A DNA stretch of 41,802 nucleotides from contig QCFH01000013.1 of NCBI GenBank assembly GCA_003278345.1, forward strand, positions 1 to 41,802, given 5' to 3'. The DNA comes from Prochlorococcus sp. AG-363-C02. Its GTDB lineage: Bacteria > Cyanobacteriota > Cyanobacteriia > PCC-6307 > Cyanobiaceae. A program made the translations under genes and the position numbers. The notes beneath the pieces are model-generated. The model worked only from the letters and a program-made list of their open reading frames with translations. It was not told the DNA's origin and did not search any database. Below are positions 1 through 41,802 of the stretch, piece by piece. Position 1 is the stretch's first letter; each line of letters begins with the position of its first letter.

Positions 1-517
1 ATAAATCTTGACGAATACTACTTTTTAACAAAGGTAATTCATCTAAATTTGAAACTATTGCAGAAACACATCCTGCTTCTTGATCATTAATCTTATTAAT
101 GTCAAGTCTCCATCTACTGGTTCCAGGTAATTTAGGATTAGATCTTGAGACTAAATAATATATGATGTTTCCTGTTTGAGTATCAAATATAAAATCAGCA
201 ATATTTCCAATCTTTTGACCTTCATTATTTAATAAGATTGAATCTAATAAAGTAGGAAGTCTATTAATAGTTGCCTGATCTGATTCAGCAGGAAGGCCAT
301 TAACAAATATTTGTTGATAAGAAATAGATCTAATTTGATTTAATCGCCATACAGATCTATTTAAACTTAATTTAGATGGTTTAGTTACCCAACCCAATAT
401 TCTATGTACTGGAGGATACATCCATGGCATAACTCCCAATCCATGATCCAAACCTTTATTACATTTAACATTAAAATGTAATAAATTACTTAATAGATAT
501 TTGGAAGGAATCTTCAA
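1..517 (-). CDS. PRC-barrel domain protein (partial, C-terminus beyond window)
   Basis: The minus-strand frame is open from about 541 to the window edge, so only the first ~172 codons are present. The N-terminal part has a conserved-looking KGLDHGLGV stretch followed by PWMYPPVHRILGW. A PRC-barrel-like segment follows at about residues 89-125 (RLPTLLDS, then GQKIGNIADFIFD, then YYLVSR). I recall this as the gene that follows dnaN in marine picocyanobacteria; its function is unknown, and PRC-barrels occur in RNA-processing and photosynthesis-related proteins. The start is probably the TTG at 517-515, one base after the dnaN stop, because the KGLDHG segment lies upstream of the first ATG (430-428). 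An in-frame TAA at 544-542 limits the start. The spacing implies co-transcription with dnaN. Confidence 0.75.
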   Translation of the reverse strand, partial: MKIPSKYLLSNLLHFNVKCNKGLDHGLGVMPWMYPPVHRILGWVTKPSKLSLNRSVWRLNQIRSISYQQIFVNGLPAESDQATINRLPTLLDSILLNNEGQKIGNIADFIFDTQTGNIIYYLVSRSNPKLPGTSRWRLDINKINDQEAGCVSAIVSNLDELPLLKSSIRQDL

Positions 518-518
518 C

Positions 519-1676
519 TCAAGATCTAATTTGAACTGGCATTACTAAATATATAAAATTTAAATCTTTGTTGCTTGGAGTAAAAATAGCAGGTGTAGTT
601 GGTGCATTAAATTTTAAAAGAATAGAATCTGTTTGTATGATTTTTAATCCTTCAAGTAAATATTTAGAATTAAAAGCAATTTGAACATCATCATCTAAAT
701 ATTTAATTGGAATAGATTCTGATCCACTACCTAAATCCTGAGCATCAGCACTTATACTTAAAATTTGTGATTCTTTATTTGTAGCTATTTTAACAACATT
801 ATTATGTTGTTCTGCTAAAACAGTTATACGTTCCAAAGCAGATATAAAGTTTTTACGGTCTAATTCTAATTCATGTGAAAAGTCATCTGGTATTAATTGA
901 TTATAATTAGGATAAGAACCATCTAGTGTTCTTGTGGTAACTATTTGATCAGAAGAAATAAAAACAACTTGTCCCTGATCATAAAAAAAGTTAATTTCTG
1001 TAGTTGAATTACAATTAGAAAGAAATTTTTCTAATTCTCTTAAAGACTTAGATGGAAGAGTTAATTCTATTGAATCATTAAAATCATTTTTATTATCATT
1101 TGCTATAGATATTACATCATCTAATTTTAAAACAGCTAGCCTGTGTCCGTCAGTAGCTGCAGCTTTTAAAGAAGTACCTTTAAAATTTAAATTAACTCCT
1201 GTTAAAACTTGCTTTGCTTCATCAGCACTGCTAGCAAATAAAGTACTTTTTAATGCATTTGCAAAATTTAGTGCATTAACTTTTAACGAAACGGAGTTTT
1301 CTACAATAGGTAATTCAGGAAAATCTTCCGCACTCATAGATCTTACTTGATAGGTACTATTTTTACTGCTTAGATGGACCTGAGATATGTTTTCATCAAC
1401 AGCTAAGGTAATTGGTGAATCAATCGATAATTTTGATATTATTTCTCCAAATAATTTTGATGGCAATGTTATTGCTCCACTAGTTTCTATAGATGCATTT
1501 ATAGAAGTTTGAATACCTAAGTTCAAGTCAAATCCAGTGAGACTCAATTTTCCTGTACCAGCATCAGCAGTTAAAAGAACATTTGCTAATACAGGGTGTG
1601 TAGGTCTAACAGCAACAGCTCTACTTACGAGTTGAAGCGCAGAATTTAATTCTGATTGAGAGCAAACAAGTTTCAT
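519..1676 (-). CDS. dnaN: DNA polymerase III beta subunit (sliding clamp)
   Basis: This 385-residue protein is the ring-shaped clamp that tethers the replicative polymerase to DNA and recruits repair factors. It has the three-part clamp organisation: an N-terminal MKLVCSQSELNSALQLVSRA, a central ATDGHRLAVLKL segment that is a clamp signature near residue 175, and a C-terminal YLVMPVQIRS corresponding to the usual MP(M/V)(R/Q)(L/I) tail. It is slightly longer than the E. coli protein (366), as is common in cyanobacteria. The ATG at 1676-1674 is the natural start. Upstream lie a small hairpin (1721-1740) and a possible -10 (TATAGA, minus strand 1765-1760). The adjoining non-coding gap carries DnaA boxes, so the gene sits next to the likely origin. 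The downstream PRC-barrel gene starts 1 bp after the stop. Confidence 0.97.
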   Translation of the reverse strand: MKLVCSQSELNSALQLVSRAVAVRPTHPVLANVLLTADAGTGKLSLTGFDLNLGIQTSINASIETSGAITLPSKLFGEIISKLSIDSPITLAVDENISQVHLSSKNSTYQVRSMSAEDFPELPIVENSVSLKVNALNFANALKSTLFASSADEAKQVLTGVNLNFKGTSLKAAATDGHRLAVLKLDDVISIANDNKNDFNDSIELTLPSKSLRELEKFLSNCNSTTEINFFYDQGQVVFISSDQIVTTRTLDGSYPNYNQLIPDDFSHELELDRKNFISALERITVLAEQHNNVVKIATNKESQILSISADAQDLGSGSESIPIKYLDDDVQIAFNSKYLLEGLKIIQTDSILLKFNAPTTPAIFTPSNKDLNFIYLVMPVQIRS

Positions 1677-1720
1677 TGCCTCAAGCTAACGATGAAAGTG
1701 TAGAAAAGAAATCCCTTTTT

Positions 1721-1740
1721 TTCATTTATTTAAAAATGAA
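1721..1740. repeat. short hairpin upstream of dnaN
   Basis: TTCATTT (1721-1727) and AAATGAA (1734-1740) form a perfect 7-bp stem with a 6-nt loop, 45-64 bp upstream of the dnaN ATG. It would lie in the dnaN 5' leader. In the dnaN direction it is followed by an A-run, not a U-run, so it is not an intrinsic terminator for that strand. Its role is unknown; the region is AT-rich, so chance is possible. Confidence 0.3.
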
Positions 1741-1886
1741 CTTTCTAGCTTCTATCTATTCTATATATTTTAAATATGAAATTAAACAGTAGTAGTAGTT
1801 CTTGTGGATTCTTGGGAAAACTGGCTAAAAGCTTGCTATTAATAGGGATTATAGAAATTAATTACTGTTAGAAAAAAAAATAATCT

Positions 1887-1895
1887 TGTGGAAAA
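1887..1895 (-). promoter_or_regulatory. perfect DnaA box (TTTTCCACA)
   Basis: The minus strand reads TTTTCCACA exactly, the 9-mer described as the cyanobacterial DnaA-box consensus. It lies in the middle of the dnaN-thrC gap, flanked by near matches at 1926-1934 and 1965-1973. It is the strongest single piece of evidence for an origin here. Confidence 0.6.
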
Positions 1896-2037
1896 AAATT
1901 CTTAATTCACATTTTTTCTCGTATATGTTGAAAACATTTAAAATAAAGGATGACTTCTCCCTGATTTTCCCCAGATTTTTGTTCTTTATTTAGACCTCTT
2001 CCTCAGGCAGATATTATATTGTCTTTGTCTTATATCT

Positions 2038-3150
2038 TTAAAACCCCATATTTTCTGCAACCTTATTTAAATCTGGATCTATTCCAGATTTAAATACTGC
2101 ATCATTATTTTTTATTGCGCAATCTGGATCTTTTAACCCATTTCCTGTTAATACACAAACTATTACAGAATTATTTGGTATTTCATTTTTTAATTTAATT
2201 AAGCCTGCAACAGAAGAAGCACTAGCTGGCTCACAAAAAATACCTTCTTTATTGCCTAATAATTTATAAGCATTGATAATTTCATTATCTGTTACTGATG
2301 TAAACTTTCCTTTAGATTCTTCTTTTACTATATTAGCTTTTTCTTTATTTACAGGATTTCCAATTCTAATTGCAGTAGCTATTGTGTCTGGATTTTTTAC
2401 AGTTTTTCCTATTACTAAAGGTGCTGATCCTTCTGCTTGAAAGCCCATCATTTTAGGAAGCTTTTTAGATAGTCCTGCTTTAAAATATTGATTGAAACCC
2501 ATCCAGTAAGCACTTATATTTCCAGCATTTCCCATAGGAATACATAACCAATCTGGCGCTTCTCCTAGATAATCAATTATTTCAAAAGCAGCCGTTTTTT
2601 GCCCTTCTAATCTATATGGATTAACAGAATTTACAAGAGTAATTGGATATTTTTCAGATAATGCTTGAACTATTTCTAACGCCTTATCAAAATTTCCTTT
2701 AATAGCTAATACTTCTGCACCGTAAACTAAAGCTTGCGCTAATTTACCCTGTGCTACATATCCATCAGGTATCAATACATAACTTCTCATATGTCCCTTT
2801 TTCGCATATGCAGCAGCAGCAGCAGAAGTATTACCAGTGCTTGCACAAATTACAGCTTCACAGCCTTCTTCTTTCGCCTTGCTTATTGCCATTGTCATTC
2901 CTCTATCTTTGAATGAGCCAGTAGGATTTAAACCATCATATTTTGCATAAACCTTTACATTTTTTCCGATTATTTCATTAATTGATTTTAATTCTAAAAG
3001 CGGTGTTCCACCTTCTTGAAGTGTGATTATAGGAGTACTGTCGTTAACAGGTAGCCATTTTTTATATGCTTTTATTAAACCTGGCCATTGCTTATATGAT
3101 TTATTTACCCTAAAAGTGGTTGTTAAATTTTTAATGATTTTCTTTACCAT
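2038..3150 (-). CDS. thrC: threonine synthase
   Basis: This PLP enzyme converts O-phosphohomoserine to threonine, the last step of threonine synthesis. The PLP-binding lysine is in [11 protein letters not shown] (Lys about 81). The [14 protein letters not shown] loop follows, then the [10 protein letters not shown] phosphate-binding region near residue 208 and [12 protein letters not shown] near the C-terminus. The length (370) matches the short bacterial and cyanobacterial class. The start ATG at 3150-3148 is unambiguous. It is the first gene on the far side of the putative origin from dnaN, and lies 20 bp downstream of the DUF1400 gene on the same strand, so the kinase, DUF1400 gene and thrC may share a transcript. 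Confidence 0.95.
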
Positions 3151-3170
3151 GATAAGAAATAATTAGTAAA

Positions 3171-3728
3171 TTAATTGGGCTCATTTTTGAGCTTTTTTAT
3201 AGGATCATTAGTGAAATAACTTATAAGCTCACTCATCGATTCTACTTTATTCATTACTTTAACTAATTCACCAACATCTATCGCAATATTTTTACTTGGA
3301 TACATTTTTAAAAATCTTAATACAGTAATTGATTCTTCTTTTTTATTAATTGCTTTAATTGCACTAGATTTAATTGCTAGAACACTTAATTTTTCATTTT
3401 TTAATTTAAATGGATAGATAATTTTTGAAACTCTTGTTAGGATGATTTCTCCTATATCGCTATACAATAAACGACTAGTTAGTTGTATAGGCGCCTTGTG
3501 TTCTTTAATTAATAAAGCTTTTACACTTTCTTTTTCTTTTTCTTTAATTAATCTTTTTAGTAAACCTTTTCTTTCGCCTGTTTTTATAAACTCTTCTAAC
3601 TCATTAACGCTAACACTTCTTGTAAATATTAGAAATGAGAATGTTATTTTTTCTGCTGCAATAGCTTCAATAGGAAGAATGTAGAAGATAGATAGAATGA
3701 AAGAAATTAAAAAAGTTCTTTTTTTCAT
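3171..3728 (-). CDS. secreted DUF1400-like protein
   Basis: A 185-residue protein with a clear signal peptide: Lys-Lys-Arg, a hydrophobic core (FLISFILSIFYILP) and an A-x-A-type site at AIAAEK, so it is probably periplasmic or thylakoid-lumenal. The mature part (AEKITFSFLIFTRSVSVNELEEFIKTG, split here as AEKITFSFLIF then TRSVSVNELEEF) resembles the cyanobacterial DUF1400 domain, which in larger proteins precedes an alpha/beta-hydrolase domain. No hydrolase nucleophile elbow is present, so the domain stands alone. Lysine content is high. Its ATG directly abuts the TAA of the upstream kinase gene (0 bp gap), implying coupled expression. Function unknown. Confidence 0.75.
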   Translation of the reverse strand: MKKRTFLISFILSIFYILPIEAIAAEKITFSFLIFTRSVSVNELEEFIKTGERKGLLKRLIKEKEKESVKALLIKEHKAPIQLTSRLLYSDIGEIILTRVSKIIYPFKLKNEKLSVLAIKSSAIKAINKKEESITVLRFLKMYPSKNIAIDVGELVKVMNKVESMSELISYFTNDPIKKLKNEPN

Positions 3729-5591
3729 TTATTGGTCAACTCCCGCAGCTATTTTAATAATTCTAGCAAAACTTCTATTAGTAAATTTTTTAGCTATTTG
3801 AAAGCTCATTTCTCTAGCCTTAGGTTCTTTAAAGACTCTTCCTAATTTTTTTAAAACTAAATTCGTATCCAAGCCTGGTAAAGTTATTAAAATATTAATT
3901 ATTTTTTTTATAGGTTCTAATCCGTTAAACAATTTTAACTCACCTGATGTTTCATTAATTCTATTAGACCTTAGTCGATCTGGAAGTTTTTCATTGATAC
4001 TTTTAATAGTATAAAAATTAATTAGATCAAATTGCTCGGCAACTGTTTCTGTAATCTCTTCTCTTAGTATTCCGCCATTATCTGAAAATAGAAATTCTAT
4101 TACTTGATCTGATAGCTTATCAATATCAATTTCTTTTTGTTTAGAAGCATTAGATAATAGATTTTCTAGTCTATTCCAATTAATTATTCCATTTTCAAAT
4201 ATCATCTCTTTTAAACTTTCTCTTAATTTTGGGTCTGGATCTTCCATGAGACGCCTGGCAAAGTAGGGATACGCAGCACCTAGTATTTTAAAATTAGGAT
4301 CTACACTTAATGCAATACCTTCAAGTGTAATTAAAGATCTAATTATTAATGCATAATATGGTGGTAATTCAAAAGGAAACTTATACATTAGACTTGACAT
4401 GTCATCGGTCACGCTTTTGAAATCCATTGAACTTACACCTACATTTAGTGCTTCTTTAAATACTCTTTCAAACTCTGGAACTATTGGTATTAAATTTACA
4501 TCTTCTTTTAAAAATCCTAATTCTACAAAATCTTTTGAAAGTTTATCGAACCTCTTATTAACTAAGTGAACAACAGCTTGAATTAAACCAGTTCTAGATT
4601 TATCTGTGACTTCACTCATCATACCAAAATCTAGATAACATAGTTTTCCATTTGCAAGAGCTAATATATTGCCAGGGTGTGGGTCTGCATGAAAATATCC
4701 ATGTTCAAGAAGCTGTTGTAAACTGCAATTTACTCCTATTTCAATCATTTCATTAGGATCTATACCTAATTTTTTTACTCCTTCTATATTAGTTAATTTA
4801 ATACCATCTATCCATTCCATAGTTAATACTCTTTTACTAGTATACTCTTTGTATATTGAAGGTACTTTTATTTGTTTATTATGTTTATGTAAATTATAAA
4901 ATTTTTCTGCATTATTGGCTTCATTAATATAATCCATTTCCTCAAATACTCTAATTCCTAGTTCATCAATTAGAGCCACAAGATCACTTCTAATAAAAGA
5001 AATATATTTTTTTAGCCATATTGCGATATTTCTCACAATATATAAATCTAGAGTTATTTGTTCTCTTAATCCAGGTCTTTGTATTTTAACTGCTACATTA
5101 TCACCATTATTTAATATTGCTCGATGCACTTGCCCTAATGATGCAGCTGAAATAGGTGTTAATTCAAACGATTTATAGATTTTATCGTATGTTTGGCCTA
5201 GGTCTTCTTTTATACAAGCTATTGCTAAATCACTTTCAAACCCAGGCAGTTGATCTTGTAATTGTGCTAGTTCTTCAAGCACTAATTTAGGAATAACATC
5301 TGGTCTTGTTGATAACGCTTGGCCTGCTTTAATAAATGCTGGTCCTAAATCTACTAGTAAGTTGGTGAATTCAATAGCTCTATTTCGTGCTCGGGTTTCA
5401 TTTTTTAGTAATCCTATTAATTTTTCCCAAGCAACACCCAACATGAATAATGCAATTGGAATTAAGGTTTGCCATAGTCGTTTAATAAGACGTTTAGGGT
5501 GTTTTTTATAAATATTGCTAATTTCATTGGGATCGTATGACTGCAAACCAGCTGCTTCAATAAAATCACCAAGCTCTTCTTTCATTTTCAT
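3729..5591 (-). CDS. ABC1/UbiB/AarF-family atypical kinase
   Basis: This 620-residue protein is a protein-kinase-like member of the ABC1 (ADCK/UbiB) family, linked to quinone and prenyl-lipid metabolism. In plants and cyanobacteria relatives influence plastoquinone, tocopherol and photosystem maintenance. Family hallmarks are the KxGQ motif (KAGQ, residues 88-91, with ALSTRPD after it), the Ala-rich SAASLGQVHRA loop (about 148-158), the VAVK lysine (about 169), HADPHPGNIL (301-310) and LDFGMM as the metal-binding DFG (about 320). A hydrophobic stretch near residues 43-55 may attach it to the membrane. Cyanobacteria carry several ABC1 paralogues, so the substrate cannot be assigned. It is divergent from recN and butts onto the DUF1400 gene. 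Confidence 0.9.
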   Translation of the reverse strand: MKMKEELGDFIEAAGLQSYDPNEISNIYKKHPKRLIKRLWQTLIPIALFMLGVAWEKLIGLLKNETRARNRAIEFTNLLVDLGPAFIKAGQALSTRPDVIPKLVLEELAQLQDQLPGFESDLAIACIKEDLGQTYDKIYKSFELTPISAASLGQVHRAILNNGDNVAVKIQRPGLREQITLDLYIVRNIAIWLKKYISFIRSDLVALIDELGIRVFEEMDYINEANNAEKFYNLHKHNKQIKVPSIYKEYTSKRVLTMEWIDGIKLTNIEGVKKLGIDPNEMIEIGVNCSLQQLLEHGYFHADPHPGNILALANGKLCYLDFGMMSEVTDKSRTGLIQAVVHLVNKRFDKLSKDFVELGFLKEDVNLIPIVPEFERVFKEALNVGVSSMDFKSVTDDMSSLMYKFPFELPPYYALIIRSLITLEGIALSVDPNFKILGAAYPYFARRLMEDPDPKLRESLKEMIFENGIINWNRLENLLSNASKQKEIDIDKLSDQVIEFLFSDNGGILREEITETVAEQFDLINFYTIKSINEKLPDRLRSNRINETSGELKLFNGLEPIKKIINILITLPGLDTNLVLKKLGRVFKEPKAREMSFQIAKKFTNRSFARIIKIAAGVDQ

Positions 5592-5661
5592 ATGGTGCTT
5601 TACTTACCCCCTTCTAATTTATTGATGTATTAGCTAGGTTTTATAAGGTTACTTTAATAAC

Positions 5662-7347
5662 GTGCTACTTGGCTTACGTCTACATAACATTGCGCTTATA
5701 GAAAGCTTGGAAATTGATTTTGATCAAGGATTCTCTGTCTTTACAGGAGAGACTGGTGCGGGTAAGTCAGTTTTTTTATTTGCAATCGACTATTTGTTGG
5801 GAGGAGGAGGTAATAATTGTGGTTTAAGATTAATGAGGACTGGTTCGAATCATTCACAAATAGAAGGATACTTTTCTGTTGATTCAGTTGTTCAAGAATG
5901 GATTTCAGATAATTCTTTTGATATTTCCGATGATGAAATTATTGTTTCTCGCGATTGGAAGCTTAGAAATGGGCGTATCTCAAGCCGAATAAGACTTAAT
6001 GGCCAAATTATAAGTAAACAAGACATTCTTTCTTTAAGACCTAAATTAATGGATTTGACTCAACAAGGTCAGGTTCATAAATTGACTTCATCTTTTGAGC
6101 AGTTGAAATTGCTTGATCGTTTTGGTTCTTCTGAAGTAGAGGAAGCGTTGTCTTTGGTAAAGAAAAGTTGGAAAAATTGGAAGTTAATTAATTTAAAACT
6201 TGAAGAAACTAAAAAAGAATATGAATATAACGAAGAGTCATTAAGAGTTAATCAGACTTTTTTAGAAGATCTTGAAAAAGCTAATATAGAAGATCCGCTT
6301 GAGGAAAAACAATTAAAAGAAGATCAGGATCGCCTTGTATATGGAGTAAAACTTCAAGAAGCGTTAGCTTTGGTATTTAGTAGATTAAAAGAAAGCACTG
6401 ATACTTTTCCTTCAGCTCAAGATCATTTTTTAGAAGTTATTCAAGAATTGCGAAAATGCGTCAGCTTAGACTCATCATTAGCTTATCCTTTGGAGCTTTT
6501 ATTAGATTCTTATTCGAAATTAGAAGATTTTTTGAGATCTTTAGAAGATTACCAACTTTTGTTAGAAAGTGATCCTAATCAATTACAGCTTATTCAAAAT
6601 AGATTATTAGATATTAATAGATTAAAATCTAGATATAAACTTGATTTACAAGGTTTATTGGCTCGTCGAAGTCAAGTTATTAATTTATTAAATGTAAATC
6701 CCATATCATTTTTAAATGAGATTAAAGATAAGGAATTATTAGCTAGAAAAGAATTAAAAAAATATAATTATAATCTAACAAAAGTTCGTACAAAATATGC
6801 AAAAGATTTAGAAAATGAACTGATTAAGTATTTAAAGCCGCTAGGGCTTGAAAATATTCGCTTTAAGGTTGTCTTTTCTTCGTCCTCTCCTTCTGAAAAA
6901 GGTGAAGATGCTATTGATTTTTTCTTTTCTGCAAATGAAGGTGAACCACTTGCGCCGTTGGCTAATTTTGCATCGGGAGGAGAAATGTCTCGTTTTCTGC
7001 TTGCTTTAACAAGTGTTTTTTCAGAAGTAAGTGGTTCTAAGACATTGATTTTTGATGAAATTGATTCAGGAGTTAGTGGTGCAATTAGTTCAGCCATAGG
7101 AAAACTTCTAAAGAGATTATCCATAAAGAATCAAGTTTTTTGCATTACTCATCAGCCACTTGTGGCTGCATTAGCAGATAATCACTTTTCTGTTTCTAAA
7201 ACTGTTTGTGATGGTATGACACTCTCTAAAGTTAGCTTGTTAAAGGGTTTTGCTGATAGAAAATCTGAATTGGTCAAATTAACTGGTGGTGATTTTGAAA
7301 AAGCAAGTATTTATGCTGCAAGTTTGTTAGATAATAAAGCAGCATAA
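5662..7347 (+). CDS. recN: DNA repair protein RecN
   Basis: RecN is an SMC-like ATPase acting early in recombinational repair of double-strand breaks. Walker A is GETGAGKS (residues 29-36), followed by two coiled-coil-rich arms (for example ELKKYNYNLTKVRTKYAKDL), then the ABC signature FASGGEMSRF and Walker B LIFDEIDSGVSG, with CITHQPLVAALAD as the H-loop. Length 561 is normal (E. coli 553). The start is GTG at 5662, giving the typical MLLGLRLHNIALIESL N-terminus; no strong Shine-Dalgarno is visible. uvrA follows 59 bp downstream on the same strand, so two repair genes are grouped. Confidence 0.96.
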   Translation: MLLGLRLHNIALIESLEIDFDQGFSVFTGETGAGKSVFLFAIDYLLGGGGNNCGLRLMRTGSNHSQIEGYFSVDSVVQEWISDNSFDISDDEIIVSRDWKLRNGRISSRIRLNGQIISKQDILSLRPKLMDLTQQGQVHKLTSSFEQLKLLDRFGSSEVEEALSLVKKSWKNWKLINLKLEETKKEYEYNEESLRVNQTFLEDLEKANIEDPLEEKQLKEDQDRLVYGVKLQEALALVFSRLKESTDTFPSAQDHFLEVIQELRKCVSLDSSLAYPLELLLDSYSKLEDFLRSLEDYQLLLESDPNQLQLIQNRLLDINRLKSRYKLDLQGLLARRSQVINLLNVNPISFLNEIKDKELLARKELKKYNYNLTKVRTKYAKDLENELIKYLKPLGLENIRFKVVFSSSSPSEKGEDAIDFFFSANEGEPLAPLANFASGGEMSRFLLALTSVFSEVSGSKTLIFDEIDSGVSGAISSAIGKLLKRLSIKNQVFCITHQPLVAALADNHFSVSKTVCDGMTLSKVSLLKGFADRKSELVKLTGGDFEKASIYAASLLDNKAA

Positions 7348-7406
7348 TGGATATTAATCTTTGTAAGATCATATGATTCAGTATTGCGACTTTGAGGCCC
7401 TAGTAA

Positions 7407-10343
7407 GTGGGTAAATCCAATCAACAATCTTTTTCTTTATCGGATTCTTTCGAGGATGTAATAAGAGTTCGTGGTGCTCGTCAACATAATTTAAAGAATG
7501 TCGATCTGACTATTCCAAGAAATAAATTTATTGTTTTTACTGGAGTTAGTGGGAGTGGAAAGAGTTCTTTAGCGTTTGATACCATTTTTGCTGAGGGACA
7601 AAGAAGATACGTTGAGAGTTTGTCTGCTTATGCTCGTCAGTTTTTAGGTCAGGTAGATAAGCCAGATGTAGATGCAATTGAAGGACTTTCTCCTGCTATT
7701 TCAATTGATCAAAAATCTACAAGTCATAATCCAAGATCAACAGTAGGTACGGTAACTGAGATCAAAGATTATTTGCGATTGCTTTTTGGAAGGGCTGGAG
7801 AGCCACATTGTCCCGAATGCAATAGACCTATTCGGCCTCAAACTATTGATGAGATGGTTGATCAGATAATTACTTTGCCAGAAGGGACTAGATATCAATT
7901 GCTTGCTTCAGTTGTTCGAGGTAAGAAAGGAACTCATGCAAAATTACTTTCAGGTCTTGCATCAGAAGGCTTTGCAAGAGTAAGAATCAATAAAGAAGTT
8001 AGAGATCTTTCAGATAACATTGAACTTGATAAAAATCATACTCATTCTATTGAAGTTGTTGTAGATAGGTTGATAGCAAGAGAAGGCATTCAAGAAAGAT
8101 TAACTGATTCTTTGCAAACTGCTTTAAAGCGAGGAGATGGTTTGGCTATTGTTGAAGTTGTTCCTAAGAAAGGAGAGAAATTACCAGATGGTATAGAGCG
8201 AGAAAGACTTTTTTCTGAGCATTTTGCTTGCCCAGTTCATGGTGCTGTTATTGAAGAATTGTCCCCTAGATTATTTTCTTTTAATAGTCCTTACGGAGCC
8301 TGTCCTGATTGTCATGGTTTAGGACATTTAAAGAAATTTACAGCTGAAAGAGTTATTCCAGAGCCATCTTTACCTGTTTATGCTGCCATTGCACCTTGGA
8401 GTGAGAAAGAGAATGCTTATTATTTTTCTTTATTATTTTCAGTAGGAGAAGCATTTGGATTTGAAATTAAAACTCCATGGAAAGATTTAACACAAAACCA
8501 AAAAGATATTTTACTTAATGGAAGTGAGAAACCTATTTTGATTCAATCTGATAGTCGTTATAAAAAGAAAGATGGCTATAAAAGAACATTTCAAGGTATA
8601 TTACCTATTTTGGAGAGACAATTAAGTGATGCTAATGGTGAATCAGTACGACAAAAATTAGAAAAATTCTTAGAGTTAGTGCCTTGTTCAACTTGTTCTG
8701 GTAAAAGATTAAGACCTGAAGCACTAGCAGTTAAAATAGGCCCTTATTCTATTACAGAATTAACAGAGATTAGTGTTGAAGAAACACTTGCATGTATAGA
8801 GGGTTTAATGGGAATAGCGAATTGTGAGGGTTCTAAACCTTTATTAACTTCAAGGCAAATGCAGATAGGAGAATTAGTTTTAAAAGAAATTCGTTTGCGG
8901 TTGAAATTTCTTCTTGATGTTGGTTTGGATTATTTAAGTTTAGATAGGCCAGCTATGACATTATCTGGTGGAGAAGCACAACGGATTCGTTTGGCTACGC
9001 AAATTGGTGCTGGTCTAACAGGAGTGCTTTATGTTTTAGATGAACCTAGTATTGGTCTTCATCAAAGAGATAACGATAGACTTTTGAATACCTTAGAAAG
9101 ACTGAGAGATTTAGGAAATACTTTAATTGTTGTAGAACATGATGAAGATACAATTCGTGCTGCAGATTATTTAGTTGATATTGGACCAGGTGCAGGAGTT
9201 CATGGAGGAAAAATCATTGCAGAAGGTTCATTAGAAAATTTACTTGAAAGCAAAGATTCATTAACTGGTGAATATCTAAGTGGAAGAAATTCTATTCCTA
9301 CTCCTAAAGATCGACGAAAAGGAGTTAATAGAAATCTTAAATTAATAGGTTGCGATAGAAATAATTTAAAGAATATTTCTGTTGATTTTCCACTTGGTCG
9401 TTTGGTTGCGGTAACAGGAGTTAGTGGGAGTGGAAAAAGTACTTTGGTAAATGAATTATTGCACCCTGCTATAAATCATCAATTAGGTTTAAAAGTTCCT
9501 TTTCCAAAAGGCTTGGAAGAAATGAGAGGAATTAAATCTATAGATAAGGTTATTGTAATTGATCAATCTCCTATAGGTCGTACTCCAAGATCAAATCCTG
9601 CGACTTATACAGGGGCATTTGATCCCATTAGGCAAATTTTTGCTGCTTCGGTTGAGGCAAAGGCTCGAGGCTATCAAGTCGGTCAATTTAGTTTTAATGT
9701 TAAAGGAGGTCGATGTGAGGCTTGTAAAGGTCAAGGAGTAAATGTAATTGAAATGAATTTCTTGCCAGATGTTTATGTTCAATGTGATGTATGTAAAGGA
9801 GCTCGTTTTAATCGAGAAACCTTGCAAGTGAAATACAAAGGACATACGATTTCTGATGTATTGGAGATGACGGTTGAGCAGTCTGTAGAAGTTTTTTCTG
9901 CTATTCCTCAAGCCTCAGATAGATTGAGGACTTTAGTTGATGTTGGTCTTGGATATATAAAGTTAGGACAACCTGCCCCTACTCTTTCTGGTGGAGAGGC
10001 GCAGAGAGTAAAACTTGCAACTGAGCTTTCTCGTCGAGCAACTGGTAAAACCCTTTATTTAATAGATGAGCCTACAACAGGCTTAAGTTTTTCTGATGTT
10101 CATAAATTGATGGATGTACTGCAAAGACTTGTTGATAAGGGAAATTCAATTATTGTTATCGAACATAATTTAGATGTTATTCGTTGCTCTGATTGGATTA
10201 TTGATTTAGGTCCTGAAGGAGGCGATAAAGGAGGTGAGCTTCTTATTGCTGGAACGCCTGAAGAAGTGGCTGCAAATAATGATAGCTATACGGGTCAGTA
10301 TTTGAAAAAAGTTTTGTGCAAACATTCATCTAAAATCAAATGA
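7407..10343 (+). CDS. uvrA: excinuclease ABC subunit A
   Basis: UvrA is the damage-recognition ATPase of nucleotide excision repair. Two ABC modules are complete: Walker A GVSGSGKSS near residues 46-54 with the first signature LSGGEAQRIRLA, and a second GVSGSGKST with LSGGEAQRVKLA. Zinc-binding cysteine clusters are visible: CPECNR, CPDCHGLGH, CSTCSGKRL, and the C-terminal pair CEACKGQG with CDVCKGARF. Length 978 is slightly longer than the E. coli protein (940). The GTG at 7407 gives MGKSNQQSFSLSDSFEDVIRVRGA. A possible hairpin and T-rich tract lies just after the TGA. Confidence 0.97.
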   Translation: MGKSNQQSFSLSDSFEDVIRVRGARQHNLKNVDLTIPRNKFIVFTGVSGSGKSSLAFDTIFAEGQRRYVESLSAYARQFLGQVDKPDVDAIEGLSPAISIDQKSTSHNPRSTVGTVTEIKDYLRLLFGRAGEPHCPECNRPIRPQTIDEMVDQIITLPEGTRYQLLASVVRGKKGTHAKLLSGLASEGFARVRINKEVRDLSDNIELDKNHTHSIEVVVDRLIAREGIQERLTDSLQTALKRGDGLAIVEVVPKKGEKLPDGIERERLFSEHFACPVHGAVIEELSPRLFSFNSPYGACPDCHGLGHLKKFTAERVIPEPSLPVYAAIAPWSEKENAYYFSLLFSVGEAFGFEIKTPWKDLTQNQKDILLNGSEKPILIQSDSRYKKKDGYKRTFQGILPILERQLSDANGESVRQKLEKFLELVPCSTCSGKRLRPEALAVKIGPYSITELTEISVEETLACIEGLMGIANCEGSKPLLTSRQMQIGELVLKEIRLRLKFLLDVGLDYLSLDRPAMTLSGGEAQRIRLATQIGAGLTGVLYVLDEPSIGLHQRDNDRLLNTLERLRDLGNTLIVVEHDEDTIRAADYLVDIGPGAGVHGGKIIAEGSLENLLESKDSLTGEYLSGRNSIPTPKDRRKGVNRNLKLIGCDRNNLKNISVDFPLGRLVAVTGVSGSGKSTLVNELLHPAINHQLGLKVPFPKGLEEMRGIKSIDKVIVIDQSPIGRTPRSNPATYTGAFDPIRQIFAASVEAKARGYQVGQFSFNVKGGRCEACKGQGVNVIEMNFLPDVYVQCDVCKGARFNRETLQVKYKGHTISDVLEMTVEQSVEVFSAIPQASDRLRTLVDVGLGYIKLGQPAPTLSGGEAQRVKLATELSRRATGKTLYLIDEPTTGLSFSDVHKLMDVLQRLVDKGNSIIVIEHNLDVIRCSDWIIDLGPEGGDKGGELLIAGTPEEVAANNDSYTGQYLKKVLCKHSSKIK

Positions 10344-10347
10344 TTTA

Positions 10348-10399
10348 ATATTGAGCTGTTCTTTTTCTTTGCATTTCTCAATATATTTTTATTTTTTTA
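10348..10399 (+). terminator. possible weak terminator after uvrA
   Basis: ATATTGAG (10348-10355) pairs with CTCAATAT (10377-10384) across a 21-nt loop, and a T-rich tract follows (10386-10398). It starts 5 bp after the uvrA TGA. The stem is AU-rich and the loop long, so termination would be weak. The first arm also belongs to a second, competing inverted repeat (GAGCTGTT 10353-10360 with AACAGCTC 10421-10428). Confidence 0.35.
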
Positions 10400-10460
10400 A
10401 ATTAATGAAAATACTTTGATAACAGCTCTTTTGGGAAGATTTCAATATGTACGTTAGGAA

Positions 10461-10528
10461 TATAATGTTGTTTTAATATTTAAAAGTACTAAATCATATT
10501 ATAGATCACCATTATGTTTACTTAGGAG
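10461..10528 (+). promoter_or_regulatory. candidate -10 box and Shine-Dalgarno of sps
   Basis: The uvrA-sps gap (10344-10533) holds a perfect TATAAT at 10461-10466 without a convincing -35, which is common for picocyanobacterial promoters. A second AT-rich TATTAT is near 10497. TAGGAG at 10523-10528 lies 5 nt before the sps ATG and fixes that start. The rest of the gap holds the competing inverted repeats described for the uvrA 3' side. Confidence 0.4.
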
Positions 10529-10533
10529 TTGGT

Positions 10534-11928
10534 ATGGGTTTAAAACTCCTTCATTTGCATTTGCATGGTTTAATAAGATCTAATAATTTGGAATTAGGTC
10601 GAGATTCAGATACTGGTGGACAAACTTTATATGTTTTGGAGCTGGTTAAGCAATTAGCTTCGTCTTCAGAGGTAGAAAAAATAGATCTTGTAACTCGTTT
10701 AATTAAAGATAGAAGGGTTTCTGCTGAATATTCACAAGCTAAAGAAACGATTGTTCCAGGTGCGCAAATAATTAGAATTCCTTTTGGTCCTAATAGATAT
10801 CTTCGTAAAGAATTACTTTGGCCCTATTTGGATCAATTAGCCGAAAGATTGGTGGAAAAACTTAGTCTGGCTAATTCTTTGCCAGATTGGATTCATGCTC
10901 ATTATGCAGATGCTGGCTATGTAGGTGCATTAGTTAGTAATCGTTTAGGTTTGCCTTTTGTTTTTACAGGTCATTCATTAGGTAGAGAAAAAAAGAGAAG
11001 GTTGCTTCAGTTTGGTATGGATCATGATCAGATTGAAAACACTTATTCCATCAGTAGACGAATCGAAGCAGAAGAGTTTGCATTAAAACAAGCAAATTTA
11101 GTGATTACAAGTACCCATCAGGAAGCTGAAGATCAATATGCTAAATATAATAATTTTGTAAGTAAGCAAGCAAAAACTATTTCTCCTGGTGTTGATTTAA
11201 AACGATTTAATATTTTCGCAAAATCCGAGAATATAGCTGCAGTTAATAAGTTGCTTGATCCTTTCCTGAGAGATTCTTCATTGCCTCCATTATTATCTAT
11301 TTCAAGAGCAGTAAAAAGAAAAAATATACCTGCTTTGGTAGAAGCTTTTGGCCGTTCAAAATCTTTAAGAGAATCTCATAATCTTATACTTATTCTTGGT
11401 AATCGTACAGATTTTAGACTTTTAGATAAACAACAGAAAGATGTATTTCAGCAGGTTTTTGAGTTAGTTGATAAATATGATCTTTATGGGAAAGTTGCAT
11501 ATCCAAAAGCTCATCGCAGAGAGCAAATTGCTGATATTTATAGATGGGCTGCTCAATTAAATGGATTGTTTATAAATCCTTCCTTGACAGAGCCTTTTGG
11601 GCTTACATTGCTTGAAGCAGCAGCTTGTGGCTTGCCTATGGTTGCTACTAATGATGGAGGACCAATTGAGATCCTTTCTAAATGTGGAAATGGGGTATTG
11701 GTTGATTCAACAGATCTAGATGATTTACAGAATACTATTGAGAAAGCTGTTGCAAATAATAAATTATGGAAACGATGGAGAAATAATGGAATTGATGGAG
11801 TAAATAACTATTTTAGTTGGAATTCTCATGTAAATAAATATTTATCCTTGATGAAGAATCAATTTGATATGTCTGATTCTAAATCATTAGCTAAAGTAAT
11901 TCCTTTATCTGGAATGAGGGTTAGTTGA
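10534..11928 (+). CDS. sps: sucrose-phosphate synthase, glucosyltransferase-only form
   Basis: This GT4-family, GT-B fold enzyme transfers glucose from a nucleotide sugar to fructose-6-phosphate to make sucrose-6-phosphate, a compatible-solute precursor. SPS-type features are the N-terminal GRDSDTGGQTLYVLELVKQL sugar-binding loop, HAHYADAGYVGA, FTGHSLGREKKR, the SRAVKRKN hinge, and the C-terminal PSLTEPFGLTLLEAAACG motif with the two donor-site glutamates. Length is 464, so the C-terminal phosphatase-like domain of longer cyanobacterial SPS proteins (about 710-720 residues) is absent; sucrose-phosphate phosphatase would have to be encoded elsewhere. A Shine-Dalgarno supports the ATG. The last 70 bp overlap the convergent small gene downstream. 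Confidence 0.85.
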   Translation: MGLKLLHLHLHGLIRSNNLELGRDSDTGGQTLYVLELVKQLASSSEVEKIDLVTRLIKDRRVSAEYSQAKETIVPGAQIIRIPFGPNRYLRKELLWPYLDQLAERLVEKLSLANSLPDWIHAHYADAGYVGALVSNRLGLPFVFTGHSLGREKKRRLLQFGMDHDQIENTYSISRRIEAEEFALKQANLVITSTHQEAEDQYAKYNNFVSKQAKTISPGVDLKRFNIFAKSENIAAVNKLLDPFLRDSSLPPLLSISRAVKRKNIPALVEAFGRSKSLRESHNLILILGNRTDFRLLDKQQKDVFQQVFELVDKYDLYGKVAYPKAHRREQIADIYRWAAQLNGLFINPSLTEPFGLTLLEAAACGLPMVATNDGGPIEILSKCGNGVLVDSTDLDDLQNTIEKAVANNKLWKRWRNNGIDGVNNYFSWNSHVNKYLSLMKNQFDMSDSKSLAKVIPLSGMRVS

Positions 11929-12143
11929 CGGTAAGGAGGTTCTTCATTGATAAATCCCCATTCTTTAAAAATATCAGAATTTTTGTGAGTAATAAATTGC
12001 TCATTTTCCGTTTTATTTAGAACAAAGCCTTCTTTAGCCATTCTTCTCATTAATTTTGCAGATTCTTCGAATCTATATGCCATGGCTTCCAATGATGCAC
12101 AATCTTTAGTTAGACCATCTTCTTTCCATGTGAAGTAATCCAT
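11859..12143 (-). CDS. conserved cyanobacterial small protein (94 aa)
   Basis: A soluble, charged 94-residue protein starting MDYFTWKEDG, with a helical, Met-rich middle (AYRFEESAKLMRRMAKEGF) and a conserved-looking WGFINEEPPYRQLTLIPD block. I recognise the pattern as a conserved hypothetical of marine picocyanobacteria, but know no function. The final ~15 residues after LIPD overlap the convergent sps 3' end by 70 bp and look like a tail acquired by loss of an earlier stop. It starts 8 bp after the mraY fragment on the same strand, so it was probably co-transcribed with mraY. Confidence 0.7.
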   Translation of the reverse strand: MDYFTWKEDGLTKDCASLEAMAYRFEESAKLMRRMAKEGFVLNKTENEQFITHKNSDIFKEWGFINEEPPYRQLTLIPDKGITLANDLESDISN

Positions 12144-12151
12144 AAAATTTG

Positions 12152-12787
12152 TTAGATTCTAGAACGTAGTAATAGTCCAAGGCATACAAATATGATACTT
12201 ATTAACCAGAAACTATGCACTATTTCAATTTCTTTATTTCCTTTTAATTCTAAGTGATGATGTAAAGGAGCCATTCTAAATAATCGATAACCTTTGCCTC
12301 TTCTCTGTTTAGTTATTTTAAATATCCCTACTTGTAAAATTACAGATAAGCTTTCTGCTAGAAAAATTATTCCCATTATAAATAGAGTCCAAAGTGTGTT
12401 TGAAACTAATGCAACTCCAGCTAAACTTGCACCCATTGACAGTGAACCAGTATCTCCCATAAATATTTTTGCAGGACTTTTATTAAACAGAAGAAAGCCT
12501 AACCAAGATCCTGCCATTGACATACAAAAACTTGCAAGAGCATAATTATCTAAGCCTCCTCTTAAAACTAATTCAATTGACATTCCTGTAAAAATAATTG
12601 CACCACATCCCCCGGCCAAGCCATCTAGTCCGTCAGTTAGATTTGTAGCATTACTTTCTGCAATCAATATAAATAATGCTAAAGGCCAAATAAATATACC
12701 TAAATTTAGTAAGTTATTATTCCATAGAGCTATATCAGGCTTTATTAAGCCATTAAAATATATTAAAAATAAGAATATAATTCCCAT
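12152..12787 (-). pseudogene. mraY: 3' fragment of mraY (phospho-N-acetylmuramoyl-pentapeptide transferase)
   Basis: MraY makes lipid I, the first membrane step of peptidoglycan synthesis. The C-terminal two thirds of the family are clear: the AESNATNLTDGLDGLAGG loop (about 44-61) with its catalytic Asp, KIFMGDTGSLSMG, and the triple-His APLHHHLELKG, with about six membrane segments. Full-length MraY is about 360 residues; here only ~212 remain. The N-terminal membrane segments and the DDxxN-type aspartates that bind Mg and undecaprenyl phosphate are missing, so the fragment cannot be an active enzyme alone. Homology appears to begin about at LIQILMGIIF and stops where AroE sequence starts in another frame. 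The ATG at 12787-12785 is just the first Met, not a natural start. Confidence 0.8.
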
Positions 12788-13442
12788 CAAAATTTGAATT
12801 AGGATATAAGCCTAAAGGGGTTGTATTTACGATTAAATCTGATTGTCTAATATACTCACTTAATAAGATATTATTTGTTAAAATTAATTCTATTTTGCTC
12901 GAAAGAAAATTATTTTTATCAATTCCCTTTAAAAATTTATCCAATGAATCTTGACTACGCCCAACAACATAGATATTGGAAAATTTTAATGTACCTAATC
13001 CGTGGAGAACTGCTTTAGCACTACCTCCACATCCAATGATAAGTGCTGTTTTATTTTTGTAGGATGCTTGTTCTTTTAAGGGTACAAGAAAGCCTTCAAC
13101 ATCTGTATTTGAACCAATCCAACTATTTAACTTGTCAGGAATTAATGTATTAACAGCGCCAGTATTCTTTGCTATTGAAGTGATCTGACTGCAGGCATTT
13201 ACAGCAATATTTTTATGTGGAATTGTTATATTCAGACCTTTGCAATTTACTGCTCTTAGACCTTTGATCACTAAATTAAAATCATCTTTTTTGCATGGAA
13301 TTGCTAGATAGCACCAATTTAAGTTTAATTCTGTTAAAGCAGCATTATGAATGATTGGAGATAATGAGTGTCTGACTGGACACCCCAGAACCCCTACGAG
13401 ACTTGTGTCTCCATCTATTAATTCTTTTTTAATACAAACCAT
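12753..13442 (-). pseudogene. aroE: 5' fragment of shikimate dehydrogenase (aroE), C-terminus lost
   Basis: AroE reduces 3-dehydroshikimate with NADPH. The N-terminal domain is intact: HSLSPIIHN (about 25-33), NITIPHK with the catalytic Lys 77, and NTDVEG with Asp about 114. The NADP-binding fold begins with IIGCGGSAKAV (about 136-145) and reaches IVNTTPLG (204-211). After PNSNFDG the sequence no longer resembles AroE and ends 9 codons later in a TAA at 12755-12753. Normal AroE is about 285-300 residues; the missing part holds the conserved C-terminal helix with the QA motif that contacts shikimate. The tail is read out of frame from mraY DNA. The start ATG at 13442-13440 is normal and divergent from dnaK. 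Probably non-functional. Confidence 0.8.
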
Positions 13443-13479
13443 TTGCTTATATTACTTAGTTTACTGTTCGGGAACCACA

Positions 13480-13509
13480 CCTCGCCTCTAAGTGCACTCA
13501 CTGCCGAGG
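13480..13509. repeat. symmetric dyad in the aroE-dnaK divergent gap
   Basis: The central palindrome AGTGCACT (13491-13498) is flanked at exactly equal distances (6 nt each side) by CCTCG (13480-13484) and CGAGG (13505-13509). The 6-nt spacers do not pair. The element lies 38 bp from the aroE start and 40 bp from the dnaK ATG. It could be an operator or a hairpin in the dnaK leader. It is not a CIRCE element (no TTAGCACTC-N9-GAGTGCTAA). Confidence 0.4.
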
Positions 13510-13534
13510 ATGACCCTATTAATAAAGAAATTTC

Positions 13535-15451
<1,917 letters not shown>

Positions 15452-15452
15452 T

Positions 15453-16529
15453 TTAGGTTATTTGTTTTTCGACCCATTCTGCGCAAGCAGGAGCCAATAA
15501 AATGCCATTTCTGTAGTGGCCTGTATTAATTATCAAACCTGGTTCAAGTTTTTCAATTAAAGGAGAGGGTTGATTTTGAGGTCTTGCTCTTAATCCATAC
15601 CATTTCTGTATAATCTGAGCACTTTGTAACCATTGAGGAGCATTGCCATAAAGATTTTGCATCTTCTTTAATTGCTCTTCACTTGGCTTATCTCCAGCTT
15701 CTAATGTTGCACCAACTAACATTTTATTGATTCCACTTGGTATTAGGTTAACTCCATGAATACTTAATACACTGGGCCAATTATCTAAATTGATATTATT
15801 ACCTATATCTACTTCAATTGCTTGCCCGAGAATAGGTTCCATTCCTCGCTCATGCCCTAATGGCTTTATTAGATTTTGACTATTTAATGCGGAACAAATA
15901 ATCACATAATCAGTAATTAAATTATAATTTTCTTCCAAATGTATTTTCCATTTATTTTGATTTGATTGTGATAATCTAGTTAGAGATAATACTGATTTAT
16001 CAACCTTATCTATATTTAAGCTTTCTAATTTAAGCATTAGTGACTTCATTAATATTTTAGGAACAATTCTTCCATCAAATGAAGATATTATCCCTCCATA
16101 TTCATTTTTAGGAAATAGATTTTTAGAGTCTATTTCAAATTTATCATCAAAATATTTTAACCCTGCATGTGCTTTTTCTTTACTAAGTGCTTGTAATTTT
16201 ATTTCTTCTTCTTTAGTACTTGCTAATCTTATTAAAGGATTTTCTAATTTCAATATATTATTTTTTGTAGATAATTCATTTATCAGTTTAGGCCAAAGTT
16301 CAATACATCTTTTTCTTATCTGCCAACTTCTTCCTGATGATCTACTAAAGATATTTCCCATTAGAACGCCAAGAGAAGCATTACTTCCTGATCTAAATCC
16401 ATCAGTATTTTTTTCTTGATTAAGAATAGGATCTATGAGAGTAACTTTGTGTCCTCTTCTTGCAAGATAAAAAGAGGTAGTGCGTCCAATAATGCCTCCT
16501 CCAATTACAGCAATCTCTTTAATGTTCAT
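15453..16529 (-). CDS. FAD-dependent amino-acid oxidase, ThiO/glycine-oxidase-like
   Basis: A 358-residue DAO-fold flavoprotein. The Rossmann FAD-binding motif is GGGIIG (residues 10-15), with DP at the end of the second strand (LIDP). Near the C-terminus WYGLRARPQNQPSP and TGHYRNGILLAPACAE match the pattern typical of ThiO glycine oxidases (GHYRNGILLAP), which make the iminoacetate used for thiazole synthesis. Relatives are also annotated as D-amino-acid dehydrogenases, so the substrate is inferred. The ATG at 16529 is the only reasonable start. It is divergent from purU (84 bp gap) and convergent with dnaK. Confidence 0.7.
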   Translation of the reverse strand: MNIKEIAVIGGGIIGRTTSFYLARRGHKVTLIDPILNQEKNTDGFRSGSNASLGVLMGNIFSRSSGRSWQIRKRCIELWPKLINELSTKNNILKLENPLIRLASTKEEEIKLQALSKEKAHAGLKYFDDKFEIDSKNLFPKNEYGGIISSFDGRIVPKILMKSLMLKLESLNIDKVDKSVLSLTRLSQSNQNKWKIHLEENYNLITDYVIICSALNSQNLIKPLGHERGMEPILGQAIEVDIGNNINLDNWPSVLSIHGVNLIPSGINKMLVGATLEAGDKPSEEQLKKMQNLYGNAPQWLQSAQIIQKWYGLRARPQNQPSPLIEKLEPGLIINTGHYRNGILLAPACAEWVEKQIT

Positions 16530-16613
16530 GTTTTTACTTCCTATTAACTTGCTCTTTAACTGTTGTAATTACTAGATATAAGTAGATAATGACTCAATAT
16601 TGTTTTTTTTGCT

Positions 16614-17462
16614 TTGATCACTGTAATTTTGCAACTTATCTGTCCTGATCGTCCAGGTTTGGTTAGTCTTCTTTCAGGCTGGATAGCAAGTCATAATGGA
16701 AATATTCGACATGCAGATCATCATACAGATGAAGATGCAGCTATGTTTTTGAGTAGACTAGAGTGGGATTTGGAAGGATTTACTCTGAGTAGGGATGAGA
16801 TTTATAAAAAAGTATTTGAATTAGCTAACTCTATAGGAGGTAAGGCACAATTACATTTTTCTGATGAGTTACCAAGAGTTGCAATATTAGCTAGTAAGCA
16901 GAGTCATTGTCTTATAGATTTACTTTGCAGAGTGAATAGTCAAGAGATGAAAATGATAGTTCCTGTTGTTATTTCAAATCATCAAAATTTAAAAGGAGTT
17001 TGTGAACAGTATAATGTTGATTATAGGTATGTACCGGTTGATCAAGTTAATAAATTACATTCAGAAAATAGTATACTTGAGATTCTTAAGGACTATAAAA
17101 TAGATTTAATTGTCTTAGCTAAATATATGCAGATTTTAAGTCCTGATTTTATTAATAAATATCCAAATATAATTAATATTCATCACTCTTTTTTGCCTGC
17201 TTTTAAGGGAGCAAGACCTTATCATCGAGCTTGGAAAAGAGGTGTTAAATTAATTGGTGCAACTGCTCATTACGTTACTGAATCACTTGATGATGGGCCA
17301 ATTATAGATCAGACTATTGTCCATGTTAGTCATCGAGATGAAGTAGATGACTTGATTAGAAAAGGACGTGATACGGAACGTCTTGCCTTGGCTAGAGCTT
17401 TAAGATTCCATTTGCGTAGACAGATAATGGTTTACCAGGGTCGTACGGCGATTTTTGCGTGA
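16614..17462 (+). CDS. purU: formyltetrahydrofolate deformylase
   Basis: PurU hydrolyses 10-formyl-THF to formate and THF, balancing the one-carbon pool. An N-terminal ACT domain (ICPDRPGLVSLLSGWIASHNG) carries the usual RHADHH segment, and the formyl-transferase domain contains NIHHSFLPAFKGARPYH and ATAHYVTESLDDGPIIDQ, which supply the Asn-His-Asp catalytic set. Length 282 is typical. The first usable codon in frame is TTG at 16614, directly after a T8 run. An ATG at 16589 is out of frame by one base and would be in frame if the run were 7 T, giving MTQYCFFALITVILQ; see findings. gcvT, another THF enzyme, lies elsewhere in the window. Confidence 0.93.
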   Translation: MITVILQLICPDRPGLVSLLSGWIASHNGNIRHADHHTDEDAAMFLSRLEWDLEGFTLSRDEIYKKVFELANSIGGKAQLHFSDELPRVAILASKQSHCLIDLLCRVNSQEMKMIVPVVISNHQNLKGVCEQYNVDYRYVPVDQVNKLHSENSILEILKDYKIDLIVLAKYMQILSPDFINKYPNIINIHHSFLPAFKGARPYHRAWKRGVKLIGATAHYVTESLDDGPIIDQTIVHVSHRDEVDDLIRKGRDTERLALARALRFHLRRQIMVYQGRTAIFA

Positions 17463-17484
17463 GATTTATAGGTTTCTTTTTGGA

Positions 17485-19044
17485 TTATTGATTATTAGTT
17501 AGAGAATGTTCTCTATGTTTGATTAGTTGCTGGCTGGTTAGGGGACCTTCTAAATGCATCCAAGGAAGAATACGTTTTGTATGCCATCCTTTATGAATGA
17601 CTTCATCCCAATTGGGGAGCCTTTTATTTGCTTTGTCAGTTTTTGTCTTTTCTTGTATTTCTTTATAAACTTTTTTCCACTCTCCAATTGTATTGTGCGA
17701 TGTACGGATCGAAGCTATGACATATGCTAAACGTCTATCACTTCTAGATATTAATGCTTGTATAAGACTCCAATTATAACTTTCAGGCCGTAAATCTATA
17801 CCATTTGGCTTTAAGTATTTTGCAAGTATATTTATTCTTTTTTTTGCTTGTTTATTGACACCATTCCATTGAAATGGTGTATGAGCTTTTGGAACAAATG
17901 TGCTAATACCTAATTTAAGTCTTAGTCCCGGATTTCTTTTTTTTATATTTAATAATAAGGTTGCGGTTGATTGGATATCATCCTCATTTTCTGTCGGTAA
18001 GCCAACCATACCATAAAGTTTTAATCCTGATAATCCTCCTTCTTTTGCATATCTTGCTGCTGTAAAAATTTCTTCTTCTGTTAGTTTTTTGTTGATGACT
18101 GTCCTTAGCTTTTTACTACCACTTTCAATAGCAATAGTTATTGATTTTGAATTTCGGCGATGCAGTAGATTAGTCATTTTTGAATTTACTGTGGATGCTC
18201 GAACAGAACTTAAACTAAGTCTCATCTCATCAAAACGATCATCCTTGAGCCAATCTAGGAGTGCGTCAAATTCAGGATGCTGAGTAATTGATGCTCCGAG
18301 TAAGCCAATTCTATTTGTAAATTTAAATCCTTCTTCTACAGCTGGTATTAGACCTTCTTTAAGTGACGAATTACGAAAAGGTAAGTTTAGGTAGCTAGCT
18401 AGGCAAAATCTGCAAAGTTCTGGACAACTGCGTACAACTTCAATCATATGTATATTTGGCCACGCTGATTCAGGAGTAATTACACTTGATTGGCTTAATG
18501 TATTTTCCCCCCAAGTTTGTTTGCATATTTTTTTAGGAACGTCTTCATATTTTGATTGGATGTCTATTAACTCTCCATTTGAATCGTATTTAGGTTCATA
18601 TAATATTGGTACATATATGCCTGGAATTTTTGAGAGAGTTTTTAATTTATTTTTGCGTGTCATACCTTCAATTTCTTTGACTGTATTTATAAATTTAGGT
18701 AGTAGATTCTCTCCATCTCCTAGTAGTACTACATCAAGAAAAGGAGCAAAAGGTTCAGGATTTGCTGTTAATACTTGTCCACCACCAAAGACAATTGGGT
18801 CATCTTCAGTTCTTAGGTGGCTCCATATTGGAATTTTATTTTTTTCTAATAGTTCAATAAGTATAGGGCCATCAAGTTCCCAACTTAGTGAAAAGCCAAA
18901 TAAATCACTATTTTTATGAGGTATATCTTGTTGGTCAGTAAATAATCTTCGTACATCTACATCTTCTCTTTGAGCAAGAGTTGCCCATATAATTTGGAAT
19001 CCAAGACTTGTAATACCAATTGAATACGTATTGGGAAAAGCCAA
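17485..19044 (-). CDS. radical SAM protein with B12-binding-like N-terminus
   Basis: The 4Fe-4S radical SAM motif CPELCRFC (C-x3-C-x2-C) follows IEVVRSCP in the middle. The N-terminal third (AFPNTYSIGITSLGF, RRLFTDQQD, FGGGQVLTANPEPFAPFLD, LLGDGE) resembles the family of bacterial radical SAM proteins with a cobalamin-binding-like domain. Further motifs are LLGASITQHPEFDALL and GLKLYGMVGLPTE. Members elsewhere often carry a C-terminal DUF2344 region and are much longer; this one (about 519) ends without it. Substrate unknown. TTG at 19044 is the first standard start, but the frame is open upstream to 19115 and encodes FKPVVPSANALKTT, which looks like family sequence, so the real N-terminus may lie further out. 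Downstream of clcA on the same strand. Confidence 0.75.
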   Translation of the reverse strand: MAFPNTYSIGITSLGFQIIWATLAQREDVDVRRLFTDQQDIPHKNSDLFGFSLSWELDGPILIELLEKNKIPIWSHLRTEDDPIVFGGGQVLTANPEPFAPFLDVVLLGDGENLLPKFINTVKEIEGMTRKNKLKTLSKIPGIYVPILYEPKYDSNGELIDIQSKYEDVPKKICKQTWGENTLSQSSVITPESAWPNIHMIEVVRSCPELCRFCLASYLNLPFRNSSLKEGLIPAVEEGFKFTNRIGLLGASITQHPEFDALLDWLKDDRFDEMRLSLSSVRASTVNSKMTNLLHRRNSKSITIAIESGSKKLRTVINKKLTEEEIFTAARYAKEGGLSGLKLYGMVGLPTENEDDIQSTATLLLNIKKRNPGLRLKLGISTFVPKAHTPFQWNGVNKQAKKRINILAKYLKPNGIDLRPESYNWSLIQALISRSDRRLAYVIASIRTSHNTIGEWKKVYKEIQEKTKTDKANKRLPNWDEVIHKGWHTKRILPWMHLEGPLTSQQLIKHREHSLTNNQ

Positions 19045-19109
19045 GGTTGTTTTTAGTGCATTTGCACTAGGAACAACAGGTTTAAAAAGAAGAGTTTCTT
19101 GTTTCAGTG

Positions 19110-20450
19110 TTATTTAAGAGTAAGATTGGATAGTGTTTTTTTATGATTTGCTTCCATTTTTATTTGCCTTTCGTATATTGAGTGATCATTAAAGATACGG
19201 GCGACTAAAAAGCTTGTAATGCAAGTCAGTAAAACTGGTTTTAGTATCAGTAGGTTTTTTGTAGGAGCAAAAGCAAGGAACATAGCTGTTATTGGTGTTC
19301 TTGTACAAGCAGCTACAAATGCACCCATTCCTGCGATTGTATATGTAGTTGGGAAATGACCAGTTAATGCTTCTACCCATGTTCCACATGCTGAGCCTAT
19401 ACAGCCTCCAAGAATTAGCATTGGGAAAAATAATCCTCCAGGAGCTCCAGATGCTGCAGCTAGTCCAGTACTAAAGAATAAGACAATAAAAGTTCCTAGG
19501 GCTAAAGAGATATTGCCATCACCTAAAACAATTAATTTTTTTAGTTCACCTACATGGTGAAATTCTTTAGGTAGAAAAGAGAAAATACTACCTAAGATTA
19601 ATCCACTTATTACCATTCGACGTATGATTTTGCCTTGAAAACATTTATTACCTATGTCCTGCATTACCAAAACATATTGAGAATATAGTTGTGCTAAAAG
19701 TCCGATCAATACTCCTAGTATTATTAAATAAAAAAAGTCGATTGGAAGGACTTTGATTTCGAGAGGGAAATCAATATCTAGATTAAAGCCTTGACCTTGA
19801 AAGATAGCAGCCCAACTATCTGCCCAAAAGGTAGTTACTACTACTAATAAAAGAACAACAGGTCGCGATGAATTAAGCAATTCTTCAAGTGCATAAATAA
19901 ACCCTCCAATAGGGGCACTAAAAATTGCTGCAATTCCTGCTCCACTGCCTGCGGCAACTATCACTCGCCTAAAAGCTATAGGAGCTTTTAACCATTTTGC
20001 CATTTGCCATGCAACAGATCCTCCCATTTGTACAGCAGGCCCTTCCGGTCCGAGTGGGAATCCACTCCCTATAGCTAAAATGCCAGCTATTAATTTACCA
20101 ATTCCTACTTTTAAACCCATTGGAACTGGTTTATGACGAAGAAATGTGATGATTTGGGTTACCCCAGAACCGCCCGCAGCAGGCGCAAATTTTGAAATTA
20201 TTGTTCCAGATAGTAAGCCTCCTATCCCTCCTAAGATGGGTAAAAGAAACCAAGCAGGAAAGATGTTGAGTAGATTCAGGCGCCAATCATCTAATATATG
20301 AATCCCCGTTTTAAAGAGTGTTCCTGTAATAGCAGCACCTAAACCAGTGAGCATTAAAGCTAAAATAACTACGAACCATCGTTGACGTAATAATTTACGA
20401 ATACTTTGAGTTGAGTTTATTCTGTGCCTGTTTAAATTTAAATCAGCCAT
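19110..20450 (-). CDS. clcA: ClC-family chloride channel or H+/Cl- antiporter
   Basis: A 446-residue membrane protein with the ClC fold of many helices. Recognisable ion-pathway motifs are AAGGSGVTQII (position of GSGIP), PLGPEGPAVQMGG (position of GREGP, keeping the gating glutamate), FSAPIGGFIYALEELL (keeping the proton glutamate) and GAPGGLFFPMLILG (position of GxFxP). Two motifs deviate: Pro for Arg in GREGP, and VT for IP in GSGIP. No C-terminal CBS domains. Retention of both glutamates argues for an exchanger. It starts 4 bp after the acnB stop, so it is probably co-transcribed with acnB. ATG at 20450. Confidence 0.9.
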   Translation of the reverse strand: MADLNLNRHRINSTQSIRKLLRQRWFVVILALMLTGLGAAITGTLFKTGIHILDDWRLNLLNIFPAWFLLPILGGIGGLLSGTIISKFAPAAGGSGVTQIITFLRHKPVPMGLKVGIGKLIAGILAIGSGFPLGPEGPAVQMGGSVAWQMAKWLKAPIAFRRVIVAAGSGAGIAAIFSAPIGGFIYALEELLNSSRPVVLLLVVVTTFWADSWAAIFQGQGFNLDIDFPLEIKVLPIDFFYLIILGVLIGLLAQLYSQYVLVMQDIGNKCFQGKIIRRMVISGLILGSIFSFLPKEFHHVGELKKLIVLGDGNISLALGTFIVLFFSTGLAAASGAPGGLFFPMLILGGCIGSACGTWVEALTGHFPTTYTIAGMGAFVAACTRTPITAMFLAFAPTKNLLILKPVLLTCITSFLVARIFNDHSIYERQIKMEANHKKTLSNLTLK

Positions 20451-20454
20451 ATGA

Positions 20455-23064
20455 TTATTGATTTATGGTTAAGAATTCTTTTTTTGCTTCATCACTAATA
20501 ATTTGTCCTTCTTGCTCAAATCCTTTAATTTCATCAAAATTTAAATATCTATACAAGGTATTGGATAATGGATCTATCTTTTTAGCTGCTATATCCATGT
20601 ATTCGTTTAATGTAGGAATTCTTCCTAGTAAAGAGCAAACAGCTGCTAATTCTGCACTCCCTAAATATACTTGAGCTCCTTTTCCAAGACGATTATTGAA
20701 GTTTCTAGTGCTTGTTGAAAAAACTGTTGTGTTGTCATCGACTCTTGCTTGATTGCCCATACAGAGAGAGCATCCTGGCATTTCCATTCTTGCTCCAATA
20801 TCTTGGAAGATTTTGTAATATCCTTCTTTTTTTAATACTTCTTCGTCCATTCGTGTAGGAGGACAAATCCAAAGTCTTGTATTTATTGTGTCTGAATTTT
20901 CTAAGATTTTTGCGGCAGCACGATAGTGCCCAATATTAGTCATACATGAACCTATAAATACTTCTTGAATAGGAGTTCCTGCTTCTTTGCTTAGAATTTG
21001 TACATTATCAGGATCATTTGGACAAGCTAGTACTGGTTCTTTTAAATCATTTAAATTAATTTCTATTGTAGAGGAATATATTGCATCTGAATCTGCGGAG
21101 ATAACGTTTGGCGCTGTCAGCCATTTTTTCATTTCTTTAATACGTCTACCTAATGTTCGTGGATCTTTATACCCTCTTGCAATCATATTTTTTAAGAGTG
21201 CAATATTACTCCGTAAGTACTCTGTAATAGTTTCCTTTGAAAGTGCAATAGAACATCCTGCGCATGATCTTTCTGCACTTGCATCTGTTAGCTCGAATGC
21301 CTGCTCTAATTTTAAATCAGGTAGGCCTTCGATTTCAAGAATCTTTCCATTAAATACATTGACTTTATTTTCTTTACTAACTGTCAATAATCCTTTTTCA
21401 ATAGCTATTAGAGGAATTGCATTCACTACATCTCGTAATGTTATACCTGGCTGTAATGACCCTTTAAATCTAACTAATACAGATTCAGGCATATCCAAAG
21501 GCATTGCACCAATTGCTGCAGCAAAAGCAACGACTCCTGATCCTCCAGGGAATGAGATGCCGAGTGGGAATCTAGTGTGACTATCTCCTCCAGTTCCCAC
21601 TGTATCAGGAAGAAGCATTCTATTTAGCCAACTATGTATGATTCCATCTCCTGGTTTAAGAGCAACTCCTCCTCGCTCGGAAAAGAAATCTGGTAGTTCT
21701 TCTTGTGTTTGAATATCTATTGGTTTTGGGTAGGCTGCCGTATGACAAAAACTTTGCATAACTAGATCAGCTGAAAAACCTAGGCAAGCAAGTTCTTTCA
21801 TTTCATCTCTCGTCATTGGTCCAGTGGTATCTTGACTTCCAACAGTTGTAATCAAAGGTTCACAGCTCTCTCCAGGTCGAATACCCATAACTCCACAGGC
21901 TTTACCAACTATTTTTTGTGCTTGTGTGAATCCATGGAAATTTTCTTCTGGTTTTCCTGCTCTTATAAAGATTTCCGACGGCTCTAAATTTAGCCTTTCT
22001 CTAACTTTGTCAGTTAATGCTCTTCCTATCATTAAAGGAATTCTTCCACCTGCTTGAATTTCATCTAGGATCGTAGATGGCTTTAATTTAAATGTAGATA
22101 AGATTTCATCTGAATTTTTTGTTTGATTACCAGCCCTTTTTATTATTCCTTCATAGGGGTAGATCGTAATAATATCTCCAGTTTGTAAATTGCTTACATC
22201 ACATTCAATGGGTAATGCCCCTGAATCTTGGGCTGTATTGAAAAATATAGGTGCAATCTTACCGCCGAGAAGTACTCCTCCAGATCGTTTATTGGGAATA
22301 TAAGGAATATCATTGCCAATATGCCATAGCACCGAGTTGATAGCAGATTTACGAGAGCTTCCTGTTCCAATTACATCGCCTACATAAGCTATTGGGTTTC
22401 CAAGTTTTTTTAACGAATTGATTGTTTTGAGTCCTTTAGGGTCCCTTGTTTCAAGCATGGCAAGAGCATGAAGAGGGATGTCAGGTCTAGTAGTGGCATG
22501 AGTTGCAGGGGATAGGTCATCTGTATTTGTTTCTCCATCAACTTTGAAAACAGTTACAGTAATTTCATTTGATAGCTTTGGCTTTTGTGTAAACCACTCT
22601 GCATTTGCCCAGCTATTGATAATTTGTTGAGCATATTCATTTGTTTTTGCTAATTCCACAACGTCATTAAGTGCGTCATAGATAAGGAGGGTATTGCTTA
22701 GACCTTTTGCTGCAATGCTTGCTATTGCTTTATTTTTGCTTTTTAGTAATTCAATTAGTGCAGCTATATTGTAACCACCCATCATGGTTCCTAAAAGCCT
22801 TGTAGCTTCTTTAGGATCAATTAATGGACTGAAAGTTTTTTCTTGAGCTATAGAATTCAGCCAATTTGCTTTTACATAGGAAGCTTTGTCAACTCCTGGA
22901 GGGATACGATTTTTTAAAAGGTCCAATAAAAAATCTTTATCTGTTGGTTGAGCAGATTTTTCTAATAATTTTGTTAGTTCATGAGTTTGCTTAGAATCTA
23001 AAGGTAGGGGTGGAATGCCTTGAGCTTCTCTTTCCGCAACATGTTGATGATAAGTTTTTAGCAT
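20455..23064 (-). CDS. acnB: aconitate hydratase B
   Basis: AcnB interconverts citrate and isocitrate with a 4Fe-4S cluster. An N-terminal HEAT-like domain (HQHVAEREAQGIPPLPLD) comes first, then the swivel domain (KVDGETNTDDLSPA, GDVIGTGSSRKSAIN), then the catalytic domains with QDTTGPMTRDEMKELACL, GTGGDSHTRFPLGISFPGG, FIGSCMTNIGHYRAA and MPGCSLCMGNQARV; the last two hold the three cluster cysteines. Length 869 is almost equal to the E. coli enzyme (865). ATG at 23064 gives the usual MLKTYHQHVAERE. It is divergent from the DAHP synthase gene across a 116-bp gap holding a long dyad. Confidence 0.96.
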   Translation of the reverse strand: MLKTYHQHVAEREAQGIPPLPLDSKQTHELTKLLEKSAQPTDKDFLLDLLKNRIPPGVDKASYVKANWLNSIAQEKTFSPLIDPKEATRLLGTMMGGYNIAALIELLKSKNKAIASIAAKGLSNTLLIYDALNDVVELAKTNEYAQQIINSWANAEWFTQKPKLSNEITVTVFKVDGETNTDDLSPATHATTRPDIPLHALAMLETRDPKGLKTINSLKKLGNPIAYVGDVIGTGSSRKSAINSVLWHIGNDIPYIPNKRSGGVLLGGKIAPIFFNTAQDSGALPIECDVSNLQTGDIITIYPYEGIIKRAGNQTKNSDEILSTFKLKPSTILDEIQAGGRIPLMIGRALTDKVRERLNLEPSEIFIRAGKPEENFHGFTQAQKIVGKACGVMGIRPGESCEPLITTVGSQDTTGPMTRDEMKELACLGFSADLVMQSFCHTAAYPKPIDIQTQEELPDFFSERGGVALKPGDGIIHSWLNRMLLPDTVGTGGDSHTRFPLGISFPGGSGVVAFAAAIGAMPLDMPESVLVRFKGSLQPGITLRDVVNAIPLIAIEKGLLTVSKENKVNVFNGKILEIEGLPDLKLEQAFELTDASAERSCAGCSIALSKETITEYLRSNIALLKNMIARGYKDPRTLGRRIKEMKKWLTAPNVISADSDAIYSSTIEINLNDLKEPVLACPNDPDNVQILSKEAGTPIQEVFIGSCMTNIGHYRAAAKILENSDTINTRLWICPPTRMDEEVLKKEGYYKIFQDIGARMEMPGCSLCMGNQARVDDNTTVFSTSTRNFNNRLGKGAQVYLGSAELAAVCSLLGRIPTLNEYMDIAAKKIDPLSNTLYRYLNFDEIKGFEQEGQIISDEAKKEFLTINQ

Positions 23065-23077
23065 TTTTTAATTCCTG

Positions 23078-23138
23078 CTTCTCTAATACATTAGATTACT
23101 AACTTATTCTGATTAAATGAATCTAATTTTAAGAGAAG
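23078..23138. repeat. two-part dyad in the acnB-DAHP synthase divergent gap
   Basis: CTTCTCT (23078-23084) pairs with AGAGAAG (23132-23138), and inside it ATTAGATT (23090-23097) pairs with AATCTAAT (23120-23127). The two arms share almost the same centre (23108 and 23108.5) and leave a 22-nt loop. The dyad covers more than half of the gap, starting 13 bp from the acnB ATG. It could be a shared operator or an RNA hairpin in either leader. Confidence 0.45.
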
Positions 23139-23142
23139 ATAG

Positions 23143-23181
23143 ATGCAGAAATGCAAATACATACAAATGAGGAATGATTAA
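23143..23181 (+). other. possible 12-codon leader ORF before DAHP synthase
   Basis: ATG at 23143 opens a frame (MQKCKYIQMRND) that ends at TAA 23179-23181, sharing its last A with the DAHP synthase ATG (TAATG). It has one Tyr, no Phe or Trp, and no run of aromatic codons, so classical aromatic attenuation is not supported; translational coupling is possible. The TGAGGA at 23168-23173 inside this ORF serves as the Shine-Dalgarno for the main gene. Confidence 0.3.
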
Positions 23182-24254
23182 TGACTTTTTCTGCAGATTC
23201 TCATTTGGGTGATCCAACTTCTGATCTTCACATTGTTGAAACTAGGCCACTCTTGCCACCTGCTTCACTCCACCATGATTTGCCTTCAGATGTAAAGTCA
23301 GCAGAAGTAGTTTCTAAAACACGTAAACGAATTCAATCTATTCTTTCTGGAGAAGACCAAAGATTATTGGTTATTGTAGGTCCTTGTTCAGTTCATGATG
23401 TTAATGCGGCAAAAGAGTATGCGAATTGGCTTAAGCCTTTAAGAGACCATTTTTTTGAAAAACTTGAAATAGTGATGAGAGTATATTTTGAAAAGCCTAG
23501 AACCACTACAGGATGGAAGGGAATGATCAATGATCCACATCTTGATGGTTCTTATGACATTAATACTGGTTTAAAACGTGCAAGATCTTTACTGCTGGAT
23601 CTTGCTCATTTAGGCATTCCAACGGCTACAGAGTTGCTTGACCCTGTTGTTCCTCAATATATTGCTGATCTAATTAGTTGGACTGCAATAGGTGCACGAA
23701 CGACAGAAAGTCAGACTCATAGAGAAATGGCATCAGGTTTATCTATGCCAATTGGTTATAAAAATGGAACTGATGGGACTATTGCTGTTGCGATCAATGC
23801 AATGAAAGCAGCTGCTAAACCTCATCATTTTTTAGGTATTAATCATGAAGGTTATGCTTCTATTGTTCGAACCACAGGTAATCCAGATGGTCATCTTGTC
23901 TTGAGAGGAGGTAGTAATGGTACCAATTATGATTTGCAATCAGTATTGAAAGTTTCTAAGGAACTGTCGGAATCAGGTTCACATAGTCGAGTGATGATTG
24001 ATTGTAGTCATGGGAATTCAAAGAAGGATTTTAGAAAACAATCTGATGTTTTGAGAGATGTTGCTCATCAGGTTGAAAATGGCTCTACAGCTGTTATGGG
24101 AGTTATGCTTGAAAGTCATTTGGTACAGGGCAATCAAAAGCTTACAGAAGATTTGTCAAAACTTACCTATGGTCAAAGTATTACTGATGCATGTATAGAT
24201 ATCAATACCACTAAAGTTTTATTTGAAGAACTTGCGAATGTAGTTGTTAAGTAA
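23181..24254 (+). CDS. 3-deoxy-7-phosphoheptulonate (DAHP) synthase, class I
   Basis: This enzyme condenses PEP and erythrose-4-phosphate, the first step of the shikimate pathway. The type I (AroF/G/H) pattern is clear: LVIVGPCSVHD, VYFEKPRTTTGWKG, DPHLDGSYDINTGL, IGARTTESQTHREMASGLS, and MIDCSHGNSKKD with the metal-ligand His. Length 357 is typical of the E. coli-like form with an N-terminal extension that carries feedback inhibition; which aromatic amino acid acts cannot be told, so no symbol is given. Shine-Dalgarno TGAGGA (23168-23173) fixes the ATG. aroE, a later step, is broken elsewhere in this window. Its stop lies 3 bp from the convergent phytol kinase gene. Confidence 0.95.
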   Translation: MTFSADSHLGDPTSDLHIVETRPLLPPASLHHDLPSDVKSAEVVSKTRKRIQSILSGEDQRLLVIVGPCSVHDVNAAKEYANWLKPLRDHFFEKLEIVMRVYFEKPRTTTGWKGMINDPHLDGSYDINTGLKRARSLLLDLAHLGIPTATELLDPVVPQYIADLISWTAIGARTTESQTHREMASGLSMPIGYKNGTDGTIAVAINAMKAAAKPHHFLGINHEGYASIVRTTGNPDGHLVLRGGSNGTNYDLQSVLKVSKELSESGSHSRVMIDCSHGNSKKDFRKQSDVLRDVAHQVENGSTAVMGVMLESHLVQGNQKLTEDLSKLTYGQSITDACIDINTTKVLFEELANVVVK

Positions 24255-24257
24255 CCT

Positions 24258-24911
24258 TTATTTTAATAAAGCCCATTGCCAACTCATTGCAACTGCTAGT
24301 GGAACGCTAATATTATCTAAACCTAATATACTTACTTGCTCAAGAATAATTGCAAGAGATGTAATCCCTATTATGGCTACATGATCTAATGGTCCTCCTA
24401 TAAATTGATTAATACTATATAAAATCAATATTCCAACTAAGCCCATTGTGAGTGTACCTGCAAAGGATTTTCTTTGTCCAAAAACACGCCAAGTGGGTGA
24501 TTTGATTTTGCGACCTATAAGGCTTGCTAATCCATCGCCAAATGCCATAACTAAAACACCTGCAGTAACTGCAGATGGGCTGTTTTGCCAAAATAAGTAA
24601 AGTAAAATAGTTATACTTAAGCCATAAGCTATTGTTCCAAAACTTTTTCGACCTATATTTTCAATAGATGCTATTAAATTAAATCTATAATTAATTAGTA
24701 GAGCTAGTGTGATAATAGAAGCTATTGGAATTGCAATATTACTTGGTATATCTAGCCACCAAGCTAAAGGTATTATTGGACCACTACCTATATGAACGAT
24801 TTTTCGACTTAACTCTGTTTCTTCGGGAAAGAATTTTGCGCAAATAATACTTGTGCTTATTACTATCACTAACCATCCACAGATGATAATAAAAGAATAA
24901 GGGTTTATCAA
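24258..24911 (-). CDS. phytol/dolichol kinase family protein (VTE5-like)
   Basis: A 217-residue membrane protein with about seven hydrophobic segments. It has LSRKIVHIGSGPIIPLAWW near residue 34, and the CDP-alcohol/kinase-type core VMAFGDGLASLIGRKIKSP and GQRKSFAGTLTMGLVG that marks the phytol/farnesol kinase (VTE5/VTE6) and dolichol kinase family. In phototrophs VTE5-type enzymes phosphorylate phytol released from chlorophyll so that it can enter tocopherol or chlorophyll synthesis, which fits a cyanobacterium. Exact substrate is inferred from the family. It starts 8 bp after the sigma factor stop on the same strand, suggesting co-transcription. ATG at 24911. Confidence 0.85.
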   Translation of the reverse strand: MINPYSFIIICGWLVIVISTSIICAKFFPEETELSRKIVHIGSGPIIPLAWWLDIPSNIAIPIASIITLALLINYRFNLIASIENIGRKSFGTIAYGLSITILLYLFWQNSPSAVTAGVLVMAFGDGLASLIGRKIKSPTWRVFGQRKSFAGTLTMGLVGILILYSINQFIGGPLDHVAIIGITSLAIILEQVSILGLDNISVPLAVAMSWQWALLK

Positions 24912-24919
24912 GATTTTAT

Positions 24920-25939
24920 TTAAGCAACTCTTTGATGAGCAGTCATTCCTCTTAGCTTTAGAATCGCTTTCGCTTCAAGTTGTCTCACTCTTTCCCTGGA
25001 AACACTAATTTGTCTACCTATTTCCGCTAGTGTTAATGGCTCTTCACCATCAAGCCCAAACCTTAAGCGCATAATTTTTTGTTCTCTTTCGTTAAGTTGC
25101 GATAACCATCCACCTAAATGCTCTTTTTGCATATTTCTATCCATGCCTTCCATGGGTTCATCAGAGTTTGGATCTGGTATAAGTTCTCCTAAGGTACTTC
25201 GATCTTCTTCCCCTCTGGCGTGTGAATCTAAAGATGCACAAGGGGCACTTTGAGCTATTAAATCTTCTAGATCTTTTGCTTCCATTCCCAACTCATCTGC
25301 AAGTTCGAATCTATTCGGCTGTCTTCCCAGTTGATGTGATAGTTCACGAGTTATTCGTCTCATTTTTGAAAGCTTTTCACTTATATGAATTGGGAGTCGA
25401 ATAGTACGAGCACTATTATCAATGGCTCGTGTCATTCCTTGACGAATCCACCAGTATGCATAGGTAGAGAATTTATATCCCATTGCGGGATCAAATTTAT
25501 CTACTGCTCTTTCTAAACCAATTGCGCCTTCTTGCACTAAGTCTAGAAGTTCTAATCCTTGATTTTGATATTTTTTAGCAACGCTAACTACTAATCTGAG
25601 ATTTGCAGCCATCATTCTATCTCTAGCGCGTTTACCCATTCTAATCTGATGGCGCTGACGAGGAGTAATTTCATCTTTGCTTATATTTAATAGCCCTTTC
25701 ATTTTCTGCACATGATGTGCTAATTCGATTTCTTCTGCTGGAGTCAATAACGGAACTCTTCCAATACTGCTTAGATAGAAACCTATGGAATCAGTTCCTG
25801 AACGTCCTGGAGGACGACCACGACCATTAACTCCAGTGCCAATATTTTTTTGCTTCTGACTTTTTGAAGTCTTTGGCAAAACAATTTGATCTGAAGGTGA
25901 TGAAGAATCACCTTTTACAGATTCCAGAGGGATCCCCAT
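24920..25939 (-). CDS. group 2 sigma-70 family RNA polymerase sigma factor
   Basis: The protein (339 residues from the ATG) has region 1.2 (DSIGFYLSSIGRVPLLTPAEE), region 2 with LRLVVSVAKKYQNQGLELLD and KFSTYAYWWIRQGMTRAID, region 3 (RLPIHISEKLSKM, ADELGMEAKDLEDLI), and region 4 with LTLAEIGRQISVSRERVRQLE. The long region 1.1 and nonconserved region of a primary RpoD are missing, and the N-terminus is a short Ser/Pro/Gly-rich tail with RGRPPGRSG, so it is a non-essential group 2 factor. These respond to light, nutrient or stress cues in cyanobacteria. GTG at 25942 is possible, but the ATG at 25939 has better spacing to the AGGAGG site. Confidence 0.92.
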   Translation of the reverse strand: MGIPLESVKGDSSSPSDQIVLPKTSKSQKQKNIGTGVNGRGRPPGRSGTDSIGFYLSSIGRVPLLTPAEEIELAHHVQKMKGLLNISKDEITPRQRHQIRMGKRARDRMMAANLRLVVSVAKKYQNQGLELLDLVQEGAIGLERAVDKFDPAMGYKFSTYAYWWIRQGMTRAIDNSARTIRLPIHISEKLSKMRRITRELSHQLGRQPNRFELADELGMEAKDLEDLIAQSAPCASLDSHARGEEDRSTLGELIPDPNSDEPMEGMDRNMQKEHLGGWLSQLNEREQKIMRLRFGLDGEEPLTLAEIGRQISVSRERVRQLEAKAILKLRGMTAHQRVA

Positions 25940-25947
25940 CACCCTGG

Positions 25948-25953
25948 CCTCCT
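25948..25953 (-). promoter_or_regulatory. strong Shine-Dalgarno of the sigma factor gene
   Basis: The minus strand reads AGGAGG, a full anti-16S match, 8 nt before the ATG at 25939. It is the strongest ribosome-binding site seen in the window and decides the start over the GTG one codon upstream. Confidence 0.7.
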
Positions 25954-26094
25954 ATTTATATATTTAGATTGAACTTAGCACTCTTATGGAAAATAACAGT
26001 GAATTAAATAAAATGTTTTTATTAAATCGATTCAAGAATGTTTCATAAGTCACTTCTTTAGGTATTAAGACTCAGGCTTCCTCTTTGGACATCT

Positions 26095-28209
26095 TTATTC
26101 TGTGAAGCCCATTAATTCTGTATGAGAACATATTTTTTTGTTCAAGGCCTTTCTTTTTATAAATGTCCCGTCACTTTTCATTTCCCAGGTATTTATATTG
26201 TCTTTTAGATTAATATCTAATATACCTTCAACATCTTTTTTTAAATCTATATCTTCAATAGGAGTGACTGCTTCTACTCTTCTATCTAAATTTCTTCTCA
26301 TCAAGTCCGCACTTCCTATGAAAACTTCGGGGTCATTATCATTATAAAACCAAAATATTCTTGAATGCTCAAGATATCTACCTACTGTACTAATTACAGA
26401 AATATTCTCACTTAATCCTTCTTTTTGTGGATATAAGCAACACATTCCTCGAACAATTAGGTCTACCCTTACACCATTTTGAGATGCTTCATAAAGTAAT
26501 TTGATGATATTTGGATCTACTAGAGAATTAACTTTGATTTTTATCTTGCCTTTTTTTCCATTTTTTGCATTTGTTATTTCTTTTTTTATTAAATTTTCAA
26601 TTCCTTTTCTTAGAGTTACAGGAGCTACTAATAGTTTTCTAAAACTTTGCTGTTTGGAAAAACCAGTTAAGTAATTAAAAAGTTCTATTAAATCTTGACC
26701 AAGCTCTGGCTGTACTGATAGAAGTCCAAGATCAGTATATTGCTTAGATGTTTTTGAGTTATAATTTCCGGTTCCTATATGAAAGTAACTTCTTAATTTT
26801 TCTTTTTCTTTTCTTATTACTAAAGCAATTTTTGTATGTGTTTTTAATCCAACCACACCATACACAACATGAACACCAGATTTTTCTAATTGCTTAGCCC
26901 ATTGAATATTATTGTCTTCATCAAATCGAGCTTTTAGTTCAACAAGAGCCATTACTTGTTTACCATTTTGAGCTGCTTTTTTTAAAGCTGCAATTATTGG
27001 AGAGTTTTGAGATACCCTATAAAGGGTCATTTTGATTCCCATGACCAATGGGTCATCAGCAGATTGACTGATAAACTCTTCGACTGAATTAGCAAATAAA
27101 TCATATGGATGGTGCAGTAGTAAATCTTTTTGCCTTATAATTGAGAATATGCTTTTGAAATCTTCTTGTTTTAATGAACCATCTTCCAGTAAACTAAATT
27201 GACTATATTTTAGAGACTTATGTATTTGACCATTGAGGGGTTTGTTATATAAACTACTATCATTAATAGACATTAATTCAAATAACTCATCAATTGCGAG
27301 TAAACCATTCACTATATAAAGATCCTCATCTTTTACATCCATTCCTTCTTTTAGCATTTCTAGGATCCTAGGTGGCATCTTATTTGAAACTTCTAGCCTG
27401 ACTATTTCTCCGCCCATCCGCCGTTTTCGTAGACCTTCCTCTAGGGCCATCATTAAGTCATCTGCTTCTAGGTCTCGTAGTTCTAAATCTGCATCTCTTG
27501 TTACTCGAAAAAAAGAATGTTCTTCTATTATCATTCCGGGAAACAGAAGACTGAGATTAAAGGCCACCACTTGCTCAATTGGTATTGCGCTGTATAGAGG
27601 TTGGGGTTTTCTATCGCTATAATCATTAGGAATATTTATGAATCTCGGTAATGTTTTTTGAGGTACTTTTACTCTGGTAAATTGCTCTTGGCCGGTATCA
27701 GGATCTCGAATAATCGCTGCAATATTTAGACTAAGGTTGCTGACAAAAGGGAAAGGATGTGCGGGGTCAACAGCTAGAGGAGTTAGTACCGGGAAAATGG
27801 CACTTTTAAAATAATTATTAACCCATATCTTCTCTCTCTCTGTTAACTCTTTATAATCAAGCAAGTAAATATTTTTTGAATGAAGCCCGGGTTTTAACAT
27901 GGACATATAATGCTGTTGCTGTTGCTTAAGGCATGGCAAAATAGCTTCCCTTATTAGAATTAACTGTTCTATAGGACTTTTATTATCTTCACTTTTTTTA
28001 GTAACACCTGCTTCTACTTGTGATTTAAGTGAAGCGACTCTTACCATAAAAAATTCATCTAAATTATTGCTATAAATTGCACTAAACTTTGCTTGTTCTA
28101 GTAAAGGATTATTCTCGTCGAGTGCTTTTTCGAGTACGCGCTTATTGAAATTAATCCAACTTAACTCTCTATTAAGAAAAAGATTATGATCCTTTTTGTT
28201 CTTAGACAT
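26095..28209 (-). CDS. ppk: polyphosphate kinase 1
   Basis: PPK1 polymerises the gamma phosphate of ATP into polyphosphate, the phosphate store. The N-terminal domain starts LFLNRELSWINFNKRVLEKA, then ALAVDPAHPFPFVSNLSLN. The two PLD-like catalytic domains contain ALVELKARFDEDNNIQWA, GLKTHTKIALV with the phospho-accepting His, HIGTGNYN, and LEHSRIFWF near the C-terminus. Length about 704 is typical. I prefer the ATG at 28209 (MSKNKKDHN) to the TTG at 28218, because the family begins with a short charged leader and ATG is the better codon. A 155-bp gap separates it from the sigma factor; I see no clear element there beyond AT-rich sequence. Confidence 0.95.
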   Translation of the reverse strand: MSKNKKDHNLFLNRELSWINFNKRVLEKALDENNPLLEQAKFSAIYSNNLDEFFMVRVASLKSQVEAGVTKKSEDNKSPIEQLILIREAILPCLKQQQQHYMSMLKPGLHSKNIYLLDYKELTEREKIWVNNYFKSAIFPVLTPLAVDPAHPFPFVSNLSLNIAAIIRDPDTGQEQFTRVKVPQKTLPRFINIPNDYSDRKPQPLYSAIPIEQVVAFNLSLLFPGMIIEEHSFFRVTRDADLELRDLEADDLMMALEEGLRKRRMGGEIVRLEVSNKMPPRILEMLKEGMDVKDEDLYIVNGLLAIDELFELMSINDSSLYNKPLNGQIHKSLKYSQFSLLEDGSLKQEDFKSIFSIIRQKDLLLHHPYDLFANSVEEFISQSADDPLVMGIKMTLYRVSQNSPIIAALKKAAQNGKQVMALVELKARFDEDNNIQWAKQLEKSGVHVVYGVVGLKTHTKIALVIRKEKEKLRSYFHIGTGNYNSKTSKQYTDLGLLSVQPELGQDLIELFNYLTGFSKQQSFRKLLVAPVTLRKGIENLIKKEITNAKNGKKGKIKIKVNSLVDPNIIKLLYEASQNGVRVDLIVRGMCCLYPQKEGLSENISVISTVGRYLEHSRIFWFYNDNDPEVFIGSADLMRRNLDRRVEAVTPIEDIDLKKDVEGILDINLKDNINTWEMKSDGTFIKRKALNKKICSHTELMGFTE

Positions 28210-28245
28210 TGAACTCAATAAATTTTTTAGAATTAATAGATAAGT

Positions 28246-29559
28246 TTATTGATTATATACTGACTCAGGTTTTCTTGGTTGCAATTTAAGTCCACCATAA
28301 ACTAAATAGGCTACAAAAATTAGTAGGAGCATTCCTATAATGAAAGGATTGCTAGGATTATTTTTATAAGCTATTCCCGCAAAGGCATATCCCAGGAATG
28401 ATCCGAGGCTTTGTAGTCCTTGCAGATTACCTAGTATTGCTCCTTGACCTGAGGAGGTAAGTTTTTTTGAGATAATTGCTCTAAGTGATGGGACAACTAA
28501 ACCTGTCCCAAGTGCTAGTAAAGTACATCCTATAAATACCATAGCTATTGCGTTGTTTGGATTGCCAATAATTAATAGTGAAGAACCGGCTATAACAAAA
28601 CCAATCCCTCCCATTGTTAGTTTGGTTTCGCCATATTTTTTAACAAGCTTGCCAATTAAAAAACCTTGCACAATTATTGCAACAACACCTACCCAGGCAA
28701 GGTTAAGTGCAGGTAGAAGACCTTTTGCTATTGAAAGATTAAGATTCAATATTTCATAAGATAAAATAGGTTCATTTCCTACCCATTTAAAAATTTCTTC
28801 TAAATACAGTAAAAGGAATGATGTTAAGCCATTGAAGGCCATGAAGAACAGAAAGAATGCAAAAGCTAGACGGTTGATTAAAGGGTTTTTAAATACGTTT
28901 ATTAATTGAGTTATTGGATTTAGACTTCTTTTTCTTAATTTAAGATTTTTATTGGGTGTGTAAGTTTCTGGTAAGTAAACAATTATGATTATTAAATTAA
29001 AAATGGCGAATAAGGTTGCAAGTATTCCTGGAAGAGTAAACGCAATATTAGTTAATAAGCCACCTAATAAAGGACCTATAATAAATCCTAAACCAAAAGC
29101 GGCCCCAATTAATCCAAAAGTTTTCGCTCGGTTTTCTGGCGTTGAAATGTCTGCCAAGATTGCAGTTGCGCTAGCCGCAGTTCCTCCGCTTGCACCATCG
29201 ATTATTCTCGCTGTAAATAGCATTGATATAATCAAAGGGGTGCCACCTTTCAATACCAATAAATTTGTATCCCAGTAACCAATTGTGATAGCAAATAATG
29301 ATAGACCTACTACAGAACCAATAACGCAATATGTGATTACTGGTTTTCTTCCGTATCTATCGCTTAATGCTCCTATTAACGGCGCTAATGCGAATTGAGA
29401 AAGTGCATAACTACCTCCTATTAGTCCAAGAGTTTGTGCACTAATACCAAAAGTTGTTTTTAGCTTGGGTAATAATGGCAAAAGTACTGTTTCACCTAAG
29501 CGATCATTCAACAGAGTTATGAATGCACAAAAAAGTATCCCAGGTTTTGATAAACGCAC
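28246..29559 (-). CDS. MFS transporter, multidrug/tetracycline-exporter-like
   Basis: A 437-residue, 12-segment major facilitator. The first half has the DHA1-type motif A, GALSDRYGRKPV (63-74), after PLLPKLKTTFGIS, and motif C-like GLIGAAFGLGFIIGPLLGG in segment 5, the pattern of drug:H+ antiporters. Substrate unknown. The start is GTG at 29559 (MRLSKPGILFCAF). It lies 36 bp upstream of ppk on the same strand. Confidence 0.85.
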   Translation of the reverse strand: MRLSKPGILFCAFITLLNDRLGETVLLPLLPKLKTTFGISAQTLGLIGGSYALSQFALAPLIGALSDRYGRKPVITYCVIGSVVGLSLFAITIGYWDTNLLVLKGGTPLIISMLFTARIIDGASGGTAASATAILADISTPENRAKTFGLIGAAFGLGFIIGPLLGGLLTNIAFTLPGILATLFAIFNLIIIIVYLPETYTPNKNLKLRKRSLNPITQLINVFKNPLINRLAFAFFLFFMAFNGLTSFLLLYLEEIFKWVGNEPILSYEILNLNLSIAKGLLPALNLAWVGVVAIIVQGFLIGKLVKKYGETKLTMGGIGFVIAGSSLLIIGNPNNAIAMVFIGCTLLALGTGLVVPSLRAIISKKLTSSGQGAILGNLQGLQSLGSFLGYAFAGIAYKNNPSNPFIIGMLLLIFVAYLVYGGLKLQPRKPESVYNQ

Positions 29560-29614
29560 TTAACCAGTTGTTTTTTGTTATGCAATTATCTTATACACTT
29601 TTCTTCTTTGCTTG

Positions 29615-30112
29615 ATGAAAACATCTATAAAGATGGGAGTATCTTTTGATTTAATTCCAATTACAAATTCAAAGCATAAACTTGTAAGAGAGATTTATGC
29701 AGATGCAATATATTCTCAAGGTTTAGAGTTTTATAATCATGATCAAATGGATGCTTGGGCTGCTTTAGCCTATTTACCAGGGGTTTTGGATAGAACATTA
29801 TCTGAAGGTAAAGGGTGGTTAGTTCAAATAGGAAATAATACAGAAGCTTTTGCTGTTAGATTTCCATCTAATCGCTTAGCTCTTTTGTATTGCCGTGGAC
29901 GTTCTTCTAGAAAAGGATTTGCTACTCATCTTCTTAGTAAAATTGAACATGATGCTAGGCAAGAAGGAATAAGGACTTTATATACTGAAGCCAGTTTTTT
30001 TAGTTATCCTTTGTTGTTGAAACATAATTGGATTTATACATCAATGGAAGAAATAAAAATAGCTGAATTAGCTTTTCTTCGCTATAGGATGTTGAAGACA
30101 TTAAGTTTATGA
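29615..30112 (+). CDS. GNAT-family N-acetyltransferase
   Basis: A small (about 165 residues) protein with the GNAT core: LALLYCRGRSSRKGFATHLL carries the R/Q-x-x-G-x-G/A-type pyrophosphate-binding loop (SRKGFA), followed by the helix LLSKIEHDARQEG, the strand TLYTEAS, and a terminal KHNWIYTSMEEIKI. The substrate cannot be told. Three starts are close: TTG 29612, ATG 29615 and ATG 29633; I chose the first ATG. It is divergent from the MFS gene and convergent with the TrpD2-like gene. Confidence 0.75.
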   Translation: MKTSIKMGVSFDLIPITNSKHKLVREIYADAIYSQGLEFYNHDQMDAWAALAYLPGVLDRTLSEGKGWLVQIGNNTEAFAVRFPSNRLALLYCRGRSSRKGFATHLLSKIEHDARQEGIRTLYTEASFFSYPLLLKHNWIYTSMEEIKIAELAFLRYRMLKTLSL

Positions 30113-30129
30113 TTTGCATTATAGAATTA

Positions 30130-31194
30130 CTAATTATTTTGTTTATTTCTCCATTCAATTAATTGTTTAAGAATTATTTTAGCTGATCCTGAATCTATAG
30201 AATGCTTTGCTTTTGTGATTCCCAAATCAATACTATTTGTTATTCCTAAGATCCAATAGTATACCCCTGCATTCCACACAAGAGGTTTATAGAATGGGCC
30301 TTTCCCTTCTAAAGCCTTTAAGCTATTTTGGCGCCATATATTAATATCTTTAAAATCTAACTCTTCTTGATGAGATAAATAATTTTTAGGATTTATTTGC
30401 ACCTTTGTATCATCTTGTTCTTGGCAGCATGTTGCAGTACAGATTTTACTAATTGGAATATCTATTCCTCCTTCAAGTCCTTTGATTAATATAAGATTAG
30501 TTTCACCTAAGAGTCTAAGAGTTTTGATATGCCTTTTTTCGGTTGGTGGATGAACAAAACCAGAAATTATTATATGTTTTCCTTGATGAGCTGACCATAA
30601 TAACTCCATACTTGCAATGGGAGGTCTTTTACCAATGTCTTCTCTATATCTAATTAGTTTTTCTGCTAGCGGGAAATGATCTGGTTGGTAAATAAGAGCA
30701 AATCCATTTTGAGAGAACCCGTTTTGTACTTGATCTATACTAAGTCTACTTAGATTAAGTCCAAGAGCTTTAAATAACTCTTCTGTAGTCACACCATATT
30801 TGACTGGTATTCTTCCTGCGCCTTGAAGGACCACTGGCTGCCCTGCATCTAATAGAAGAAGGCTTGTTAAAGGATATATAGGTGATGTTTTGTTTCTTCC
30901 ATCAAAAGGCATTCCAAAGCATACAGGTTGTTTATCAAGTGATTCTGAGTAAATCTTTGGCCCTAGCTTTTTATAAGTGTCAACCATTCCTGCTAATTCT
31001 TGAGGTTCAGGTCTTCTGATCCTATGAGCAATTAGAAATGCACCAATTTGTATGGGACTCGGCTTATCTCTAAGAATTAGTTCTAATGCATCTGCAGATT
31101 CGTCTCGTGACATTCCACGGCTACTTTTCTCACCACTCCCTATCTTACGTAAATAGCTTTTAAATCTATCCTGATTAGCAGATGTTTCCTTCAT
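30130..31194 (-). CDS. TrpD2/YbiB-like anthranilate phosphoribosyltransferase homologue
   Basis: The 354-residue protein has the phosphoribosyltransferase family III fold: an N-terminal helical part (SRDESADALELILRDKPSPIQIGAFLIAHRIR) and an alpha/beta part. The two catalytic motifs of true TrpD are not conserved: GTGGD is replaced by FGMPFDGRNK, and KHGNR by LQGAGRIPVKYG. In this family such loss marks the TrpD2/YbiB group, whose E. coli member binds nucleic acid, so an anthranilate role is unlikely. Cys-rich segment CTATCCQEQDD is unusual. The ATG (31194-31192) overlaps the start codon of the divergent cobA by two bases. Confidence 0.75.
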   Translation of the reverse strand: MKETSANQDRFKSYLRKIGSGEKSSRGMSRDESADALELILRDKPSPIQIGAFLIAHRIRRPEPQELAGMVDTYKKLGPKIYSESLDKQPVCFGMPFDGRNKTSPIYPLTSLLLLDAGQPVVLQGAGRIPVKYGVTTEELFKALGLNLSRLSIDQVQNGFSQNGFALIYQPDHFPLAEKLIRYREDIGKRPPIASMELLWSAHQGKHIIISGFVHPPTEKRHIKTLRLLGETNLILIKGLEGGIDIPISKICTATCCQEQDDTKVQINPKNYLSHQEELDFKDINIWRQNSLKALEGKGPFYKPLVWNAGVYYWILGITNSIDLGITKAKHSIDSGSAKIILKQLIEWRNKQNN

Positions 31195-31978
31195 GAAAGA
31201 TAAGCAACTTGGAATGGTCTATTTAGTTGGAGCGGGTCCTGGAGATCCTGACTTATTAACTGTGAAAGCATTAAAACTCCTTAGGCAATGCGATGCGCTT
31301 GTTTATGATGCGTTAGTTCCAAATGAAATGCTTGAACTAGTTAAAAAAGATTGTAAGTGTATTTTCGTTGGTAAAAGAAGAGGGCATCATTCAACTCCAC
31401 AGTCAAAAACAAATTCACTTCTTTTGTCATTAGCAAAGGATTTGAAAATCGTTGTGCGTTTAAAAGGTGGAGATCCTTTTATGTTTGGGCGTGGTGGGGA
31501 AGAAGCTGCTTATTTGCAAAAAAATGGCGTATCTGTTCAGGTTGTTCCTGGAATCACTTCTGGTATTGCCGCTTCAGCTTATTTTGGTATACCACTTACG
31601 CATCGGGTTGCTGGCAGTTCAGTTACTTTTGTCACAGGTCATGAGGGGATTAACAAAAAAGGGTTTTCTGTTAATTGGAAGGGCTTTGCACAATCAGGCA
31701 ATAGTTTGGTGATTTATATGGGAGTACATAACTTGACTTATATTGTTGATCAATTATTAACTGCTGGTTGTTCTCCTGACACTCCATCCGCTGTTATTCA
31801 ACAGGCAACCGTGGTAGGACAACGTTGCCTAAGGACTTCTTTAAAGAGATTAGTGCAGGATGTAGAGACTCAACAATTTATTTCTCCATCAATAATCATT
31901 ATTGGAGAAATAGTAAATTGTCAGATTGGATCAAGTGCTCCACCTGTAGCTAATGTCACAATGCCAATTTCATTTTGA
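31193..31978 (+). CDS. cobA: uroporphyrinogen-III C-methyltransferase
   Basis: CobA (SUMT) adds two SAM-derived methyls to uroporphyrinogen III, giving precorrin-2 for siroheme and cobalamin. Hallmarks are VYLVGAGPGDPDLLTVKAL at the N-terminus, LVYDALVPNEML, VVRLKGGDPFMFGRGGEE, VVPGITSGIAASAYFGIPLT, and GSSVTFVTGHE. It is a stand-alone methyltransferase without the CysG oxidase/ferrochelatase part. Two starts are possible: ATG 31193 and ATG 31214 (MVYLVGAGPG), the latter closer to the family N-terminus. Its stop is 1 bp from the convergent pabC stop. Confidence 0.94.
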   Translation: MKDKQLGMVYLVGAGPGDPDLLTVKALKLLRQCDALVYDALVPNEMLELVKKDCKCIFVGKRRGHHSTPQSKTNSLLLSLAKDLKIVVRLKGGDPFMFGRGGEEAAYLQKNGVSVQVVPGITSGIAASAYFGIPLTHRVAGSSVTFVTGHEGINKKGFSVNWKGFAQSGNSLVIYMGVHNLTYIVDQLLTAGCSPDTPSAVIQQATVVGQRCLRTSLKRLVQDVETQQFISPSIIIIGEIVNCQIGSSAPPVANVTMPISF

Positions 31979-31979
31979 A

Positions 31980-32819
31980 TTAATTATTGAGCAATAATCG
32001 CCAAAGAGACTCAGTTTCTTTATATTCTTCAAGATGAATAGTGTTGACTCTTGTGATTGATTGACAACCAAGACTATTAATTAATAGCCATTGATCATCA
32101 GCTTCTGGTTCTTTCTCAATCTTAGCTTCTTTTAGTAGACCGATTCTTAAACCTTGTTGTCTCATGATTCCCGGTAAGCATCCGCTTTCGATTCTTGGTG
32201 TTAACCATTTATTTTTTCTTTTTATAATTATATTTGCTGTTGTTCCACAACACATCTCATTATTAGTGCTAAGCAATAGTGCATCCTCAAATCCTGCAAG
32301 TTTGGATTCACGACGAGCTTGAATAGATTGAATGTATGAAAAAGTTTTGCATTGGCTTAATAGACTATTAGCATTACGTTTTTCATGGACGCTAATCATA
32401 GTTGTAATAGGATGAAAATTAGGACTATATTCATTGATTTCAAACCAAAATTTATGAGAGGAAGATTTTAGGTTTTCATTTGATAAATTAATCCCACGAT
32501 TATTATTATCTCCTCTACTCCAATTTATTCTCATTACACCATTGCCGTTAGATAGTAATATTTTGGCTAAACCTTTATTTATTAATGGTTCCAAAAATAA
32601 TTTGCCAGGAGGAGCAGCCATTCCAATTAAATGGGCATTTTTCTTTAATCTTTTGAGATGCTCTTCCAATAACTGAGGCTTGTTTTTGAGAATGACAATT
32701 GTTTCAAAAATTCCATCACTAAGAGTTACTCCACGGTCAATAATTGATAGCTTTATCTCACTATTAGTTATCCAGTGTCCATCAATCCAAGCAATTTGTT
32801 GAGATATTATTTTTTTCAT
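31980..32819 (-). CDS. pabC: aminodeoxychorismate lyase-like class IV aminotransferase
   Basis: This fold-type IV PLP enzyme is expected to cleave 4-amino-4-deoxychorismate to p-aminobenzoate for folate. WIDGHW, IDRGVTLSDGIFET, the LLEEHLKRLKKNAHLIG helix, the likely PLP lysine in CKTFSYIQ, and ALLLSTNNEMCCGTTANI support the family. Branched-chain and D-amino-acid aminotransferases share these motifs; the operon partner pabB decides for PabC. The ATG at 32819-32817 overlaps the pabB TGA as ATGA, a classical translational coupling, and is preferred over the upstream ATG at 32852 inside pabB. Confidence 0.88.
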   Translation of the reverse strand: MKKIISQQIAWIDGHWITNSEIKLSIIDRGVTLSDGIFETIVILKNKPQLLEEHLKRLKKNAHLIGMAAPPGKLFLEPLINKGLAKILLSNGNGVMRINWSRGDNNNRGINLSNENLKSSSHKFWFEINEYSPNFHPITTMISVHEKRNANSLLSQCKTFSYIQSIQARRESKLAGFEDALLLSTNNEMCCGTTANIIIKRKNKWLTPRIESGCLPGIMRQQGLRIGLLKEAKIEKEPEADDQWLLINSLGCQSITRVNTIHLEEYKETESLWRLLLNN

Positions 32820-34150
32820 TGTAATGCTTCTATTAGAGGCATAAGTTTCCATATTAATTCTTCACTTTCATTATATGGATTTGAGTCTGCTACAATTCCA
32901 CAACCTGCATGTAAACGTAAGTAGTTTTTTTCGATTAGTAGAGAACGGATTAATATATTGCTATCAAATTGACCATCCCAATTTAAATGTAGGAAAGAAC
33001 CGCAATAAGGTCCTCTTGCAATAGGTTCTAATTCATATAAACGTTTACATGCTCTTATTTTAGGTGCACCTGTAATTGATCCACCTGGCCAACAGGCCTC
33101 AAGAGCATCAACCCATGTTTTATTCTTATCTAATTTACCTTGAACAACTGAAGTTAGATGGTGAACTTTTGAAAAACTTTCTAATCCTACAAGTTGTGTA
33201 ACGTCTACTGTTCCAAATTTACATACTTTACCAAGATCATTTCTAAGAAGATCCACAATCATTATATTTTCAGCTCTATCTTTTAAACTAGTAATTAGAT
33301 CAGCAGCTAACTCTGCATCTTTTTTAGTATCTGGATTACGAGGCCTAGTTCCTTTAATTGGTCTTGTTTCAATTTCTTTTGTAGGCGTAATTTTTAAGAA
33401 ACGCTCTGGTGAAGTAGATATTATGGCTTCTCCATTAGCTTCACCTTTTCCTACTATTATTCCTGCAAAAGGAGCAGGGCAAAATTTTCTTAGTTTTGTA
33501 AAAAGATCTATAGGTGAAATATTGGACGATTTTTCTGCTTTACAGCAGATTGAAAGATTAGCTTGAAAAATATCACCAGCTTCAATGTATTTTTTAAGAC
33601 TGATAATTTTTTTGGCATATTCTTTTTGACTGGTTATCCAATGCCATGCATTTTTATCAATGCCATGGATTTGCTTGTTTTGTCCAAAGTGATTTTTTAG
33701 GCCATCTTTTTGTAAATTTATATCCTTAATTAATTTTGATACTTCTAAAAATCTTTTGCGATTAACACCTTCTATCCAGACTTCCTTTTTGTGTAAATCA
33801 AATTTTATTATTGGATCATGACTTGCCATCCATAAGGTAGCCATTGAGTCTTGCTTCCAAGGGCTTTTTGGTTCAATCCATGCAGCTGCTTCATAACTCA
33901 TCCAACCGGTCCAATGACCTGACTGAATACTTCTTAATAATTCAAAAGGGTTTGATGCTGATGGATTATTTGAAAAACCTCTTGAACATAAACTTTCTAT
34001 GGGATCTGCTGCCAAGATGACCCATCGTCCATTTCTACTGTTATCACTGTCTAACCAAATTAGACCTGGTTCACCAAAAGTCTGAATCAGCCTTTGTGCA
34101 ATGATAATGGGCTCAATCCAGTTAACACGTTCTTTATATAGTTTGCTCAT
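32816..34150 (-). CDS. pabB: para-aminobenzoate synthase component I
   Basis: PabB aminates chorismate to 4-amino-4-deoxychorismate. The chorismate-binding C-terminal half has GDIFQANLS, STSPERFLK, RPIKGTRPR, WPGGSITGAPKIRA and the final SLLIEKNYLRLHAGCGIVAD. The PIKGT motif contains the Lys that defines PabB (TrpE has PIAGT), so this is not anthranilate synthase. The N-terminal half has WVILAADPIES. No fused amidotransferase is present, so a PabA/TrpG must be supplied elsewhere. It starts 2 bp after the queC stop and overlaps pabC by 4 bp. Confidence 0.92.
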   Translation of the reverse strand: MSKLYKERVNWIEPIIIAQRLIQTFGEPGLIWLDSDNSRNGRWVILAADPIESLCSRGFSNNPSASNPFELLRSIQSGHWTGWMSYEAAAWIEPKSPWKQDSMATLWMASHDPIIKFDLHKKEVWIEGVNRKRFLEVSKLIKDINLQKDGLKNHFGQNKQIHGIDKNAWHWITSQKEYAKKIISLKKYIEAGDIFQANLSICCKAEKSSNISPIDLFTKLRKFCPAPFAGIIVGKGEANGEAIISTSPERFLKITPTKEIETRPIKGTRPRNPDTKKDAELAADLITSLKDRAENIMIVDLLRNDLGKVCKFGTVDVTQLVGLESFSKVHHLTSVVQGKLDKNKTWVDALEACWPGGSITGAPKIRACKRLYELEPIARGPYCGSFLHLNWDGQFDSNILIRSLLIEKNYLRLHAGCGIVADSNPYNESEELIWKLMPLIEALQ

Positions 34151-34152
34151 CT

Positions 34153-34836
34153 TTAACGAGCATGTATTGAATTTGTATAACCTGCTTTTTTAAGAGCTTC
34201 ATTTCTGATTCGACAACTATCACATACACCACATTCAGATTCATCTCCGTTATAACAACTCCAAGTTAGCTTGATTGGTACATTTAATCTAATTGCTTCT
34301 TTTACTATTTGGACTTTATTCCAATGAATTAAAGGGGCCCATAAATTTATCTGATTATTTTCTCGCCCAGCTTTACTTGAGAGATTAGCAAGTCTTTGGT
34401 ATGCCTCTAAATAATCAGGCCTACAATCTGGATAACCTGAATAATCCATAGCATTTATTCCTAATATTAAATTATTTGATTTTTTTGCTTCCGCAAGGCT
34501 AAGACCAATAGCAATAAAAACTGTATTTCTTCCTGGAACATAGGTAGTGGGTATCATTCCTTTTACCACACCTTGTGTTGGCACTGATTGTGTAAGGTCG
34601 GTTAATGACGATCCCCCCCAAGTGGATAAATTGATATCGATAATGTGGTGTTCTGATAACTGAAAGTAATTTGCTATAGCTTGAGCAGCCCTTAGCTCAC
34701 GCTTATGCCTTTGGCCATAATTAAAAGATAGACCTATGACCTGGTGTCCTTTTTCTATTGCAATAGCAATAGCTGTAGTTGAATCGAGTCCTCCTGAAAG
34801 AAGTCCAATAGTTGTAGGATTTTCTTGAACAGACAT
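34153..34836 (-). CDS. queC: 7-cyano-7-deazaguanine (preQ0) synthase
   Basis: QueC turns 7-carboxy-7-deazaguanine, ammonia and ATP into preQ0, on the way to the tRNA base queuosine. The PP-loop is [11 protein letters not shown] near residue 12, [14 protein letters not shown] follows, and the C-terminal zinc site has [20 protein letters not shown] with four Cys. Length 227 is normal. The ATG at 34836 ([11 protein letters not shown]) is preferred to the TTG two codons upstream. queE lies 65 bp upstream on the same strand, with palindromes in the gap. Confidence 0.95.
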
Positions 34837-34862
34837 TATCAAATTGTTGTTCGAACCTTTGC

Positions 34863-34890
34863 TTTTAACAACTAATAACTATAGTTAAAA
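34863..34890. repeat. palindromes in the queE-queC gap
   Basis: TAACTATAGTTA (34876-34887) is a perfect 12-bp palindrome. It overlaps a second pairing of TTTTAAC (34863-34869) with GTTAAAA (34884-34890). Both lie in the 65-bp gap between queE and queC. An operator or processing hairpin is possible; the sequence is AT-rich, so chance cannot be excluded. Confidence 0.3.
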
Positions 34891-34901
34891 TTTGTATTTT
34901 T

Positions 34902-35581
34902 TTATAGAACTCCTAACCATTTGTGAGCTTGAAGACTAAGTCTCCATTCCGGATGAGTTTTTATATATTCAATGGCTAGTTGTTTTCCTGTTTCGTTTTC
35001 CCACCCAGGTTGAAGGAAAAGATGAGGATTAATAGATTTTTTATTTTGAGTGGATTTTGTCTCATTGACTATTTGTTTTTCGTGAGTGGATTGTTTTGCC
35101 ATTTCTTCAGCAAAAAGCAAATCCTCTTTTTGCTGAATGACTACTTTTAGTTCATCACAGGCCCGTAATAGATTTTTTTTGGGTTTCGAATGACGTTTTG
35201 GTGAAAGAGTAATCCAATCTATTGACCCACTAATTTCATCTACTCCACTAGTCTCAAGATGTATCGGCATTGTATGATTTGTATTGCTAGAAGTTTTCTC
35301 TTTGATTGCATTACATAATTCATCTAAGTTGTGGTGTAATGGTTCACCACCAGTAAGAATCAGAAGTGCTGCTCCCTGAGATTGTGCTAATTTTGCTTCT
35401 TCGGCAAGATCTAATACATTGATATTTTCATGAGCTGTATGTGACCATGATTCCTTCGTATCGCACCATGGACATCCTACGTTACACCCACCAATCCTAA
35501 TAAAAAATGCACTTTTACCAAAATGTGCTCCTTCTCCTTGAAGAGAATGAAATCTCTGCACAATTGGCAGCATGGAACTCA

Positions 35582-35582
<1 letters not shown>
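34902..35582 (-). CDS. queE: 7-carboxy-7-deazaguanine synthase
   Basis: QueE is a radical SAM enzyme that contracts carboxy-tetrahydropterin to 7-carboxy-7-deazaguanine. The SAM motif is CNVGCPWC (about 33-40) after FHSLQGEGAHFGKSAFFIR, then ILTGGEPLHH and the C-terminal LSLQAHKWLGV that is typical of QueE. Length 226 matches the longer cyanobacterial form. A Lys/Asn/Gln-rich insert (IVNETKSTQNKKSIN) lies before HLFLQPGWENE. The ATG shares one base with the pyrG stop (TAATG). Confidence 0.93.
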
Positions 35583-37261
<1,679 letters not shown>

Positions 37262-37333
37262 TTAAATTAACTCGATTTTGACCAAGGCCAAGAAATTCAA
37301 ATGATTGATTTAGAACCTATAAACAATATGACG

Positions 37334-39154
37334 TTATTCATTTTTTTTGGACATGTTGCTTATATGAAGCTCTTTTAATTGTTTATTTGATACGGAAGAT
37401 GGTGCTTCTGTCATTAAACATCTTGCTTGTTGAGTTTTTGGAAAGGCAATTGTATCTCTAATAGATTCTTCACCGGTTAGCAACATAATCATTCTATCCA
37501 GGCCAAATGCTAAACCTCCGTGAGGAGGTGCCCCCATTTCTAGTGCTTCTAGTAGAAATCCAAATTGTTCTTTTCCTTCTTTTAATTGAATTCCAATAGT
37601 TTCTAAAACTTTTAATTGAAGCTCCGATTGATGAATACGTAGTGACCCTCCACCTAGCTCTAGACCATTTAAGACAAGATCATAGGCTTGAGCTCTTGCT
37701 TTAGGAAGTTTTTCTATCCATGATGCTTCTTCAGTTCCTATGTCTTCGCTATTAGGAGCACAGAATGGATGATGAAGAGCCTCTAGACGATTTTCATCAG
37801 AATTGAATTCAAACATTGGGAAATCAATGATCCAAAGAAAGTTCCATCTATTTTTTGTTTCATTAGAGGTTATTAGACCTAAATCTTTGGCTAGAAACTG
37901 TCTTACTTTATCTAAAGTCTTATTAACTATTTCTGTTTCCCCAGCTCCGAATAAAATTAAATCCCCTTCTTCTGCATTTGTTAGTTTTAGTAATTTTTCT
38001 TTTTGGGTATTATCAAGATTGTCTTTAATTGCACCAATAGTATCTATTTCTCTATTTTCTCTGACTCTTATAAATGCTAATCCTTTTGCTCCAGCTTTTT
38101 GAGCTTCACTAAAAATATCTCCTCCAGGTTTAATTCTTACATTGCTGATTGCAGTATTGCCCCCTTTTATATTGATACATTTAACTGATCCGCCCGCAGC
38201 AATTGCTCCAGAAAAAACCTTGAATCCTATATCTTTTAATAGTTCACTTACATTTACCAGTTCCATTCCATAGCGAGTGTCGGGCCTGTCAGTTCCAAAA
38301 CGATCCATTGACTCTTGCCATGTAAGTCGAGGAAATGGCAAAGCAAGCTCAACACCGTTGATTGTTTTCCATATTGATGCAATTAATTTTTCATTAATAG
38401 TAAGAATTTCTTCTTGGCTCATGAAGCTCATTTCCATATCAAGTTGCGTAAACTCTGGTTGCCTATCAGCTCTTAGATCTTCATCACGAAAACATTTAGC
38501 AATTTGGAAATAACGTTCTATTCCACCAACCATTAACAACTGCTTAAATAATTGAGGAGATTGCGGTAGGGCAAACCAATCTCCTTCACAAACCCTTGAT
38601 GGCACAAGATAATCTCTTGCACCTTCAGGGGTTGATCTAGTTAAAATAGGAGTTTCAACTTCTAGAAAATTTTCTTTTTCTAGAAAATTTCTAGCTGCTT
38701 TAATAACTTCGTTGCGTAAACATAGGTTGTGCTTCATTCTTTCACGCCTTAGATCTAAATATCGATGTTTAAGTCTTAACTCTTCTTTTACTGGCTCTTC
38801 ATCGTGAATTGAAACTGTAAAAGGCAAGATACCTTTAACTTGATTTAGAATTGTTAAATCCTTTGCTAAAACTTCTATCTCACCTGTTTTTAGCTTTTTA
38901 TTAAATGATTCAGGTGGACGTGATCTTACTATTCCATTGATTTGAATAACAGTCTCAGTTCGGAGTGTTTCTGCAATAGAAAAAAGTTCTGATCCTTGAT
39001 CTGGATCAACAGTAATTTGGATTGTTCCAGTTATGTCTCTGAGATCTATGAAAATCACTCCACCGTGATCTCTTGATCTATCTACCCAGCCACATAGTTG
39101 GATATTGGAGTTAATGTGCTTTTTGCGCAGTTCTCCGCAATAATTGCTGCGCAT
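37334..39154 (-). CDS. aspS: aspartyl-tRNA synthetase
   Basis: A class IIb synthetase with the bacterial layout. The N-terminal OB-fold anticodon domain has [21 protein letters not shown]. The catalytic core has motif 1 region [12 protein letters not shown], motif 2 [19 protein letters not shown], a GAD insertion (HNL... to [11 protein letters not shown]), and motif 3 [19 protein letters not shown], followed by [18 protein letters not shown]. Length 606 is typical. Whether it is discriminating, or also charges tRNA-Asn for GatCAB, cannot be judged. ATG at 39154. Confidence 0.96.
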
Positions 39155-39176
39155 AAAAAAGATTGAAGTACTTAAT

Positions 39177-39239
39177 CAGAGTTTCCCATAATTAATGTAT
39201 TGAGGTATTGAAATTGATCAATAATGTCAGGAAACTCTG
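39177..39239. repeat. 10-bp perfect inverted repeat at the gcvT 3' end
   Basis: CAGAGTTTCC (39177-39186) and GGAAACTCTG (39230-39239) are perfectly complementary. The second arm is the last codons of gcvT and the first lies in the gcvT-aspS gap. The 43-nt spacer contains a 10-bp palindrome, ATTGATCAAT (39213-39222), giving a possible branched structure. No U-run follows on either strand, so it is not a standard terminator. Confidence 0.4.
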
Positions 39240-40345
39240 CGATAAAAGGGTTTTCGAACCACACTTGCCTTATGCAGCTTTTTTCGAATTTCTACATATA
39301 TTTTTGTACCTGGTTTAGCAACTTCTGTTGGTAAATAGCCGAGTGCAATTCCTTCGTTTAAAGTGGGAGACCATGTACCACTAGTGATTTCTCCTAAAAG
39401 TTTATTTTGGTAGAAAATTTTATATCCTCTACGCGCGATTGCTTTGCCTTCTATCTTGATTCCAACTAATTTTTTTTTGATACCTTCGCGATTTTGGATT
39501 TCCAGCGCTGATTTACCAATAAAGTCTTTGGGATTTTCCATATGAACAAGCCATCCTAAGCCTGCTTCCAATGGTGTTGTAGTTTTGTCTATATCGTTGC
39601 CATAAAGAGGCATTGCTGCTTCAAGTCTTAATGTGTCCCTTGCTCCTAGACCACAGGGAGTAACTCCATTTTCTATTAATTGATTCCAAATGGCTATTCC
39701 TCCTTCTTTTTGGATCAGAATTTCAAAGCCGTCTTCTCCTGTATAACCTGTTCTAGCAATAAATATTGAAAAAGAATGTCTTGCATTATTTGCTCTTACT
39801 GCTATTTCGCTATGTCCAAAACGAGGAATGTTTGTAATTGGTTTTTCTAAAATTTGATTCAATTGTTCTTCAGCTTCTGGTCCTTGTAATGCAATTAATA
39901 CTCCATCTTTTTTTGCATCTGAGATTTCAATTTGATTAGGAGTGAGATTTTTTTTAAGCCAAGTTATATCTTTTTCTATACAGCCAGCATTAATAACAGT
40001 CAATAGGCAGTGATTGTTCTGTGCGTCTATTCCAAGATCATAAATAATTAAATCGTCAATAATACCTCCATTTTCGTTAAGTAGAACTGTGTAGCATGCT
40101 TCGCCTGCTCCAATTCTATGAAGATCAGTCGGGACTAACTTTTGGAGGTTGTCTTTTGGATTTATTCCTTTAATTGCAAAGACACCCATATGCGAAATGT
40201 CGAATACTCCTGCATTATTCCTAACAGAATTATGTTCATGAATTAATCCTTTAAATTGTATTGGCATTTCCCATCCAGCAAATTCAATCATTCTTGCTCC
40301 TAGATCTAGGCATCTTTGGTGAAGAGGCGTTGTGTTGGATTTCAT
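39227..40345 (-). CDS. gcvT: aminomethyltransferase (glycine cleavage T protein)
   Basis: GcvT transfers the methylene unit from the aminomethyl-lipoyl H protein to THF, part of the photorespiratory glycine cleavage system. Motifs include EFAGWEMPIQFKGLIHEHNS, ISHMGVFAIKG, ARTGYTGEDGFEI and ARDTLRLEAAMPLYGNDI, with YLPTEVAKPGTKIYVEIR at the C-terminus. Length 372 is normal. No glycine riboswitch is recognisable in the 135-bp gap upstream. aspS lies 72 bp downstream on the same strand. Confidence 0.95.
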   Translation of the reverse strand: MKSNTTPLHQRCLDLGARMIEFAGWEMPIQFKGLIHEHNSVRNNAGVFDISHMGVFAIKGINPKDNLQKLVPTDLHRIGAGEACYTVLLNENGGIIDDLIIYDLGIDAQNNHCLLTVINAGCIEKDITWLKKNLTPNQIEISDAKKDGVLIALQGPEAEEQLNQILEKPITNIPRFGHSEIAVRANNARHSFSIFIARTGYTGEDGFEILIQKEGGIAIWNQLIENGVTPCGLGARDTLRLEAAMPLYGNDIDKTTTPLEAGLGWLVHMENPKDFIGKSALEIQNREGIKKKLVGIKIEGKAIARRGYKIFYQNKLLGEITSGTWSPTLNEGIALGYLPTEVAKPGTKIYVEIRKKLHKASVVRKPFYRRVS

Positions 40346-40480
40346 TACTTATTCTTAAAGTTATTTTGTCCTTGAATCAACTTAACGAAGTATTGAAAAA
40401 TTTGTCTATAGAGATTCTCTGAGTTTGTTGTCTCATTCTAAAACTTTAACTACCCTATAAGTCTGGGATATATATTTGTC

Positions 40481-40717
40481 ATGTCATTAAAGAAATCTTG
40501 TTTAAGTTGTAAATACAACCATGGTAGTGCTGTGAAGTCATCTCCATTTACTTGGTGTTTGCTCAGAAAAATTAAATTACGTTCTGATTTCTCGGGTTTT
40601 GCATTTTGTCATCATTGGAGTCATCAAGAGCATTGTTTGCAAACCATTCAAAGCAAGACTGAGATTCTGGAGCAACAATTGGATTTTGCTCGAGAGTTAG
40701 TAGTTAATGATATTTAA
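40481..40717 (+). CDS. small Cys/His-rich protein, putative zinc-binding
   Basis: 78 residues: MSLKKSCLSCKYN begins with a CxxC pair, WCLLRKIK supplies a further Cys, and FCHHWSHQEHC adds Cys, His and Cys, so the first ~50 residues contain up to five Cys and three or four His. The last ~25 residues (QSKTEILEQQLDFARELV) form a predicted amphipathic helix. The layout is of a compact metal-binding or redox knot with a helical tail. I do not recognise a named family. It is the only plus-strand gene between two minus-strand metabolic genes; the ATG has no strong Shine-Dalgarno. Confidence 0.6.
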   Translation: MSLKKSCLSCKYNHGSAVKSSPFTWCLLRKIKLRSDFSGFAFCHHWSHQEHCLQTIQSKTEILEQQLDFARELVVNDI

Positions 40718-40770
40718 TCTAATTTTTATTTATTAGACCAGTAATTTATATCAGCCTTTATTCTTCTTAA

Positions 40771-41655
40771 CTAGGAAATACTAAGAAGCATGATTAAAGT
40801 TCTAGTTGCTTTTGCAGCTAAGATACTGCTTATTCCTGATGGATCTAACTGCGGTGCTAATTCAACAATGTCACATCCAATTATATTGTGTTCTTTTAGA
40901 ACATTAATTACGAACCCAAAGTCTTGCCAAAAGAACCCACCTGGTTCTGGAGTTCCTGTACCAGGCACTGCACTTGGATCAAACCAGTCTAAATCTAATG
41001 TTAAATAAATAGGTTTTCCTAAATGATTATGCAATCTGTCTCTTAGCTCTTTGGAAGGATTACCAAAAGAATGTTTTATTAATCTTTTTTTCTCTTTAAT
41101 TTCTTCTATTTCTTCTTTAGTTCCACTTCTTATACCAAGTTGATATATTGTTTTACTAGGTAGTATTTCTAAGCACCGACGCATTGTGCAAGCATGATTA
41201 AATTTTGAACCTAACCATTCTTCTCTTAAATCCGCATGAGCATCTAGTTGAAGTATAATTAGTTCTGGAAAATATTTAATTGCACCCTCAATTGCACCAC
41301 AAGTAATTGAATGCTCACCACCAAGTAATAGTGGCTTTGCACCTAAAGAATAAATATAGTCAGTAGCACATTTAACCTTGTGAATTACTGGTTCTGGTGC
41401 ACCATATGGAACATCTAAATTACCAAAATCAGTAAAATCTATCGATTCCAGATCAAGCATTAGTTGTGGGCAAAAAGATTCAATTCCAGAACTTACATGT
41501 TTAATTGAATCTGGTCCAAACCTTGCTCCTGGTCTAAAGGAAGTGGTGCCATCATATGGAACTCCATATAAACCTACTTTGCAATTATCTTTACTTCTAT
41601 TTGAAGCCATAAATATAGGTCCTTCATCATTAAAATTTATTTTTGGTTTCTTCAT
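40771..41655 (-). CDS. speB: agmatinase (arginase/ureohydrolase family)
   Basis: SpeB hydrolyses agmatine to putrescine and urea. The two-Mn site ligands are in GGEHSITCG, LDAHADLREE and LDLDWFDPSAVPGTGTPEPG, the standard ureohydrolase signatures; VPYDGTTSFRPGARFGP is near the N-terminus. Length 294 is typical. The urea released could feed urease. Its ATG overlaps the speE stop as ATGA, so the two genes are translationally coupled. ATG at 41655. Confidence 0.92.
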   Translation of the reverse strand: MKKPKINFNDEGPIFMASNRSKDNCKVGLYGVPYDGTTSFRPGARFGPDSIKHVSSGIESFCPQLMLDLESIDFTDFGNLDVPYGAPEPVIHKVKCATDYIYSLGAKPLLLGGEHSITCGAIEGAIKYFPELIILQLDAHADLREEWLGSKFNHACTMRRCLEILPSKTIYQLGIRSGTKEEIEEIKEKKRLIKHSFGNPSKELRDRLHNHLGKPIYLTLDLDWFDPSAVPGTGTPEPGGFFWQDFGFVINVLKEHNIIGCDIVELAPQLDPSGISSILAAKATRTLIMLLSIS

Positions 41656-41802
41656 TCCTTTAACTTCCTTTCTAAATTTGCGGGTATAGCTTTAAAAGAT
41701 GCTTTTTGCCAGCTAGGACTCCATATATCGCATGTTTTAGATATTTTATTTGCTCTTTTAAGAATCGGATATAAATATTGTGGTTTTTCTATAGAAGCAA
41801 AA
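41652..41802 (-). CDS. speE: spermidine synthase, C-terminal part (partial)
   Basis: The last 49 codons and the TGA are present; the rest lies past the window edge. The C-terminal WSPSWQKASFKAIPANLE aligns with the SpeE C-terminus (E. coli AIHCAAFALPQYLQ pattern). The ATGA overlap with speB, and the speE-speB pairing known from picocyanobacteria, support the call. It would add an aminopropyl group to putrescine, the product of SpeB. Confidence 0.65.
   Translation of the reverse strand, partial: FASIEKPQYLYPILKRANKISKTCDIWSPSWQKASFKAIPANLERKLKE

Follow-up and report, generated by a model that had tools for sequence, protein, structure and literature searches.

The genes aroE and mraY of Prochlorococcus sp. 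AG-363-C02 meet at a junction at which both are truncated, and this junction very likely reflects the technical loss of about 3.5 kb on the way from cell to assembled contig; the feature itself is probably not biological. The junction lies within the stretch of contig QCFH01000013.1 analysed here (41,802 nucleotides, referred to as the window). A deletion-like junction of aroE and mraY with both genes cut short had been proposed in the original prediction, and family profiles together with the comparison with relatives confirm it. The features around the junction are the following.

12152..12805, minus strand: mraY (phospho-MurNAc-pentapeptide transferase), 3' part, starting near residue 155 of a reference ORF 370 residues long; TIGR00445 positions 99-316 of 321, 61-69% identity to seven same-genus loci
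12753..12791, minus strand: out-of-frame tail of the AroE frame, entering mraY sequence and running to a chance stop; from the translations and from the NCBIfam AroE match, which ends at residue 216
12792..12805, minus strand: junction interval, 14 nt readable either as the retained aroE end or as the retained mraY start (candidate microhomology); from alignments to seven relatives
12792..13442, minus strand: aroE (shikimate dehydrogenase), 5' part, about 217 of about 300 codons; NF001314 positions 2-208 of 290, 53-70% identity to seven same-genus proteins

Two truncated genes at one junction

Read on the minus strand and aligned to same-genus proteins, the AroE frame is normal for about 217 of its roughly 300 residues, to about position 12792. 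The AroE ORF (12753-13442) matches the NCBIfam family NF001314 (E 1.7e-78) and aligns to residues 9-215 of the intact 300-residue AroE of G001, the nearest complete genome compared (one contig, 1,751,080 bases). The C-terminal SDH_C domain, by which a functional shikimate dehydrogenase would be recognised, is absent from the window ORF in a Pfam search that detects it in the intact G001 protein. The truncation is therefore real, as had been suggested, but the loss amounts to about 80 residues and not to the 60-70 first estimated.

The MraY homology begins at about 12805, on the same strand and in a different frame. The MraY ORF (12152-12811) matches TIGR00445 with an E-value of 4e-61, and E-values such as these indicate that neither the AroE nor the MraY match arose by chance. 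The comparison with G001 aligns residues 155-370 of the 370-residue reference ORF, the start of which was assigned mechanically, whereas by the TIGR00445 family model the loss is about 98 of 321 positions. The N-terminal half of a functional MraY should carry MraY_sig1 and the DD segment. The domain search finds MraY_sig1 in G001 MraY and not in the window ORF, and an alignment of five relatives places the DDW segment, which we take to be the metal site, within the missing part. The earlier view that MraY lacks its N-terminal ~150 residues and the DD segment thus holds, the alignment starting at residue 155 of the G001 ORF, past DDW. Adjoining mraY is a conserved 94-residue ORF (11859-12143, minus strand), which has 79% identity in G001 and, at E 0.001, no match to any NCBIfam family.

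The two homologies run into each other at the join. In three of the seven relatives, residue 217 (12794-12792) is the last in the AroE alignment, the end ranging from residue 212 to 223 across all seven, and the MraY alignment starts at open-frame residue 3 (12805-12803) in six of the seven and at residue 1 with G001. If AroE ended at residue 217, the overlap would be about 14 nt, and with residue 212, as in two of the seven relatives, it would be zero; given this spread of AroE ends, the actual overlap may be absent or longer than 14 nt. The MraY homology had been described as beginning within about 15 bp of the AroE stop in another frame. It is indeed close and in another frame, but the homologies share about 14 nt (12792-12805) instead of abutting. 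The residue just before the MraY start is K in the five aligned relatives and Y in the window, so that the first mraY-derived base is probably at 12805 or lower. The roughly 14 nt of overlap, a stretch present once in the window, would fit a microhomology join, a suggestion that stays unproven, as the relatives from which parental sharing of the 14 nt was judged are only about 70% identical and too distant for this purpose.

The segment missing relative to other Prochlorococcus genomes

The break points lie 3487-3693 bases apart (about 3.5-3.7 kb) in all six same-genus genomes in which a single contig carries both genes, the AroE alignment ends varying by up to 11 residues among them. These six (G001-G005 and G008) come from 13 other genomes searched, 14 in the genus search including the organism's own. 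In each of them the aroE tail, a Ycf60-like gene, rpsF, argG, and the mraY head lie between the break points, meaning that three whole genes (the Ycf60-like gene, rpsF, and argG) are missing from the window, a loss that the original prediction did not notice. aroE was matched in 7 of the 13 other genomes; the remaining six, without an aroE match, are read as incomplete drafts (54-89% complete). Sequences like mraY were found in 9 of the 13, with weak matches only in G010 and G012.

In G001, dnaK and aroE are followed by a 152-residue membrane protein and rpsF, then by argG on the opposite strand, and after it by mraY, a conserved short ORF, a glycosyltransferase, and uvrA. AroE, RpsF, ArgG, and MraY are identified by NCBIfam. 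The names dnaK, uvrA, and glycosyltransferase are our presumptive assignments from the sequence, and the 152-residue protein, which has no NCBIfam match, is presumably Ycf60/Tic20-like. Compared with the block from aroE to mraY in G001 and the five other same-genus genomes, the window shows the same flanks, order, and orientation, without the ~3.5 kb. This collinearity extends over the whole window: among the non-overlapping ORFs with 60 or more residues, 34 in all with the two truncated ones included, 33 have a G001 match, and these follow one another in G001 without interruption, across its origin. The aroE-mraY lesion is the sole break in 41.8 kb apart from one difference in gene content relative to G001, namely purU (formyltetrahydrofolate deformylase; 16614-17462, plus strand; TIGR00655, E 4.1e-110). 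It is the only one of the 34 ORFs without a match in the four G001 stretches compared, and G001 has a 431-residue membrane-protein-like frame at that place.

The search of genome_contigs gives a similar picture at a greater distance. Among the 80 matches listed are six Prochlorococcus loci, four of which span the region in the order aroE, rpsF, argG, mraY (46-49% MraY identity), and two are interrupted by contig ends. The G001 Ycf60-like protein, used as a query, has no match in the four spanning loci. The exact 34-nt junction has no match in genome_contigs, from which the window's own record was possibly excluded.

G006 and G009 show one side of the locus only; both drafts break within the tail of rpsF, the gene for S6, where contigs C15 and C13, respectively, end, adjacent to argG. 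Among relatives the tail varies; it is rich in lysine and glutamate, and in G001 (L010, 4246-4878) the gene ends in tandemly repeated units of this kind. A hard-to-copy spot in the lost segment was considered and rejected: the rpsF tail was folded in relatives and no cause could be derived, and the junction lies elsewhere.

The conserved order also bears on the possibility that the window holds the relic of a real rearrangement, with intact aroE, mraY, rpsF, and argG in the unassembled ~23% of the genome. The genome being 77.15% complete, their absence from the assembly is weak evidence and leaves room for such copies. Nevertheless, all these genes would have to have moved or been duplicated despite an order that is conserved in 6 of 6 scorable genomes, and the relics would have to have escaped decay; we regard this as a very slim chance.

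Undecayed genes in an incomplete assembly

Of 70 columns invariant across seven intact relatives, the retained AroE keeps 69; of 100 columns invariant across five relatives, the retained MraY keeps 92 (G003 and G009 were missed by the ORF pattern used for the mraY count). When each intact relative is left out and compared with the remaining six for AroE or four for MraY, 70 of 70-76 and 100 of 102-115 columns are kept, respectively. Since the retained halves are undecayed, the join should be either very recent or technical, and an old pseudogene is rejected, conserved columns being retained in both halves.

The organism's own assembly comprises 1.42 Mb (1,420,347 bases) in 42 contigs and is 77.15% complete. 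The original prediction had allowed for other copies of aroE and mraY in the genome, and our search of this assembly found none: each gene gives a single match, both at the junction, and queries with the full G001 AroE and MraY proteins reveal no separate aroE tail or mraY head. Of the genes between the break points, rpsF and argG were sought in the same assembly and neither was found. An empty protein search of this kind proves little, although the argG protein and residues 1-96 of the rpsF protein, run against relatives as a control, do give matches there. With about 23% of the genome unassembled, absence alone is weak evidence. Present in the assembly are AroA, AroC, MurG (score 247.1, just under the cut-off of 250.25), ArgH, and four Mur-ligase matches, one of which (on C16) is cut off by a contig end. 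MurA was not found in the own genome, the PF00275 search returning AroA only.

It is very unlikely that a living Prochlorococcus lineage has lost aroE, rpsF, argG, and mraY at this locus and covers their functions through unassembled copies or in some other way, a case that takes in both the relic reading above and outright loss. Loss of the genes from the lineage altogether, with auxotrophy or an unusual wall as the result, is hardly credible. Its sole support is absence from an incomplete assembly, in which MurA is likewise not found, while keeping AroA, AroC, MurG (just under the cut-off), the Mur ligases, and ArgH would make little sense after the loss of AroE, MraY, and ArgG. Moreover, the seven other same-genus genomes with an aroE match all have full-length frames of 301-333 residues.

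A real chromosomal deletion in the one sorted cell, arising at a short repeat by slippage or by end joining, would be compatible with several of the same results: the junction could be a microhomology deletion, the undecayed genes would make the event very recent, and copies of aroE, mraY, rpsF, and argG are not seen elsewhere in the assembly. The cell would then have been dying or a dead end. Against this reading, the deletion would remove working mraY, aroE, rpsF, and argG together, of which at least two are expected to be essential. Sorting such a cell by chance seems far less likely than a technical join, and we consider this explanation improbable.

Origin of the junction

The original prediction left the choice between a real deletion and a collapsed assembly open. 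Relative to the other genomes the junction is indeed deletion-like, but there is no sign of a collapsed repeat: a search of positions 9000-17000 for repeats of at least 16 nt found only two pairs, a weak direct one of 34 nt (71%) with its copies 5 kb apart and an imperfect inverted one of 19 nt. Neither lies at the junction. We favour a technical loss because no other copies were found, the pathway partners are present, the truncated genes are undecayed, and the assembly resembles that of a single cell. We infer a single-cell source because the assembly is fragmented into 42 contigs and 77.15% complete, as is common for single-cell drafts. Of the six Prochlorococcus loci in the list of 80 genome_contigs matches, five carry AG- names, like the single-cell plates named in the available portion of PMC6122165.

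In the organism, the chromosome very probably reads aroE, ycf60-like, rpsF, argG (on the opposite strand), and mraY. Most likely, one of the two sites would have supplied a strand end that re-annealed at the other through a short shared sequence in the course of single-cell whole-genome amplification and was then extended, while the true segment would have failed to amplify. Alternatively, the assembler may have joined the two ends across a gap. We hold firmly to a technical deletion and only loosely to any division between amplification chimera and assembler join.

Both possible sources of error have known counterparts. In the sections available of the study by Lasken and Stockwell (2007; PMC1855051), chimeras from multiple displacement amplification (MDA) often join at 2-21 nt of complementarity, the second segment is inverted in 406 of 475 chimeras, a usual and not obligatory form, and same-orientation joins of less than 10 kb account for 11 of 475. 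As in the chimeras described there, segments of one chromosome less than 10 kb apart are joined in the window and the intervening sequence is lost (3.5-3.7 kb in 6 of 6 scorable genomes), possibly with a short shared sequence at the join. The window join is direct, however, with both segments in their original orientation, whereas most chimeras in that account are inverted. By these counts, direct joins of less than 10 kb being only 11 of 475, the window join would be an uncommon type of chimera.

The likeness to misassemblies in single-cell drafts, as far as the portion of PMC6122165 at hand describes them, lies in a single wrong join within a contig that is collinear elsewhere, in an assembly both fragmented and incomplete. 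For the Prochlorococcus single-cell workflow, this portion gives a mean of 1.5 misassemblies per 100 kbp in three bacterial benchmark cultures, corresponding by simple multiplication to about 0.6 per 42 kb. The average may overstate the rate here, because P. marinus single-cell assemblies tended toward the fewest misassemblies according to the excerpted text of PMC5519541. Within a limited library, we found no literature that treats aroE and mraY jointly in Prochlorococcus.

Were the junction real, a free-living cyanobacterium would lack the standard genes for lipid I and the shikimate pathway, which would be astonishing, and the evidence points the other way. The finding is rather a caution for the scoring of gene loss in such drafts, where aroE, mraY, rpsF, and argG would be taken, wrongly, for absent or fused genes.
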